From the NCBI GenBank assembly GCA_013822735.1, contig PNKZ01000007.1, positions 62,001 to 126,000 of the forward strand: a DNA stretch of 64,000 nt. The letters are read 5' to 3'. A program made the translations under genes and the position numbers. The notes below the pieces were generated by a model. That model worked only from the letters and a program-made list of their open reading frames with translations. It was not told the origin of the DNA and ran no database searches. This DNA comes from Pirellula sp. Lineage in GTDB: Bacteria; Planctomycetota; Planctomycetia; Pirellulales; PNKZ01. Of this stretch, positions 1-64,000 are shown in pieces. Position 1 is the first letter of the stretch. Every line of letters begins with the position of its first letter.

Positions 1-87
1 CTCGATGTCGCCGATTGCGTCGAGCGTAAGATGGCAAAAAACGCCGTGAAGTACCCGGCCGACCAGTTTCGCGGGCGCTACGGGTGA
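1..87 (+). CDS. MazG-like nucleotide pyrophosphohydrolase, C-terminal end (partial)
   Basis: An open frame runs from the first base to a TGA at 85-87 and gives the last 28 residues of a protein whose start lies outside the window. The tail reads VERKMAKNAVKYPADQFRGR; the K-x3-N-x-x-KYP-x5-RG pattern is typical of the C-terminus of small MazG-like (dCTP pyrophosphatase-type) nucleotide pyrophosphohydrolases, all-alpha enzymes that remove non-canonical nucleotides. The metal-binding EExxE region would be upstream and cannot be seen. Codon use is GC-rich like the neighbours. The family call rests only on this tail. Confidence 0.6.
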   Translation, partial: LDVADCVERKMAKNAVKYPADQFRGRYG

Positions 88-208
88 GCCTGCCGGCAAG
101 TCGGTGACTGCAAGCCGACTGCTCTTTGCCGAAGCTCGCGGTTTTGGTACTTAACCGCCCTCCAGGTCGACATTTCTCACGCTCATATCTTCCTTTCGCG
201 AGCCACTC

Positions 209-2467
209 ATGGTGCTGCGCACTTCGCCGCAACGTCGCTACGTTCGCATCCTCGCCGTTTCGATCGTTTCGCTGGGTGTGGCGGGCGCGGGAATCGCAGC
301 GGCCATTCGCGAGTCGGACGCCGAAACTCCGCAGGGCGCCGCTGCATCGCCGTACGCAACGACTAGCGCCGAGAGCGCGGCGAATACGACCGCTTCGGCC
401 GCACCAACAACGGGCAACCGCATCCGCTTCGGTATGGCCGTATCGAGCGACCCTACCGGCGAAGCACCAGGAGGCCCAACCACGCGCGGAGCCGCGTTCG
501 CCGATTATTACGCCGACCAACGCTCAGCAGTAACGTCGGGCGACTACCCGGTTCGCCAAGCCGCGGGCGAAGCGCCGATCGCCAAACCGACGACCGCTCT
601 CTCCGCCGGTGATCCGTTCTCACGGAACGCGTCCACCACTTCCGGCTCCGCAAGCACCGCACCGCCGCGTTCGCCGATGCCTCCTCCGTCCAATCCGCTC
701 CCCAGTGCCCCCCTTCCGACGGCGCCGATGGGAGCACCGCCGACAAACGCGGGCACTACCGGCGCGAATGCCGGCGATCGCTATGCAACGCCGGCCGCTA
801 CTGCTCCCGTCCCCGCGCCCGCGGCTTCAATGATTCCCGCTGCCCCTGCGACAAGCGCGAATCGCACGACGATCCCGGAGCAAACCACGGAGCGTTACGC
901 GCCACCGACCGCCGCCGCAACACAGCCGCAGTCGTCGCCGCGCCCGTTCCCGGCCGTTCCCGCGCCGCGCGAGCTTCCGCCCGCAGTAAGTCCTCAGGCC
1001 GCGGCTCCGCAAAGCACTCCGTCTTCCGCCGGATCGAATGGTACTCCGTCCGCCGTCGCGGCCTCCGGCTCCGGTCGCCCCGGCGAGAAGGCGCTCGAAG
1101 GAACGCAAGCGCCGACGCTGCACATTGAGAAGTTTGCCCCCCCGGAGATCCAGGTCGGAAAGCCTGCGGTGTTTGAGATCTTGGTTCGCAACACCGGCAC
1201 GACGGTCGCCAACAACGTCGAAATCCACGACCTCCTTCCGCAAGGAACGCAGCTCACGAACACTACCCCCAAAGCCTCGCAAGGTCGCAATGGCGAGCTT
1301 GTTTGGACGCTCGGAGCGATGCGTCCCGGGGACGAAGCGACGGTGCAGGTCGAAGTCATGCCGACCACGGAAGGGGAAATCGGCAGCATCGCAACGGTCC
1401 ATTTTGCCGCCGCCGCGTCGGCGCGCACGATCTGCACGAAGCCGGAGATCGCGATTGAAGTCTCCGCACCGCGCAGCGTCATGGTCGGCGATGAGGTGCC
1501 GCTCAAGATTCGCGTATTCAATTCCGGCACCGGCGCCGCGACCGGCGTCTACCTGACCGAGGTCGTGCCGCCCGGCATGGAACACGCCGCCGGCGGCGAA
1601 CTAGAATACGAAATCGGCGACCTGCAACCAAACGAAACTCGTGAACTAGAACTGTCGCTCCGCGCCGTAAAGCCGGGCCCTTGCACAAACCTGATTCAGG
1701 GCAAGGGAGACGGTCGTGTCGCGGCGGAAACCAAGACGCAGTTCGACATTGTCGCAGCCTCACTCAACGTCGAAATCGACGGCCCGAAACGACGCTTCCT
1801 CGATCGCCAAGCTACGTACACCGTATCGCTTACCAATCCCGGCACGGCGGCGGCGCGCGAGATCGAACTCGCCACCTACCTGCCGCGCGGCATGCAATTC
1901 ATCGACGCCGACAATCACGGCGAGTACGACTCCGAAACCCACAGCGTCCGCTGGATGCTCGAAGAGTTGCCGCCGCAACAGCGAGGCAGCGTGACGCTCA
2001 CCGCGTTGCCGGTCGAGCCGGGTCAGCAATTGTTCCGAGTCGAATCGACGGCCGATCGCGGCATTTCCGCGCGCAAGGAAGAGACGGTGCTCGTCGAAGG
2101 TGCCGTATCCCTCGTGTTTCAAGTCGTCGACACGGTCGATCCGGTCGAAGTGGGCGGCGAGACGGAATATGAGATCGTCGTGGCGAACCAAGGTTCCAAA
2201 GAGGCGACCAACGTTCAATTGTCCGTCACCCTGCCCGAAGGTTTCAAAGCGGTCGATGCCGATGGTCCTTCAAAGTTCACGGCCGCCGGTCGCCAGATTC
2301 AGTTCCAGGCCTTGCCGCAGCTTCCGGCCAAGAGCGAAACGACCTTCCGCGTACGTGCTCAATGCCAGCGAGCCGGCGACCACCGCTGCCTCGTTCAGCT
2401 CACGTCCGACGATTCGAAACTGCCGGTGACGAAAGAAGAAGGAACGCGAGTTTACGCGGAAGAATAG
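209..2467 (+). CDS. Secreted DUF11-repeat surface protein
   Basis: A 752-residue protein with an N-terminal hydrophobic segment (about residues 10-33) that serves as signal peptide or anchor. Residues about 35-300 are a Pro/Ala/Ser/Thr-rich, presumably disordered stalk. Four DUF11/CARDB-like immunoglobulin-type repeats follow, starting near residues 305, 410, 515 and 630; each has the pattern VGxxxxYxIxVxNxGxxxAxxVxLxxxLPxGxxF. DUF11 proteins are common cell-surface proteins of planctomycetes; the ligand or partner is unknown. The start is the first ATG giving a signal-like N-terminus; no strong ribosome-binding site is visible. The gene stands alone, with 178 bp before the next gene. Confidence 0.85.
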   Translation: MVLRTSPQRRYVRILAVSIVSLGVAGAGIAAAIRESDAETPQGAAASPYATTSAESAANTTASAAPTTGNRIRFGMAVSSDPTGEAPGGPTTRGAAFADYYADQRSAVTSGDYPVRQAAGEAPIAKPTTALSAGDPFSRNASTTSGSASTAPPRSPMPPPSNPLPSAPLPTAPMGAPPTNAGTTGANAGDRYATPAATAPVPAPAASMIPAAPATSANRTTIPEQTTERYAPPTAAATQPQSSPRPFPAVPAPRELPPAVSPQAAAPQSTPSSAGSNGTPSAVAASGSGRPGEKALEGTQAPTLHIEKFAPPEIQVGKPAVFEILVRNTGTTVANNVEIHDLLPQGTQLTNTTPKASQGRNGELVWTLGAMRPGDEATVQVEVMPTTEGEIGSIATVHFAAAASARTICTKPEIAIEVSAPRSVMVGDEVPLKIRVFNSGTGAATGVYLTEVVPPGMEHAAGGELEYEIGDLQPNETRELELSLRAVKPGPCTNLIQGKGDGRVAAETKTQFDIVAASLNVEIDGPKRRFLDRQATYTVSLTNPGTAAAREIELATYLPRGMQFIDADNHGEYDSETHSVRWMLEELPPQQRGSVTLTALPVEPGQQLFRVESTADRGISARKEETVLVEGAVSLVFQVVDTVDPVEVGGETEYEIVVANQGSKEATNVQLSVTLPEGFKAVDADGPSKFTAAGRQIQFQALPQLPAKSETTFRVRAQCQRAGDHRCLVQLTSDDSKLPVTKEEGTRVYAEE

Positions 2468-2645
2468 CCGCGGATCCTACGTTCGCTCTCAACTGTCTCG
2501 CGACCGAATGTGCGGCTCCGATCGGTCGTTCCGCAATTGCGCAACCCGACTGCCGCGGTGAACTTGACCGCGGCCGCAATCCTGCAGAAACTTGAGCTAG
2601 GCGGACATTCAAGGCTTTCCGTCGCCCCCATTCGGAACTCAGAAG

Positions 2646-2876
2646 ATGGCGATTCATTTCTATTGCCCGCTCGGCCACCGCTTGGTCGTGCCCGATGCGA
2701 GGGCAGGCAAGAAGGGGCGCTGCCCCGTTTGCAATCAACTGGTGATTACGCCGGTTCCCAATCCGCAACCGAGCGGTAAGTCGAAGGAACCAAGCCCCTT
2801 GGTGCGGCAAGAACCGGAGTTTGCCCTCGACGACATTCTCACCGGCGAGCTGGGGCTCGACGACGAATTGCGCTAA
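2646..2876 (+). CDS. Small zinc-ribbon protein
   Basis: A 76-residue protein starting MAIHFYCPLGHRLVVPDARAG, followed by GRCPVCNQ. The pattern C-x2-GH ... C-x2-C within the first 32 residues is a one-knuckle zinc ribbon of a kind often seen at the start of planctomycete proteins (usually CPCGK...VPDAxAGKxxxCPxC); here the second ligand of the first knuckle is histidine. The C-terminal half is acidic and contains FALDDILTGELGLDDEL. There is no membrane segment, so it is probably cytoplasmic. It converges on the SLBB gene, with 10 bp between the two stops. Function unknown. Confidence 0.7.
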   Translation: MAIHFYCPLGHRLVVPDARAGKKGRCPVCNQLVITPVPNPQPSGKSKEPSPLVRQEPEFALDDILTGELGLDDELR

Positions 2877-2886
2877 AGCGACGGCG

Positions 2887-4212
2887 TCAGTTCGGCAATT
2901 GGTTGAAAAACGAGAAAGTGGTGCCGACGTTGAATGGTGCAACCCCGTAAATGCCGCGCGTGAAGATGAGGTTGATAAAGTCGTCGGCCACGAGAATCGG
3001 CGACTTGGGGACGATGATCACGTCGGAATCGTTGACCCAAATCTCGTCGGCCGGGCAGGGCATCTTGCCGTAGAGCGCTCCGCGTAAGTCGAGCATCGTG
3101 GCCATCAGTCGCCAGTCGTCCCCCCGGCGAAACACGACGATTTGCCGCGTATTGGCGCCGACGTTCCAGCCGCCGGCCATGGCGATCGATTGCATGATCG
3201 TCGTCGGGCCGTCGAGCAAGAACCGTCCCGGCGTGCGAACTTCGCCCAACACATAGACATGCCGCGGCGCACGTTGGAGCAGCACCGGCGTGACTTCAAT
3301 TCCTTCCACTTCGGCGGCGTAGCGTTGATCGAGTTCGCGCTTTAGTTCTCCCAGCGTGAGACCCTGCACCATCACGTTGCCGACGGCCGGCAGTGCGATG
3401 GTCCCTTCCGGCGTCACGCGAGCTTGCCGATTCTGTCCCCCTGCCCCGGCCCGCGCGTCGACCGTGGCCCTTAAGTCTTCGAGCTTCGTATTCACGCGCA
3501 GCGGCGTCACCGTGATCGACGGGATCTTGTAGTACTTCGAATAGAGTTCCTCAATCTGCTCGCGGAGTTGCACGACCGTGTGCCGCGTCGCCTTCACCTG
3601 CCCGACAAGTCGCAGCGTGATCGTGCCGTCGGGCTGGATCAGCAGATCGCGATTCAACAGCGGATCGGTGAACGATTCGACGCGGATCTCATCGCCGACG
3701 TTTAAATGATATGGGTGCGTCGTTTCCTCACGCGTAAGCCGAAACACAAACTCCAGGAGGTCGTCGACTCGCAAGCGATACTCGCCGACGTGCGGACTGC
3801 GGGCATGTCCGACGTACTCGCCTTGCGCGAAAGGCTGCCAATCGAGCGGTCGCGCGGCTCCCCAACCGAGTTCGCCGCAACAACCGTTCGTGCAGTCGAT
3901 GCCTTGAATCACGAAGGGAGCCGCGGGCGAGGTCATCGGCCCGCCCATGCCGTGCCCGGCCTCGCCTTCGTGCATCGCTTCCCCGTACGAGAGTCCGTCG
4001 GGCGACGGTTGTGCGGGGATCGTCGTCTGCGGCGGCAGTTGTTCCGTCACCACCGGCACCGATTCCTCATGGCTCACTTGTTGTGCGCGACCGCCGAACC
4101 ACGGCAACCATCCGGCCGCCGTAGGCACGGTCATGCACAATAGCGCCACGACGGCCGCCAAGCGTAAGCCGCTGAACGAGATCGGCGCGGTGAATGTTTC
4201 CGGTCGGGGCAT
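2887..4212 (-). CDS. Polysaccharide export protein (Wza-like, SLBB domain)
   Basis: A 441-residue exported protein with an N-terminal hydrophobic segment (about residues 16-33) and a variable region with a CTNGCC cluster (about 105-115). A first Poly_export-type segment (about 145-165, YRLRVDDLLEFVF) precedes the main Poly_export domain (YHLNVGDEIRVESF...LIQPDGTITL, about 168-250), a further beta-grasp segment and an SLBB domain (HVYVLGEVRTPGRFLL, about 315-370). The family forms outer-membrane or periplasmic channels for capsule and exopolysaccharide. No lipobox is seen. The upstream gene on the same strand, a TPR lipoprotein, ends 5 bp before this start, so the two are very likely co-transcribed. 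No glycosyltransferase or Wzc-like kinase is nearby. Confidence 0.88.
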   Translation of the reverse strand: MPRPETFTAPISFSGLRLAAVVALLCMTVPTAAGWLPWFGGRAQQVSHEESVPVVTEQLPPQTTIPAQPSPDGLSYGEAMHEGEAGHGMGGPMTSPAAPFVIQGIDCTNGCCGELGWGAARPLDWQPFAQGEYVGHARSPHVGEYRLRVDDLLEFVFRLTREETTHPYHLNVGDEIRVESFTDPLLNRDLLIQPDGTITLRLVGQVKATRHTVVQLREQIEELYSKYYKIPSITVTPLRVNTKLEDLRATVDARAGAGGQNRQARVTPEGTIALPAVGNVMVQGLTLGELKRELDQRYAAEVEGIEVTPVLLQRAPRHVYVLGEVRTPGRFLLDGPTTIMQSIAMAGGWNVGANTRQIVVFRRGDDWRLMATMLDLRGALYGKMPCPADEIWVNDSDVIIVPKSPILVADDFINLIFTRGIYGVAPFNVGTTFSFFNQLPN

Positions 4213-4217
4213 AGCGA

Positions 4218-5582
4218 CTAGTTCAACAGCGAGTTGCGTTGCGGTTGGCGCGCCGTCTGAATCGGCAGACGTTCGTCAACGGGAGAGGCCGGAGCAGCGG
4301 GCGATTGCCGCACGGCCGGAAGCGTCGACGCGGACGAGTTGTTGGGCGCGTTGGACGACATCGGTGCCGCCACGTTCGGCCGTGCCGTCGCGGCAAAGTT
4401 CTGAGCGGGAACCCATTGCACATCGTGCGTCGGCATGATCGGTCGACCACCGACCTTTCCGCCGGAAGTCGCCAGCGATTGAGCTTCCCAACGGGCCGCC
4501 GCTGCGAGTTGCGGTTCGCCCAGTCGGTCATGAATCGAGGCCAGATTGTTCCACATGGCAGGATGCGGCGAAGCGGCGAGGCCGGTTCGCAATACCTGTC
4601 GGGCTTGCTCTAAACGACCGTCTTCCGCCAGCAGCACCGCCAAATCATTGGCCGCCGGAAAGTTGTCGGCATCGACGCGTAATGCAGCCGTGTAAAACAC
4701 CTCGGCTTTTGCGCGGGCGTCCATCGGCGCGCCCTGACCTTGAGCACCAAGCGCGGCATTCACCTTGCCGAGACCATGCAGAGAGACGCTGCCGCACGGC
4801 AAGGTCGCCAGGGCGCCGCTCAACTGCTCACAAGCGAACTCGCAATAAACTTGATGGAGTTGTGACGCCGTCCGCTGTGCAACATCGTCCGCACTGAGCA
4901 ATCCGCTTCGATGGCTGCGCACGGCAAGTAGGAGATCGGCGTTCCGTCCGGCAACTTGCGACGACGCGAAGTCTTCCGCTTCCGTTAGAGCGAGAAGCGC
5001 CGCATCCACGGCACTCACGCGCGATTCGGCGCTTCCGGCGCCTCCGGAAGCGTCGATGGCCGCGGCACCGGCTCGCAGGGCTCCGAGAAACTCGGCCCTT
5101 GCGGAGAAGTGCGCACCACGGCCGACCAGTCGCAAACCGCTCATGTTGAGCGATTCCGCTTGGCGAATCAGCGATGCGCCGTTCTGCGCGGCCATGGCAC
5201 TTGGCATCGGCGCCGCGCGACTCGGGCTTGTAGCCGTGGCGAGCGTCAGGCCTCCCTTAGTGCGAATGCCGACCAGCGTCGCGTGTTGCGCTTCATGTTC
5301 GCGCGGCGTGATCTGGGAGAATGTCGCGGCGGCGGACTCAAGCGGCTTTGCTTCGGCCGGCGGCATCGCGAGCGGCGCGGCTCGCGGCCCGTTCGCCCGT
5401 TCGGCAACTGCAGGAAACTGCAACGCCGGTGCCGACGAACTTTGACGCGATTGCACCGGCTCGGCCGGCTTCTGTTCGCAGCCGGCGAGAATGAGCGCAA
5501 TGCAACAGCCGCCCACCTGTAGCGCCGGGCCGAGTCGCCGAACGCCCGACGGCATTCCGAGTTTGTAATTTCGCACGACCAT
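4218..5582 (-). CDS. TPR-containing lipoprotein
   Basis: A 454-residue protein whose N-terminus carries a signal peptide ending in a clear lipobox (LILAGC; lipidated Cys near residue 35). A disordered Pro/Ser/Ala segment follows to about residue 140. A helical region with TPR-like helices comes next (EVFYTAALRVDADNFPAANDLAVLLAEDGRLEQARQV and MWNNLASIHDRLGEPQLAAAARWEAQ, about 285-370), then a Pro/Asn/Ser-rich tail. It lies immediately upstream of the SLBB export gene (5 bp gap). By analogy with TPR lipoproteins of exopolysaccharide systems it may assist the export channel; that role is inferred from context. Confidence 0.75.
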   Translation of the reverse strand: MVVRNYKLGMPSGVRRLGPALQVGGCCIALILAGCEQKPAEPVQSRQSSSAPALQFPAVAERANGPRAAPLAMPPAEAKPLESAAATFSQITPREHEAQHATLVGIRTKGGLTLATATSPSRAAPMPSAMAAQNGASLIRQAESLNMSGLRLVGRGAHFSARAEFLGALRAGAAAIDASGGAGSAESRVSAVDAALLALTEAEDFASSQVAGRNADLLLAVRSHRSGLLSADDVAQRTASQLHQVYCEFACEQLSGALATLPCGSVSLHGLGKVNAALGAQGQGAPMDARAKAEVFYTAALRVDADNFPAANDLAVLLAEDGRLEQARQVLRTGLAASPHPAMWNNLASIHDRLGEPQLAAAARWEAQSLATSGGKVGGRPIMPTHDVQWVPAQNFAATARPNVAAPMSSNAPNNSSASTLPAVRQSPAAPASPVDERLPIQTARQPQRNSLLN

Positions 5583-5769
5583 GCCGGCTCACTCGCGATA
5601 GCAATAGAGGCGCTCCGGCAGACTCCGCCGGGCGCAGACTTCTCAGTTGCCATCGACTTCGGCAGAGGGCCGGATGAAACAATTGTGACGGTTTTGACGC
5701 CCTACAACGTTCCGCCCCCCGCAAACTTTACGCGGCTTACCGGAATCGCTGATGTGCACCGCCGGCCGA

Positions 5770-6738
5770 CTAGAACAGCAGCCGCTCGCGCTGCGATGCC
5801 GGCACTCCCAACCGATAGGCGTTTACGCCGCGATTGCGAAGTTCGTCGACGAACGATTCCGGGCCATGCGTGCAATGCACCTCGCGAGCATCCACGCGCT
5901 CGACCGCTTCCAGCAGTTCATTAAAGTCGGCGTGGTCGGATAGCGGAATCGCATGATCGAAGCCGTAGCGCCGGTGTGAGTTGCGGTCGAGCGACCAGCC
6001 GGTCACCGCGATGCGGCACGGTCGGCGAATACCTTGCAGATTCGAACCCCGATGCGCGCCCGGCGGCGCGACCAACGCATGCCCCTCGCGCGGTAAACCT
6101 TCGAAGAGCACATAGTTCCCCAGCGTCATCCCGCAAGCTTCGTACACTTGGCTGATCTCAAACACCGGCTTCGTTTGCAAGACCGAGATGCCGTGTGTGG
6201 TGAGCAGCTTTGTCACTTCCTGCGCCTTGCCGAGGGCATAAGCCTCCACGACCGGCGTCTGCCCGCGCTCGAGCGCCTTGCGAACCGCTTCGATCAATTG
6301 GCCGACCAATTCCGCGCGCGGGGCAAAGCAATAGGTCGGCTGCCCGTAGGTACTCTCGATCACGAGAATATCGGCCTTGGGAAGTTCGGCCCGTTCGCTC
6401 GTGAGCGACTCCGTGAGCTTGAAGTCGCCGGTGTAGAGCAGCGATTGGTCGCCGTCTTCCGCCAAGAGCATCGCCGACCCCAGGCAGTGCCCCGCCGGAA
6501 AGGTCGTCAGTCGCATGCCGCCCCATTCGGTCGGCATGCGATAGGGAAGCTCCAGCACGTCGCGCATGCCGAGCCGATGTTGATAGAGCCGGGCCGTCGC
6601 AGGCGTGCAAAGCGCATACTGGTGCCGCGCCATGTGATCGTTGTGGGCATGCGAAATAAACCCACGCGGCATCCGCCGCTTGAAATCCACGGCCAAATCG
6701 GCCTTCGTCAACTTCAAGCCGCGGTCGAAATGGAACAT
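5770..6738 (-). CDS. Metallo-beta-lactamase/beta-CASP exonuclease-like protein
   Basis: A 322-residue metallo-beta-lactamase fold protein. Visible motifs are HAHNDHM (motif II, about residues 31-37), AGHCLGSAM (motif III, about 82), TGDFKL (motif IV, about 103), and the late LSDHADF and HCTHG motifs, which match the A/B/C histidines of beta-CASP nucleases (CPSF/SNM1-like). It resembles the bacterial Lhr/ligase-associated MBL exonucleases (YSH1-like), but no ligase or helicase gene is next to it. Predicted cytoplasmic DNA or RNA nuclease. The start ATG gives the usual MFHFDRGLKL N-terminus. Confidence 0.8.
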   Translation of the reverse strand: MFHFDRGLKLTKADLAVDFKRRMPRGFISHAHNDHMARHQYALCTPATARLYQHRLGMRDVLELPYRMPTEWGGMRLTTFPAGHCLGSAMLLAEDGDQSLLYTGDFKLTESLTSERAELPKADILVIESTYGQPTYCFAPRAELVGQLIEAVRKALERGQTPVVEAYALGKAQEVTKLLTTHGISVLQTKPVFEISQVYEACGMTLGNYVLFEGLPREGHALVAPPGAHRGSNLQGIRRPCRIAVTGWSLDRNSHRRYGFDHAIPLSDHADFNELLEAVERVDAREVHCTHGPESFVDELRNRGVNAYRLGVPASQRERLLF

Positions 6739-6800
6739 CGCTAGGCCTTTCGAGCCGGTGCCTTTCGAACGAGCGGCCGTGAGCCTTGCGAATCGGCCCT

Positions 6801-7682
6801 TCAGCGCATCAGCGCCGGTTTCTTCGCCGGCTTAATTCCCGCGGCCTTCCAAGCTTCTTCGAGTTTGTCGCCCGTCAGCTTACAAACCGCGGCGCGCGAC
6901 ATGCCTTGAAATCGTACGGGATGCGGCAGCGGAACGACAGGCCCGTCGTAGCCGTTGGCCGCGAATGCTTGCAACGCACCAACCGTATCGATCACGCCGG
7001 TTTCGTTCGGCAGCAACCGTCCGGTTTGCAGCGCCTCGTCGGGATCTGCCTCATTCGCGGCATCCGCCACGAACAATACCACCGGCTTCAGTCCCGCCTC
7101 GATCACGGCTTGGTACGCCGAGCCCGACGCCCAAAGTTCGTACAGGTCGACCGCCACGCCGATGTTCTTGTCGCCCACCATACCGAGCAACAGCTTGAGC
7201 ACGTCGAAGTTGCGAATGAACTCAAACGCTCGGCCGGCCCGTTGTTCGGGCGTCGCCGTGAAGCCGACGCCGAGTTGAATGCCGTGCTCGCCGAGCAACT
7301 TCGACAACGCCCCGAGCCGCTGCTGATACACCACGAAGTTCTGATGCAACGGGCGTTCGTCGTCCGACGGATCGAGCATCGCCACGCAGCGCGTGCAACC
7401 GAGTTCCGCGGCGAGTTTGGCCTGACCGGCCAACAATCCGAGCCCGGCGCCAAACTCTTGATCGTCGCCGCTGAGGGCAAACGGCAAGCGAAAGAAACCC
7501 ATCTTCAACGAAGCGCTGTCGATCAAGCGCCGCGCCACCGGCATGCCCGACCGATGCACTTGTTCGGCGAAGGAGACGATGTCGAGTTCAAGACTTTTGA
7601 ATCCGTGAGAAAGCGCCGGTTCGATCAGGTCGTTGAGCGGCGCGTTGATTCCGAGCGGGGCGGGACTCAAACACTTGAACAT
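6801..7682 (-). CDS. Sugar phosphate isomerase/epimerase-like TIM-barrel protein
   Basis: A 293-residue cytoplasmic protein with the alternating pattern of an AP-endonuclease-2-type TIM barrel: FKSLELDIVSFA near the start, FRLPFALSGDD, LGCTRCVAMLDPSDDERP, GVGFTATPEQR, NIGVAVDLYELWASG, GVIDTVGALQAFAANGYDGPVVPLPHP. Such proteins are usually metal-dependent isomerases, epimerases or dehydratases acting on sugars or inositols; the substrate cannot be read from the sequence. It follows the MBL-fold gene on the same strand (62 bp gap) and is divergent from uppP. Confidence 0.7.
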   Translation of the reverse strand: MFKCLSPAPLGINAPLNDLIEPALSHGFKSLELDIVSFAEQVHRSGMPVARRLIDSASLKMGFFRLPFALSGDDQEFGAGLGLLAGQAKLAAELGCTRCVAMLDPSDDERPLHQNFVVYQQRLGALSKLLGEHGIQLGVGFTATPEQRAGRAFEFIRNFDVLKLLLGMVGDKNIGVAVDLYELWASGSAYQAVIEAGLKPVVLFVADAANEADPDEALQTGRLLPNETGVIDTVGALQAFAANGYDGPVVPLPHPVRFQGMSRAAVCKLTGDKLEEAWKAAGIKPAKKPALMR

Positions 7683-7970
7683 CGATTCCTCCAGGGGTGA
7701 CGCGACTGAGCGATGCGGTACTGGGCGGCTGCCGAACGCGAGTCGCCATTATGCCAAACCGCGCCCGATGCTTGAAGCCCGTGTGCTACAAACCGCACGG
7801 TCCGCGCGATCGTCATGTTTCTCCGGCGCGCTCATACCGTTTCCGCCTTGCATCTCGCCGACTGCCGGGGTCCAAGGGCTATACTTGGCTGACCGGTTTG
7901 GCCCCCTCCCAACGAGCGGCACACCGTTAAAACTTCCGATCGCCGCCCTGTTATTGCCGAACTGCCCGCT

Positions 7971-8822
7971 ATGGATCTGATTCGAACGCTCATTCTCGCC
8001 GTCGTGCAAGGGCTCACGGAATTCCTGCCGGTGAGTTCCGACGGTCACCTCGTCGTCGTCTCCGCGTTGTTCGAAGCCGCGACCGGCCATAAGCTCGACG
8101 AACTGCTGGCACTCGAAATCATGCTGCATGCCGGCACCCTCGCCGCCGTGCTCATCGTGTTTCGCAAGCAAATTGTCCGCATGCTCACGTCGGATCGTCG
8201 CGTTATCGGACTACTCATCGTCGGCACGCTGCCGGCCGCCGTCTTCGGTCTCACCCTCAAGAAGCTCGACAAGGCGTATCACTGGGGCCTACTCGAAAGC
8301 CCGCTCGCCGCGGGGCTCGGTCTGATCGTCACCGGACTCGTCTTGCTCTGGGGGACGCGTCCGCGACACAACGCGGCTCCCGCAACCGACAACACCTCAG
8401 ACAATGCCGAAGAGCATGGTCTCACCTACCCCGAACTCACCTATGCACAAGCGGTCTTAATCGGCTGTTTTCAAGCGATCGCCGTATTGCCGGGCGTTTC
8501 GCGTAGCGGCCTGACCATCGCTTCCTCACTGGCGCTCACCGGCCTGCGTCGCAGCGACGCCGCCAACTTCTCGTTTCTGCTTTCCATTCCCGCGGTCGGC
8601 GGCGCCGTTTTCTTGCAACTCGTCGAGTTTGCTCGCGAAGGAACCGGCTCGCAGTTACCCTGGGGCGACCTGGCGATGGGGGCCGTGGTCTCGATGCTTG
8701 TCGGCCTCGCGGCACTGCGCTGGCTGCTGCTGATGCTCCGCGGCGGCAAGTTCCGCTACTTCGCCTACTACTGCATCCCGCTCGGCATCGCCGTGACGGC
8801 ATGGCAACTGCTGGTGCAGTAG
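7971..8822 (+). CDS. uppP: Undecaprenyl-diphosphate phosphatase
   Basis: A 283-residue polytopic membrane protein of the BacA/UppP family, which recycles undecaprenyl pyrophosphate to the monophosphate lipid carrier used for cell-wall and surface polysaccharide synthesis. The signature motifs are intact: VVQGLTEFLPVSSDGHL (residues about 11-27) with the catalytic Glu, and LPGVSRSGLTIASSLALTGL (about 171-190) with the conserved Arg. About eight hydrophobic segments are evident. The length is normal for the family. A 288-bp gap separates it from the divergent sugar isomerase-like gene, and a palindrome-rich non-coding region follows. Confidence 0.95.
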   Translation: MDLIRTLILAVVQGLTEFLPVSSDGHLVVVSALFEAATGHKLDELLALEIMLHAGTLAAVLIVFRKQIVRMLTSDRRVIGLLIVGTLPAAVFGLTLKKLDKAYHWGLLESPLAAGLGLIVTGLVLLWGTRPRHNAAPATDNTSDNAEEHGLTYPELTYAQAVLIGCFQAIAVLPGVSRSGLTIASSLALTGLRRSDAANFSFLLSIPAVGGAVFLQLVEFAREGTGSQLPWGDLAMGAVVSMLVGLAALRWLLLMLRGGKFRYFAYYCIPLGIAVTAWQLLVQ

Positions 8823-8853
8823 CTGGTTGCTAGCAGCTAGAAAGCTTCTGTAG

Positions 8854-8875
8854 GGAACGCCCTCTGTGGCGTTCC
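8854..8875. repeat. Hairpin downstream of uppP
   Basis: ggaacgcc (8854-8861) and ggcgttcc (8868-8875) form a perfect 8-bp stem with a 6-nt loop, 31 bp after the uppP stop. There is no T-tract, so it may be a repeat element rather than an intrinsic terminator. It is the first of a closely packed series of palindromes. Confidence 0.6.
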
Positions 8876-8880
8876 TCCGT

Positions 8881-9138
8881 ATACGATTTCCATTTCGTAT
8901 CGCGATATTTATTAAGCCCCTGGTCGGCGACCAGGGGCGCCCACCGTCGCCGACGGCGGGCTATATAGCGTTGTGTTGATCGACGTAAGTCTCAAGCCGC
9001 TTGCGCGACTTACGTCGACTCCGATTTTCACACTGCGCACATAACCGGAGTTATCTGCGCACCCCTTGTGGGTTTCGGGGTTGTGCGCAGATAACTCGAC
9101 TTATGTGCGCAGGCCGTTTATGCGCGTCGACGTAAGTG
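8881..9138. repeat. Palindrome nest with a 29-bp inverted repeat
   Basis: Non-coding. In order: atacga/tcgtat (8881-8900); gcccctggtc/gaccaggggc with a 3-nt loop (8916-8938); ccgtcg/cgacgg (8943-8955); cgacgtaagtc (8981-8991) against gacttacgtcg (9007-9017). Then comes a long near-palindrome with arms 9033-9061 and 9084-9112 (26 of 29 positions match; the mismatched triplet is at the centre of each arm). The motif ttat(g/c)tgcgca occurs four times in those arms. acttacgtcgac (9008-9019) and gtcgacgtaagt (9126-9137) form a perfect 12-bp inverted repeat enclosing the long palindrome. No T-tract follows any stem. Confidence 0.85.
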
Positions 9139-9164
9139 GAGAACGCGAACAGCGGGTTACGTCA

Positions 9165-9441
9165 AAGTAGCAGGCACACTCCTTGTGCCGTCGGGCACGG
9201 AATCAAGTCGCCTTTAGCTACTCGTAGGGTGGGTCGAGCAACGCGAGGCCCACGCGGAATCGAACGCCGCAAAACCGCGTGGGCCTCACTCCGTTCGACC
9301 CACCCTACAGACTCAGACTCCGGTCGCTCACGCTCCCGACTCGCCATTCCTATTCATCCCCCACATCTCCTTCTCATTCCCTTCATCTCCCTTTCTGGAT
9401 GAACATCTCGGCGGACGGCACACGGCGTGTGCCTGCAACAA
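9165..9441. repeat. Nested inverted repeats, MITE-like
   Basis: The outer arms are about 28 bp: gcaggcacac...tgtgccgtc near 9168-9193 against gacggcacac...gtgtgcctgc near 9415-9437, with a few mismatches. The inner arms are gtagggtgggtcgagc (9226-9241) with gaggcccacgcgg (9246-9258), pairing with ccgcgtgggcctc (9276-9288) and gttcgacccaccctac (9294-9309). Such stems are typical of dispersed repeats in planctomycete intergenic regions. Open frames crossing it have no protein-like features. I see no transposase. Confidence 0.65.
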
Positions 9442-9547
9442 TCAAATTGTCAAAGATCAACTCGTCACGTTAGCGACAGGGCGATTCAATCTCCAGGCAA
9501 GTTTTGGCCGGCCCAATCCGCGGCTGGCCCCGCGCGGTGCGATCACC

Positions 9548-9553
9548 TATAAT
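9548..9553 (+). promoter_or_regulatory. Probable -10 box for ssrA
   Basis: A perfect TATAAT lies 54 bp upstream of the mature tmRNA 5' end. The -35 position (about 9525-9530, tggccc) is a poor match. A transcript from here would carry a short leader to be trimmed by RNase P. Confidence 0.45.
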
Positions 9554-9606
9554 CATGGGGTCGCAGCTGCTCGATCACCGTCGAGCGGCGGCGCTTGCTT
9601 GCAATC

Positions 9607-9967
9607 GGGGGCGAATTGGCATCGACCGGATGGCTAGAAGCGTTTGCGGCGTGCCGTGGTTGGTCGGCTGGCCACGTAAATAGCCGACCAAACAGTTATC
9701 TGCTGAAGATAGCTACGCTTTGGCCGCCTAGTAATAGGTTGCCCGGATTGAGAGCCTTCGTCGGAGAGGCTTGAAAGTCCGTTAACAATTCCGAATCGTC
9801 CCGGGCCAACCGCGGGGAACTCCCGGGACTAAAAACGTGCCCTGCTAACCTGAGAGGAACCGTGTCGCTGCGGGTCGCTCGGGTGAAGGCGTAAATGCAT
9901 GCGACTACGCACGTAGATGCAGCCGTGGAAACGTTACGGGACGCGGGTTCGATTCCCGCCGCCTCCA
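9607..9967 (+). ncRNA. ssrA: Transfer-messenger RNA (tmRNA)
   Basis: One-piece tmRNA of 361 nt; it rescues stalled ribosomes and tags the nascent chain for proteolysis. The 5' end GGGGGCG (9607-9613) pairs over 7 bp with CGCCTCC (9960-9966), followed by discriminator A (9967). The T-arm gcgggttcgattcccgc precedes the acceptor strand. The terminal CCA is not encoded. The tag frame starts at the Ala codon GCT 9702 and reads AEDSYALAA, ending in the double stop TAG TAA (9729-9734); a C-terminal ALAA is the usual protease signal. The last 18 nt plus one flanking base are repeated exactly at 11054-11072, marking this gene as an integration site. Tag residues are read directly; the resume codon is inferred by analogy. 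Confidence 0.95.
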
Positions 9968-9968
9968 T
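9950..9968 (+). repeat. att-like direct repeat, left copy (ssrA 3' end)
   Basis: cgattcccgccgcctccat, overlapping the T-arm and acceptor stem of ssrA and one base beyond. It is identical over 19 bp to 11054-11072. The 3' ends of tRNA and tmRNA genes are classic attachment sites for tyrosine recombinases, so this is read as attL of a small element. Confidence 0.75.
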
Positions 9969-9975
9969 TAAATCG

Positions 9976-10007
9976 CCCGTCTTAGGACTTCCTAAGATGG
10001 GTTTTTT
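9976..10007 (+). terminator. Intrinsic terminator after ssrA
   Basis: cccgtcttagg (9976-9986) pairs with cctaagatggg (9991-10001; one G-U pair), 4-nt loop, followed by six T (10002-10007). It starts 9 nt after the tmRNA 3' end. Confidence 0.85.
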
Positions 10008-10061
10008 ATTGGACTTACGACGCTCGACGCCGTAACGCTTTTTCTCCAGAATTAATGTTTG

Positions 10062-10093
10062 TTGTCCAATTTCGACGCCCCATTGTCCAATTT
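10062..10093 (+). repeat. TTGTCCAATTT repeats, upstream pair
   Basis: Two direct copies of TTGTCCAATTT at 10062-10072 and 10083-10093 (21-bp period), 35 bp before the ATP-grasp start. The same 11-mer occurs twice after the gene, in the same orientation. Confidence 0.85.
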
Positions 10094-10127
10094 GGGCACC
10101 GAAGTCCTCCTAAGGGTACGAAAAAAG

Positions 10128-10892
10128 ATGCGAGCATGGGTACAAGTCGTATCTCCGTCGACAAGCGTCTTCCTAGCTATGGAAGAAGCGGCCCATTGGT
10201 TTGGTCGGCGAGGATACGAAGTTGTTCGCTTCGAATTTGGCGACATCGATCAAGGCAAACTTGATGACGACCTGCAGAACTCACCGGATGAGATGGTGTT
10301 GCGAGGCGGGGTAGAGACAGTGCGAAAAGCACTGCTGAGGGCCGGGCGTCCGCTACCTCCCAATCTCGATCTCCCATCTTCGCTACAAGAATGGTTTGGA
10401 CGCCGTGTATGGAATACAACGTTGGGCGAGATCCGTTTCGCCGTAGAAAGCCCTGAGTTCGAACCGTGTCACATCAAGCCTTTGAATCACCACAAATTGT
10501 TTACTGGAACTGTGGTGCAGGCATTTCGTGACTTGATCCCAACTGCGTCCCTTCCAGACGACGTACCAATTCTTGCTCAGGGATACTTGGAGTTCGTTTC
10601 CGAGTGGAGAGTGTTTGTGCTTCGGAGACAACTACTTCACGTGGGACGCTACAAAGGCAATCCGTTGCTGTTTCCGGACGCCAGTGTCTTGCGCTCGGCA
10701 TTGAATTCGTTTGATGAGCAACCAATTGCATTCGGAATGGATTGGGGAATCACCAGTTGCGGAAAGACCCGCTTGGTTGAAGTAAATGACGGATACTCTT
10801 TGGGAAACTATGGGTTGCGTGGTGCTGACTACACGGCGATCATTGAAGCTCGTTGGCGAGAGTTGATGGGACTCTCAGATAGGCGAATTTGA
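10128..10892 (+). CDS. ATP-grasp protein, R2K clade (DUF4343-like)
   Basis: A 254-residue predicted cytoplasmic protein. Family-type motifs are HIKPLNHHKLFTG (about residues 121-133), YLEFVSEWRVFVL (about 163-175) with GRYKG after it, and the late metal/ATP-binding motif VEVNDGYSLGNYGL (about 224-237). These fit the R2K clade of ATP-grasp ligases related to CDC123, predicted to modify proteins or peptides and often found in phages and mobile DNA. The frame extends upstream to a TTG at 10059, but that part only translates the flanking repeats, so I chose ATG 10128. It is the only gene between the ssrA-end repeats and is low in GC. Substrate unknown. Confidence 0.75.
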   Translation: MRAWVQVVSPSTSVFLAMEEAAHWFGRRGYEVVRFEFGDIDQGKLDDDLQNSPDEMVLRGGVETVRKALLRAGRPLPPNLDLPSSLQEWFGRRVWNTTLGEIRFAVESPEFEPCHIKPLNHHKLFTGTVVQAFRDLIPTASLPDDVPILAQGYLEFVSEWRVFVLRRQLLHVGRYKGNPLLFPDASVLRSALNSFDEQPIAFGMDWGITSCGKTRLVEVNDGYSLGNYGLRGADYTAIIEARWRELMGLSDRRI

Positions 10893-10926
10893 CTTCTCTC
10901 CCCAGAGGTTGACTTACACCCTCGTA

Positions 10927-10959
10927 TTGTCCAATTTGGCGAGAACAATTGTCCAATTT
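10927..10959 (+). repeat. TTGTCCAATTT repeats, downstream pair
   Basis: Direct copies at 10927-10937 and 10949-10959 (22-bp period), 34 bp after the ATP-grasp stop, in the same orientation as the upstream pair. A separate 9-bp direct repeat, gtgttactc, is at 10981-10989 and 11043-11051 next to the right att copy. Confidence 0.85.
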
Positions 10960-11053
10960 GGTCAAAATTGAACGTTGAAAGTGTTACTCCTGTGGCGTCT
11001 TGAGATGCATGGAAAATCGGCGATTATTGGCGAAATCGAGTTGTGTTACTCGA

Positions 11054-11072
11054 CGATTCCCGCCGCCTCCAT
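11054..11072 (+). repeat. att-like direct repeat, right copy
   Basis: An exact 19-bp copy of the ssrA 3' end (9950-9968) with no tmRNA body before it. It is read as attR, or as the remnant of the original ssrA end. Confidence 0.75.
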
Positions 11073-11073
11073 C

Positions 11074-11112
11074 AAGGGGACATTCTGCGTTAAGTAGAAT
11101 GTCCCCTTTTCT
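11074..11112 (+). terminator. Intrinsic terminator next to right att copy
   Basis: aaggggacattct (11074-11086) pairs perfectly with agaatgtcccctt (11096-11108), 9-nt loop, followed by a T-rich stretch (ttcttttcc). It sits 1 nt after the right att copy, where the original ssrA terminator would be expected if the element had been inserted between gene end and terminator. The rest of 10893-11197 holds only the repeats described. Confidence 0.8.
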
Positions 11113-11197
11113 TTTCCTCCCCTTTTCTTTTCCTACATCGGCCGATCGCAGAACATTGAAGAGCGATTGAAGGTTCACCAATCCGGCGCCGCGGCAT

Positions 11198-12307
11198 TTA
11201 AAGTCCGCAAACAACGCGAAATCCCGTGTTGCCGGTTCGGCTAATGGGTGAGTAGTTGTTCCGATACGCGCTGCGGCAATGGAGATCAAAATAATGCCAG
11301 CCCGCGCCGCGGACAATGCGATGGCTGCCGGTTGCAGGTCCTTGCGGATCTTCGAGCGGACTCTTGCCGTACCAAGTCGAATCATGAAAGTCCTGACATC
11401 GCTCCCAGGCGTTGCCGTGCATGTCGAACAGGCCGAATGGATTGGGACGCTTGGCGGCCACCGGCCGCGCGCCTATCTCCTTGCCTTTCTCGGCCGTGCG
11501 ATTGAACCAGGCGTAGTCGTCAAGGGCGGCTACCTCATCTCCAAATGAGTAATGCGTCGTGGTTCCCGCCCGGCAAGCGAACTCCCACTCCGCTTCCGTT
11601 GGAAGTCGATAACCATTCGCATTCGCAACGCGCATCCAAACTCCCTGATCACTCTGCCGATAACAGCGTTCGCGGTGCTCGCGTTCGCTCAGCCAGTTGC
11701 AAAAGGCAATCATGTCGTTCCAAGTAATCTGGGTCACAGGCGACTGATTGGTCACTTTGTAGCCGGGGGAGTGCCAAATCGCGGTTCGTTTGGCCGGATC
11801 GGTTTCGCCGGCCTTGGACGAATTGCCGCCACCGAAACGTTCCGTCTCGGTAACGTAGTTCGTCGCCTCCACGAATTGACGAAATTGGCCGACAGTCACT
11901 TCCGTCCGACCGATCCGTATCGGTCGTGTGAGTACAACCCGATGCTGCGGTTGCTCTTCATTGCGGAGGCGGTCGGCTTCTCCGGGAGCGATCCGAGGGA
12001 TCGTCGTCAGCCATTGTAGCGCAAACTCGATCTGGTCGGGCGAACTCCCCATCATGAACTCGCCGGGCGGTATCAGCACGACCGTCATGCCGAGGGAATT
12101 CTGCTGCTCGACGGAAGTGGCGAGATGCTTGGCCCACTCGGCTTGATGTGCTTTCGCCTGATCGGCAGCGAATGGCGCCACGGCCGTCGGCGGCGCAGGC
12201 TCAGCCGCGCAAGCATGGCCTATGAGCAGGCCAACGACGAGGGCCTTCACCAGAAGTCTTCGGTCGTATAAGTAGGAAAGTGTCATTCCGTGATGCGATG
12301 TTTCCAT
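11198..12307 (-). CDS. SUMF1/formylglycine-generating-enzyme-like secreted protein
   Basis: A 369-residue protein with a signal peptide (LLVKALVVGLLIGHACA). The FGE-sulfatase domain covers about residues 70-369: MTVVLIPPGEFMMGS, RIGRTEVTVGQFRQFVEAT, VTQITWNDMIAFCNWLSE, RLPTEAEWEFACRAGT, FGLFDMHGNAWERCQDF and the C-terminal RTGNTGFRVVCGL. The region holding the two catalytic cysteines in true FGE reads HYFDLHCRSAYRN, with only one Cys, so formylglycine-generating activity is doubtful. Such divergent paralogues abound in planctomycetes. ATG 12307 was chosen; a GTG at 12316 would overlap the TGA of the upstream gene. Operon with the 102-aa gene before it. Confidence 0.85.
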   Translation of the reverse strand: METSHHGMTLSYLYDRRLLVKALVVGLLIGHACAAEPAPPTAVAPFAADQAKAHQAEWAKHLATSVEQQNSLGMTVVLIPPGEFMMGSSPDQIEFALQWLTTIPRIAPGEADRLRNEEQPQHRVVLTRPIRIGRTEVTVGQFRQFVEATNYVTETERFGGGNSSKAGETDPAKRTAIWHSPGYKVTNQSPVTQITWNDMIAFCNWLSEREHRERCYRQSDQGVWMRVANANGYRLPTEAEWEFACRAGTTTHYSFGDEVAALDDYAWFNRTAEKGKEIGARPVAAKRPNPFGLFDMHGNAWERCQDFHDSTWYGKSPLEDPQGPATGSHRIVRGAGWHYFDLHCRSAYRNNYSPISRTGNTGFRVVCGL

Positions 12308-12312
12308 GCGCC

Positions 12313-12621
12313 TCACTTCTTCGGCACTTCTACCATCGCCTGAACCGTGTTGAGGCGAATCCAGGTGCGGGCGTTGCCGAACTTGTTGTTCGGACTGACG
12401 GTCGATTCGTGTCCGACGACGAACGTGACGTCGCCATGCGTGCGGAGCTCGATGTTTTCCAGCGTCGTTTCCTGACCGCCGTCAGAGGCAATAAACACGG
12501 CGCCCGTCGGCAACGTCGCGACCGGCGATGCGGCCGGAGCCGGAACTTGAGCCGTAACGGTTGCGATCGCGATTGTGCAAACCATGAGGATCGACGCCAC
12601 GATGACTGTGCGGCCGTTCAT
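12313..12621 (-). CDS. Small exported protein of unknown function
   Basis: A 102-residue protein with an N-terminal signal segment (MNGRTVIVASILMVCTIAIATVTA) and a short Ala/Pro linker. The beta-rich remainder contains GAVFIASDGGQETTLENIELRTHGDVTFVVG. The frame is open further upstream, but ATG 12621 has a good ribosome-binding site (GGGAG, 7 nt away) and gives a signal peptide. It lies directly upstream of the SUMF1-like gene with a near-overlap, suggesting one transcript. No family recognised. Confidence 0.6.
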   Translation of the reverse strand: MNGRTVIVASILMVCTIAIATVTAQVPAPAASPVATLPTGAVFIASDGGQETTLENIELRTHGDVTFVVGHESTVSPNNKFGNARTWIRLNTVQAMVEVPKK

Positions 12622-12808
12622 GAGCAAACTCCCAGAGTACAAAAAGAGCAGAAATGGAAATTGCGTGCCCCAGGTTCGGGCAATGGTTCCATCAACGTAT
12701 CGAAGAGAGCCGGCGAGATCAAAGAGAACCGAGCCCGTGCGGCCTTTGATCGGCACTGTCTCGTTCGCCGCGACCCGGCTAAACTCAGGTCTTTCAAAGG
12801 AGCGTGCC

Positions 12809-12931
12809 ATCGGAAATCGCAATCAGAAGTCGGCGAAAAAGATCGAAGAGCAGAAGGAGAAGCGGCTCGCGACCACGAAGCGCGGAAAATTAGAGAAGCG
12901 GCAGGACCGCCGCGACTCGAAGCACGACTGA
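12809..12931 (+). CDS. Possible 40-residue lysine/arginine-rich protein with an ATC start
   Basis: The frame reads GNRNQKSAKKIEEQKEKRLA... and ends in TGA at 12929-12931: very basic and helical, with strongly G/C-ending codons as expected for coding DNA here. A ribosome-binding site AAAGGAG (12797-12803) precedes an ATC at 12809, a rare start codon; no ATG or GTG lies at the right place in this frame. It may also be the tail of a longer open frame, or noise. The remaining bases of the 12622-12982 gap show nothing else. Confidence 0.3.
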   Translation: MGNRNQKSAKKIEEQKEKRLATTKRGKLEKRQDRRDSKHD

Positions 12932-12982
12932 CCAGATGCCGGCGGCCGCAACGGCAGCGCTGCTTCGCCGTCCGATAAGCGC

Positions 12983-13507
12983 TCACGCTGTCAGCTCTTC
13001 GAAAGCCGGTGCGGCAGCGTCGTGAAGTCGAGCGCTTTCCCAGGCCAGCAGCCGTTGTTTCTTAGCGACGCCGCCGGCGTAGCCGGTGAGCTTGCCGTCG
13101 ACGCCGACGACGCGATGGCAGGGAATGATGATCGAAATCGGGTTGCGACCGTTGGCGTTGCCGACGGCGCGCGAGGCCGTCGGATTGCCGACGCGCCGCG
13201 CGAGCTCCGCGTAACTAATCGTCCGGCCGAAGGGAATCTCGGCAAGTTGCTGCCAGACACGCAGCTGAAACGGCGTACCGGCAAGCTTGATCGGCACGTC
13301 GAACGTTTGCCGTCGACCGGCGAAGTATTCGTCGAGTTGACTGCGCACTGCTGAAAACGACTCGTCGCGGCGCTCGCAGCCTGCTTCCGGACCGGTCCAA
13401 TGTTTGTGCTGCGGCAGATAAAGCCCGGTGAGAAATCGGCCGTCGCCGCGCAGATATAGTCGGCCGACGGGAGAATCAAGCTCGCTGAAGTAAGTGGCGT
13501 CGCTCAT
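12983..13507 (-). CDS. ogt: Methylated-DNA--protein-cysteine methyltransferase
   Basis: A 174-residue DNA repair protein that transfers the methyl group from O6-methylguanine to its own cysteine. The acceptor motif is complete: IIPCHRVVGVDGKLTGYAGG (about residues 126-145). The helix-turn-helix region FGRTISYAELARRVGNPTASRAVG and the conserved NGRNP lie just before it. The N-terminal region matches Ogt-type proteins lacking the Ada regulatory domain. Cytoplasmic. A start ATG at 13507 gives a normal length. Confidence 0.93.
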   Translation of the reverse strand: MSDATYFSELDSPVGRLYLRGDGRFLTGLYLPQHKHWTGPEAGCERRDESFSAVRSQLDEYFAGRRQTFDVPIKLAGTPFQLRVWQQLAEIPFGRTISYAELARRVGNPTASRAVGNANGRNPISIIIPCHRVVGVDGKLTGYAGGVAKKQRLLAWESARLHDAAAPAFEELTA

Positions 13508-13544
13508 GACTATTTGTCCCTCGCGTTCTTAGATAACCGATTTC

Positions 13545-13700
13545 TTAGATCGGTTCGTCGGCACGCACAAGCGCTCCCACAAGTACGTGGCCGCATCCGG
13601 ACTTCGAAAAGCGGGCCGGCCGTTTTCGGACGTGAAATCGGAAACGCATTCCCCTTTGGTAGACTGCCCCGCAGGCGCAATCGACGAACTCTAACGACAT
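13545..13700 (-). CDS. Possible small zinc-finger ORF or remnant
   Basis: A 51-residue frame, MSLEFVDCACGAVYQRGMRF..., ending in GCGHVLVGALVRADEPI. ATG 13700 has GGAG six bases upstream. The pattern CACGAVYQR followed by a single Cys-Gly-His resembles small two-knuckle zinc-ribbon proteins, but the second CxxC is incomplete, so this could be a decayed gene or chance. The rest of the 13508-14017 interval shows no other signal. Confidence 0.22.
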   Translation of the reverse strand: MSLEFVDCACGAVYQRGMRFRFHVRKRPARFSKSGCGHVLVGALVRADEPI

Positions 13701-14017
13701 TCTCATCTCCGCATCGCGATCCAAGAACGCAAATATCTCGTAATAGGATCCAAGCGACGAACGCGGGGCGAACGTCGAACTGCACCCCGAAGGGGTGGGC
13801 AAACGGTGCGACTCGAAGCAAAAGTTAACAAGAGAACTGCGATTTTCTCGATTTTCGCGAGTTGCATTCAACCTTGGTCCGCGCTGTGGAAAAGTAGTGC
13901 CCGGTTATATCGATTCCTTAAGGAAGGCTTGTCGGTCGACGTTCGTTTATCCGATCGTACTTGATGAATCTGCCGGTCCGGTCCGTCCCGTGCCGGCGTC
14001 TCGCTCGCTACCTGCCC

Positions 14018-14728
14018 ATGTCGACAATTTCCACTACCGACGCCCGTTCGCTTGCTTCCGCTCAGCTCGGCGCGGAAGCATCGACACTTGCGCCGCGAAA
14101 CGAAGAGCCTTTGAATGCCTTGACGCATGGCCTCGGGCTATTGCTCAGCGTCGGCGGAGCGTGGTGGCTCTGCGATGAGGCCGTGCAAGCGGGCGGGTTC
14201 ACGCGGATCGCGAGCTGCGGCGTTTACGCGGCGTCGCTTGTCATCGTCTATCTTTTTTCCACGCTCTCGCACCTGGTGGAAAGCCCGCAGCCGAAGCGCG
14301 TGCTTCGCATTTTCGATCAGGCGTTTATTTACTTCCTCATCGTCGGAACCTACACGCCGATCGCAATTGCATACTTGCCCGGCGTGTTGAACACGGTCCT
14401 GCTCTCGACGATGTGGGGCGTCGCCATCTTGGGCTTTCTGTCGAAGACCGTCGTGCGGCATCGGATCGATTCACTCAGTACCGCCAGCTATCTCCTGCTG
14501 GGCTGGCTCCCCGCCTTGAGCGCTCCCTCCGCTTGGCTGCATATGCCGATGCCGGCGATTCAGCTTTTCGTCGCCGGCGGGCTCTGCTACACCGTCGGAG
14601 TTCCCTTCTTGCTGTATGATACGCGAGTGCGCTACTTCCACACGGTCTGGCATCTGCTCGTCATCGCCGGAAGTGCGTTTCACTTCGCGGCCATCTTGCG
14701 ATTTGTCGCACTGCCGGTCGTCGGCTAG
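14018..14728 (+). CDS. Hemolysin III-family (TrhA/PAQR) membrane protein
   Basis: A 236-residue polytopic membrane protein with seven hydrophobic segments. PAQR-family signatures are EEPLNALTHGLGLLLSVGG (about residues 27-45) in the first helix, FSTLSHLVESPQPKRVLRIFDQAFIYFLIVGTYTPIA (about 87-123) and the C-terminal RVRYFHTVWHLLVIAGSAFHFAAI, whose histidines form a putative metal site. Bacterial members (TrhA) are linked to membrane energetics; the 'hemolysin' name is historical. ATG 14018 was preferred over an in-frame TTG at 13961. Confidence 0.88.
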   Translation: MSTISTTDARSLASAQLGAEASTLAPRNEEPLNALTHGLGLLLSVGGAWWLCDEAVQAGGFTRIASCGVYAASLVIVYLFSTLSHLVESPQPKRVLRIFDQAFIYFLIVGTYTPIAIAYLPGVLNTVLLSTMWGVAILGFLSKTVVRHRIDSLSTASYLLLGWLPALSAPSAWLHMPMPAIQLFVAGGLCYTVGVPFLLYDTRVRYFHTVWHLLVIAGSAFHFAAILRFVALPVVG

Positions 14729-14777
14729 CGCTCGCCGGGTCGTCGCGATTGTTCTCCCAACAATCGAGGCGCCGTCG

Positions 14778-15230
14778 ATGTCGGTGTATCTGGAAGACTT
14801 GGCCGTCGGGCAAGCGTACGAGTCGGGTACGTTCGCCGTAACCGCCGACGGCATCAAGACGTTTGCCCAAGAGTTCGATCCGCAGCCGTTTCACCTCGAT
14901 GAGGAAGCTGCAAAAGGGACGATCTTTGCCGGCCTCGCAGCCAGCGGCTGGTACACGGCATCGCTGACGATGCGGCTGCTCGTGACCGGACATCTTCACA
15001 TCGCCGGCGGCCTCGTGGGAGCGGGGGTCGAAGAAATTCGCTGGCCCCGGCCGGTTCGCCCCGGCGACGTACTCCGAGCGCGCAGCGAAGTCGTCAGCGT
15101 GCGCACATCGCAGTCGAAGCCGGATCGGGGCATCGTGCAATTGCGCACCACGACCTTGAATCAGGACGAGCAGGTGGTTCAGATAATGATCGCCAACCTG
15201 ATCGTGCCGCGCCGCCCGGCCGCTCCCTGA
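14778..15230 (+). CDS. MaoC-like hot-dog dehydratase
   Basis: A 150-residue single hot-dog protein: MSVYLEDLAVGQAYESG at the start, then FAQEFDPQPFHLDEEAAKGTIFAGLAASGWYTASL, with the hydratase-2 motif (D-x-x-P-x-H and G-x-x-A-S-G). Family members hydrate or dehydrate acyl-CoA thioesters; the substrate is unknown. The frame extends upstream into the TrhA gene, but ATG 14778 gives the normal N-terminus. It lies 49 bp after TrhA on the same strand. Confidence 0.85.
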   Translation: MSVYLEDLAVGQAYESGTFAVTADGIKTFAQEFDPQPFHLDEEAAKGTIFAGLAASGWYTASLTMRLLVTGHLHIAGGLVGAGVEEIRWPRPVRPGDVLRARSEVVSVRTSQSKPDRGIVQLRTTTLNQDEQVVQIMIANLIVPRRPAAP

Positions 15231-15258
15231 TCACCCTCCCGCCCAAAAGCCCTTACTC

Positions 15259-16353
15259 ATGATTCGCACAGCCGCACGCCCGCTCGCGTTGATTGCTTTT
15301 CTCATCGCCGCCGCTCCGGCGCTGCCGACGCGGGCCGAACCGCAGAAGGAAGCGACCACCGACGGCATTGAGTTCTCTGAAACGCTGACGCTTCCCGAGT
15401 ATCACTCAGTGCCGTGGATTCGCGAACGAGTAAAACCGGGCGGCGTGAAACCGGAAGTCTGGAGCATCGACGGCGAACTCTGGAAATCGGTTGTGGCGAC
15501 ACAGGCGAATGCAAAACAAGAGCCCGTCGACTTCCATCTTTGGCTCCCGCCGAACATAAAAAGCGTGCGCGGGGTCGTCGCCATCACAGGACACGGCAGC
15601 GGCCAAGGGCTCTACAAACATCGTGAGCTGCGCAAGATTGCCGGCGAGCTGCGGCTGGCGCTATTCATGTTCAACGGCAACCCGATGCAGCGAGGCTTCT
15701 ATCCCACGAGCCTGCTCTACGATCGGCTAAAGGCGTTTAGCGCCGCGTCGGGCCACCCCGAATTCGAACACGCCCCGCTCTTTCTCTACGGCCACTCCAA
15801 CGGCACCGGCTTCTCCGCGATCTTCACGGCGATGGAAAGCCCGCGCGTGTGGGGTTGGATCTCCATGCGGCCCGGTACCACGCAACAGGTTTTTCAGCCC
15901 GGCGCCGCCGAAGTGCCGGGCCTGGTGATGTTCGGCGAAGACGATCCTTTTTTTGCCAAGCCTTCGCAACGAGACAACATGGCCGTGGTCCAGCGGATGC
16001 GCAAAGAACACGACGCGCGCTGGCACTACGCGATGGAGCCCGGCACCGGACACGGCCCGGGCGAGAAGAGTTGGACGCTCGTGTTCTCATTTTTGCGACA
16101 TTCGTTCGCAGCCCGCGTTCCGTCCGACGCCGACCCGCGCCAGGGCCCGATCACGCTTCGTCCGCTCGCAATAGAATCCGGGTACCTCGGGCAAAATTGG
16201 GATGCGGCAAAGGGGGGCCATCAACAACTCCCAATCGCGGCCTATGCGGAATTCGCCGGAGACAAGAGCACCGCTTCTTGGTTGCTCAACAAAGCGTACG
16301 CCGACGATTGGCAAGAGTTCCAACATGTGGGAAGCGTGAGCTCTGCGCGATAA
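15259..16353 (+). CDS. Secreted alpha/beta-hydrolase-like protein
   Basis: A 364-residue exported protein (signal peptide LALIAFLIAAAPALPTRA). The core has an alpha/beta-hydrolase layout: GVVAITGHGSGQGL (oxyanion region), the nucleophile elbow LFLYGHSNGTGFSA with Ser in GHSNG (about residue 178), PGLVMFGEDDPFF with the likely acid, and GTGHGPGEKSW with the catalytic His. The C-terminal about 90 residues form an extra domain. It resembles uncharacterised planctomycete hydrolases; the substrate is unknown. It sits 28 bp after the MaoC gene. Confidence 0.7.
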   Translation: MIRTAARPLALIAFLIAAAPALPTRAEPQKEATTDGIEFSETLTLPEYHSVPWIRERVKPGGVKPEVWSIDGELWKSVVATQANAKQEPVDFHLWLPPNIKSVRGVVAITGHGSGQGLYKHRELRKIAGELRLALFMFNGNPMQRGFYPTSLLYDRLKAFSAASGHPEFEHAPLFLYGHSNGTGFSAIFTAMESPRVWGWISMRPGTTQQVFQPGAAEVPGLVMFGEDDPFFAKPSQRDNMAVVQRMRKEHDARWHYAMEPGTGHGPGEKSWTLVFSFLRHSFAARVPSDADPRQGPITLRPLAIESGYLGQNWDAAKGGHQQLPIAAYAEFAGDKSTASWLLNKAYADDWQEFQHVGSVSSAR

Positions 16354-16381
16354 TGACTCGACAGCCGCGACGCGTCGCGGC

Positions 16382-17440
16382 ATGATGACGGGCATGATTT
16401 TCTCAGCGCGCGCAAGCAACCAGGAATTGGCCTCGCTCTGTCGTCGACTGGCGATCAGTCTCCAAAGCGGCCTGGAAGTACGGAAGATCTTTGCCCGTGA
16501 AGCCGAGGGACGGGTTCCTTCCCGGATGCGCGGCCGCATGCGGACGATCAGCAACGCCGTCGCGGCGGGCGGATCTCTTTCCGAAGCCTTCGACGCCGCC
16601 GGTTCTTACTTCCCCACGCTGATGCGCGAGCTCGTGCGCGTGGGAGAACAGACTGGGCATCTCGACGAAATCTTCCTGCACTTGTCGGAGCATTACGAAT
16701 TCCAGGTTAAGATGCGCCGCGAGTTTCTCCAGAGCATCAGCTGGCCGCTCACGGAATTAGGCATCGCCATAACGCTCGTGGGGCTCGTCATTTGGGTCTC
16801 CGGAATGATCACGGGCAACGACCTGGAAGGGCGCAAGATCGACATTCTCGGCTTCGGTTTGCGAGGAAACTCAGGCCTAATCCAATACGTCATGATCTTA
16901 GGATCTTGCGCCGGCGCGCTGTTGCTCATTTTCGAGGCCGGCCGACGGGGTGCGTTTTGGGCACGACCGATTCAGCGCGCGGTGTTGTTGTTTCCGGTGG
17001 CCGGCAAGGCGTTGGAAACGCTTGCGGTTTCGCGCTTCGCGTGGTCGTTGCACATGACCGGCGAGTCGGGCATGAGCTTACTGAAGGCCCTGCCGCTTTG
17101 CTTACAGGCGACGCGTAACGATCGCTACATTTCGCAGACCGACGCGATTCTGGCCGACATTCGCCGCGGACAAACCTTGACCGATACGCTTTCGGCAACG
17201 CACGCTTTTCCGTTGCGCTTTCTCGACGTTCTCGACGTGGGCGAGCGCAGCGGACGATTGCCGGAAACGATGAAACTACTCAGTGCCCAGTATCAAGAAG
17301 AGGCGCGGGGCGCGATCAAGATTCTGATGCAAGTGGCGTCGTGGCTCGTGACGTTGTTCGTCATGGGGCTGATCTGCTACTTCATCATTCGACTGGCGTT
17401 CTTCTACATCGGCCAGATCCAAGCGGCCGGAAAGATGTAG
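16382..17440 (+). CDS. Type II secretion/type IV pilus F-family inner-membrane protein
   Basis: A 352-residue GspF/PilC-like protein with two T2SSF domains: residues about 8-130 (LCRRLAISLQSGLEVRKIFARE...LVRVGEQTGHLDEIFLHLSEHYE) and about 215-340 (FAWSLHMTGESGMSLLKALPLCLQAT...LDVGERSGRLPETMKLLSAQYQEEA). Membrane segments flank them. In complete systems this platform protein connects the ATPase to the pseudopilus. No GspE, pseudopilin or GspD gene is adjacent, so it looks like an orphan component whose partners lie elsewhere. Confidence 0.88.
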   Translation: MMTGMIFSARASNQELASLCRRLAISLQSGLEVRKIFAREAEGRVPSRMRGRMRTISNAVAAGGSLSEAFDAAGSYFPTLMRELVRVGEQTGHLDEIFLHLSEHYEFQVKMRREFLQSISWPLTELGIAITLVGLVIWVSGMITGNDLEGRKIDILGFGLRGNSGLIQYVMILGSCAGALLLIFEAGRRGAFWARPIQRAVLLFPVAGKALETLAVSRFAWSLHMTGESGMSLLKALPLCLQATRNDRYISQTDAILADIRRGQTLTDTLSATHAFPLRFLDVLDVGERSGRLPETMKLLSAQYQEEARGAIKILMQVASWLVTLFVMGLICYFIIRLAFFYIGQIQAAGKM

Positions 17441-17462
17441 ATCGGCATGTTGCGAATACGCG

Positions 17463-17492
17463 CCTTGGGCGCGGCTCTTGCCGCGCCCAAGG
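17463..17492. terminator. Hairpin between convergent genes
   Basis: ccttgggcgcggc (17463-17475) and gccgcgcccaagg (17480-17492) form a perfect 13-bp stem with loop TCTT between the GspF stop and the M16 peptidase stop. There is no T-tract, so termination efficiency is uncertain; the position suggests a bidirectional terminator. Confidence 0.55.
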
Positions 17493-17501
17493 ACGAGCTA
17501 A

Positions 17502-20351
17502 CTACTTGGCGGCCATCGTCGTATCGCCGGCTTTCGTCGGGGCGATATTGAGCACGGTTGCGTTCTCAGCGGAAAGATACTTTCGGGCCAAGGCTTCGAT
17601 CTCGGATTTCTTGATCGCCGCATATTCGGTCGCCTTGGATCGGATATCGGCCAGCGCGGTCGGTCGTTCTTGGCTATCGCAGATCGAGCCGAGCCAGTAG
17701 CTGTTGTCGCGGCGTTGCGCTTCCAGGTCTTCCAGCGCCGGACGAATCGCGCGTTCAAACTCATCGTCGGTAATGGAGCCCAAAGCCAACTCCTCGGCCA
17801 CACTCTTCGACAATGGCCCCATCTCCGGGAGCTTGCTCGGATCGACGACAAGCTGAGCACCGAGGTAACCGTAGTCGGGATAGACGTCGGCGGCGTAGTA
17901 CATGACGCTCGGCGTGTACGTGGCCCCCAACTCTTCACGCACCTTCACGCGCATCCGATCGGCCAACACCAGCCGGAGCACGGCAAGGCGACGGAAGAGC
18001 GACGTGTCGGCCGCGCCCGGCACCGGCCAGCAGACCGTCGAAACGGCTCGTGGCGTATCGGCCGTGTAGTGCAGTTCCTTGGCTTTCGTCGCCGTGGGAA
18101 ATTGCATCCGACGAGCCTCGGCAAAAGCCGGCTTCGCGGCGTCGCGGCTCGGCAAAGCACCCAGCGTCTTCGCCAGCGATGTAAGGGCTACCTCCGGATC
18201 GACATCGCCGACGATCGTCACTTCCATGTAGCCTTGTGCCAACGGTCGCGCAAGCCACGCGGCAACGTCGGCCAGCTTTAGCCGATGCAGATCGCTCTTC
18301 GTCGGCAGGGTATAGCGAAAGTCGTCCGAGCGCAGGAAGGCGTTGCCGTCAAAACGCATGGCTCCTTCCAACGTATGCTCCCGGTTGTTGTAGGCCCCTT
18401 CGATTTGGTCGAAGAATTGCCGCTCCGTTTCAGCCTCATAGCCTGGCGCCGTTAGGAAGGCGGCACACAATTGCAGTTGCAGGTCCAAGCTTTCCTTGAG
18501 GCATGCGCCCCCAAGTTGAAAGGCATCGTCCCCGACCTCGAACGCCACGGTCGCGTTTTTGCCGGCGATCTGACGGTTCAACTCGTCGAGAGACAATCCT
18601 TTCAAGCCGCCTGAGATAAACGCGGCTCCGGCGAAGTATTGCAGGCCCGGCTTATCGACGGGGAGTTCGAGCATGCCGCCGCCGAAGCGAACAAGCGTCC
18701 GCACTTTGTTCTTTTCAAACTCGGTTTGCTTGATGTTCACCCGCACGTGATTGGCGAATTCGGCCTGCACAATTCCTAGGTCGGCCTGCACTATGCGGCT
18801 CACAATTTCCCCCTTCGGGCCGAAATCCGTGAACGCAAACTGCGCGGCGGCTTGCTGGCTGGGCGCTTCCACCGGCTTCCAACTGCTGACGTTGTAGGCC
18901 GCAAGAATCTGCTGCGGGGCGTCGCCAGGCACCTCGACATTGCCGCTGACCGACACTTCTAAGTCTTTCGAACTCCAACGAGCTTTGAGTTGTCGCTCGC
19001 AGTCGCCCTTCGTGATGGTCGGGACAAACTGCGACACGAGCCCTTCGAACGACGAGGGGTGCGAAAACACGTTGTTCTCGACGAGCGACGTCACGATCTC
19101 GTCGGCCAAATCATCGGGCTGTTGCGTGTCGGCTTGCGAAATAACGGCTTGAAACAGGCTCGTCAGGTCCGATTTGGCCGCTTCCAACTCCACGTCGGTA
19201 AAGCCATGTTGCAGGGCACGGCGCATCTCTTGTTCGAGCACGCCGACCGTGGCCGGCCAGTTTTGCGGCGCGCATTGCGCCGAAAGATGGCTTCGTTCAA
19301 TCGTGTTATACAGCGTTTCCTCGCCGATGTTCGCACGCTGTAAAGGCGAGCCAGGTATCGACGTCAGCTTTTCCAGCCGTTTGTTTAGCATGCGGGTGAC
19401 CAGCAGATCCAAGATGTCGCGGCGCTGTTGGGCCATGTTTTCGACTTCGTCCGAAGCGGGTTGCACCCGGCTTATGCTGATGGTCGCCGTTGCGGCGTCG
19501 GGCACGGGGTTGAAACGCGCCGTGAGGCCGGCACGTTGGGTCGGTTTGCCAAATTTCGGATCAGACGCCTCGCCGCGTCGCGCTTGGGCGTCGCCAAACT
19601 GGCTCCGAATGCCGCGCTCGACCATCGCCACATCAAAATCTCCGGCGGCAATGATCACCGTCCGGCCGGGCGTGTACCACGTTTCGTAGAAGTCGACGAA
19701 ACGCGCCCGCGTCATGTGGCGGATCGTTTCGGTCTTGCCGATCGGTAGCCGGTCGGCAAGCTTCGTGCCGGCGAGCGCCGCTTGCAAGGTGCCGACCGTC
19801 GCCCGATACGACGCCGTGTTGCGAGCCATCTGCTCGCTGAGGACTACGCCTCGTTCTTTGTCGATCTCTTTCTCGTCGAGCAACATGCCGTCGAGAAAAT
19901 CGCGAAACAACTTCAGGCCGTCGTTCGTAAGTTGTTCGTTGGCCCGCGGCAGTTCGAGTTGATAAACGGTGCGGTCCATTTCCGTGACGGCGTTTGTATG
20001 CGCTCCGAAAGCCATTCCCAAGCGTTGGAAGTATTCAAACGTCTCGCCTGCCGGAAATCGCTTCGTGCCGTTGAACGCCATGTGCTCGAGGAAATGGGCC
20101 ATGCCTTGCTGATCGTCGCTTTCCATGCCGGAGCCGGCGAGCACGAGCATTCGCAAACTGCCGCGCGTCGGCGCCGACTTGGTCGGCAGAATGGCGTAAC
20201 GCAGACCGTTGTCGAGAGTGCCCCAAACCACGCGCGAATCGGGCCGCAAATCACTTTGTTGATGAGGCCAAGGCTTGGCCGTGGGAGTTTCAGCCCGAGC
20301 CGACGTGACGAAGGCCACTGTAATGCAAGCAATCGACATCAAGTACTTCAT
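17502..20351 (-). CDS. M16-family (pitrilysin/insulinase-like) secreted zinc peptidase
   Basis: A 949-residue protein with a signal peptide (MKYLMSIACITVAFVTSARA). The inverted zinc motif HFLEHMAFNGT lies near residue 65-70, with the rest of the N-terminal M16 domain after it (AHTNAVTEMDRTVYQLELP). A second inactive-type M16 repeat and the C-terminal M16_C domains (DFYETWYTPGRTVIIAAGDFD; YMEVTIVGDVDPEVA) follow. This two-chain-in-one layout is that of zinc peptidases of the PqqL type. ATG 20351 gives a proper signal peptide; the frame is open 48 nt further. It converges on the GspF gene. Confidence 0.9.
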   Translation of the reverse strand: MKYLMSIACITVAFVTSARAETPTAKPWPHQQSDLRPDSRVVWGTLDNGLRYAILPTKSAPTRGSLRMLVLAGSGMESDDQQGMAHFLEHMAFNGTKRFPAGETFEYFQRLGMAFGAHTNAVTEMDRTVYQLELPRANEQLTNDGLKLFRDFLDGMLLDEKEIDKERGVVLSEQMARNTASYRATVGTLQAALAGTKLADRLPIGKTETIRHMTRARFVDFYETWYTPGRTVIIAAGDFDVAMVERGIRSQFGDAQARRGEASDPKFGKPTQRAGLTARFNPVPDAATATISISRVQPASDEVENMAQQRRDILDLLVTRMLNKRLEKLTSIPGSPLQRANIGEETLYNTIERSHLSAQCAPQNWPATVGVLEQEMRRALQHGFTDVELEAAKSDLTSLFQAVISQADTQQPDDLADEIVTSLVENNVFSHPSSFEGLVSQFVPTITKGDCERQLKARWSSKDLEVSVSGNVEVPGDAPQQILAAYNVSSWKPVEAPSQQAAAQFAFTDFGPKGEIVSRIVQADLGIVQAEFANHVRVNIKQTEFEKNKVRTLVRFGGGMLELPVDKPGLQYFAGAAFISGGLKGLSLDELNRQIAGKNATVAFEVGDDAFQLGGACLKESLDLQLQLCAAFLTAPGYEAETERQFFDQIEGAYNNREHTLEGAMRFDGNAFLRSDDFRYTLPTKSDLHRLKLADVAAWLARPLAQGYMEVTIVGDVDPEVALTSLAKTLGALPSRDAAKPAFAEARRMQFPTATKAKELHYTADTPRAVSTVCWPVPGAADTSLFRRLAVLRLVLADRMRVKVREELGATYTPSVMYYAADVYPDYGYLGAQLVVDPSKLPEMGPLSKSVAEELALGSITDDEFERAIRPALEDLEAQRRDNSYWLGSICDSQERPTALADIRSKATEYAAIKKSEIEALARKYLSAENATVLNIAPTKAGDTTMAAK

Positions 20352-20464
20352 GGCAACAACTCGATTGGGGAGGAGAGTTCGTTGACGGCCGCCGCGCAAG
20401 AGCAGGCGCGCAATGGCTCACGGTAGAGAGCTAAGCGCAGCCGCCGAAGAAGTGTTACCGCGAA

Positions 20465-20776
20465 CTAGCCGTAGAAAATCGCCAACCAAACGGTCGGCTC
20501 GTCCGGCGTCGTCCAAGCGACCCGATGCCGGCAATGTGCGGGAATGTTGACGTAATCGCCGACCTTCAGTTCCCGGACGGCATCATCCAACTGCAAACGA
20601 GCGGCTCCCTGCAACAGGAACACCAACTCATGTTGTTCCTGGTCGTACCAGAACCCTTCGGGCGACGCGTGCCCTTGCGAAACGATACGCTCGACGCGCA
20701 GGCTCCCCTGCTTCAGGATCGTTTCCACGAGTTCCAGCGGCATCGTCGCCGGGATGTTCGCGAAGAGATTTTCCAT
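20465..20776 (-). CDS. Cupin-domain protein
   Basis: A 103-residue single-domain cupin starting MENLFANIPATMPLELVET. Motif 1 is EGFWYDQEQHELVFLLQGAARLQLD and motif 2 is VGDYVNIPAHCRHRVAWT, so metal-binding His/Glu/His residues are present. The N-terminus resembles small phosphoribosylaminoimidazole-carboxylase-unrelated 'cupin fold, WbuC-like' proteins of unknown substrate. The frame is open far upstream; ATG 20776 matches the domain start. Divergent from the DinB gene. Confidence 0.8.
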   Translation of the reverse strand: MENLFANIPATMPLELVETILKQGSLRVERIVSQGHASPEGFWYDQEQHELVFLLQGAARLQLDDAVRELKVGDYVNIPAHCRHRVAWTTPDEPTVWLAIFYG

Positions 20777-20902
20777 ATACCGTCCGTCGACCGCAGGTGA
20801 GCGTTTGCAGAATGTCGCTGGTTCTAGACGCGCTGAAGCGCAGCTGCAATCATGAAAGGCATGACGTCGCTCGTCGAGCCCCACCACGAGGAACCTGTCG
20901 CC

Positions 20903-21370
20903 ATGTCGCACTCCGAACTTGTCGAACGTTATGCCGTCGGCGCGCAGCGCGTTCGTGAAGCGGTTGCCGGCATGTCGCCCGAGCAAATCGCGTCCCGGCC
21001 GATTCCAGGCAAGTGGAGCACACTCGAAGTCGTCGCCCATTTGGCCGACTTTGAAATCATCGGGGTCGACCGCCTTACGGCGGTGATCGCCGAAGATTCG
21101 CCGACGCTTCCCGGTCGCTGCGAACAGCGCTACGCCGCGCGACTGCACTACCTGGAGCGCGATATCGAAGAGCAGTTGCAAATCATCGAACTATGCCGGA
21201 GCCATACGACACGCATCCTACGCCGCCTCACGGCCGAAGATTGGACGCGCCCGGGCGTTCACACTGAAGCGGGCCCGCTGACGCTCATGCAGCTGCTGGA
21301 GCGCGTCGTTCGCCACGTGGAGCATCATGTCCCCTTTATCCACGAGAAGCGCAAGGCCCTCGGAATCTAG
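20903..21370 (+). CDS. DinB-like four-helix protein
   Basis: A 155-residue DinB/YfiT-type four-helix bundle: SHSELVERYAVGAQRVREAVAGMSPEQIASRPIPGKWSTLEVVAHLADFEIIG, then RILRRLTAEDWTRPGVHTEAGPLTLMQLLERVVRHVEHHVPFI. The conserved His residues (HLAD and HVEHH) form the usual metal site. Many such proteins are thiol-dependent transferases or stress proteins; the reaction here is unknown. ATG 20903 follows GAGGA by 9 nt. An in-frame ATG at 20852 is possible. Confidence 0.8.
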   Translation: MSHSELVERYAVGAQRVREAVAGMSPEQIASRPIPGKWSTLEVVAHLADFEIIGVDRLTAVIAEDSPTLPGRCEQRYAARLHYLERDIEEQLQIIELCRSHTTRILRRLTAEDWTRPGVHTEAGPLTLMQLLERVVRHVEHHVPFIHEKRKALGI

Positions 21371-21669
21371 GACTGCCGCAGCGCGAACAGGCGGAACGGC
21401 CGCCAAAACGCGTAATTTTGCTTCGAGCTCAACGCGTACGACAATTCGACGTTCTAGGGCGGTGACTCAAGGGGCTAAGCGGACTACTCGTTTGACACAG
21501 CGCCGACGGCAAGTTAATCGCGTAAGACTTCGATTTGTGCCTGGCTGTTTTTTGCGCAATGACGCGGGAATCGTATCGGGGCGAATTGCTAACTGGTACG
21601 ATTCCGCACGCCGCGATAGTCGCAACTTCGGTAGAAGCAATCACGTCACCCATCGATAAGGTAGCCATC
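21371..21669. other. Intergenic region without recognised features
   Basis: About 300 bp between the DinB and OsmC genes. The open frames crossing it lack protein-like composition. I see no tRNA, convincing promoter or terminator. Confidence 0.5.
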
Positions 21670-22095
21670 ATGAAAACACACGGATCAGCAGTTTGGAACG
21701 GCGGCATCAAGGATGGCAAAGGCGCCATCTCCACGAAAAGCGGAGCGCTCAGTGCCTATCCGTACGGATTCAGCAGCCGCTTTGAAGGAAAAGCCGGAAC
21801 GAATCCGGAAGAGCTCATCGGCGCCGCACATGCGGGCTGCTTTACGATGGCTTTGTCGCTCATTCTCGGCGAAGCAAAGTTTACGGCCGAGCAGATGGAT
21901 ACAACCGCCGAAGTGACGCTCGATAAAGTGGACGACGGCTTCGCGATTACGGCGGTTCATCTTACGCTCAAGGCGAAGATCCCGGGCTGCGACCAAGCCC
22001 AGTTTGAAGAATTGGCGGGCAAGGCCAAGGCGGGCTGCCCGGTGTCGAAGCTTTTGAACACGAAAATCACGCTCGACGCGTCGCTCGTCGGCTAA
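21670..22095 (+). CDS. OsmC-family peroxiredoxin
   Basis: A 141-residue OsmC/Ohr-fold protein that reduces organic hydroperoxides by a Cys pair. It has SSRFEGKAGTNPEELIGAAHAGCFTMALSLIL with the peroxidatic Cys (about residue 57), and the resolving Cys in KAKAGCPVSKLL (about residue 125). Length and motifs match the OsmC subfamily. ATG 21670 follows AAGG by 7 nt; the longer open frame upstream is not needed. Cytoplasmic. Confidence 0.93.
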   Translation: MKTHGSAVWNGGIKDGKGAISTKSGALSAYPYGFSSRFEGKAGTNPEELIGAAHAGCFTMALSLILGEAKFTAEQMDTTAEVTLDKVDDGFAITAVHLTLKAKIPGCDQAQFEELAGKAKAGCPVSKLLNTKITLDASLVG

Positions 22096-22197
22096 CTCAG
22101 GCCTTCGATTAGCTCAGCGCAAGCAATACGCCGCCGCCCGGTCGAGTTCCCAAGTCTCTCGACCAAAGCGACGACGTTTGCGTGCGCGAATGACAAA

Positions 22198-23580
22198 CTA
22201 GCGAAACAGCTTGAGCTTCGTCGTCTCACGTTGGTTGTCGTTCGTGGGGAATAAGTCCCAGAGGTTGTCTTCCGAGTTCACGCCCACTTGCACATTGCCG
22301 CTGAAGTACATCGATCGAGCGACGAAGGCCGAGCCGTTGCCGCGGTCGTACTTGATGACGATCGGGTACTTCGACGTGATCGTGCGCGAGCCGTGTGCCG
22401 GTACGACGAAATTCTCCCCGGCAACCAAAGCATTGAATTCTTGGTTGCTTTGCGAGTTGTCGAGAGTGACGTCGAACCGCTGTTCAAAGAGCTGCATTCC
22501 TTGATCGCTCGCAGTGAAGTAGAACGTTCCCGGACCGAGCGTGTAGGCAGCCGGACCGTAGTTCTGACCACGATCGTATTCCACAACCCACTCGGTGCCC
22601 GCGGGGAGCCGTTGAGCCATACCGGCTTCCATGACATAGTGCGTACCATTGACGTTGTAATTCATCGTGGTCTTGGTCCGCGCTGGATTCACGAGCATGA
22701 TTCCTTCACGCACTTCTTCCCCTTCGGCTTCATTAATCGGCGTGCCGGTGACAATCGGCAAGCCGAGCGCTTCCGCAGCGTTCCCCATCTCGATGGTGAG
22801 CGGTCCGCGACCTTGATTGCCGATTAAAAGCGCATTGTCTCCAATGACCACTGCGGTGCCGACCGGCGTACCCGGGTCGTGGATCAACGTGATCTTTCCG
22901 GCAGGCAGCTTCGCGACGGCCCCCTTTTGCGGCGTCGCCTTCTCGACAAAATCACGCACGCGCACCCAGTTTCGGAGCGTATCCACCAGCGGCGTCACTT
23001 CATTGATCGCCGGGGTAGTGGCGGAAATCTTTCCGATGGCCTTGTCCAAGTCGGCGACGTCTTGCGTTAGCGACGCTTGGCTTTTCTCGACGTTTTGGTC
23101 GAGCCGTGAAAGCATCCGTCGTACGTCGACTTGCCGCGCTACGATCTCCGCGCCGGCCGAATCTTTCGGATTCCCCTGGGCGTAGGCTTCATATACGGCC
23201 GTCGGATCGCCCGCGCGTAACGCGGTGACGAGAGCCTGTTGATGGTCGCTGGTCCAGCCCGAGGTTTTCGCCAACACGGCCAATTCGTCCGGCAGCAAAC
23301 CGTTGAGTTTTTCCTTCACCAAAGTCAAACTCTCGGCGATGTGCTTGTCGACGGCGGTCAGCGCCGCGTCGCGTTCCGACGCCGTTAAGGGCATCGGCGA
23401 CGTAATCTTGTTCACCATTGCAACAGGCTGAGCGGGGTCGACGGTATTTCTGCGCAGTGCCTGATTGCCGTCCGACGGCTGATTGCCGACGATGGGGGGA
23501 GCGGCGATCTGCCCCCACGCGTCGCCGCTTCCCATGGCAAGAATTGCCGCCATGGCAACAAGTAGTTGTTTTCGAATCAT
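22198..23580 (-). CDS. Exported protein of unknown function
   Basis: A 460-residue protein with a signal peptide (LLVAMAAILAMGSGDAWG). Residues about 55-200 are predominantly helical (KHIAESLTLVKEKLNGLLPDE; LSRLDQNVEKSQASLTQDVADLDKAIGKI). The C-terminal half is beta-rich with Gly/Asn/Thr turns (TAVVIGDNALLIGNQGRGPLTIEMG; NVNGTHYVMEAGMAQRLPAGTEWVVEYDRG). No known domain recognised. Probably periplasmic or surface exposed. It is divergent from the SGNH/GH5 gene, with 185 bp between starts. Confidence 0.75.
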   Translation of the reverse strand: MIRKQLLVAMAAILAMGSGDAWGQIAAPPIVGNQPSDGNQALRRNTVDPAQPVAMVNKITSPMPLTASERDAALTAVDKHIAESLTLVKEKLNGLLPDELAVLAKTSGWTSDHQQALVTALRAGDPTAVYEAYAQGNPKDSAGAEIVARQVDVRRMLSRLDQNVEKSQASLTQDVADLDKAIGKISATTPAINEVTPLVDTLRNWVRVRDFVEKATPQKGAVAKLPAGKITLIHDPGTPVGTAVVIGDNALLIGNQGRGPLTIEMGNAAEALGLPIVTGTPINEAEGEEVREGIMLVNPARTKTTMNYNVNGTHYVMEAGMAQRLPAGTEWVVEYDRGQNYGPAAYTLGPGTFYFTASDQGMQLFEQRFDVTLDNSQSNQEFNALVAGENFVVPAHGSRTITSKYPIVIKYDRGNGSAFVARSMYFSGNVQVGVNSEDNLWDLFPTNDNQRETTKLKLFR

Positions 23581-23765
23581 GTTCGTGTCTCCCGGATGAA
23601 CTAAAGGCCAGATTGATCGTTCGGCGTTCGCCTAGTGAGCGAGCGGACATGCTGGGGTCCGCCAAACATCACTTCGCGCCTTCAACACCCGGGAGGGAGG
23701 CAAACGACGTTCCGTGCCGGCATGGTCGAACTTCCCGCAATGCAAACTTAAGGACCCGTTCCACA

Positions 23766-25763
23766 ATGCCCTCGCGAACTTCGCATTCCCATACCGCCCG
23801 GCCGCACCAACTTGCCGCAATCGTTTTCGCTTTGATGCTCGCGGCCTCCGGGCCGGACGCTTCCGCGCAACCGCCGAAAACGGTGCGTTTGCTGACCGTC
23901 GGCAATAGTTTCTCCGGCAATGCCATGGAATACCTCGATGAACTTGTCGAGGCCGGCGGACATCGGCTGGTGCTGAAGCAGGCGAGCATCGGCGGCGCCA
24001 CCATGCAGCGTCATCTCGATCACGTAGCGGCTCATCAGAAGGACCCGAAAGCAGGCCTCTACTCCGGCGGCAAGAGCCTAGACGATCTTCTCGCCGCCGA
24101 GCCGTGGGACTTCATCACCATGCAGCAGGCGAGCATCAAGAGCCACGACGTCGCCCACTATCGCCCGTCGGCACAGCAGCTTCATGACTACATTCGCCGG
24201 CGTGCGCCCCACGCAGAAATCGTATTTCACGAGACTTGGGCCTACCGCGCCGACGACCCGCGCTTTCTAGCGAAGGAGCCGAAGGCCGGCGAGCCGCGCA
24301 CGCAACGCGCGATGTACGAAGGGCTCCGCTCTTCGTATGAAGCAGTCGGCAAGGAACTCGGCATGCGTCTAGTACCGGTCGGCGACGCCTTCATCGCCGC
24401 TGATGAAGATCCGACCTGGGGTTACAAGGTCGTCCCTCGGCCGAAGCTCGACTATCCGGCGCTACCGCCGCAGCCGCACTCGTTGCACGTCGGTTGGAAG
24501 TGGACGGAGTCGCGCGGCAAGCAAGTCCCGAGCATCGACGGCCACCATGCGAGCACGGCCGGTAAATACCTCGCGGCGTGCGTCTTCTACGAGTTTCTTT
24601 TCCAGGAGAGCCCGGTCGGCTTGAAGTTCGTCCCGCCGAAGCTCGACGCCGACTACGCACGCTTCTTGCAGGAAACGGCGCATGCCGCCGTCGCCGCGCG
24701 AAACAACATGCAGCGAGCGCCGAGTGCCGCTTCCTCATTGATGCTGGAGCGCGTCCGCGTCTCAGACGACGGTCACGGCTTCGTGCTCGCCGATTCCGGC
24801 CGATCGTTCATACCGTGGGGCTTCAACTACGATCACGACGAATCGGGCCGGCTCATCGAAGACTATTGGGATGCCGAGTGGCCCAAGGTGGAAGCCGACT
24901 TTCGCGAGATGCGAGAACTCGGAGCCAACGTCGTACGCGTGCATCTTCAGCTCGGCAAGTTTCTGGAAGCGGCCGATCGACCGAACCGACGCAGCTTGGC
25001 GCGACTTGGCGAACTACTGAAGCTGGCCGAATTGAATCAGTTGTATCTCGACCTAACGGGACTCGCCTGTTACCACAAACAGGACGTGCCTACTTGGTAC
25101 GACGCGCTTGAGGAACAAGCACGCTGGAACGCGCAGGCCGTATTCTGGGAGTCGGTCGCGAGCACCTGCGCGGGAAGCAACGCGGTATTCTGTTACGACC
25201 TGATGAACGAACCGGTGGCGCCCGGCACCTCGGGTAAGGCCGACGACTGGCTCGGCCCCGCGCTCGGGGACAAACATTTTGTGCAACGCATCGCGCTCGA
25301 AGCCCGCGGTCGTGAGCGGCACGAAATTGCCCAAGCGTGGATTAAGCAACTGGCGGCGTCGGTGCGCAAGCACGATCGTTCGCATCTGGTCACCGTCGGC
25401 CTCGTCGACTGGAGTCTCGATCGACCCGGACTCAGTTCCGGTTTCATTCCCCAGCAAGTTTGCGGGCCGCTCGATTTCGTCGCCGTGCATCTCTATCCGA
25501 AGAGCGGTAAAGTGGACGAAGCGATCGCAACGCTCCAAGGCTTCGACATCGGCAAGCCGATCGTGATCGAAGAGCTGTTCCCGCTCGCCTGCTCGGTTGC
25601 GGAACTTGACGACTTCGTGACCCGTTCGAAACCGCCGGCCGCCGGTTGGATCGGATTCTACTGGGGTAAGCGACCGGAAGATTACGGCAACACGACGATT
25701 GCCGACGCCATCACGAAGTCGTGGCTGGAGTTCTTCGTGCGCCGCGCGAAGGAGCAGCTGTAA
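23766..25763 (+). CDS. Secreted SGNH-like (DUF4886) plus GH5-like cellulase fusion
   Basis: A 665-residue exported protein (signal about residues 14-35). Residues about 40-315 form a DUF4886/SGNH-like domain: VRLLTVGNSFSGNAMEYL holds the Ser of block I, and ASTAGKYLAACVFYE ends it. Residues about 325-650 form a GH5-type barrel: GFNYDHDESGRLIEDYW, ELGANVVRVHLQLGKF, proton donor in CYDLMNEPVAPG and nucleophile in PIVIEELFPL. An esterase-like and a glycosidase-like domain in one chain suggests attack on an esterified polysaccharide; the specificity is inferred only. The frame is open upstream; ATG 23766 was chosen for the signal peptide. Confidence 0.8.
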   Translation: MPSRTSHSHTARPHQLAAIVFALMLAASGPDASAQPPKTVRLLTVGNSFSGNAMEYLDELVEAGGHRLVLKQASIGGATMQRHLDHVAAHQKDPKAGLYSGGKSLDDLLAAEPWDFITMQQASIKSHDVAHYRPSAQQLHDYIRRRAPHAEIVFHETWAYRADDPRFLAKEPKAGEPRTQRAMYEGLRSSYEAVGKELGMRLVPVGDAFIAADEDPTWGYKVVPRPKLDYPALPPQPHSLHVGWKWTESRGKQVPSIDGHHASTAGKYLAACVFYEFLFQESPVGLKFVPPKLDADYARFLQETAHAAVAARNNMQRAPSAASSLMLERVRVSDDGHGFVLADSGRSFIPWGFNYDHDESGRLIEDYWDAEWPKVEADFREMRELGANVVRVHLQLGKFLEAADRPNRRSLARLGELLKLAELNQLYLDLTGLACYHKQDVPTWYDALEEQARWNAQAVFWESVASTCAGSNAVFCYDLMNEPVAPGTSGKADDWLGPALGDKHFVQRIALEARGRERHEIAQAWIKQLAASVRKHDRSHLVTVGLVDWSLDRPGLSSGFIPQQVCGPLDFVAVHLYPKSGKVDEAIATLQGFDIGKPIVIEELFPLACSVAELDDFVTRSKPPAAGWIGFYWGKRPEDYGNTTIADAITKSWLEFFVRRAKEQL

Positions 25764-25768
25764 CGCGG

Positions 25769-26623
25769 CTACTTCACCTGCTCCGGGAAGTCTCGCTCGT
25801 AGCGCACTTTCAGCGCTGCAATATCCGCAGGCACGACGTAAATCTTGCCGCGAATCGTTTTCATCTGGCCAGGCTCAAGGCCGCCGATGCGGAAGTCGCT
25901 GTGCATGCAGGTCGCCACGCCTTGAAACAGCTCCTGATACGGCTCCCAGGCGGTCGCGAACACCATCTTTTCGTCAGCGGAGAATACGCCGCAGAGGCCG
26001 TTGCTCGGCACGAGCTTGCTCAAAGGCCGGGGGTTCACGTCGTTCCGGTCGACGTGCTTCGGCGCATACACCTGCCCCGGCACGTAGCGTGCTTCCGTGG
26101 CCCAAGGCTGCGTCGGAAGTCGCGCGAGTTTGTCGTCGAGGAAGATGAAGCACTTCGGCACGTACGAGAGCTTGTCTTCGCCGGTGAACTTATCGAGCCG
26201 CACGCACGGCTGCGCCCAATAGGCTAGCGAAGGTTTGTCCGTCGGGTTGGTCGCCGTGACACGAAAATCGACCTCGTCAGAGCCGGCCGTGATCACATGG
26301 TCGACGACCACGCCGTCGGTGAGCGTGCATCGCAGTTCAATTCTGCGACGCTCGTCGGAGGCCGACGTGACAACGGTCTTATGGCCGATGACCGTGTGCT
26401 TCACCCAGTCGGCGTCGGTCGAGCCGGGGCGGCAATACGCTTCGAGATAGTGCACTTTGATCTCGTCGCCCGGCACTCGAGCGCCGCGGATCGTGAGATA
26501 GTTCTTTTCCCACGAAATCGACAGGTCGTCGTCCTCGGCCGCTCGCAGCGTCGCGCAAGCGCCGAGCGTCCCGAGAATCGCCCAGAGCAATAGCGACGAC
26601 TTGCACATGCTTCCGCCTCGCAT
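25769..26623 (-). CDS. Exported protein of unknown function
   Basis: A 284-residue protein with a signal sequence (KSSLLLWAILGTLGACATLRA). The body is beta-rich: ISWEKNYLTIRGARVPGDEIKVHYLEAYCRPGS, RRRIELRCTLTDGVVVDHVITAGSDEVDFRVTATNPTDKPS and a late GGLEPGQMKTIRGKIYVVPADI. The layout resembles carbohydrate-binding or aldose-epimerase-like beta-sandwiches, but no catalytic motif can be assigned. It converges on the SGNH/GH5 gene with 5 bp between stops. An internal ATG at 26608 is an alternative start. Confidence 0.7.
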   Translation of the reverse strand: MRGGSMCKSSLLLWAILGTLGACATLRAAEDDDLSISWEKNYLTIRGARVPGDEIKVHYLEAYCRPGSTDADWVKHTVIGHKTVVTSASDERRRIELRCTLTDGVVVDHVITAGSDEVDFRVTATNPTDKPSLAYWAQPCVRLDKFTGEDKLSYVPKCFIFLDDKLARLPTQPWATEARYVPGQVYAPKHVDRNDVNPRPLSKLVPSNGLCGVFSADEKMVFATAWEPYQELFQGVATCMHSDFRIGGLEPGQMKTIRGKIYVVPADIAALKVRYERDFPEQVK

Positions 26624-26641
26624 GACAGTCAGAGTGGTACG

Positions 26642-26679
26642 CCGCGGGGGGGGCGATTGACACGAGCCCGCCCGCGGCT
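26642..26679 (-). terminator. GC-rich hairpin after infC
   Basis: gccgcggg (26642-26649) and cccgcggc (26672-26679) form an 8-bp stem 20 bp downstream of the infC stop. There is no T-tract. Confidence 0.35.
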
Positions 26680-26698
26680 ATCGATCGACGGCGACGAA

Positions 26699-27199
26699 CT
26701 ACTTCGGCGACATCGTGCAGATGATGCGCTTGCCCATCGTGCTCGGATTGCCTTCCAGCTTGCCGACGTCTTCCAACGACTTGATCATCTTTTCGACGAC
26801 CTTACGTCCTTCTTCCATGTGCGCGACTTCGCGCCCTTTAAACACCACGGAGATGACGACCTTGTTCTTTTCCGCCAAGAACTCGCGCGCGTGGTTCGTC
26901 TTCGTCAGCAAGTCATGCGCGTCGGTCTTCGGACGCAAACGAATTTCTTTGATCTTCGTTTGATGTGCGTGGTTCTTATGCAGTCGCTTGTTTTGTTGAT
27001 ATTTGAATTTGCCGAAATCCATGATGCGGCAAACGGGAGGGCGCTCCGTCGGCGCGACCTCGACCAGATCCAACTCGGCGTCACGGGCCATCGTCATCGC
27101 TGCCGCCGTATCCAACACTCCTAGCTGAGCTCCGTCCGCGCCAATAACACGCACCTGCGGTACACGGATTTGCTCATTCACACGCTGAGACTTTTCGAT
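26699..27199 (-). CDS. infC: Translation initiation factor IF-3, probable AUC start
   Basis: A 166-residue IF-3: N-domain RVNEQIRVPQVRVIGADGAQLGVLDTAAAM...LVEVAPTERPPVCRIMDFGKFKYQQNKR, C-domain KEIRLRPKTDAHDLLTKTNHAREFLAEKNKVVISVVFKGREVAHMEEGRK. It binds the 30S subunit and controls start-codon fidelity. No ATG or GTG precedes the conserved N-terminus. GGAGG (27208-27212) lies 8 nt before ATC 27197-27199, and the only other in-frame choice, TTG 27214, overlaps that ribosome-binding site. Non-canonical starts in infC allow IF-3 autorepression in E. coli (AUU). It follows thrS on the same strand. Confidence 0.93.
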   Translation of the reverse strand: MEKSQRVNEQIRVPQVRVIGADGAQLGVLDTAAAMTMARDAELDLVEVAPTERPPVCRIMDFGKFKYQQNKRLHKNHAHQTKIKEIRLRPKTDAHDLLTKTNHAREFLAEKNKVVISVVFKGREVAHMEEGRKVVEKMIKSLEDVGKLEGNPSTMGKRIICTMSPK

Positions 27200-27294
27200 C
27201 GCTCGGTCCTCCAATACGACAAAGAAACAAAAACACGACCAGCGCCGGCCGCAAAGCCTCCGCTCGTCGCACGTTACGAACTTCCAGCCCCGTA

Positions 27295-27324
27295 AATATC
27301 GTTCGCAATTTCAGGTGCTGTCAA
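27295..27324 (-). promoter_or_regulatory. Putative infC promoter between thrS and infC
   Basis: On the minus strand a perfect TTGACA (27319-27324) is followed after 18 nt by GATATT (27295-27300). It is about 95 nt before the infC start and suggests infC has its own promoter besides read-through from thrS. Confidence 0.4.
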
Positions 27325-27441
27325 CATTTTTCCGGGCTGCCGGTCGGAAAAACCGGCCCAACCATCCTACCACCCCTACAGTTTAGCGTTTTCGCGGCCC
27401 GACGTTCGCCGAATCCCGCGCCAAACCGAGTTTTCTTACTG

Positions 27442-29493
27442 TTAGTATTCGTTCGCCTCGGCAACCGGCGCCGCCGCCACGACCGCGGGCTTCGCGACCT
27501 GACGAATCCGCTTGGTGCGAATCTCTTCTTGGAACTTGGCCAGGGCGTCGGCCACCTTCAAGGCGCCGACGTCGCCGTCGATCCGATCGCGAATCGAAAC
27601 CGTCCCTTCTTCCATCTCGCGGCCGCCGACCACGAGCATATACGGTACCAGCCGCAGCTGCGCATCGCGGACCTTCGCGCCGATCTTCTCGGCGCGGAAG
27701 TCGCCCGTCGCGCGGAGGCCGGCCTCGCGGAGCTGTCGTTCGACTTGCTTCCCGTAGTCGTTGAACTTCTCGCTGACCGTGAGCACGCGCACTTGCTCGG
27801 GCGCCAGCCAAAGCGGGAACGCTCCGGCGAAGTGCTCGATGAGCACGCCGATGAATCGTTCCATCGAACCCAACGGCGCGCGATGGATCATGATCGGCCG
27901 GTGCGCCTGGTTGTCGGCTCCGATATATTCCAGGCCGAAGCGCTGTTCGCTCGGCAAGTTGTAGTCGAGTTGCACGGTACCGAGTTGCCATTCCCGGCCG
28001 ATACAATCGGCGACGATGAAGTCGGCCTTCGGACCGTAGAACGCCGCCTCGCCGCGCGCGATGCTCATGTGCGGCAAGTTCATACTCCGGCAAACGGCTT
28101 CCAGCTCCTTCTCGGCGCGGTCCCACACTTCGGGCGAGCCGACGTACTTGTCGCTCGTCGGATCGCGGAAGCTGAGCCGCACGCGGTAGTCTTTGAGGCC
28201 GAGCGTTTCGAGCACGAACTGAGTCATCTCCAGGCAGCCGCGGAATTCGTCGGCCACCTGATCTTCGGTGCAGAAGAGATGTGCATCGTCTTGGCAGAAG
28301 CCGCGCACGCGGGTCATGCCGTTGAGTTCGCCCGATTGCTCGAAGCGATACACGGTGCCGAACTCCGCCAAACGCACCGGCAAGTCGCGATAGCTGCGCG
28401 GCCGGCTCTTGTAGATCATGATGTGATGCGGACAGTTCATCGGCTTGAGGAGATATTCTTCCTCGTCGCCGGTGCCGCCGGCTTTGATCTTCGCCTGCGA
28501 ATCCGGGTGATCCTTCATTTTGATCGTCGGAAACTGCGCGTCGGCGTAGTACGGGTAGTGGCCCGAGATCTTGTAGAGATCGACCTTGCCGATGTTCGGA
28601 GTGTAGACCGGATCGTAGCCGCGCTTTTGCAACTCGGCTTTGACGAAGGTTTCGAGTTCGCCGCGGATCGTAGCGCCGCGCGGATGCCAGAGGATCAGGC
28701 CGCCGCCGACCAGCGGATTGATGCTGAACAAGTCGAGCTGCTTGCCGAGCACGCGATGGTCGCGACGCTTCGACTCTTCCATCTTTTGCAGATAGGCGTC
28801 GAGGTCTTCCTGCGAAAACCAGGCGGTGCCGTAGAGCCGCTGCAGCTGCTGCTTGGTCGAATCACCCTTCCAATAGGCTCCGGCCACCGACATGAGCTTG
28901 AATGCCCCGATCGCTCCGGCGGTCGGAATGTGCGGGCCGCGGCAGAGGTCGATGAATTCCCCTTGCCGGTAGAACGACACGGTCGGATGATCGGCAAGAC
29001 CGGTGCTGATGTGCTCGACCTTGAACTCTTGCTTCAAGTCGCCGACGACTTCGAGCGCCTTGGCGCGCGGCTCGACCAACCGCTCGAACGCTTCGTCTTG
29101 TTTGATGATCTTGGCCATCTCGGCCTCGATCTTGGGGAAGTCTTCTTCCGACAACTTATGCGACATCGCAAAGTCGTAGTAAAAGCCGTCGCCGGTGGTC
29201 GGGCCGAAGGCGAGTTGCACGCCGTCAAAAAGCCGCATCACGGCGCGGGCCATAATGTGCGCGCACGAGTGCCGCATCACGGCGAGCGCTTCGGCGTCTT
29301 TCTTCGTGAGCAACCGAAGTTGCACCGAGCCTTCTTCGGGGAGTTGCGTATCGACGCCGACGACTTTGCCGTCGACCACGCCGGCCAGAGCGGCCTTCGC
29401 AAGGCGCGGCCCGATGTCGAGTGCGACATCGACCACGCGAACCGGTTTCAAATAGTCTTTTACGCTGCCGTCGGGAAGTTGGACTTGGAGCAT
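27442..29493 (-). CDS. thrS: Threonyl-tRNA synthetase
   Basis: A 683-residue class II aminoacyl-tRNA synthetase that charges tRNA-Thr in the cytoplasm. Domains in order: TGS (residues 1-60), editing domain with [11 protein letters not shown] (about 74-84) and its second zinc/editing motif, catalytic core with motif 1 region ([12 protein letters not shown]), the zinc-binding MNCPHH (about 352), motif 2 region [14 protein letters not shown], motif 3 [19 protein letters not shown], and a C-terminal anticodon-binding domain. A Glu/Ala-rich tail ends the protein. It lies upstream of infC, the arrangement conserved in many bacteria; rpmI and rplT are not adjacent here. Confidence 0.97.
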
Positions 29494-29783
29494 CGGTTCC
29501 TGAGTTTCTGAATTGGTAGAGCCCGATCCGAGCGGAGGCGCGTCGATACCAAGGACGCGAGCCGACAGGTCCGCCGGGGGCTTGCCATGCGCACGTAAAG
29601 TTTAGCGAGCTACGGGTTTCGGGCAAGATCGGTTGATAACACCCGAGTTTGCTTGCCGGTGATGTCCCGTTAGCCGCAATGCGTAGCAAAGCGCGTCGTC
29701 GTGCCGGCACCGGCAACACAATTCATCGCATGCCGCATTCGCGCACTGCTGCGCTTCGCGGCTTGCGCACTTACGGTACGCTT

Positions 29784-31856
29784 CTAGAGCAGCTTCGTCA
29801 GTTCTTTGGTGATCGCTTCCAGGCCGACGATGGGGGCTTGGCAGGTGAAGTTTTCGCAGATGTAGAGCGCGGGCTTGCCGGCGACCGGTTGTTTGCCGGC
29901 GAGGAGGCCTGCGAGCAACTCCGACTTGCCGGTGTTTGGGACGGCCGCCACAACTTGATGTGGGCGAAATTGGCGACGGAGGATGCGTAAGACTTCGTCG
30001 CGCGAAGCGGCGTCGGGCGCCGCGACGACAAGTTCTTGCGTGGGGCCAAGCCAGAGATCGAGCGCGAGCATCGATTGTCCGACTGCCGTGGGGGCACGTT
30101 CGAAGAGGTCGCCGAGCGACTTGAGCCCTCGCTCCGCGGCGGCGACGTACTTCTCAATGCCGGTGAGTTTTCCCAAGCGCACGAGCACCGCCAGGGCCAT
30201 GCCGGTGCCGCTCGGGGTGGCGTTGTCGTACACGTCTTTATTGCGGGCGATCAGTTCTTCGTGGTCGTCGGCCGTATAGAAGAAGCCGCCGGAGGTTTTG
30301 TCGGCAAAGCGATCGAGCATCACGTCGCAGAGCGCTCCGGCTTCGTTGATCCAGCGGGCGTCGAAGTCGGCTTCGTAGAGCGAGACGAGCGCGTTGGCGA
30401 GGCAGGCGTAGTCGTCGAGGTAGCCGTCGAACTTCGCTTGGCCGTGGCGGTAGGCGTGGAGCAACCGACCGTCGGGCTTGCGAAGTTTCGTCAGAATGAA
30501 ATCGGCCGCCTTCTGCGCGGCGGCCAAGTATCGCGGCTCATCGAGCGCGCCCGAGGCCGCGGCCATGGCGTCGATCATCAGACCGTTCCAAGATACGAGC
30601 ACCTTGTCGTCGAGGCCCGGCGGGATGCGTTTCTTGCGAACTGCTAACAGCTTCGTGCGCGCGGCGGCGAGTCGACTCTGCAAATCGGCGATTTCCAAAT
30701 CGAGCGAACGTGCTACGTCGGCGAGCTTGCGCGGGAGGTTCGGAATGCTGCGGCCGGGGTGTTCCTCGACTTCGAAGTTGCCGGCGGTCGTGATGTCGTA
30801 CGCCGTATTGAAGAGCTTGGCGTCTTCGGCTCCGAGCACCGCGTCGATTTCCTTCACCGTCCAAACGTAATACTTTCCTTCCTCTCCTTCGCTATCGGCG
30901 TCGAGCGTGCTGAAGAAACCGCCGTCCGCGTCGGTCATGTCGCCGAGGATGAAATCGAGCGTTTCGCGAATGGTACGGGCGTACTCTTCGCGGCCGGTCG
31001 CTTGATAGGCCTCAACGAGCGCGCCGGTAAGCAGGGCGTTGTCGTAGAGCATCTTCTCGAAGTGCGGCACCAGCCAGCGGGCATCGGTGCTATAGCGATG
31101 GAAGCCGCCCGCGAGTTGATCGTAGATGCCGCCGCCGATCATCTTGTCGAGCGTAAACGTCACCATTTCCCGGGCCGCCGCTTTACCGCTGCGCTGCGCA
31201 ACGCGAAGCAGCACGCGCATATCCATCGGGTGCGGGAATTTTGGTGCAGCGCCGAAGCCCCCTTCGCGCAAATCGAAATTACGCGCGAGCGCCGCTTCGA
31301 CGGCCGTGACGGTCGCCACGGAGAGCTTGGTATCGCTCGGGCCGGTACCTGCCGAGCCGACGACCTTGAGATGGTCGGTGAGTTGCTTCGCCTGATCGAA
31401 GAGCGCTTCGCGGCGATTCTTCCAAGCGTCAAGCACCGCATCGAGCACGGCGTCGAATCCCGGCATGCCGCGCGCGGCTTTGGGAGGCCAATAGGTGCCG
31501 CCGTAAAACGGTTGCTTCTCCGGCGTGAGAAACACCGACATCGGCCAACCGCCCCGGCCGGTGAGGCTTTGCACGGCATTCATGTAGATTTGATCGATGT
31601 CGGGCCGCTCTTCGCGATCGACCTTCACGCTGATGAAGTTGTCGTTGAGCTTCTTGGCGATCTCAGCGTTCTCGAAGCTCTCGTGCTCCATGACGTGGCA
31701 CCAATGACACGCCGAGTAGCCGACGGAGAGGAACACCGGCCGTTCGAGCTTCTTCGCCGCTGCAAAGGCTTCCGCGCCCCAAGGGTACCAATCGACCGGG
31801 TTGTTCTGATGCTGAAGGAGGTACGGACTCGTTTCCTTCGCGAGGCGATTGGCCAT
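29784..31856 (-). CDS. DUF255 thioredoxin-like/glycosidase-fold protein (YyaL type)
   Basis: A 690-residue protein. The N-terminal thioredoxin fold (about 1-160) has [20 protein letters not shown] and the CxxC-type motif [16 protein letters not shown] (Cys about residues 50 and 53). The remaining about 500 residues form the (alpha/alpha)6 barrel typical of the family ([52 protein letters not shown]). Related proteins include human SPATA20 and bacterial YyaL; the biochemical role is unknown. It follows panB by 22 bp on the same strand, so an operon is likely. Confidence 0.92.
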
Positions 31857-31878
31857 TTTTGTCGTCCAAGAAAACAGA

Positions 31879-32682
31879 CTACTTGAACTGTTGATCCGGC
31901 CCCGGAAATCGTCCGGCGCGAACGTCGGCGGAAAAAGCCTCAGCCGCTTGCTTGATCACGGAGCGGAGGTCGGCGTAGGGCTTCACGAAACGCGGCACGT
32001 AGCCGGAGGTGAGGCCGAGCATGTCGTTGGTCACAAGGACTTGACCGTCGCAGCCTGCGCCGGCGCCGATGCCGATGGTCGGCACCTTGAGTCGCGCGGT
32101 GATATCCGTGGCGAGATCGGCCGGAATGCACTCGAGCAACACGCAGAACGCGCCGGCCTGTTCGGCTTCGTGGGCCTCGCGGAGGAGCCGATCGTGATCG
32201 CGCTGCACTTTATAGCCGCCCAGCAGGTGGACATTCTGCGGACGCAAGCCGCAATGGGCGACGACGGGAATGCCTGCCGACGTGAGGGCCCCGATGATTT
32301 CTGCCTGATCGGCGCCCCCTTCGAGCTTCACGGCCTGACACCGCGTTTCTTTGAGGATGCGGCCGGCGTTCTCGACGGCCTTGTACCGCCCAAGATGGTT
32401 ACTCGGAAACGGCATATCGACGATGGTCAGGGCCCGCTGCACGGCCCGGCCGACCATCTCGGCGTGGTAGATCATTTCGTCGAGCGTGACGGGGAGCGTC
32501 GTCGCATGCCCCTGCACGACCATCGACATACTGTCGCCCACGAGGAGGGCGTCGACCCCCGTTTCGTCGAGTAATTGGGCCATTGTGTAGTCGTAAGCCG
32601 TGAGCATGGTGATCTTGCGCTGGGCATGCTTGAGCGCCATGAATTTCGGCACGGTCAGGCGTTCGGCGGCGGGATTGCTCAT
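31879..32682 (-). CDS. panB: 3-methyl-2-oxobutanoate hydroxymethyltransferase
   Basis: A 267-residue enzyme of pantothenate/CoA synthesis that transfers a hydroxymethyl group from methylene-tetrahydrofolate to 2-oxoisovalerate. Motifs are [37 protein letters not shown] (about 22-58) with metal-binding Asp residues, [26 protein letters not shown] and [22 protein letters not shown]. Length is normal. The open frame runs further upstream, but ATG 32682 matches the family start. panC is not next to it. Confidence 0.96.
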
Positions 32683-32888
32683 CGTGGCTCGGCGGCAAAG
32701 TCGGGGTGCGAGGAAACGTCGTGCTGAAGCCATTGTGCGTCGCAACGCGCCAATCGGCAACCGCCGAACGGGGCAGCGACGTTCCGCAGGGAAAATGGTT
32801 GGAAACCATACCGATGCGGCGTTATGTTGAAGGCGGTCGCATGCCGCCCCATACACTTGGCCTCAGACATTGCACGGAGACTCGCCCC

Positions 32889-33533
32889 ATGATTCGTCGT
32901 TTCGTCGTTGCGATTTGCGCTCTTTCTTCCCTCGGCATTGCGGCGAACAACGCATCGGCGCAAAAGGGATCGGCAGTCTCCATTAAGGGGAAGGTCGCGC
33001 AGGTCGTGCCGCAGGGAATTCTGGTTCAAGGCGACGATAACAAGAAGTACGCGCTCGGCTTCACCCCGAAGAGCAAAGTAACCATGTCCGGTACCGCGGG
33101 GGCCGACTACCTGGCGCCGGGGATGTTTGTGCAGTTTGAAGTCGATGTCGACGATTCGGGCAAGCCGACGAAGGAAGTCGGCAAGCTTTCCATCACGGAA
33201 CAATCGGCCATCAACGTACCGGGCATCTCCAGCACGGCGGGCCCCGACGCGAAGCCTGGTGCGGCCGGTACGTACTTAGTGCGCGGCACCGTGCGGGCCA
33301 ACAAGGCGGGTACGCTCACCGTTGCCGCCGGCAGCAAGACCATGACGGTTTCCATGAGCGGCTCGATGAGTATTCCGGTCTCTAACAGCAACTGGCAAAT
33401 GGCGCAGCCCGGCGACAGCATCTCGGGCGACGCGCAGGCCTTTGCCCAGCCGAACTCCGATGTGACCCCGGCCATGGCCGAGCGCATCGAGATCAAGGCC
33501 GTGATGCCGATTCAAAAGAAGAAGGGGCGCTAA
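32889..33533 (+). CDS. Exported protein of unknown function
   Basis: A 214-residue protein with a signal peptide (RRFVVAICALSSLGIAANNASAQ). The body appears beta-rich with repeated short OB-like stretches (GKVAQVVPQGILVQGDDNKKYALGF; YLVRGTVRANKAGTLTVAAGSKTMTVSM) and ends with a basic KKKGR. Probably periplasmic. No known family recognised. It converges on the M48 peptidase gene across a 106-bp gap containing two hairpins. Confidence 0.7.
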   Translation: MIRRFVVAICALSSLGIAANNASAQKGSAVSIKGKVAQVVPQGILVQGDDNKKYALGFTPKSKVTMSGTAGADYLAPGMFVQFEVDVDDSGKPTKEVGKLSITEQSAINVPGISSTAGPDAKPGAAGTYLVRGTVRANKAGTLTVAAGSKTMTVSMSGSMSIPVSNSNWQMAQPGDSISGDAQAFAQPNSDVTPAMAERIEIKAVMPIQKKKGR

Positions 33534-33550
33534 GCGATTCTTGCTTAGTC

Positions 33551-33617
33551 GCCGCGGCCACGCGGCGAAATCCGCGCACGACGATTAAAGCTGCGTCCCC
33601 GGTCGTGGCCGACCGGG
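33551..33617. terminator. Two hairpins between convergent genes
   Basis: gccgcg/cgcggc at 33551-33566 and cccggtcg/cgaccggg at 33598-33617. Both are GC-rich stems without T-tracts, placed between the 214-aa protein and the M48 gene. Confidence 0.4.
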
Positions 33618-33639
33618 CTAAGCATTCGTTGTGCAACTT

Positions 33640-34548
33640 CTACGGCAGCATGCGCGGGCCAAAGTTCGGAGCCGGCAACTTCTTCGTCGGCAGCTTCGCC
33701 GACGCTTCATAGAGCGGCATCGCCTCGGGCAGCCACGCTTTCAGGTCGGTGATGCGCGTGCCGTGGCTCGGGTGGGTCGACATAAATTCCGGCGGAGCGT
33801 TCCCTTTCCCTGTCGATTCCTGCATCCGCTCCCAAAATCGCATGCTCTCGCGCGGGTCGTAGCCGGCGGCGGCCATGATCAGCAGGCCCATGTGGTCGGC
33901 CTCCGACTCGTGGCTTCGGCTGTATTTCAGAATACCGAACTTCGCCCCGGCGTTCAGGACTTGCATCATGCGCAGGCGCTGCTCGGGTGACATATCACCG
34001 GCCGCGCCGCCGACGCTCATCACTCCCATTTGCACGAGCTGCTCTTGCGCCATCCGCTCGGCCCCGTGGTGCGCCAAAGCATGCGATATTTCATGGCCGA
34101 GCACGGTCGCCAGGCCGGCGTCGGTCTCCGCGATCGGCAGAATGCCCGTGTAAACGACGATCTTCCCGCCGGGCAGGCAGAAGGCGTTTTGCTGCTCGCT
34201 GTCGACGACTTCGACCTTCCATTCCATCGGCTGCGACGGCAGCTTCGCCTTGTCGAGAAACATCGGGTTCTCGGCCGCCACGGTAAGTCGATCGGCAATC
34301 GTGCGCACGGCGTCGACCAGCGGGCCGCTCGTGAGTCGGCGTTCGGTCGACAGTACTTCTTGAAACGCCTGCGCGCCCAGCGCCTTCTCTTGCTCGGGAT
34401 TCAGCGCGACGATCTGCTTGCGACCGAACGGCCCCTCTTGGCATTGGCTCATCATCGTGACGCCGATCATGACCGCGCCGATTAAAATCGGCAGCAGCCG
34501 CAACTTAAACGAGCGCCGCGGTTGCTGTTGGGGGTAGCCGTACGACAT
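33640..34548 (-). CDS. M48-family zinc metallopeptidase
   Basis: A 302-residue Ste24/HtpX-like peptidase. A Gln/Pro-rich N-terminus is followed by one membrane or signal segment (RLLPILIGAVMIGVTMM). The zinc motif HEISHALAHHGAER (HExxH, about residues 165-169) is followed by SRSHESEADHMGLLIMAAAGYDP, where the Glu of ESEAD is the third ligand. The family degrades misfolded envelope proteins and includes BepA/YfgC-like forms. ATG 34548 is one of two nearby starts; the alternative is at 34557. Confidence 0.88.
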   Translation of the reverse strand: MSYGYPQQQPRRSFKLRLLPILIGAVMIGVTMMSQCQEGPFGRKQIVALNPEQEKALGAQAFQEVLSTERRLTSGPLVDAVRTIADRLTVAAENPMFLDKAKLPSQPMEWKVEVVDSEQQNAFCLPGGKIVVYTGILPIAETDAGLATVLGHEISHALAHHGAERMAQEQLVQMGVMSVGGAAGDMSPEQRLRMMQVLNAGAKFGILKYSRSHESEADHMGLLIMAAAGYDPRESMRFWERMQESTGKGNAPPEFMSTHPSHGTRITDLKAWLPEAMPLYEASAKLPTKKLPAPNFGPRMLP

Positions 34549-34623
34549 GGGGAGCAACTCCGAAGTTGGGGGCCTGCGCGGCGCTCGCGCGTCATTTCGC
34601 CGCGCGAGTGCCGTCGCCCGCTA

Positions 34624-36721
<2,098 letters not shown>

Positions 36722-36739
36722 ACGCTAGTAACGAAACAG

Positions 36740-36770
36740 GGGCCGGCGAGTTCACTCGCCGGCCCTTTTT
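36740..36770 (+). terminator. Intrinsic terminator after gapA
   Basis: gggccggcgag (36740-36750) pairs perfectly with ctcgccggccc (36755-36765), loop TTCA, followed by five T. Confidence 0.92.
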
Positions 36771-36790
36771 CGTTTCTGGTCAGTAGTGAG

Positions 36791-36836
36791 TGGTCCGTCG
36801 TCCGTAGCAATTCAACGGACAAAGGACTACGGACCA
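36791..36836. repeat. Hairpin near the end of the coiled-coil lipoprotein gene
   Basis: tggtccgt (36791-36798) and acggacca (36829-36836) form an 8-bp stem just downstream of the minus-strand gene end. Its role (terminator or repeat) is unclear. Confidence 0.4.
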
Positions 36837-36839
36837 CCA

Positions 36840-38240
36840 TCACCTCAGCATCGTCGGGCCGCCGAGGGCCGGACCTAATTGCGGGCCTTGTTGTTCTACC
36901 GCGGCCGGCGCTTGCGGAGCCGCGTCGAAGTTTGGCAGCGAGAGCGGCTTGGGAGCCGGCAGCGGGCTCACTTTCGGGCCGCCCCAACGGAGCGGCGCTG
37001 CGGCAGGCTCGGCTTGCGGTACTGCCAGCGTCGCGCGATCTCGAGCGATGTTCACGGCCCCCGCCGGTTGCGCGGCGTTCGAAGTAACCGGCGGCCGCGT
37101 CGCCGTCAGCGGCACCGGCTTCAGGTCTTGGCTCCCGTCGCCCGTCGCCGCGGCGCCGAGTTCAAGCTTCAGATCCTTCTCGGCTTGGAAGCGTTTGCCG
37201 TCTTGCGTCGTAAAGCGCACAAACAGTTTGAGTCGCGAATGTGTCGGCGGTCCGTCGGGCCACGCAAGTTCGAAATGCAATCCGGCCGAGCCGCCGGCGA
37301 CCGCGGGACGATACGTGGCCGCGGCATCTTGCGCCGTGAAGTCCCAACGAGCGTAGCGGCCCCCTTCGCCGATGATCGCCGGATCGATGAGCACCAGCGA
37401 GACGTCGCCGATCGTCGGTACCACCTGACCGCGCGCGTTGCGCGGTTCGAGCAGGATGAAAACTCCCTCGTCCCCCGGAGTGCCGTCGACGTTCCAGCCG
37501 CCGGTGCTGCGATGCAAACCGATCGACGCGACGTTGATGTCGCTCGGGATCTGATCCTGGCCGATCGTCACCGGTTGGGCGCTCGTTTCCCGTCGCGAAG
37601 AATCCGCGCCGGGCATCTCAACGCGCGGCACTTCGCTCGGTGCGCGAAACTTAGGGGACGACATCTCTTTGATCACCGGCTCGGCCTTCGGTAGTCCGGT
37701 CGCTTCTTTCGGTAGAAGTTCCGCCAACATTCCGGAGAGACCGCCGCCCGAGTCGGCGCCGCTCTTGTCATTCACGACGGCGCGGCTCGGCAAGCCTTCC
37801 GGCTTATCGAGGTCCGGCGGCGAAATGACCGGCATCCCGGCAAACGGCGGCAACACTTCCGTCCGCATTCCCATCGGCAATTCGACTTTCGGCGGCGCCG
37901 TGTCATGCGGAATGTCTGCAGGATTTAACGTCGGCGCACTCTCCGCTGGAGACGCGGGCGCGGGAATGATCACACTGCGCGGCGTGAAGAGCGTGCCGTC
38001 GGGCAAGATTTGCGAAGGCCCGGACGACGTCGGCGGGCAGAATTCGCCGGCGGGCAATTTTCCTTGCAAGCGCTCGAGCGTGCGCTGCGAATCTTCGAGT
38101 TTGCTCTCGAGTTCGTAGATGCGATCTTCTTGCAGGCGCAGCTCACGCTCCAGCAACTCGCGCTGCGCCGCGCTTTGGCGACAGCCGAACGTTGCCGTGA
38201 GGCAGAGCAGCAGCAGAAGTGCGCGACGCCGGAAGTCCAT
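36840..38240 (-). CDS. Coiled-coil lipoprotein of unknown function
   Basis: A 466-residue protein with a lipobox (LLCLTATFGC, lipidated Cys near residue 20). A coiled coil follows at once (QRELLERELRLQEDRIYELESKLEDSQRTLERLQGKL, about 25-62), then a long Pro/Ala-rich segment. A conserved-looking beta domain (about 235-385, LHRSTGGWNVDGTPGDEGVFILLEPRNARGQVVP...GLHFELAWPDGPPTHSRLKLFVRFTTQDGKRF) leads into a Pro/Ala tail. Presumably anchored in the envelope. The start was moved to ATG 38240 because the MDFRRRALLLLLCL N-terminus makes a proper lipoprotein signal; the frame stays open to 38285. Confidence 0.7.
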   Translation of the reverse strand: MDFRRRALLLLLCLTATFGCRQSAAQRELLERELRLQEDRIYELESKLEDSQRTLERLQGKLPAGEFCPPTSSGPSQILPDGTLFTPRSVIIPAPASPAESAPTLNPADIPHDTAPPKVELPMGMRTEVLPPFAGMPVISPPDLDKPEGLPSRAVVNDKSGADSGGGLSGMLAELLPKEATGLPKAEPVIKEMSSPKFRAPSEVPRVEMPGADSSRRETSAQPVTIGQDQIPSDINVASIGLHRSTGGWNVDGTPGDEGVFILLEPRNARGQVVPTIGDVSLVLIDPAIIGEGGRYARWDFTAQDAAATYRPAVAGGSAGLHFELAWPDGPPTHSRLKLFVRFTTQDGKRFQAEKDLKLELGAAATGDGSQDLKPVPLTATRPPVTSNAAQPAGAVNIARDRATLAVPQAEPAAAPLRWGGPKVSPLPAPKPLSLPNFDAAPQAPAAVEQQGPQLGPALGGPTMLR

Positions 38241-38403
38241 TTCGAGCCGAGAGTTGACGAGCAAGGTCGGCTGCCGCGAATCCATCCGCGGGCAGGGGCG
38301 GAATGGTCGCTTTTTTGCCGGCCGACGTCAACGGCAAGCTGCCGCCTCCGAGCGGGGCGTAGCCCACGGAGCAGTGCCGGCAACCATAGCGTGCGTCGCC
38401 GGA

Positions 38404-38511
38404 TGGCTGGGGCAGAACACAGTGGTGCCCCAGAAACCTTGTTGCGGCCGAAACTAGGGCTTCGCCTTCGGCTCCCGCCCCAGCCACCCGCGACGGACGG
38501 TTGCTACCGTG
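38404..38511. repeat. Dispersed palindromic repeat, copy 1
   Basis: Starts tggctggggcagaac, with cagtggtgccccag after it, and ends near ccccagccacccgcgacg followed by ttgctaccgt. A near-identical left end, the same right-end motif and the same trailing ttg(c/t)taccgt recur at 51956-52063. The ends are inverted (tggctgggg/ccccagcca). Intergenic, between the coiled-coil lipoprotein and ASCH genes. Confidence 0.75.
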
Positions 38512-38863
38512 ACGATCGTTTCTTCTTCGCGGCCCGTTCTTCCATGGCGGCGGCGGATTCTTCGGCGTTCATGCACCGGAAGCGAACGCGGTAGGCCTGA
38601 TGCCCGTCGGCGAGTTGTTCGGCGTAAAGTGCCTGAATCTCGGCGAGTAGCGCGGCCGCGGTCGGGAACCCGTCGAGCCGGGCATCTTCATCGGTCAGTT
38701 CTTCAAGGCGAACAGGATCGACGGCCGTCACCCAAATATAACCGACGCCCGGAATGTAGCTCCGCTGCCCTGCGCGGAAGCGGCACACTTTCCACAGCCG
38801 AACGGTTTGCGTCTTCGCCCCTGCGCGAATCGCTGCCAGAAATTTCTTCTTGAAAAGCAACAT
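38504..38863 (-). CDS. ASCH-domain protein
   Basis: A 119-residue protein: MLLFKKKFLAAIRAGAKTQTVRLWKV...AGQRSYIPGVGYIWVTAVDPVRLEELTDEDARLDGF, which matches the ASCH fold (PUA-like RNA-binding, possible translation or RNA-processing cofactor), followed by a basic tail (AAKKKRSSR). The frame extends far upstream without protein-like content; ATG 38863 fits the domain. Its end overlaps the right end of the dispersed repeat. Confidence 0.75.
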   Translation of the reverse strand: MLLFKKKFLAAIRAGAKTQTVRLWKVCRFRAGQRSYIPGVGYIWVTAVDPVRLEELTDEDARLDGFPTAAALLAEIQALYAEQLADGHQAYRVRFRCMNAEESAAAMEERAAKKKRSSR

Positions 38864-39019
38864 GCGAGCCAATTTATGGACCGCCCGCTGCAGGGTCAAA
38901 CTTTCCAATGGCCGACCCACAAGCGACGACCGCCCTGTTTGCATGCCGCCGGCGAGACAATTATGCTGCGTTCCGCCGCCGCATTGCCTATCGCACCATT
39001 TTTCGGAGATCGCCGAGCC

Positions 39020-39967
39020 ATGAAACGTCGTGAATTCCTTCAAGCCGCCGCCGCTGCGGCCTTTGCCTCTTCGCTGCTCGGCGCATCCCGTTCCTTCGCC
39101 GCCGCACCTTTTCGCAAAGTGCTGTTCTTCACGAAGAGCGCCGGCTTCCAACACTCGGCCATCAAGCGCGAAAAGGAAGGCGACCTCGGCTTCGCCGAGA
39201 GAACGTTGATCGATCTCGGCAAGCAACACGGCTTCGAAGTGACCGCCACGAAAGACGGCAGCGTGTTCGACGGCGACCTCGACCAATACGACGCCTACTT
39301 CTTCTACACGACCGGCGACCTCACGCAGCCGGGCAACGACAAGAACCCGCCGATGTCGAAGGAAGGGAAGCAGAAGCTGTTCGACGCCGTCGCCGGCGGC
39401 AAAGGCTTCTTGGCCTCGCATTGCGGCAGCGATACGTTCCACTCGAAGGGTCCGAGCCGCGAAGAACAGAAGCCGGAAGACATCGATCCGTACATCAAGA
39501 TGCTCGGCGGCGAGTTCATCAGCCACGGCCCGCAACAGAAGGGGCGGATGATCGTGAAGTCACCGACGTTCCCCGGCCTGAGCGGCGTCGGCGATTCGTT
39601 CGAGATTCATGACGAATGGTATTCGCTGCGGAATTTCGCGCCGGATCTGCAAGTGATCCTGCTGCAAGACACGCAAGGGATGACGGGGGAAGACTACGAG
39701 CGTCCGCCGTATCCCGCGACTTGGGCCCGTCAACACGGCAAGGGACGGGTGTTCTACACCTCGATGGGACACCGCGAAGACGTTTGGACGAACCCGACGT
39801 TTCAGCAGATCCTGCTCGGCGGCTTGAACTGGGCCGTGGGGAACGTGGAATTCGCCGTCGCTCCGAACTTGGAGCAAGCGGCGCCGGGCGCACGGATCAT
39901 GCCGCCGCCGAAGAAGCCGAAGCCGGACGTCAAACCGAAGAAGCCGGCTGCGAAGCCTGCGGCCTAG
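39020..39967 (+). CDS. Secreted ThuA-domain protein
   Basis: A 315-residue protein with a Tat-like signal (MKRREFLQAAAAAAFASSLLGA). The ThuA domain (about 28-270) has FRKVLFFTKSAGFQHSAI, YDAYFFYTTGDLT, GGKGFLASHCGSDTFHS and a late WARQHGKGRVFYTSMGHREDVW. ThuA is a glutamine-amidotransferase-like fold seen in trehalose utilisation and in many planctomycete secreted proteins; it lacks a proven activity. A Lys/Pro-rich tail ends the protein. The classical single Arg pair is RR at residues 3-4. Confidence 0.88.
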   Translation: MKRREFLQAAAAAAFASSLLGASRSFAAAPFRKVLFFTKSAGFQHSAIKREKEGDLGFAERTLIDLGKQHGFEVTATKDGSVFDGDLDQYDAYFFYTTGDLTQPGNDKNPPMSKEGKQKLFDAVAGGKGFLASHCGSDTFHSKGPSREEQKPEDIDPYIKMLGGEFISHGPQQKGRMIVKSPTFPGLSGVGDSFEIHDEWYSLRNFAPDLQVILLQDTQGMTGEDYERPPYPATWARQHGKGRVFYTSMGHREDVWTNPTFQQILLGGLNWAVGNVEFAVAPNLEQAAPGARIMPPPKKPKPDVKPKKPAAKPAA

Positions 39968-39997
39968 TTCGGCGATATTGCGACTTTCAAGGGGTAC

Positions 39998-40073
39998 CGT
40001 GGCCACGCTTGCGTGGCCACGTTTTTAAGCCTGCCCGGGTTCCCAATGCATGGCCACGTAAAACGTGGCCATG
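39998..40073 (+). terminator. Terminator and second GTGGCCACG hairpin after ThuA
   Basis: cgtggccacg (39998-40007) and cgtggccacg (40012-40021) form a 10-bp stem followed by five T (40022-40026): an intrinsic terminator. A second stem, catggccacgt (40049-40059) with acgtggccatg (40063-40073), follows. The GTGGCCAC core occurs four times in 76 bp. Confidence 0.75.
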
Positions 40074-40112
40074 GCACGCCCGCTCGCCACTAGTCACGCG
40101 CCACGTCTGCGA

Positions 40113-43100
40113 CTAGTTCATGCCGAGATCGCGGAGGAAGTCGGCGAGTTCGGCGTCTTCGTCGGCCGGGGCCTTTTTGGCGGTCACCGGTTGCGACGAG
40201 TTCTTTTCTTCTTCGCCCGACTCGGCTGGAGATTCTTCGACGATGTCGAGCACTTCAAGTCCGTCGACGATGGGAGCTTCCTCAGAAACCTCGAGGTCGA
40301 GGAAATCAAGATTGAGTCCGGTGTCCGTCGCCGCCGCGCCGTTCGCCGAGGGAGCGGTTTCCGCGGGGCTCGGCTCGTCCGACAATTCGTCGAGCGAGAT
40401 GACGAACTCTTCTTCCTGTTCGGCCGGGGCCGGCGGGGCCACCGATTCTAGATCGGCGAACAGATCTGCTTGCGCTTCGGCTGGAGTTTCCGCCGGCGTC
40501 GCCGTGCCGGATTGATCGAGCACTGCTTCCGCTTCTTGTTCTTTGGTCAAGAAATCGAAGTCGGCGTCGCCGAGCGATGCTGCCGAGTCGCTCGCGGTTT
40601 CCGCCGGCGGAGCGGAGGCGTCGTCCCCGAAGTCGAAGACTTCAAACGAAGAGCCGTCCGCGGAGGCGGCGAGAGCGGAATCCGGAGCGACCGATTCCGG
40701 CGGCGATTCGAAGGAGTCAAACGATTCGAACGACGGCGCGGCGGAAGCGTCCGCGGGCGTTTCCGCCGCTGCGTTCGGAGTGGTCGGCGCCTTAGCGCGC
40801 GGCGTGAAGTTACGGCCGGCCGGTTCTTCCGGTTCCATTTCCGGAACGTCATGGCGCGGACGTTGCAGATGAACGCGCGCCAGCGGCCGGAGCGACGACG
40901 ACATTCGGAGGTCGACGTCGATATGCGCGGGTCGACGCGGCGCGGTCGGCGGCGCCACTTCCGCGGTCGGTTCCACCACCTGTTCCCCGACGGGTTCCAC
41001 GGCACCCTGCTGTTCCGTCGCGTCGGCCGTCGCTTCCGGCAACGATGCAGTAAGTTCTTCACTCAAGAAGTCGAGTTCGAGTTGATCGGCGGCGGGGGGC
41101 GCCGCATTCGCCGATTCCGCGATCGGAGATTCGGCCTCCGGCGACTCGAGCGACCACTCGGTTGCGGCGACTTCCGACTCCGCCGTCGGCGCGAGTTCGT
41201 CGACGTTGAAATCGAACTCGGCCGCTTCGTCGGCAGGCTTGGCCTCAGACGCTTCACTCCACGACGGAGCAGCGGATGCTTGTTCGGCGACAACTGGTGA
41301 TTCGGCGGCCGGCGTTTCCGAAGAGCCGAGGTCGCTCAGGAAATCGTCGAACATATCATCGGCCGATTCTTTCGCCGGAGCAACGTTTGCCTCGGCGGCC
41401 GGAGCATCGGTGGATGGAGCGTCGGCGACTGGAGCGTCGACGGCAAACGTATCGAACATCGCGGTCGCATCGAAGTCGGCAGCGGGCGCGACGCCCGCCG
41501 CGGCTTCTAACGGCGGCGATTCAGAACCGAAGTCCGGTGCGAGTGCGTCCGCGGCACCGATGCCCGGCGTGTCGACGGCGGGGGTTTCCGGCGACGCGAG
41601 GCCGGAGAACATTTCCGTCGCGGCAGAGTCACCGGGCGATGCGTCAGCGGGTGCAAAGTCGTCCAGCGGAATCGGAGCGTCGTCGAGCGGAATCGGCGCG
41701 TCGATCGGCTTTACCGGATTCGCGATCACGGGCTGATAGCCCGACCGTGCGGCCGGCGCAACCGGACCGGACTTCTTCGCTCCCCCCTTCTTCGGCGACG
41801 CCTTCTTCGAACCGCCGAACAACAACTTCACCTTATCTAACAGCGAGGGCCCCTTAGCGGCCGGCTTCTTTGCGACGGGGCTCGACGGCGTAGCTTTCGC
41901 GGCCGGAGCAAATGAAATGGGTTCCGGCTCCGCACCCGGCTTCGCTTCGGCGACCGCTTCCGAATCCGACGTCGGAGAAGCGAACATGTCGAAATCGACG
42001 ACCGCTTCGCTCTCCGTCTGCGCTTCCGGCGCCTTGGCTTCGGCCGCCTCGAGCGACTCAAAGTCAAATTCGGCGGCCGGCGCCTGCGGTGAATCGAAAT
42101 TGAATTCCGGGACTTGCGCGGCGCTCGCGGCAGGCGCATCCACAGCCGGCGGTTCGGCGGCGGAGAACATCGCCGTGGCGTCGAGGTCTGCTGTGGGTGC
42201 GACGGCGTCGTCGGCCGCTAGGAAATCGAAATCGTCGGCCGGCTGCTTTGCCGACGGTTGAACCGTTTCGACCTTCGACTCGTCGGAGACGTCGGCGAGG
42301 AAGTCGAAGTTCGCGTCCTCCGCGGCCGGTGCTGCAGCAGCAGGTTCGACCTTCACTTCATCGATCACGAAAGCGTCGAAATCGAATTCCGCGGCAGGCT
42401 TCGCTTCCTCTGCGACAGGCGACTCGGCAATCGGCGCTTCGGCAACATCTGCCGCCGGGGAGTCGAGATCGAGTGCGTCAAAATTCAGCGTGGCTTCAAA
42501 CGACGGCTCCTCCGAAGGCTTTTCTTCGGAGCCCAGCTCAGGCGTGACCGACGGAAGCTCGGCAGCAGGCGGCAGTTCAATTTTTGCCGCGGCGGGCGCT
42601 TCGGCATCCAAGAATGCGAACGAATCTTCGGCCGACTCCTTTACGTCGGCCGCCTTGGTGTCGCCGGCTTCGGGTTCCGCAAACGCGGAGAAGTCCGGCT
42701 CCTTTTCGCCGGAGGCTTCCGCCGGCGCCATGCTCGGTAGCTCGGCCGCGACGGCGGGCTTCTCTTCGAGATCGTCTAAGAAACTGAAGTCATCGGACTT
42801 CGACGGCTCGGTCGCATCAACAACCGGCGGGGCTTCGGCGACCGGCGTGACATCGACATCGTCGAGAAAATCAAAGTCGGACACCGTCGCCGACGCCGAA
42901 TCCTCGGCAGGTGCTTCGGCGCGCGCCTCAACAATCGGCGATTCGGCTTCCGGCGCACTGATCTCAACCGTCTTCTCGTCCACGGCCGCTTCGGCGGGGG
43001 GACCGATAACGACGTCTTGTGTTTCCGACATCGCGGAGAAATCAAACTCCGGCTTCTCCGCTTCCGGCTCCGGCAGCGCAACTTCCGACGATTCCGCCGG

Positions 43101-44474
43101 TGCGAGCGACGGCACTTCCTCGAGTGCCGCGGACGCCGGCTCCGAGGATGCGACATCCACGTCGCTCAGGAAGTCGTCGAGATCGAAGTCTGCTTCCGAA
43201 GCAGCTTCCGGCGGGGCGGAAGCTTCCGGCGATTCGATCGTCGGCGCGGCTTCGGCTTTCGGCTCCCAATCCACTGCCCCAGGCGCAACTTTCTCGTCGG
43301 CGGCGGGCAGATCCAAATCGCCGAACATGTCGTTGAGATCGAACTCGTCGGACGCCGCCGCATCGGAAGCAACCGGCGGTTCTACGGCAGGTTTCGCCGC
43401 GGCAGGGGGCGGCGCGATTTTCGGGGCATCGGCCTTCTTGGGCGGTTCGACAATATTTGCCGCGGCCGCGGGCTTCACATCGTCGAGATCGCTCAGGAAG
43501 TCAAAATCGATGTCGCCCGGCTTCACGTCGTCACTGGGCAACAAGTCTTCCATCGGCGCGGCCGCCGACGGTTTCTCGTCGTCATCACCGATGCCCGAGA
43601 AGTCGATCGTTTGTTCGAAATCGTCCGCTTTCGGAGCGGGCGCGGGTGCCTTCGCGGCGGGGGGAGCGACCTTCGGGGATTTTGCTTCTTTGGGCGGCGC
43701 TGTCGGTTTGGGAGGCGCTGCAGGCGCCTTTGCTACGGGCTCGTCGAGTCCCAGATCGCTTAGATCAATTTCCGACGTGTCTTTCGACGCGGGCGCTTGC
43801 TTTTGTTCTTCGGCTAAATCGTCGAGCAAGAAGTCGACGTCGATCTCGGAAGTTTCATTCACTTCCTTCGTGGGCGGCCCGATTTTCGGAGACTTGTCGG
43901 CATCCGATTTCGCCTTGGCCGGTTTCGCCGGCTCTTGAATGGTCGGCGCGCCGCTGCCCGATTTCTTTTCTTTCGCTTCGGGCGGAGCATTCTTAGCAGG
44001 CTTGCCCGGCGCAACGGCGGGCGCCTTCGCTTCGACTTTCTTCTCGACCTTAGGTTTCGCCGGTGCGGGCTTCGCAGGCGCGTCGTCGTCGAGCAAGAAG
44101 TCCAGATCGAGTTCGTCCGAGTCGATCGCTTGCGTGTCGGCCAGGGGATCGGGCGCCTTCATCCGACTGACATGCGACGTGGGAGCTTCATACTCGGCGC
44201 GAAACGTCAGCGGTCCGATCGCGAGAATCTGGCCCGGCTGAACAACCACGGCCTTGTCAATTTTTTCGCCATCGACAAACGTGCCGTTCGACGAGCCGTT
44301 GTCCTGTATGACCAATTCACCATTCTTCTCAAACAGTCGGCAGTGCTCACGACTGACCGTCGGATGCGAGATCATGAGATCCGCTTTGTTTCCGCGGCCG
44401 ATCGTCATCGGCAAACGAAGCTTCACTTCGCCCATATTGGCTTTGCCGCCGATCACTACCAACTTTGCTTCCAT
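40113..44474 (-). CDS. Giant FHA-domain protein with acidic motif-repeat tail
   Basis: A 1453-residue protein. Residues 1-95 form an FHA domain with the key phosphothreonine-binding elements IGRGNKADLMISHPTVSREHC and NGSSNGTFVDGEKI. The rest is Ala/Pro/Glu/Asp/Ser-rich, largely disordered and strongly acidic. It carries about twenty short motifs of the type (L/F/V)DFL(L/S/D)D(D/L), e.g. LDFLLDDDAP, FDFLADVSDE, DDFLSDLG, LDFLDLEVSEE and at the very end ADFLRDLGMN. One basic island lies near residues 865-905 (LLDKVKLLFGGSKKASPKKGG). There is no membrane segment or catalytic domain. Likely a multivalent cytoplasmic scaffold recognising phosphorylated partners; function unknown. ATG 44474 gives a complete FHA fold. 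Confidence 0.88.
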   Translation of the reverse strand: MEAKLVVIGGKANMGEVKLRLPMTIGRGNKADLMISHPTVSREHCRLFEKNGELVIQDNGSSNGTFVDGEKIDKAVVVQPGQILAIGPLTFRAEYEAPTSHVSRMKAPDPLADTQAIDSDELDLDFLLDDDAPAKPAPAKPKVEKKVEAKAPAVAPGKPAKNAPPEAKEKKSGSGAPTIQEPAKPAKAKSDADKSPKIGPPTKEVNETSEIDVDFLLDDLAEEQKQAPASKDTSEIDLSDLGLDEPVAKAPAAPPKPTAPPKEAKSPKVAPPAAKAPAPAPKADDFEQTIDFSGIGDDDEKPSAAAPMEDLLPSDDVKPGDIDFDFLSDLDDVKPAAAANIVEPPKKADAPKIAPPPAAAKPAVEPPVASDAAASDEFDLNDMFGDLDLPAADEKVAPGAVDWEPKAEAAPTIESPEASAPPEAASEADFDLDDFLSDVDVASSEPASAALEEVPSLAPAESSEVALPEPEAEKPEFDFSAMSETQDVVIGPPAEAAVDEKTVEISAPEAESPIVEARAEAPAEDSASATVSDFDFLDDVDVTPVAEAPPVVDATEPSKSDDFSFLDDLEEKPAVAAELPSMAPAEASGEKEPDFSAFAEPEAGDTKAADVKESAEDSFAFLDAEAPAAAKIELPPAAELPSVTPELGSEEKPSEEPSFEATLNFDALDLDSPAADVAEAPIAESPVAEEAKPAAEFDFDAFVIDEVKVEPAAAAPAAEDANFDFLADVSDESKVETVQPSAKQPADDFDFLAADDAVAPTADLDATAMFSAAEPPAVDAPAASAAQVPEFNFDSPQAPAAEFDFESLEAAEAKAPEAQTESEAVVDFDMFASPTSDSEAVAEAKPGAEPEPISFAPAAKATPSSPVAKKPAAKGPSLLDKVKLLFGGSKKASPKKGGAKKSGPVAPAARSGYQPVIANPVKPIDAPIPLDDAPIPLDDFAPADASPGDSAATEMFSGLASPETPAVDTPGIGAADALAPDFGSESPPLEAAAGVAPAADFDATAMFDTFAVDAPVADAPSTDAPAAEANVAPAKESADDMFDDFLSDLGSSETPAAESPVVAEQASAAPSWSEASEAKPADEAAEFDFNVDELAPTAESEVAATEWSLESPEAESPIAESANAAPPAADQLELDFLSEELTASLPEATADATEQQGAVEPVGEQVVEPTAEVAPPTAPRRPAHIDVDLRMSSSLRPLARVHLQRPRHDVPEMEPEEPAGRNFTPRAKAPTTPNAAAETPADASAAPSFESFDSFESPPESVAPDSALAASADGSSFEVFDFGDDASAPPAETASDSAASLGDADFDFLTKEQEAEAVLDQSGTATPAETPAEAQADLFADLESVAPPAPAEQEEEFVISLDELSDEPSPAETAPSANGAAATDTGLNLDFLDLEVSEEAPIVDGLEVLDIVEESPAESGEEEKNSSQPVTAKKAPADEDAELADFLRDLGMN

Positions 44475-44844
44475 AAATGCGTATCTCCCCGACCTTATCA
44501 GGCCGGTTCCGCCGGGCGCGTGGGAATGGGGAATTCAGGCGAGTGCGAACAGGTGACCAGCCGTGGTCGAGAGGGAAAACTTCGGAACCTCGTCGTACCG
44601 ACGTCTCACGGGCCATTTCCGAGCAAAATTGGCCTGTAAACCTTTACTATAGCCGGCATTCGGACAGTCGCAACTTTTCATCCTGAAACGCCTTAACGAT
44701 CCTTCGCATTAAGGGCACTTGCGTCCCGTAACTCGCAACATATAATCGCTGATTCGTCGTCTGGTGCGGATTTCCGCGTCCGTCTTCGCGGTTCGATTGA
44801 ACTCGGGGCCGGGCATTGCCGATAATCCGTGTTGTCACGATTTT
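44475..44844. other. Region between FHA gene and tRNA-Gly
   Basis: Upstream region of the minus-strand FHA gene and leader of the tRNA. Apart from the promoter at 44719-44746 I see no other feature or convincing ORF. Confidence 0.5.
44719..44746 (+). promoter_or_regulatory. Probable promoter for tRNA-Gly
   Basis: TTGCGT (44719-44724), 16-nt spacer, perfect TATAAT (44741-44746), oriented towards the tRNA about 100 nt downstream. Confidence 0.55.
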
Positions 44845-44917
44845 GCGGGTGTAGCTCAGTTGGTAGAGCACCACGTTGCCAACGTGGTTGTCGTCGGTTC
44901 GAATCCGATCACCCGCT
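44845..44917 (+). tRNA. tRNA-Gly (GCC)
   Basis: A 73-nt cloverleaf: acceptor gcgggtg (44845-44851) pairs with cacccgc (44910-44916), discriminator T. The anticodon stem ccacg/cgtgg encloses loop ttgccaa with anticodon GCC at 44878-44880. The T-loop ttcgaat is canonical. CCA is not encoded. It decodes GGC/GGU glycine codons. Confidence 0.97.
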
Positions 44918-45292
44918 CTCAATTTTCTTTTGCCGGAGCCCCTCTGATAGGAATGCTTCCGGCCCCTGGCCGCTTGGCTTGGTCCGGCGGCCGTGCCCGT
45001 TCGGCTGTTCCGGGTCCGACGGGGCATTCTCGGCGCGACCCTTCGGTAAGCGTCCTAGGTTCGGCGACCCCGTTTCATCGCGGAAAACCTTTGCCGCACG
45101 CTCCTCGCGCAATCGTCATCGGCCACTCGCATAGCAGCCGTAAAACGGGTATAGTTTTCTCTTTCGAAAACTTGCAAACCTTGTCGGCGTAAGCGCCGAT
45201 CGTTCGCGGCTTCTGGCCCGGCGATTGCGCGGCAGACAAGGAAATTACTTCGCCATTTACGTTTTACCGCAGCCCTTTTAGTACGGTCCACC
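44918..45292. other. Region between tRNA-Gly and tig
   Basis: 375 bp without a recognisable gene. It is presumably the tRNA trailer and the tig leader. I found no strong intrinsic terminator or convincing consensus promoter. Confidence 0.5.
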
Positions 45293-46798
45293 ATGTCGAA
45301 TCAGGAAGAAGCCGTCGCCTCCGAAGCAGGCGACGATACCCAACCGCAAAAGCTCGAGCTGCAAGTCCAGATCGACAAGAAGAGCGCTTGCGAACGTCAC
45401 ATCACGGTCGAAATCGGCCGCGAAAGCATTGAGCGCTATTTCGAAAATGCGTTGAAGGAACTGATGCCGAAGGCCGCCGTGCCGGGCTTCCGCCTGGGTC
45501 GCGCTCCGCGCAAGCTCGTCGAAACGCGCTTCCGCAAGGACGTGTCGGAACAGGTCAAAGGCTCGCTGCTCATGGACAGCCTGTCGCAAGTTTCGACCGA
45601 ACACGAACTCTCGCCGATCAGCGAGCCCGACTTCGATCCGCTCTCCGTCAACATTCCCGACGAAGGACCGATGAAGTTTGAGTTCGATATCGAAGTCCGT
45701 CCGGAGTTCGATCTTCCTAACTGGAAGGGTCTCGCGATTGATCGTCCGGTGCGCGAGTTCACCGACGCCGACGTCGACGTGCAACTCAAGAACCTGCTCG
45801 CCGGCCAAGGCCAACTCACACCGCACGACGGTCCTGCCGCCGCCGGCGACTTCGTCTCGCTGAAGATCACCGCCAAGTCGGGCGACGAAGTGCTCAGCGA
45901 AACGACGCACGAAGGCGTTTGCGTTCGCAAGACGCTGTCGTTCCACGACGCCACGCTCGAAGGCTTTGAAAAGCTGATCGTCGGCGCGAAGGCGGGCGAC
46001 AAGCGAACGGCCGAAGTCGAAATCAGCGAAAACGCCGCGAACGAAGCGTTTCGCGGCAAGAAGGTTTCCCTCGAATTTGAAGTCTTGGACGTCAAGAAGC
46101 TCGAGCTTCCGGAAATGACGCCGGAGTTTCTGCAGAGCGTCGGCGGCTTCGAATCGGAAGCCGACATGCGCGACACCGTTCGCAAGGCGCTCGAGCGCCG
46201 CTTGAAGTACCATCAGCAGCAACAGGCCCGCAAGCAGATCCTCGGCGCGCTCACCGTGGCGGCCAATTGGGACCTGCCGCCGGAACTGCTGAAGCGTCAG
46301 GCCGGTCGCGAATTCGAACGGAGCGTCTTGGAGCTGCGCCGCAGCGGCTTCAACGAAGCCGAAATTCGGGCTCACGGCAACCAGCTCATGCAAAACAGCC
46401 GCGAGAGCACGGCGAAGAGCTTGAAGGAGCACTTCGTACTGGAACGCATCGCCGAGCAAGAGAAGATCGAGGCCGTGGCGTCCGACTACGAAGACGAAGT
46501 CGCGCTGATCGCCGAACAGAGCGGCGAAAGCGTTCGTCGGGTTCGGGCCCAGATTGAAAAGCGCGGCATGATGGACACTCTCCACAACCAGATCATCGAG
46601 CGCAAGGCGATCGACCAAATTCTGGCCGACGCCAAGTTTAAGGACACGCCGTACTCGTTAGAGCTACCGACGACGGAAGCCATCGACATGGCCGTCGCCG
46701 GCGGAACTCCCGCTTCGGATATCCCGGAAGCGGAAAACGCCGGGGAAAGCCCGTATAAGCACGGCGGCGAAACCACGACCACGACCAAGCAATCGTAG
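45293..46798 (+). CDS. tig: Trigger factor
   Basis: A 501-residue ribosome-associated chaperone with peptidyl-prolyl isomerase activity. The ribosome-binding domain contains the signature PGFRLGRAPRKLVETRF (about residues 64-80; F-R-x-G-x-x-P motif). The PPIase domain follows (about 165-255, GDFVSLKITAKSGDEVL), then a long helical C-terminal domain. The last about 45 residues are an extra Ala/Thr/Glu tail. It starts a same-strand group with two clpP genes, as in many bacteria, though the usual clpX is not seen. Confidence 0.95.
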   Translation: MSNQEEAVASEAGDDTQPQKLELQVQIDKKSACERHITVEIGRESIERYFENALKELMPKAAVPGFRLGRAPRKLVETRFRKDVSEQVKGSLLMDSLSQVSTEHELSPISEPDFDPLSVNIPDEGPMKFEFDIEVRPEFDLPNWKGLAIDRPVREFTDADVDVQLKNLLAGQGQLTPHDGPAAAGDFVSLKITAKSGDEVLSETTHEGVCVRKTLSFHDATLEGFEKLIVGAKAGDKRTAEVEISENAANEAFRGKKVSLEFEVLDVKKLELPEMTPEFLQSVGGFESEADMRDTVRKALERRLKYHQQQQARKQILGALTVAANWDLPPELLKRQAGREFERSVLELRRSGFNEAEIRAHGNQLMQNSRESTAKSLKEHFVLERIAEQEKIEAVASDYEDEVALIAEQSGESVRRVRAQIEKRGMMDTLHNQIIERKAIDQILADAKFKDTPYSLELPTTEAIDMAVAGGTPASDIPEAENAGESPYKHGGETTTTTKQS

Positions 46799-46841
46799 CT
46801 TTCCGATGTACCGGGCTCTCGCAGCCCAACTGTCTCAGGCA

Positions 46842-46870
46842 AGCGTCGCGGCGTCACCCGCCGCGACGCT
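46842..46870. terminator. Hairpin in the tig-clpP1 gap
   Basis: agcgtcgcggcg (46842-46853) pairs perfectly with cgccgcgacgct (46859-46870), 5-nt loop, 43 bp after tig. No T-tract follows. The rest of the 316-bp gap has no other feature. It may separate tig from clpP transcription. Confidence 0.5.
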
Positions 46871-47114
46871 CCCTTGCCCGCCGCGCTAGGATACTAGTGC
46901 GGTGACCGTAGCGGGGCGCGGGACGACGGGTCGCCCCCAAAGGGGAATCTCGGCTTTTCGCATCGTCGAAAGTCGCTTAAGCTTGGCCTCTTTGAGGGAC
47001 GGAGTCGCGACGAGTTCGGGCTGTGCCGATAGGTTCGGTGCCCGTTGAGTTTGGCCGGTCGAGTCGGCAGTGTAACGACGAGTCGTGAGTGAAACGACGC
47101 AAAAAGGATGCTTC

Positions 47115-47798
47115 ATGCGCAACAGCTTTGTGCCTAATCCGTTTGGTCCCCTCTGGGACGAAATCAGCGGCGAACGCCGCGGCGTGCGTGGTCCGGTGGA
47201 TCCGCAAGCCAACAACTCGTATCAGCGTCAGCGTCAGCTCACCCTCGGCGACTTGTTGCTGGAAAACCGGATCATCTTCCTCCAGGGAGAGATTTACGAC
47301 GGCAACGCGAACGAAATCGTGATGAAGCTGCTGTATTTGCAGAGCGAAAATCGCCGCAAAGACATTCACCTTTACATAAATTCGCCGGGCGGCAGCGTCA
47401 CCGCCACCATGGCGATGTACGACACCATGCAAATGGTGACCTGTCCCGTGGCAACCTACTGCGTCGGCCTCGCGGCCAGCGGCGGCGCCGTGTTGCTCGC
47501 CGGCGGCACCAAGGGCAAGCGGTACGCGTTGCCGCACGCCAAGATGATGATCCATCAGCCTGCCGGCCAAGTCGGCGGCCAAGTGACGGACATCGAAATC
47601 CAAGCCAACGAAATCATGAAGACGCGCGAAGACCTGAACAAGGTCCTCGCCTCGCACACCGGGCAGCCGGTCGAAAAAATCGCTCGCGACGTCGATCGCG
47701 ACTTCTACCTCAACGCCCAAGAAGCCAAGGACTACGGCTTGGTCGACGACGTCCTGTTGAAGCCGCCGGTAGATCCGGAAGCTGACGACAAAGATTAA
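47115..47798 (+). CDS. clpP: ATP-dependent Clp protease proteolytic subunit, first copy (divergent)
   Basis: A 227-residue serine peptidase of the ClpP family; it forms barrel complexes fed by Clp ATPases. Catalytic residues appear intact: Ser in [17 protein letters not shown] (about residue 121), His in MMIHQPAG and Asp in [19 protein letters not shown]. The usual GQAASMGA box is changed to GLAASGGA, and a 40-residue N-terminal extension ([18 protein letters not shown]...) precedes the core. ATG 47115 is chosen (AAAAAGGA 6 nt upstream). Paired with a more typical ClpP 129 bp downstream, it may form mixed rings, as in other bacteria with two ClpPs; that is inferred. Confidence 0.93.
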
Positions 47799-47927
47799 TC
47801 ACGCGGCGCCGTCGGGGGTTCGAACCTTCGAATTCGTTTCGACCGTCGGACGTTTCGCTCGCCACCAAGTTTCAGGCTTACCACACAGCACGCAACGCGG
47901 CAGATCGACCGCAGGAGTTAGTGTCCG

Positions 47928-48536
47928 ATGCCCTTGATTCCTTATGTCATTGAGAAGAGCGGCCGCGAAGAGCGGGCGATGGACATCTACAGCCGGCTCC
48001 TGAAAGACCGCATCGTCTTTCTCGGGACGCAGGTCAACGACGAAGTGGCCAACGCCATCGTCGCGCAATTGCTCTTTCTGCAATCCGACGACCCGAAGGC
48101 CGACATCCACCTCTACATCAATTCGCCGGGCGGCAGCGTTACGGCAGGTCTGGCCATTTACGACACGATGCAATTCGTCACGTGCGACGTGGCCACCTAC
48201 TGCATCGGCCAGTGCGCTTCGATGGGCGCCGTGTTGTTGGCCGCCGGAGCCGCGGGCAAGCGCCACGCGTTACCGAACGCCCGCATCATGATCCATCAGC
48301 CGCTGGCGGGCATGGAAGGCACGGCGGAAGAAATCCTGATTCACGTCAAGGAATTCCGGAAGATCAAGGAAAAGCTCAACAAGATCCTGCTCAAGCACAC
48401 CGGCCACGCGCTGGAAAAGATCGAGCAAGACACCGAACGCGACAACTTCATGTCGTCCGAAGAAGCGATGGGCTACAAGCTGATCGACAAGGTCATCGAT
48501 CACATGGCCATGCCGGTCGCCACAAGCCAAAGTTAA
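47928..48536 (+). CDS. clpP: ATP-dependent Clp protease proteolytic subunit, second copy
   Basis: A 202-residue typical ClpP: N-terminal [33 protein letters not shown], Ser box [22 protein letters not shown] (Ser about residue 100), His in IMIHQPLAG and Asp in [25 protein letters not shown]. No propeptide beyond the first residues. It follows the divergent clpP copy by 129 bp on the same strand and is closed by a strong terminator. No clpX or clpA lies in the window. Confidence 0.96.
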
Positions 48537-48570
48537 ATAGCCGGCTTCCAACATGCCGAACTGAAATCAA

Positions 48571-48604
48571 GCGGCGGGGCGAGTCCCCGCCGCTTTTCTT
48601 TTTC
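48571..48604 (+). terminator. Intrinsic terminator after clpP2
   Basis: gcggcgggg (48571-48579) pairs with ccccgccgc (48585-48593) followed by ttttcttttt. It ends the tig-clpP-clpP group. Confidence 0.9.
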
Positions 48605-48614
48605 GGGAGCGGTT

Positions 48615-49268
48615 TTAGAACCGCATCATTTCCTGGAAGCCTTGCGAGATCTCTTGCGGGCGCGAGTAGGCCAACCAGCCCATGCGGCCGATGATTCCCA
48701 GCGCGGCCATCAAGACGCCGAAGCCCCAGATGCTCGGCGTCGTCTCCACCGACTCGCGCAACCGGCCGCGTAGCGTACGTTCCAGGCTGCGCCAGCCGGC
48801 GTAGCTTTGCGGCGTCGCCGTCGCAATCAGCGACACGTTTTTCACGGTCGGATGCTCTTCCAGAAAGCATTCCACGTGCAACTTCGGCAGTGCGACACTG
48901 CCGCCGGCCCAACGGGCGTCCGGATCCAAGTCGTCGACCGCGTCGGCCAATGCCGGCCGAAGCTGATCGAGGGTAACGTTGTAGACGACGATCCGCGGAG
49001 CAGTCAGCAGCACGCCGAGCGTCAGCAGCAGGCAGTACAACACCGCCACGAACACCCAGACATATCCCATGATCTCCGCGGGCATCTGCGGCAGCAGTAG
49101 TTCGATCGGGCCGACGAAGAGCAGCCCGGAAACGCCGAGTCCCAAGAAGGCGAGATCGCGCGAACCGCCGACGACGACCGGTCGGCGGCGGAAATTCATC
49201 AGCGCCACGGCGATCATGTAGATCGCCAGCGGGGTCAGGGCCACGCAAAGTCGAAACGGTTCCATCAT
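48615..49268 (-). CDS. Small polytopic membrane protein of unknown function
   Basis: A 217-residue protein with four hydrophobic segments: residues about 7-26 (LCVALTPLAIYMIAVALMNF), 40-62 (DLAFLGLGVSGLLFVGPIELLL), 68-92 (IMGYVWVFVAVLYCLLLTLGVLL) and about 183-203 near the C-terminus. The loop of about 85 residues between the third and fourth is soluble. No family recognised. It is convergent with the clpP group. Confidence 0.65.
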   Translation of the reverse strand: MMEPFRLCVALTPLAIYMIAVALMNFRRRPVVVGGSRDLAFLGLGVSGLLFVGPIELLLPQMPAEIMGYVWVFVAVLYCLLLTLGVLLTAPRIVVYNVTLDQLRPALADAVDDLDPDARWAGGSVALPKLHVECFLEEHPTVKNVSLIATATPQSYAGWRSLERTLRGRLRESVETTPSIWGFGVLMAALGIIGRMGWLAYSRPQEISQGFQEMMRF

Positions 49269-49409
49269 GGAATCAATTACCCGAGCTACCCGAGCCGCAG
49301 CGCCGACCCTTCGGATCGACTTCGCTCTAGTGTACGAACTACCGTTTCAAACGGTCAATGAGCGGCGGACGTCGTAAACGCGGCCTTGGGACCGATTTCC
49401 CGCCGTACC

Positions 49410-49841
49410 CTACAATCCCGGCCCCATACGGCTCCGCGCGGTGTCCTCTTCGGGCGACTTATGCCACGCCCGCAACTCGGCGCGCTTCTGGGCGATGTCG
49501 GCGAGATTGCGTTGGGTCTGCTCCGACCAATGCAGACGGACGCTGAAGAGATCGTAGGCGGCGATACAGAGCAACAGCAACGTCACGCACATCGCGGCCG
49601 TCCAACTTCCGACAAACAAGAGCGGTCGTTGATTAGGCGCCACCCAACCGCCGATCCCCATCAGAATGCCGAGCAGGCAGATCAACACGGCAATGCGCAC
49701 CCGTCGACGAATGCGCCGGCGCAAGAAGGCCTGATCTTCCGGAAAGGCCGAATCGAGCTGCCCGGCCGCGCGCGACTCGTACCAGAACAGCACGCCGCCG
49801 AGAACTTCGAGAATGCCGGCAATAACAAGCGCCGCCGTCAT
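49410..49841 (-). CDS. Small membrane protein of unknown function
   Basis: A 143-residue protein with three hydrophobic segments (MTAALVIAGILEVLGGVLFWYES; RIAVLICLLGILMGIGGWV; LLFVGSWTAAMCVTLLLLCIAAYDLF) and a helical charged C-terminus. The open frame extends upstream, but ATG 49841 gives an N-terminal membrane segment and leaves the upstream peptidase stop clear. It follows the M28 peptidase by 53 bp; co-transcription is likely. Function unknown. Confidence 0.6.
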   Translation of the reverse strand: MTAALVIAGILEVLGGVLFWYESRAAGQLDSAFPEDQAFLRRRIRRRVRIAVLICLLGILMGIGGWVAPNQRPLLFVGSWTAAMCVTLLLLCIAAYDLFSVRLHWSEQTQRNLADIAQKRAELRAWHKSPEEDTARSRMGPGL

Positions 49842-49894
49842 GACGTGCCGCCGAGAGGGTGCGAACGTTGCGAAGCAATTTGGGCAAACGCGGC

Positions 49895-50887
49895 CTATCG
49901 CAACAGCGACACGCGCAGCCACTCATGCACGACCTTGCCGACTTTCTCCAAGCTGTCGGCCGAGCAATTCGTCGGAACGTCTTGCTCGGTGTGCCAGTAG
50001 GGATAGTCGAAGTCGATGATATCGCACGTGGGAATTCGTGCAATCTCGTTGAGCGGAAGATGATCGTCGCGAACATTAGGCCCCAACGCCGCTTCGAATT
50101 CACGCACTCCGATCCGTGCCGCCGCGGCCCAAACGTCCCCCACCACCGCTCGCGCGTATTGCAAGCTGTTTTGCTCCTGACGAATGATGAGCCGTGCGTC
50201 CCCCACCATGTCGAGCAATACTCCTTGGCGGTAGCGATGCTGCGGGGGCTGGTTTCGATAAGTTTGCGCGAAGTACTCCGAGCCGAGGAAATAACGATCG
50301 CGGTTCTCGTCGTAAACGAGTTCTTCGCCGTCGAATAGTACGAAATCGACCCCCTTGCGGCTCTTCATGGCGCCGACGTGTTTGCCCAGTTCCATCAACA
50401 CGGCCGCACCGCTGGCGCCGTCGTTGGCGCCCGTGAATATGCCGCGAGGATTCGTCGGGTCGCGATCCGGGAACGGTCGCGTATCGTAGTGGGCGCACAG
50501 CAGATAGCGCTCGCGCGACGCCGGGTTCCAAACGACAATCAGGTTCGTAAGTTCCACGGCGGAACCGTCGAGCGGATGGCGAACCTTAAACGTTTGCCGC
50601 TCGACTTTGGCCCCGAGCGCCGTGAAATGCTTTTCGAGCATTTCTTGTTGTTTGCGCATGCCGTCGGAGCCGCTAATCCGTTGCCCGAGCTTGCAGATGT
50701 CTTCGAGGTACGTGTACGCCGCTTTGCCGTCGAACGGAATGGCGGCGTATCGCGGCGCGGCCGCCGCTTCGTCTTCTTGTTTCGGCGTCTCGCGTCGCGG
50801 TCCAATAAACCCGATCGCCGCCAAACCGGCGAGGCAAAGCACCGGCACCAGCAGCGCGAACCAACGCGACCCGAAGATTCTGTTCAT
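49895..50887 (-). CDS. M28-family peptidase/glutaminyl-peptide cyclotransferase-like protein
   Basis: A 330-residue protein with one N-terminal hydrophobic segment (WFALLVPVLCLAGLAAIGFI), probably an anchor or signal. The M28 core has metal ligands in CAHYDTRPF, GANDGASGAAVLMELGK and VLFDGEELVYDE, plus GVLLDMVGDARL and a late YWHTEQDVPTNCS. Sequence style and spacing resemble glutaminyl cyclotransferases, which convert N-terminal Gln to pyroglutamate, more than aminopeptidases; the reaction is not certain. Exported to the periplasm or surface. Confidence 0.85.
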   Translation of the reverse strand: MNRIFGSRWFALLVPVLCLAGLAAIGFIGPRRETPKQEDEAAAAPRYAAIPFDGKAAYTYLEDICKLGQRISGSDGMRKQQEMLEKHFTALGAKVERQTFKVRHPLDGSAVELTNLIVVWNPASRERYLLCAHYDTRPFPDRDPTNPRGIFTGANDGASGAAVLMELGKHVGAMKSRKGVDFVLFDGEELVYDENRDRYFLGSEYFAQTYRNQPPQHRYRQGVLLDMVGDARLIIRQEQNSLQYARAVVGDVWAAAARIGVREFEAALGPNVRDDHLPLNEIARIPTCDIIDFDYPYWHTEQDVPTNCSADSLEKVGKVVHEWLRVSLLR

Positions 50888-51053
50888 TACGACCGCGTGA
50901 GACTGTGTGACCGGGAGAAACGACGCCGCTCAGCTTCGTTTCATCTTAGAACCACGCATCCGCGACGGCGATAGCATGTGGCCCGATCGCAACGGCCTGA
51001 AATCAGCGCCCGGGAAGATGGGACGACGGGGCAAGGTCGTAAAATCAGAGATT

Positions 51054-51908
51054 TCAACCCTTTTCGGGACCGCTACTGACCCACGACAACGCATCCGCAT
51101 CAGCGAGCTTGCGTCCGAGCGTCATCCGTAGAAACGTTCGCTGCACGTCCAGACCGGCGCCACGCAGCACGTGGTCGAACGGCAAGGCGCCGGACTTCAC
51201 GTCGACAAACATTCGCATGCCGCGAGAACGGTGGAGCACATGCCGCAGCAGAGCCTCGGCAATCGACTCATTGGTCGCGGCCAGCGGTCCTAATTGCGTA
51301 GCGTGCTCCCCCGAGCGTTGCAGCGCAAATCCGACCGGGGCTCCCATACTTTCGGCGATCAGGCCGGGGGACGAAGCGTCTGCCAGCAAATGGGTTAAGA
51401 ACTCGCTGCGATCACATCCCGATGCCCGACGATCGAGTTCTGCCGTCGCCGACGAGTCGTCGGCACGGGATTCGCGCAACGTGGTGTCGGTCGGTAGATC
51501 CTTCGCTTCGGTCACCGCCACGTCTCCGTTCCATCGCTGCAACGCAAAATCGACCGCGAATCCAAACTTCTCGTACACGGGCCGGCCGAGGTCCGTCGCA
51601 TCCAAGCGGACGGTTTCCGCACCTCGTTCGCGGAGGTCGGCCAACGCTCGTTCGAGCAGTCGGGAGGCAAACCCGCGACCACGAAACGCCGGGTCGGTAA
51701 GGACCATGGCGATCCAAGCCACGGGGCCAAAGACACAGGTGGTAAGCGTCGCGACCACTTCTCCGTCGACCAGACCCGCATAGCAGCCGTTCGGCTCCAA
51801 CGCGACGGCGCGGCGCCAATCGGCTTCCGTCTGATTCCAGCCCGCCAATCGCTTGAGGCGCATCCCCGCGGGAATGTCGGCGAGAGCGAACGGGCGAATC
51901 GTGAACAT
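51054..51908 (-). CDS. GNAT N-acetyltransferase with YitH-like C-terminal domain
   Basis: A 284-residue cytoplasmic protein. The N-terminal GNAT domain (about 1-130) has VATLTTCVFGPVAWIAMVLTDPAFRGRGFASRLLERAL with the acetyl-CoA loop R-G-R-G-F-A. The second half fits the acetyltransferase-18/YitH-type domain, with a late DVKSGALPFDHVLRGAGLDVQRTFLRM. The substrate is unknown. ATG 51908 chosen; the longer frame runs into the dispersed repeat upstream. Confidence 0.85.
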   Translation of the reverse strand: MFTIRPFALADIPAGMRLKRLAGWNQTEADWRRAVALEPNGCYAGLVDGEVVATLTTCVFGPVAWIAMVLTDPAFRGRGFASRLLERALADLRERGAETVRLDATDLGRPVYEKFGFAVDFALQRWNGDVAVTEAKDLPTDTTLRESRADDSSATAELDRRASGCDRSEFLTHLLADASSPGLIAESMGAPVGFALQRSGEHATQLGPLAATNESIAEALLRHVLHRSRGMRMFVDVKSGALPFDHVLRGAGLDVQRTFLRMTLGRKLADADALSWVSSGPEKG

Positions 51909-51955
51909 GCTTTCCGGCCTTGGGAAGGGAGCGTGCTTTATGGGAGAACGTGGGG

Positions 51956-52063
51956 TGGCTGGGGCACAACGCAGTGATGCCCCAGTATTGTGCACGCTCA
52001 CCAAACTCTGGGGCATCGCACGTGCTCTGCCCCAGCCACCCGCGACGTGTCCTTGTTACCGTT
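51956..52063. repeat. Dispersed palindromic repeat, copy 2
   Basis: Starts tggctggggcacaac, then cagtgatgccccag, with an internal ctggggcatcgcac and a right end of ctgccccagccacccgcgacg followed by ttgttaccgt. It matches copy 1 at 38404-38511 (27 of the first 30 positions) in the same orientation. It lies between the GNAT gene and the WYL regulator. Confidence 0.75.
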
Positions 52064-52070
52064 ACCTATG

Positions 52071-53072
52071 CTAGCCGAGAGGTTGGGAATCGGCGGAGGT
52101 CGGCCCTTCGTGCTTCGCGAGCATATTACGAACCCGCCGAGCGATGAGCTCGCGTAAATCAGGGGGCTGCAGCACCTCGGCTTGATCGCCGTAGCCGAGA
52201 ATCCACCAAGAGATCTCGTGGATGCCGGAGACCGTGGCGTGAAACTCCAGTCGACCGTCGGCGAGCCAAACCAGTCGTTGCGTTTTGTGCCATAAGACCT
52301 CGGCGACGTTGCCGGCGACGAGCGCCTCGAACCGCACGACGATCTCACGATCGGGTCCGGACTCCGGAATGAGATGCCAGGCATTGCGCAGAAACCGATC
52401 CATGGTAAAGCGTGCCGGCGCTCGAAACGATTCTTCCAGCGGTTCCAGTCGATCGATTCTCATCAAATTAAAAAGGCGCGCCTCGCGATGTATGGACGAG
52501 CGGCCGACGACGTACCAACTGCGTCGGCTAAACAGCAGTTGGTAAGGCTGCAACTTCGTGACCATCGCCTGCTGCTCGCTCAAGCTGCGGTACGCGATGC
52601 GCACGGCCTGCCGATTCCGCACGGCCTCGAGTAGCTGCAAATAAACCGCCTCTTGCCCTTCGGCCCGGCTGGAGGAAGCCAAGCGAATTTGGACGGCGTC
52701 GGCCACTTCGCGGACGTAGGCGCGAAGCTTGGTCGGCAGATTGCTTTCGAGCTTCAGCGCCGCTTGACGGGCGGAACTCTGAAACGGCAAGCCGGATCGA
52801 TCGCCGAGCTCGTAACAGAGCACGAGCAGGGCGAGCGCTTCCTCCGGAGTGAAATTCGTCGGAGGGAGATAGAAGTTGATCGGGATCCGATGGCGTTGTT
52901 CCTGCTCGTCGTAAACGAGCGGCACGCCGGCCTCACGCAACGTCTCCAAATCGCGGAACACGGTCCGCTCGGAAACGCCCAGCTCTTGGCTAAGACCCGC
53001 CGCGTTCGCCCCGCGGCCCGACTGCAGTCGTCCGACTAATTCCAGCAGCCGTACGACCTTCCCGACCTTCAT
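52071..53072 (-). CDS. WYL-domain transcriptional regulator (YafY-like)
   Basis: A 333-residue regulator. A winged helix-turn-helix occupies residues about 5-60 (LVGRLQSGRGANAAGLSQELGVSERTVFRDLETLREAGVPLVYD), followed by the WYL domain (AVRIAYRSLSEQQAMVTKLQPYQLLFSRRSWYVVGRSSIH...FNLMRIDRLEPLEE) and a WCX extension. WYL domains bind small ligands or nucleic acids, and such regulators control diverse stress and DNA-related genes. The first 83 bp overlap the end of the TolC gene in another frame, suggesting translational coupling; the HTH begins so early that a later start is unlikely. Confidence 0.9.
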   Translation of the reverse strand: MKVGKVVRLLELVGRLQSGRGANAAGLSQELGVSERTVFRDLETLREAGVPLVYDEQEQRHRIPINFYLPPTNFTPEEALALLVLCYELGDRSGLPFQSSARQAALKLESNLPTKLRAYVREVADAVQIRLASSSRAEGQEAVYLQLLEAVRNRQAVRIAYRSLSEQQAMVTKLQPYQLLFSRRSWYVVGRSSIHREARLFNLMRIDRLEPLEESFRAPARFTMDRFLRNAWHLIPESGPDREIVVRFEALVAGNVAEVLWHKTQRLVWLADGRLEFHATVSGIHEISWWILGYGDQAEVLQPPDLRELIARRVRNMLAKHEGPTSADSQPLG

Positions 53073-55335
53073 ATTGGGCTACCGGTTGCGGCGGGACCTC
53101 TTCGTGGCTGGTTCGTCGAATGCCCTGTTTTACCGGGGGATAGGAGGCGACGAAAGAGGCCGCGGCACCGGTGAGTTCGCCGGGAAGCGTGGCATCGTCG
53201 GCCGCCGAGTCGTAACCGGTGGCGCGCCCTTCCGGCTTGCCCATCGGAATGACCTTGAGCGGCTGATTCGGCGGCATCGTCGCGTCCGGCGTCGCATCGC
53301 CCGAAGGCGGAGCGATGGTCGGCACTTGCGGCGTGTTTTCCGGAGTGAGTTCGTCTTGGAAGACTTCTTCGCCCGGAACCAATTCCCCTTCGACGTACTC
53401 GCCGCCGAACGTTCCTTGGTCGATCGCACCTTGGCTAAACACCTGCGGACGGGTGAAGCCGTAGTTCAAGAACAAACCGGCGTCGCGAGCCCGAGCACGT
53501 TCCTTGGCATCGAAGTAAGCCTTGCTGGCCCAGGGCCCTTCGGCCAAGTGCACGGCGTTGTATTCCAGCAGCGAACCCTTGCGGTAGTGCACGCCGGCGA
53601 TGGCCCGATTGTAGTCGGCCAGCGATTGGAAGTAGGCTTGCTCGGCATCGGCCAACCGACGCTGGGCGTCCAAGAGTTGGTCGAGCGTGATGCGTCCCAC
53701 TTCGTAGTTCTGCTGCACGGCTTGCACTTGGCGGATGGCGGCGGCACGACGATTGAAGTTGGTTTGGCTCAGCATGTAGGTACGGTCGAGGAAGCGGATG
53801 GCTTCGCTCAGCAAGTGCGACTCTTCCAACTCTTGCTCTTGCAAGACGGCCCGTTCGCGAGCGACCTGCAACTGAGCGTTGCGTACGCCGGCGAGAGCCT
53901 GACGGAAGCCGATCGGCATGCTCAAGTTGAAGCCCATCTGCCATTCTTGGAAGTTGCCGCTGAGCAGGCTCTGCCAAGCGTACGAGGCGGGCGGCTTGCC
54001 GCCGTTGGCGGAGATCAGGTCGTCGCCCAAACCTCGCCAGCGGTAGATGGCATCGGCGTCCAAACGGGGCAGGAGGAAGTTCTTCGAAGCCGCGAGTTCC
54101 ATTTCGCGACGCTTGATCGTCCAACGTTGGCGACGGAGTTCGATGGAGCGAGCCAACGACTCTTGATTGGCTTCGGCCCAATCGAACACGATCTTCGCGG
54201 TCGTCGGTTCGTCGGCCGGGCGAATCAGGCGCCCGTCGGTCGCGGCCAGGCCCATCATGTAGCGTAGGCTGCTCTCGGCGGAGTACATGTCGCTGAGGGC
54301 TTGTTCCACTTGGCTGCGGAACAAGAAGTATTGTTCGCGTGATTGTGCTTCTTGAGCGGCATCGGCGGCCCCGGCTTGCGCCATGGCATGCACCTTACGC
54401 CACGTTTGCAACGAGCTATCGCGACCGACCACGTTGGCGTCGAGGCGACGGTAGGCGAAGTACAAGTTCCAGTAGGCGCTTTCGACGTCGTTCACGAGAT
54501 TGCGAACGCCGATTTCAAAGTCGGCCAGCGCGATATCCGTGTTGATGCGAGCGATCACGACGCCGTTGTAGACGCCGGGTGTGGAGTTCGGTCCGGCGAT
54601 GCGGTTGAAATCGACGCCGCCGCCTTGCAACAACGGATGGGTGAATTCCACTTCCGCTTGAGCGGTCCAGACGCTGGGGAACTGATTGGACGGGTTATTG
54701 TTCCACTCGTAGTTCGTCGATTGGCGAGCGAAGAACCGAGTGCCCGAGGCGCCCGTCTTGGCAATTTGCGACGTGAAGGCGTTGGTGTCTTGGCGGAACA
54801 CGTTGCGCGAGAAGATCTGCAAGGCCGGGTTCAAGTTGATCGGACGATCGTTCTGATTCCAGAACAAGCTGCTGGTGAGTTGGGCGTCGAAGGCGCTGAG
54901 GGCCGCTTCGGTGCCGAATCGCGGATCGCTTTCACGCAGGGCCGGAGTGTAGACCGTGCTGAAGGTGTCGGGATTTTGCAGGATGCGTGCGCTGTTGATC
55001 GATGAGACCAAGAGGTTCGACGACGTCACCGGCACGCCGCCGAGCGTTCGGAGCACCTTGCTGTTGGCCAAGGCGTTTTGCATCGCCTCTTCGAGCGAAA
55101 GCTCCCAGAACTCGCGCGGCTCGTTGTTGGCAACGGTGAGCGGCGGCAAGGCCTGCGTCACGTCGTCGAGCACGACGGTATTGACGTCGGGATACTCGAT
55201 TTCGGTCGCCGCGCCCTTATAGTGCGACAGGTTCCCGTCGTCGAAGAAATAGAATGGCCGACTCGGGGCACATCCGGAGAATGCCACGGAGAATGTGGTG
55301 ACGAGCACCAGCAGGGTTCGAGCTTGCCGCTTCAT
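52990..55335 (-). CDS. TolC-family outer-membrane lipoprotein
   Basis: A 781-residue protein with a lipobox (SVAFSGC, Cys about residue 21). A core of about 120-610 is made of long TolC/OEP helical repeats (e.g. IGVRNLVNDVESAYWNLYFAYRRLDANVVGRDSSLQTW and YEVGRITLDQLLDAQRRLADAEQAYFQSLADYNRAIAGV). An acidic Pro-rich tail of about 170 residues follows. TolC proteins are outer-membrane exit ducts for efflux or type I secretion; no membrane-fusion protein or pump gene is adjacent. It overlaps the WYL gene by 83 bp on the same strand. Confidence 0.9.
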   Translation of the reverse strand: MKRQARTLLVLVTTFSVAFSGCAPSRPFYFFDDGNLSHYKGAATEIEYPDVNTVVLDDVTQALPPLTVANNEPREFWELSLEEAMQNALANSKVLRTLGGVPVTSSNLLVSSINSARILQNPDTFSTVYTPALRESDPRFGTEAALSAFDAQLTSSLFWNQNDRPINLNPALQIFSRNVFRQDTNAFTSQIAKTGASGTRFFARQSTNYEWNNNPSNQFPSVWTAQAEVEFTHPLLQGGGVDFNRIAGPNSTPGVYNGVVIARINTDIALADFEIGVRNLVNDVESAYWNLYFAYRRLDANVVGRDSSLQTWRKVHAMAQAGAADAAQEAQSREQYFLFRSQVEQALSDMYSAESSLRYMMGLAATDGRLIRPADEPTTAKIVFDWAEANQESLARSIELRRQRWTIKRREMELAASKNFLLPRLDADAIYRWRGLGDDLISANGGKPPASYAWQSLLSGNFQEWQMGFNLSMPIGFRQALAGVRNAQLQVARERAVLQEQELEESHLLSEAIRFLDRTYMLSQTNFNRRAAAIRQVQAVQQNYEVGRITLDQLLDAQRRLADAEQAYFQSLADYNRAIAGVHYRKGSLLEYNAVHLAEGPWASKAYFDAKERARARDAGLFLNYGFTRPQVFSQGAIDQGTFGGEYVEGELVPGEEVFQDELTPENTPQVPTIAPPSGDATPDATMPPNQPLKVIPMGKPEGRATGYDSAADDATLPGELTGAAASFVASYPPVKQGIRRTSHEEVPPQPVAQYEGREGRTAAGISRTTAVGPRGERGGS

Positions 55336-55666
55336 GGGAGGGTCGCATCCTTGCTGAATCTTGAATCCCTTCGGTGGTCACCGCGGCGGATCGACGCGAG
55401 CGTCGAAACCCGGAACTTTCACCGAGCCCCAATCCATAACGTTGAAGTGAAACCACTCAACGTGCGCCCCCCGGCACAGAATGCGGCAGGGTAGTTATCG
55501 GACCTACAATCCGAAAACTTGGAGCAATCGACACATTCGGCAAAGTTTTCCTGGTTGGAACAAACGCCGCCCCGCAGAAATACGGGGGAGAAGAAGAGAA
55601 AAAGCACGCAGACCGCGAGGATCTGCGTGCTCAGGATGCTTTCAGCGATGTGAAGGCAGGCGAAGC
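55336..55666. other. Region between TolC and cytochrome/WD40 genes
   Basis: 331 bp with a terminator at its right side. The left part is presumably the TolC leader. I saw no additional gene. Confidence 0.5.
55591..55631 (-). terminator. Intrinsic terminator of the surface/cytochrome gene block
   Basis: On the minus strand agcacgcaga (55622-55631) pairs with tctgcgtgct (55603-55612), followed by TTTTTCTC. It lies 36 bp downstream of the 749-residue cytochrome/WD40 gene and probably ends the whole operon. Confidence 0.85.
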
Positions 55667-57916
55667 TTAGCGGGCAGCGCTAGCTTGGGCGTTGTTCGAT
55701 TTATCGAACTCGGCCTTGTCGGCCGCGGCACGTTGGGCGGCTTGGCGGGTGCCGGCGGCTGCATCACCGGCCGTCTTGGCCACGGCCGCTTTGTCTGCCG
55801 CGACCTTATCCGCCGCGGCTTTCGCGGCGTTCACCTTGGCGATGGCTTCTTGCAGCGGCTTTAGTTGCGGCTGCAAACCTCGCAGAGCATTGCCGGCGTC
55901 GACGATGGCTTTGCGGTGCCCCTCCAAATCGGCGTTGGCTTTGGCAACAAGCTGGTCGGCGGCGGCCGAGTCCGTGGTCAATTGCTTGACCTTCGCTTGG
56001 GCGTCGGCCAAGGCTTTTGCGGCGTCGGCAATTTGCGCCGTCCGTTGTGCAGCTTCCGCCTTCGTGTTTTCGAGCCGCTTCTGTACGGCCGGAAGTGCGG
56101 CATCTTTCTTATCTGCCGTGAGCTTGGCGATCTCTTCTTCAAGCTTCTTCACGCCGGCAGCCGAGGTTGCCAGAGCATCGGTACGTTGTTTGACGGTCAA
56201 AGCGGCACGCGACTCGGTGCCCTTCGCGTCGGTCAACGCCCGTCGAACCTCCCCCGCCTTTTGCTGCGCCGCCTTGAGCGCCGCTTGCTTCACGGGCAAG
56301 TCCTTATCCAGCTGCGGCCGCAAGGCTTCTAAACGTTTGACTTCCGCTGCGGCGTCGGCCGCCTTCTTCACGGCCGCTTGAGCCGCGGCTCCGGCAGCTT
56401 CGGCGCCTTTCTTGGCCGCTTCGGCGTCGGCGGCCGCGGCCTGTGCAACCTTCTCCGCTTCCGCAGCCTGCTGAGTAGCGTAAATCACCATCTGATCGAG
56501 CGGCAGCGGATTGAGCAGCAACTTGCCGACGGTCTTCCCCGTGGCCGCGTCGAAAATGCGACCTTCGCCCGTCCAATCGCCGGCGATCACGCGCTTCGAA
56601 TCGTACGCCAGCACCGCATCCAACACCATGTCGGGCATCGCTTCGCACGTGGCGAGCGCCTTGCCGTCGATATTCCACACCTTGCAAAGTTTGTCACGGC
56701 CGGCCGTCACCAAGGTGCCGTTCGGCGAGAATTCGACCGACTGCGATCCGCCGGCATTGGCGGCCCAGGTCTTTACTTGCTTGCCGTTTTCCATTTCCCA
56801 GAGCCGTAGCGAGCCGTCTTCGCTCACCGAAGCCAAGAGGTTTGAATCCGAGCGCCAGCTCACGTCGGTAATCGCCGCGGTATGGCCGGTGAGGTTTTGA
56901 TACTCGCGGCCCCCTTCCGATTCCCAAATCATCAGTCCCGCGCTGCGGTCGGCCGTCGCCAGCAAAATACCATCAGGGCTAAATTCGATCGCCGTCACCC
57001 AATCGGTGTGCTTCTTCATTTCGTATTCAAGCGAACCGTCGGCGACGCTGAAGACCCGTACCATCTTCTTCGGGCCGCCGAGGGCCACGCGCGACAAGTC
57101 GCTGCTGACGTCGGCCGCGAGCACCACGTCGAGTTCGTCGCCGACTTCCGTAATGCGTTCACCGCTCTTAACGTTGTAGAGCACCACTTTGCCCGACGAA
57201 CCGCCGCGCCCGCCGCCGGCAAGCAGCACCGAACCGTCGCGGCTAAACTTCAAAATGTGCGGCACGCCTTCCGGGTAGGCCAGAATCGTGAGCAGTTCAC
57301 CGGTGTCGGTGTTATGGAGCATGATCTGCTTTTGTCCGGCGACGGCGACCAGCGGAGCCCAAGGGCTCGCGGCCATGGCAGTCGACGCTCCGGCACGCGA
57401 CGTCGCCACAAACGGCTGACGTCGGAACTTTTCCGGCATCGCCGGCGGACCGCTCGGCTTGTTGCCCGCAGTCGTGGCAAGTTCCAGGCTGACCTTCGGC
57501 TTGATCTTCGCCTTCGATCCGGAATTCTCCAGCGCACCGCCGACGATCCATTGCTTGATCAAGTTCAGCTGCGCTTCGGCAATCTTATCTTGGTTCGGCG
57601 GCATCTTGGGTGTTTCCAAGTGGGCCACCAATGCGTAGAGCCGCGAGCTCTCCACGTCGCCGGCAATCACACACTCGCCCCCCGCCCCGCCCGCCATGGT
57701 GCGCGCGTACGAGTCGAGAGCCAAGTCGCTCTTCGCTTCATTCTGGTTGTGGCAAGTGAAGCACGCTGCGCGGAAGATCGGCTGGATATGTTCGTCGTAC
57801 GTCACTTTCGGCGCGACTTTAGGATCGGCCGGCTTTTCATCCGCCGCGAACGCGACGGAAGCACTCCAACCGAATGCGACGGACAAAACGGCGCCCAGAA
57901 CGATGCGAATTGGCAT
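55667..57916 (-). CDS. Planctomycete cytochrome c-WD40-coiled-coil fusion protein
   Basis: A 749-residue exported protein. After the signal peptide (MPIRIVLGAVLSVAFGWSASVAFA) comes a PSCyt1-type cytochrome domain (about 30-115) with the heme motif CFTCH and METPKMPPNQDKI-like region. Residues about 150-450 form WD40 beta-propeller repeats (e.g. HTDWVTAIEFSPDGILLATADRSAGLMIWES and HTAAITDVSWRSDSNLLASVSEDGSLRLWEME). The last about 250 residues are Ala/Lys/Glu-rich, probably coiled coil (AAQAAVKKAADAAAEVKRLEALRPQLDKDLPVKQAALKAA). It is the last gene of the minus-strand block. ATG 57916 gives the signal peptide. Confidence 0.9.
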   Translation of the reverse strand: MPIRIVLGAVLSVAFGWSASVAFAADEKPADPKVAPKVTYDEHIQPIFRAACFTCHNQNEAKSDLALDSYARTMAGGAGGECVIAGDVESSRLYALVAHLETPKMPPNQDKIAEAQLNLIKQWIVGGALENSGSKAKIKPKVSLELATTAGNKPSGPPAMPEKFRRQPFVATSRAGASTAMAASPWAPLVAVAGQKQIMLHNTDTGELLTILAYPEGVPHILKFSRDGSVLLAGGGRGGSSGKVVLYNVKSGERITEVGDELDVVLAADVSSDLSRVALGGPKKMVRVFSVADGSLEYEMKKHTDWVTAIEFSPDGILLATADRSAGLMIWESEGGREYQNLTGHTAAITDVSWRSDSNLLASVSEDGSLRLWEMENGKQVKTWAANAGGSQSVEFSPNGTLVTAGRDKLCKVWNIDGKALATCEAMPDMVLDAVLAYDSKRVIAGDWTGEGRIFDAATGKTVGKLLLNPLPLDQMVIYATQQAAEAEKVAQAAAADAEAAKKGAEAAGAAAQAAVKKAADAAAEVKRLEALRPQLDKDLPVKQAALKAAQQKAGEVRRALTDAKGTESRAALTVKQRTDALATSAAGVKKLEEEIAKLTADKKDAALPAVQKRLENTKAEAAQRTAQIADAAKALADAQAKVKQLTTDSAAADQLVAKANADLEGHRKAIVDAGNALRGLQPQLKPLQEAIAKVNAAKAAADKVAADKAAVAKTAGDAAAGTRQAAQRAAADKAEFDKSNNAQASAAR

Positions 57917-57985
57917 GGAACTACTCAAGGCGGGAAGCGGGAAGTGCGGTGACGACGGCGAAACCAACAATCGCGAACGCAAAAC

Positions 57986-60496
57986 TTAGTGGTTGAACAC
58001 GAACTCGCGCGAATTCAGAACGGCCCAGAAAATGTCGTTGTAGACCTTCGCTTGTTCGCCCTTATCGGCGGGCACGAGCGCGACCAACTTCGCGGTCTCT
58101 TCCGCGGTCGGCTTACGCGTGAGCGCCCGCACGTAGATTTTTTCGATGATCTGCGGTCCGGCCAGCCCTTCCTTTATCCAGCGTTGGATCAGGCCCCCTT
58201 GCGCGATCTTTCCTTCCACGGTCGGGCCGTTCAGCAGGTGCAACGATTGCGAGAGCGACGGATCCGCTTTCACGTCCGCGGCACACACCGTCAATCGCGG
58301 CGAGCGTCCGAACGTATCGAGGAAGTAGCTCGACGTGTTGCCGTCGGCAATTTGCACGGCTCGGCCGCCGACCGGCAGACGTTGGAACTTATCCTTCGTT
58401 TCCGTCACTTGCGTGATGATGTCCAGCAGGCTTTCGGCGCGCACGCGTCGCACGGTCGAGTGCGAGAAGTTCTTCTCGTCCGACGCGTTGCTCTCGTTGT
58501 GCGTTCCGGCCCGTTGATACGTGTTCGAATTGCAAATGTCTCGGACCAGCTTGCGGAAGTCGTACTTGTATTCCACCAGCTTCGTCCCCATCGCCTTGAG
58601 CAGTTCCGGATTCGTCGCCGGGTTGCTGATGCGAATGTCGTCGACCGGCTCGATAATGCCCATGCCGAAGAAGTGGTCCCACACGCGGTTGGCGATGTTC
58701 AAGCCGAAGAACGGGTTGTCGCCGGCCGTGAGCCACTTGGCCAAGATGGCGCGGCGATCTTCACCCGGCTTAATTTCCGGCACCGCCCCGCCGAGGAACT
58801 TCGGCGTCATGCGTTGCTTCGTCACCGGATTCGAGGTTTCGCCCGAAGCCCGGTTGTAGACGACGATATCGCGATAGTCTTCCGTTTGCTTACGGCCGAC
58901 TTGCGAGAAGAACGCGGCAAAGCTGTAGTAGTCGTCCATCGTCCAACGATCGAACGGATGGTTGTGGCATTGGGCGCATTGGGTGCGAATGCCGAAGAAG
59001 ACCTGCGCCGTGTTTTCGGCGGTCTTCAGCAAGTCGTTTTCCACTTGGTAGTAGTTCACGGCCGGCGTGTTAAACGCGCTACCGCTCGAAGCCAACAAAT
59101 CTTGCACCATCTGGTCGAGCGGCACATTGTTGGAAATCTGCGCGGTGAGCCAATCGGCGTAGGCCAAGGCGGCCTTGGTGCTCACTTGGTTTTGCTTCGT
59201 ACGCACCATGAGGATCTCGGCCCACTTCATGGCCCAGATTTCCGCAAACTCTTTCCGCTCCAGCAGCCGGTCGACGAGTTTCGCCCGCTTTTGCACGTCC
59301 TTATCGTTCATGAACGTGGCAAACTCTTCTTCCGTCGGCAGCAAACCGGTGATGTCGAGCGTCACGCGGCGGAGAAACACTTCATCGCTGCAGAGTTCGC
59401 TCGGAATGATGCGCAACTTGTTGAGCTTCGCGTCGACCAATTCATCGATGTAGTTCACCGGCGTCGCCGCGGGCTTCGAGTACTTCAGATCCTTCGGCAA
59501 CACTAAGAGCTGGCTGCCGATCGTGTGCGTGTCGTAGCGGGCCATCACAAACGCTTCGCCGCGGTTCGAGGCCGTCACCAAGCCGGCTTCATTGATCGGG
59601 GCGGAGTTGTCGTTGTTCGTGAGGAACACGGCCAAGTTCGTCACGTCGCGATCGGTGCCGTCGGCGTACACGGCGCGAGCCACCATTTGTTGGGTCGCTC
59701 CGGCGCCTTCGAGCACGGCGGTCGGCGGATACAGTTCCAAGCGCACCACCTTCGGCACTTCCGTCGCGTCGAGCGGGGCGCCGTTCTTCAACCAATCCAA
59801 GAGCGTCTTGTAGTATTCGCTCGAACGTTCAAAGCGCTTGCCGCCGGTGTGCGGCACCGAGCCGTCGTTCTTTTCGAGCAGCAGGCTTTCTTCCGGCACC
59901 GCCAAGTTGATCCGGCGGTTGCCCAGCTCATGCGTGATCCGCATGTGATCTCCCTTCGGATCGTAACCGAAGAGCGAGAGCATGAAGCCGTCTTTGCCGC
60001 GAGCCGCGCCGTGGCAGCTGCCCGTATTGCAACCGGAGCGCATGAATACCGGCATCACATCCAAGTGGAAGCTGACCGGGCGATCCACGGTCGCATCCTT
60101 CACCACCAACGGAATTTCCGATTTGAACGCGCCATAGCTGACGTTGAGCTTCGTCGTGCCGTCGGCCGTCGGGTAGACGGTGAATTGCTCGATCCGCGCG
60201 AGCTTCGCATCCGCCGGCGCAACCTGCGCGTCCTTGGTCACGTCGAGCGTGACGCCGTCGGCTCGGGTTGCGAGTACGACAAAGCGTTGACGATCGACTT
60301 TTGTCGCGAGGTTGACGTCGGGCGGGAAGAATTCGACCTTCACGATCGCCTTAGCGTCGGCAGGCTTCGCTTCCCCCACGGGCGACGGAGCGGCCTGTAC
60401 CGAAACGGCCTGCGCCGTAGCGGCGATACCGATTGCCAAGCTGCAAATGCTTGCACCGAGTCGTACGGTTAGCGATTTCTTTCCGTAGTTCTTCAC
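57986..60496 (-). CDS. DUF1549/DUF1553 planctomycete cytochrome-type protein
   Basis: An 836-residue exported protein. The signal peptide (VRLGASICSLAIGIAATAQA) is followed by a heme-like motif SGCNTGSCHG (Cys-x4-Cys-His, unlike CxxCH) near residue 155 and a Big-2-like domain (AVYADGTDRDVTNLAVFLTNNDNSAPINEAGLVTA, about 275-330). The DUF1549 domain includes a canonical CAQCHNHPFDRWT (about 485), and DUF1553 occupies the C-terminal third. The protein type is confined to planctomycetes and relatives. Start GTG 60496 follows GAGGAG by 6 nt; a GTG at 60514 is also open. The cluster order suggests co-transcription with DUF1501. Confidence 0.9.
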   Translation of the reverse strand: MKNYGKKSLTVRLGASICSLAIGIAATAQAVSVQAAPSPVGEAKPADAKAIVKVEFFPPDVNLATKVDRQRFVVLATRADGVTLDVTKDAQVAPADAKLARIEQFTVYPTADGTTKLNVSYGAFKSEIPLVVKDATVDRPVSFHLDVMPVFMRSGCNTGSCHGAARGKDGFMLSLFGYDPKGDHMRITHELGNRRINLAVPEESLLLEKNDGSVPHTGGKRFERSSEYYKTLLDWLKNGAPLDATEVPKVVRLELYPPTAVLEGAGATQQMVARAVYADGTDRDVTNLAVFLTNNDNSAPINEAGLVTASNRGEAFVMARYDTHTIGSQLLVLPKDLKYSKPAATPVNYIDELVDAKLNKLRIIPSELCSDEVFLRRVTLDITGLLPTEEEFATFMNDKDVQKRAKLVDRLLERKEFAEIWAMKWAEILMVRTKQNQVSTKAALAYADWLTAQISNNVPLDQMVQDLLASSGSAFNTPAVNYYQVENDLLKTAENTAQVFFGIRTQCAQCHNHPFDRWTMDDYYSFAAFFSQVGRKQTEDYRDIVVYNRASGETSNPVTKQRMTPKFLGGAVPEIKPGEDRRAILAKWLTAGDNPFFGLNIANRVWDHFFGMGIIEPVDDIRISNPATNPELLKAMGTKLVEYKYDFRKLVRDICNSNTYQRAGTHNESNASDEKNFSHSTVRRVRAESLLDIITQVTETKDKFQRLPVGGRAVQIADGNTSSYFLDTFGRSPRLTVCAADVKADPSLSQSLHLLNGPTVEGKIAQGGLIQRWIKEGLAGPQIIEKIYVRALTRKPTAEETAKLVALVPADKGEQAKVYNDIFWAVLNSREFVFNH

Positions 60497-60600
60497 GTCA
60501 ATCTCCTCGCCCACGCCGGGGCTGGTTCCAAACTTTGCGATGCTAGATTTCGTATTTCGTTCGAGCGTCCACAGACGTCAACAGTCCAAGTCCAACGCGT

Positions 60601-63108
60601 TTACTTCTGGTTTTCGTTGGCAGGCGTCTTTTGCTGACGCAGCATTTCCAAACGGCTGAGCGGCTTCGCAACTGCCGGCTTGGCGGCGGCCACGGCTTGC
60701 GGCTTCACTTCCGCCGGCTTGGCGTTCGCCTTCGGCGGCAGCGGAGCGTCGACCCGAATTTCGCCCGGGCCGAACGTATGAGCGATCGGCTCCCCGTTTT
60801 GGCTCAACACCAAGCTGCAGTAGATCGCCTTATGGCGACCGGCCGGCGTCTTGGCGGTCGTCTTCACGGTGAACACCGCTTCGGTCGAGTCCTTCGTGAT
60901 TTCGACCGGTTCGCAGGTCGCTTCCGCCGGCAGGCCGACGAGTTGCACCTTGGCTTTACCGTCGAACGCGACGTTGTTCGTCACCTGAGCGACGTACGTC
61001 AATTCTTTGCCTTGCTCCGTCGCTCCGGCCTTGAAGGCGACGTCGAAGTACGGCTGACCAATCTTCAGCGTCGCGAATTGCGAGGCCGTTTCGACCGGGC
61101 CGCCGCCGACGGTCGCCGTGGCGAGCACGATGATCTTGAATTCCTTGGTTTCGGCGTTGCCGCCTGCGGTGATTTGAATCGTGCCTTCGTCCTTACCTTC
61201 GGCGATCTGCGACGAGCCGGACGAGCTGGTGCCCGGCGGGTTGTACAACATGCGGATGGCGATCGGGGCCTTGAAGTCCTTCTCACGGACCGCCTTGACG
61301 CGAAGTTCCATGGAACCGTTCTTCACGAGCGGCACCTTCGGTTCGATCACTTCGATCTTGAACGGCACCTTCTCGATGACGCCCGTCGTCAGCCGTTGGA
61401 ACGTGTGCGTAAACACGGCCCGATTGTTCTGACCGCGCACGAGCATGCTCACCTGACGAAGATGTCCTTCGACCGGCACGGCCTTCGGATCGGTCGGCTT
61501 CACGATAACGTCGGCCGCGGCGATCCCGACCGGAGCGTTTTCTTCGGCGGTGAACAACACCGGTACCGACGGCAAATTGCCGGCGACCGGAATCGTTTCA
61601 AACTTCATCCCCTTGGGCAGGCCTTGGACATCGAGCGCCAGATCGCCTCCCCAGTTTTGTCGTTGCACGTTGAGCATCACCGCGCCACGATTTCCCTTGG
61701 CGACGGGCATCGAGACATCGATGTATTGCGTCTTTTCCACCAGCGTCAACACGACGCTCGGCTCGACCGGAGTGACTTCCACGCGATAGGCGTAGTCGGG
61801 GCCTCCCGCCGCGAGCATGTCTTTGATCTGCACCGCGTACGTATCGTCGGCCGGTGCGGTGAATTTCAAGTAGCTGTCCTGGGAGCCGGAGTCGTCGTTC
61901 GTGCCGGCGCCGTTGCCGTTTGATTGACGAATAATCATGAGAACGGGATCGAGCGGCGAGCGGATACTGCGGGCATGCACGCGGACGTCGAACACTTGGC
62001 CCTTGGTCGCCTTAAACTGAAAATGGTCGACGTCGCCCGGCTTTTCAATCACGCCGTTCATGGCGATCGGAGCGTCGCAAGCCGTGGCTTGCGTACGGTC
62101 GTCGTTCGGTTCTTTTTCGACGACGTTATTAAGAGAATTCACGCGAAACACGAGCGGCGACGGAGCAACGCCCGACGCATCTTGCGGCAATACGGCCGTC
62201 GACTTTTCATCGGGAGCAAAGATCGTCGAGAGAAATTCCGGCTTGGCAGGCAGCGTGACCTTTTGCTTGAACGGGCCGGCGGGATCGCCGAGCATCGTCA
62301 CTTCCAAAGTTTCGCCCGGCTTGCCGCCGGCGGGAATCATGGCCGTCGGCCGAGGAAACGTACCGATGTGCAGGCGATAAGCGGAGCTGGCGCTGAACGT
62401 GCTCTCGCGGAGCATGACGACGTACTTGCCGTCGGCCGGAGCGAGCACCGAACAGGCGCTGTCGTGCCACACGACGGCGGCATCGTCGCTACGGGCCAAC
62501 TCGAAACGCTCCAGGTCCATGATCGCCAGATAAGGATCGAAGAACCCTCGGGCCAGGCGGATGCCTTCCACTTCGGCGGAAATCCGTTGCCCCTTCTTCG
62601 CTTCGACGACGAAGTAGTCGACATCCTCATTCTGCACGGAGCCGGCGACCGTGACGTTGAGCGGAATCGCTTGCGGGGAGGCAAACTCGCTGTTCGGCTC
62701 CTTTTCCTCGACGGTGTCCAAGGCGCCGACGCTGAACACGATCGGCATATTGGATACGCCTCCGGCCGTGCGAACGCGCAGCGCGTGGTTGCCGAGCATG
62801 CAATCGGGAGCGATCGCCAACGTGGCGGTGAACGAGTTGGCGTTCACGACGCCGGCCTTGTCCTTAATCGGCTCGATCTTCTTGACGGTGATGCCCGACT
62901 CGTAGAACAGAAGCTCCGGGGCATCGCCGATGCTATTGCCGTTGATCGTCACCTGAACTTCGGTGCCGCGTTTGGCGCCGGCCGGAACGACATTGCTAAG
63001 CCGGGGGTCGGCCGCCGTCGCCGTGAATGCGAAAGCCACGGACGTGGCGAAACAAGCGGAACGCACAAACAATCGGCAAGCGCCGATCGCGCGGAAAGAG
63101 GCACTCAT
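60601..63108 (-). CDS. Large secreted pre-peptidase-domain (PPC) protein
   Basis: An 835-residue exported protein with signal peptide (LFVRSACFATSVAFAFTATA). IPT/TIG-like and PPC-like beta domains follow: DPRLSNVVPAGAKRGTEVQVTINGNSIG (about 33-60), VEEKEPNSEFASPQAIPLNVTVAGSVQNEDVDYFVVEAKKGQRISAEVEG (about 135-185) and a second, NNVVEKEPNDDRTQATACDAPIAMNGVIEKPGDVDHFQFKA (about 325-370). The C-terminal half has more beta-sandwich segments and ends in an Ala/Lys-rich tail. It lies between the DUF1501 and DUF1549 genes in the planctomycete block; its partner is unknown. Confidence 0.85.
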   Translation of the reverse strand: MSASFRAIGACRLFVRSACFATSVAFAFTATAADPRLSNVVPAGAKRGTEVQVTINGNSIGDAPELLFYESGITVKKIEPIKDKAGVVNANSFTATLAIAPDCMLGNHALRVRTAGGVSNMPIVFSVGALDTVEEKEPNSEFASPQAIPLNVTVAGSVQNEDVDYFVVEAKKGQRISAEVEGIRLARGFFDPYLAIMDLERFELARSDDAAVVWHDSACSVLAPADGKYVVMLRESTFSASSAYRLHIGTFPRPTAMIPAGGKPGETLEVTMLGDPAGPFKQKVTLPAKPEFLSTIFAPDEKSTAVLPQDASGVAPSPLVFRVNSLNNVVEKEPNDDRTQATACDAPIAMNGVIEKPGDVDHFQFKATKGQVFDVRVHARSIRSPLDPVLMIIRQSNGNGAGTNDDSGSQDSYLKFTAPADDTYAVQIKDMLAAGGPDYAYRVEVTPVEPSVVLTLVEKTQYIDVSMPVAKGNRGAVMLNVQRQNWGGDLALDVQGLPKGMKFETIPVAGNLPSVPVLFTAEENAPVGIAAADVIVKPTDPKAVPVEGHLRQVSMLVRGQNNRAVFTHTFQRLTTGVIEKVPFKIEVIEPKVPLVKNGSMELRVKAVREKDFKAPIAIRMLYNPPGTSSSGSSQIAEGKDEGTIQITAGGNAETKEFKIIVLATATVGGGPVETASQFATLKIGQPYFDVAFKAGATEQGKELTYVAQVTNNVAFDGKAKVQLVGLPAEATCEPVEITKDSTEAVFTVKTTAKTPAGRHKAIYCSLVLSQNGEPIAHTFGPGEIRVDAPLPPKANAKPAEVKPQAVAAAKPAVAKPLSRLEMLRQQKTPANENQK

Positions 63109-63459
63109 GTAAACCTCGGCAGGAGGGAAGGCAGGCGGCGGGATGAAAGCATCCGAGGGCGACCGCGCTCACTAGCGCCAAGCCGGCTCTCACAGAATGC
63201 TCTGGCAAACGGTGCAGGCCGAACATTCCATCGACGACCGGCGATCCGACACCGGTGCCTATGGCAAACAATCCACCCGGCGCGCCCGAAGGTCGCCGGG
63301 TGGATTGCTTCTATATCATGCTAACCACCGCGAACACGAATCGACAAGTCGCAGCCCCTCGCGACGCGAAATTTCGTGTTTCATCCGCCCCTGCAAAATC
63401 CATACAGACAGAGGCCATGCGGCAGTCGGACATACTCATTTCAAATTGATACTCGACAA
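63109..63459. other. Gap between DUF1501 and PPC genes
   Basis: 351 bp. One strong stem is present: gcaatccacccggcg-like arms around 63269-63310 (caatccacccggcg pairs with cgccgggtggattg), possibly a terminator or attenuator on the minus strand. I saw no gene. Confidence 0.55.
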
Positions 63460-64000
63460 CTAGGCGAGGATTTCCTTGATCACGCGGCCGCCGTCGACGA
63501 TTTCGATCGGACGATCGCCCGGAGCCATGAGCTCCTTATCGGCGACGATGCCCAATTGATTGTAGACCGTGGTGGCGAGGTCTTGCGGGCCGACGGGATC
63601 ATCTTCCGGCTCGCTCGCAATGGCGTTGGAAGTGCCGTAGGTGATGCCCTTCTTGATGCCGCCGCCCGCGAGAGCCACGCTAAACACCTTCGGCCAGTGG
63701 TCGCGGCCGGCGGTGTTGTTGATCTTCGGCGTACGGCCGAATTCGCTGCTGACCATGACGAGGGTTTCGTCGAGCAAACCGCAGCGATCGAGATCGCGGA
63801 TCAGCGCGGCGTAGGCCTGATCGAAGGTCGGCAGTTGACGCTTCATGGCAGGAACGATGCCGTTGTGCATATCCCAGCCGCCGTAGGTCATGCTGACGAA
63901 CCGCACGCCGGCGGCGACGAGACGCTTGGCCATGAGCATGCGCTGACCGGCTTCGTTGCGGCCGTATTCATCACGCAAGGCGGCGTTTTCGGCATTGATG
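63460..64000 (-). CDS. DUF1501-family secreted protein (C-terminal part, truncated by window)
   Basis: Open to the window's right edge; at least 179 residues of the C-terminus are visible. Motifs are GVRFVSMTYGGWDMHNGIVPAMKRQLPTFDQAYAALIRDLDRCGLLDETLVMVSSEFGRTPKINNTAGRDHWPKVFSVALAGGGIKKG and the PGDRPIEIVDGGRVIKEIL ending. This is the DUF1501 fold (alkaline-phosphatase/sulfatase-like superfamily) typical of planctomycetes, where it usually accompanies DUF1549/DUF1553 proteins. The N-terminal Tat signal expected for the family is outside the window. Confidence 0.93.
   Translation of the reverse strand, partial: INAENAALRDEYGRNEAGQRMLMAKRLVAAGVRFVSMTYGGWDMHNGIVPAMKRQLPTFDQAYAALIRDLDRCGLLDETLVMVSSEFGRTPKINNTAGRDHWPKVFSVALAGGGIKKGITYGTSNAIASEPEDDPVGPQDLATTVYNQLGIVADKELMAPGDRPIEIVDGGRVIKEILA

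Follow-up and report, generated by a model that had tools for sequence, protein, structure and literature searches.

The locus considered here raises the question of how a segment with one gene and no recombinase came to lie between two copies of the 3' end of ssrA, and whether such a segment could still be moved. It was analysed within a 64 kb stretch of DNA (the window), corresponding to positions 62,001-126,000 of the forward strand of contig PNKZ01000007.1 in the 6.88-Mb genome of Pirellula sp. GCA_013822735.1.

A duplicated tmRNA 3' end bounds a single gene

The following features define the insertion site and the two ends of the element:

9607..9967, + strand: ssrA (tmRNA; ARAGORN; Rfam RF00023, 162.6 bits), the integration target, whose 3' end is restored by the element
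9950..9968, + strand: left core repeat (attL), the tmRNA 3' end, 19-mer CGATTCCCGCCGCCTCCAT
9975..10002, + strand: inner, probably element-borne terminator, which now ends the tmRNA (fold z -7.2 over 9969-10010)
11054..11072, + strand: right core repeat (attR), the displaced tmRNA 3' end, 19-mer CGATTCCCGCCGCCTCCAT
11074..11108, + strand: outer terminator, beyond the element (fold z -9.3 over 11073-11115)

A sequence-only reading of this DNA had proposed that the final 19 bp of ssrA are repeated downstream, and the repeat is indeed exact, its second copy lying 1,104 bp downstream of the first; when flanking positions are included, the two cores match at 21 of 22. The same reading had named, as an observation that would speak against mobility, the occurrence of the 19-bp repeat as a widespread unrelated sequence, which was not encountered, as an 18-mer of the core has three copies genome-wide (attL, attR and an orphan at C5:300355), while shuffled-core controls score at most 13 against 19 for the present core. 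The 1.1 kb between the cores hold a single gene, encoding an R2K-clade ATP-grasp protein, and no recombination or transfer gene, in agreement with the earlier description of one gene without a recombinase.

The orphan copy, which comprises 24 bp of the tmRNA 3' end (C5:300349-300372), is not associated with a tRNA or tmRNA gene and adjoins a C-terminal fragment of a conventional tyrosine integrase (C5:300586-300708; L018:8350-8709). It looks like an insertion at a secondary site, and similar junctions of the core with CTGACAGTCG occur at G002:C402 and G006:C157.

The low GC content that had been remarked upon was confirmed, the element having a value of 0.496 compared to 0.60-0.62 in its flanks, and GC3 of the cargo gene is 0.52 versus 0.77 for the neighbouring uppP. 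The terminators that had been suggested for both ends were likewise recovered. Joining the flanks in silico generates a normal ssrA end with the outer terminator directly after it; the outer terminator, placed by this reconstruction, is therefore probably the original ssrA terminator, and the inner one was probably brought by the insert.

Paired repeats with the layout of integrase arm-type sites

What the sequence-only reading listed of the anatomy of the element was correct, yet it overlooked four copies of a short direct repeat:

10062..10072, + strand: arm-type-like repeat L1, TTGTCCAATTT
10083..10093, + strand: arm-type-like repeat L2, TTGTCCAATTT
10927..10937, + strand: arm-type-like repeat R1, TTGTCCAATTT
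10949..10959, + strand: arm-type-like repeat R2, TTGTCCAATTT

These are exactly the four copies present in the 6.88-Mb genome, all within the element and on the same strand, an arrangement with a chance of approximately 4e-12 of falling within 1.1 kb if positions are independent. The copies are spaced 21 bp in the left pair and 22 bp in the right pair, and start at +94 and +115 from the left core and at -127 and -105 from the right core. This layout matches that expected of integrase arm-type sites flanking a core, and a recombinase would be predicted to bind at these repeats.

Two of the copies precede the start codon of the cargo gene by 35-66 bp, as would suit operators regulating R2K, in which case the second ssrA end would be an unrelated partial duplication. 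Such a role is scarcely credible given that two identical copies lie past the stop codon, in the same orientation and spacing and at a mirror-like distance from the second core, and that the same layout is found at the recombinase genes of other elements (see below).

The cargo is an R2K-clade ATP-grasp gene

10128..10892, + strand: cargo gene, R2K-clade ATP-grasp (family 2), 254 aa (Pfam PF18299 4e-39, PF14243 2e-26)

The R2K_2 Pfam domain scores 134.3 bits, the curated cut-off being 26.2, which places the protein in R2K.2. The ATG at 10128 encodes the methionine at which homologues also begin, and a possible TTG start at 10059 was rejected; alignment with homologues shows that the frame is open and that conserved residues are kept. 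To our knowledge, within a non-exhaustive search, this is the first known case of R2K.2 as the sole cargo of an integrative unit.

Homologues of the cargo are present in eight of 397 genomes of the order, the source genome included, and absent from all six family relatives. In Pirellula, the R2K homologues reside in ordinary gene neighbourhoods. The sequence-only reading had suggested a search for the same cargo at ssrA elsewhere, and such a locus was looked for and not found. Seven homologue loci (L161-L167) were considered as fellow mini-elements and rejected, being devoid of tRNA genes or flanking att repeats, with the sole exception of the distant homologue at L166, whose repeats are chance-like. 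PADLOC matched the cargo to no defence family, a PDB sequence search with it returned no match, and its AlphaFold model (pLDDT 41) was too poor for use.

R2K enzymes are predicted peptide ligases that act on proteins in biological conflicts (PMC4431377). The PF18299 match of the present protein spans the catalytic region, and its sporadic distribution fits what has been published on the R2K.2 family (PMC4431377). The cargo product is thus predicted to be an ATP-dependent peptide ligase, which would ligate peptides to a protein target.

In the genome of one homologue, the R2K.2 gene forms part of a bacterial RNA-repair operon, in which Hen1 and Pnkp flank it (L008:2981-10244; gene order HD-AAA, Hen1, R2K, Pnkp ligase, Pth2), a context of which the searched text of PMC4431377 makes no mention and which hints at a link of R2K with protection of the translation apparatus.

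Integrative elements at ssrA in Pirellulales

The sequence following ssrA, to a maximum of 19 kb, was surveyed in approximately 80 Pirellulales genomes and comprised at least 1 kb at 72 loci; ssrA was found to be commonly occupied by integrative elements. A conventional tyrosine integrase of approximately 400 aa is encoded on the minus strand directly downstream of ssrA at 21 of the 72 loci, among them those of the congeners G004 and G005. A second core comparable to the present one occurs at only a handful of these 72 other loci, all of which bear an integrase; at four loci with an integrase of the ~400-aa type, the second core lies at 4.9, 8.9, 11.4 and 13.2 kb, the integrase always being present. 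Separately, the core located at 5.3 kb in L095 (G078) is degenerate and is accompanied by neither repeats nor a recombinase.

Elements with a ~400-aa integrase likewise feature, at either end, repeats in pairs of the same orientation. A spacing of 11-12 bp in the left pair was recorded at 15 of the 21 integrase-bearing loci compared to six of the 51 others (Fisher 1.3e-6), and none of the 21 had a spacing of 21-22 bp. Paired arm-like repeats are therefore a general feature, while the 21-22-bp spacing belongs elsewhere.

These data bear on the possibility that the present unit is mobilised by the ~400-aa ssrA integrases that are common in the genus (as in G004, G005 and G002), its repeats being unrelated to integration. 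The frequency of such integrases at ssrA, congeners included, and the shared core are consistent with this explanation, which we nevertheless hold to be very improbable: their own arm-like pairs differ from TTGTCCAATTT in sequence as well as in spacing, their integrase gene is in the opposite orientation, and none of the 13 PF00589 matches in the genome, which were rejected as helpers, has a TTGTCCAATTT-like pair beside it.

A class of elements encoding a ~580-aa recombinase-like protein

The ssrA loci with repeats spaced 21-22 bp possess instead a gene for a divergent tyrosine-recombinase-like protein of approximately 580 aa, located on the tmRNA strand and starting about 200 bp after ssrA. 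One member of this family matches PF00589 (1.4e-6) and the integrase family phrog_216 (1.6e-6). The alignment of the family profile with conventional integrases is weak (hhalign probability 40%, E 2.9e-4). A helix-turn-helix is present at the C-terminus. Further members were retrieved by a profile search of 248 genomes (L189-L208; examples are L144:755-2503, L122:771-2504 and L145:772-2481). ARAGORN detected a tDNA directly upstream of the gene at 17 loci (tmRNA at 12, and tRNA-Ser, -Ala or -Glu at five), and 16 of these 17 carry, at about +100/+122, a pair of repeats with the 21-22-bp spacing.

Catalytic arginine I is replaced by glycine in 18 of 19 aligned proteins, making their catalytic competence uncertain; the histidine of box II is also missing, while the box II arginine and the downstream histidine and tyrosine appear to be kept. 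At L122 (G088), 2475-3561 bp after ssrA, the ~580-aa gene is followed by a shorter relative in which the arginine is kept (NCGLRAVE), and the two proteins might work as a pair.

Regarding the right ends of this class, one is well supported (G164) and another is weaker (G065, 33.6 kb). The G164 element is 25.2 kb in length and its two right-end arms are 22 bp apart, in the same orientation, approximately 115 bp before a GATTCCCGCCGCCTCCA core. In G065, the right core of the ~580-aa element, about 33.6 kb after ssrA (L145/L234), coincides with the start of a conventional integrase gene, elements of two different classes thus standing in tandem at a single ssrA.

At six further loci (L153, L088, L116, L134, L121 and L146), the first 150-260 bp after ssrA resemble a left end of the ~580-aa type without an intact recombinase gene, a degraded fragment being present in L146 alone; no second core was found within 19 kb at any of the six, and these left ends could be remnants.

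A literature search of incomplete coverage returned no description of the ~580-aa class, and both this class and the 1.1-kb size of the present unit appear to be new.

Both ends of the mini-element match the ~580-aa class

The present unit displays the characteristic arrangement of this class in that direct repeats spaced 21-22 bp are positioned about 100 bp from the tDNA end (+94/+115), whereas the place of the recombinase gene, after the repeats on the tDNA strand, is held by the R2K gene. A DNA profile of the left ends of ~580-aa elements, built without the present locus, produced a single match in the window:

9982..10023, + strand: match to the left-end profile of ~580-aa elements (nhmmer E 8.7e-5, 17.3 bits)

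The profile gave no match of at least 10 bits on 2.97 Mb of shuffled or reversed control sequence, and its application to other planctomycete DNA yielded one locus at 12 bits, a hairpin near the right core of G164. Part of the profile score therefore reflects the terminator hairpin, a plain ssrA terminator reaching 12 bits, and the modest score of the present element is to be taken as supportive rather than decisive.

A GTCCAATT pair spaced 21-23 bp was detected in ten of 397 genomes, the present one included. Three of the nine others represent left ends of the ~580-aa class, at ssrA in G204 and G312 and at tRNA-Ala in G315, and the distance from the pair to the tDNA is 101-102 bp in these three compared to 96 bp in the present element; in the stretch examined of G312 no intact recombinase frame was found, and neither a tDNA nor a recombinase was seen in the remaining six. 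The right-end design, paired arms followed by the core, is common to G164 and the present element.

The unit therefore resembles the ~580-aa elements G204, G312, G315 and G164 in left-end layout and 21-22-bp spacing, in the GTCCAATT repeat of three of them and in the right-end layout of G164; it differs in that the two elements with identified right ends measure 25-34 kb and in that the class encodes a recombinase, which the unit lacks. In left end, repeat sequence, spacing and right-end layout the unit matches this class, from a member of which it may be derived, although no direct parent was found. Judged by its sequence, the present unit is one that carries both ends of the ~580-aa class, with an R2K gene in the place of the recombinase.

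A probable non-autonomous element dependent on a helper

From the presence of both class ends and of R2K in the recombinase's place we infer a non-autonomous miniature, which could be moved in trans by a recombinase of the class. In the proposed mechanism, the unit is a 1.1-kb non-autonomous integrative element in the ssrA 3' end, with ends of the ~580-aa type that comprise a tmRNA-derived core, a terminator of their own and paired same-orientation arm-type sites. A helper recombinase able to recognise arm sites of the GTCCAATT type would recombine the two cores with each other and release a circle with an attP of about 270 bp, which could re-insert into another ssrA, the tmRNA being restored each time. 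A profile search of the genome retrieved no member of the ~580-aa family, and for as long as no helper arrives the unit would presumably remain stable.

We consider it likely that the unit is a cis-mobilizable miniature of the ~580-aa class, dependent on a helper absent from the genome. The sequence-only reading had offered a non-autonomous element moved in trans as one of two possibilities, and the class cores, the paired repeats, the lack of the cargo in all six family relatives and the lack of a family recombinase in the genome support it, its mobility being deduced from these features. The comparison with related genomes that had been recommended was partly informative: each of the three congeners that were compared has one core copy at ssrA and lacks R2K, although other integrases occupy ssrA in two of them and the downstream flank of ssrA is syntenic in none of the three. 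No exact empty site was found, as the proteins encoded in the downstream flank do not adjoin ssrA at any of the loci surveyed, nor was a second copy of the unit.

The other possibility, a gene that stayed after the rest had decayed, is less favoured. It would make the unit an immobile remnant of an autonomous element that lost its recombinase and most of its cargo by internal deletion, R2K being kept by selection and the ends being fossil; such a history shares its origin with the helper-dependent reading and differs only on present competence. The absence of a helper from the genome agrees with it, as do the other ssrA loci with left ends and no intact recombinase gene, including L146 with its degraded fragment. 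Fossil ends should have diverged, however, whereas the cores are alike at 21 of 22 positions, the four 11-mers do not differ from one another, neither terminator is damaged and the cargo frame is open with its conserved residues, and a remnant is accordingly unlikely.

Beyond this locus, we tentatively propose, at somewhat less than even odds, that an undescribed class of Pirellulales elements targeting ssrA and tRNA genes, driven by a ~580-aa protein mostly without arginine I that would bind repeats two helical turns apart, yields MITE-like single-gene miniatures moved in trans, of which the present unit would be the first complete example.

Relation to known systems

Fifteen ssrA islands without an integration module have been reported in Dehalococcoides and proposed to be cis-mobilizable (CIMEs; PMC3146451), and the category is therefore already known. 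Those islands and the present unit, which as befits a CIME lies between the attL and attR that belong to one site, have in common ssrA and a 3' direct repeat as flanks, the lack of a recombinase and a proposed mobilisation through retained attL and attR. The Dehalococcoides islands are described as lying in tandem arrays beside serine-recombinase islands, in contrast to the present unit of 1.1 kb and one gene, which stands alone and has at both ends paired arm-like sites assigned to a tyrosine-recombinase-like class.

Integration at the tmRNA 3' end with a displaced fragment is also shared with the tDNA islands of Islander (PMC4383910) and with I23/I44/I55 of Pseudomonas (PMC12595487), in which an integrase is present by definition. 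Islander, the standard tool for finding tDNA islands, rejects candidates that are shorter than 2 kb or lack an integrase (PMC4383910); the present unit has the displaced tDNA fragment at its far end, but neither an integrase inside nor a length of 2-200 kb, and units of this kind would therefore have been missed.

The unit would illustrate how small an integrative unit at a tRNA/tmRNA site can be, consisting of an attP and one gene, with all cis signals (core, terminator and paired arm sites) kept at both ends. Attention is also drawn to a family of recombinase-like proteins whose active site is unusual and whose genes adjoin ssrA or tRNA genes in many Pirellulales. This offers a system in which to test which protein acts, through which residues and at which sites, and whether the packaging of single genes in this manner is routine.

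At the computed circle junction, the attP of approximately 270 bp is close in size to that of tDNA islands, given as ~250 bp (PMC4383910). As to similar motifs elsewhere, a paired motif in G161 lies between ordinary genes and was rejected as chance, and among approximately 15 viral contigs with paired TGTCCAATT-type motifs most of the pairs fall in coding or replication-origin-like regions, only L071 being an integrase attP. In the latter (L071:3082-3296), the attP of a phage tyrosine integrase, four GTGTCCAATT copies surround a tRNA-derived core, which is a suggestive independent case of the motif as likely arm sites, though possibly a coincidence.
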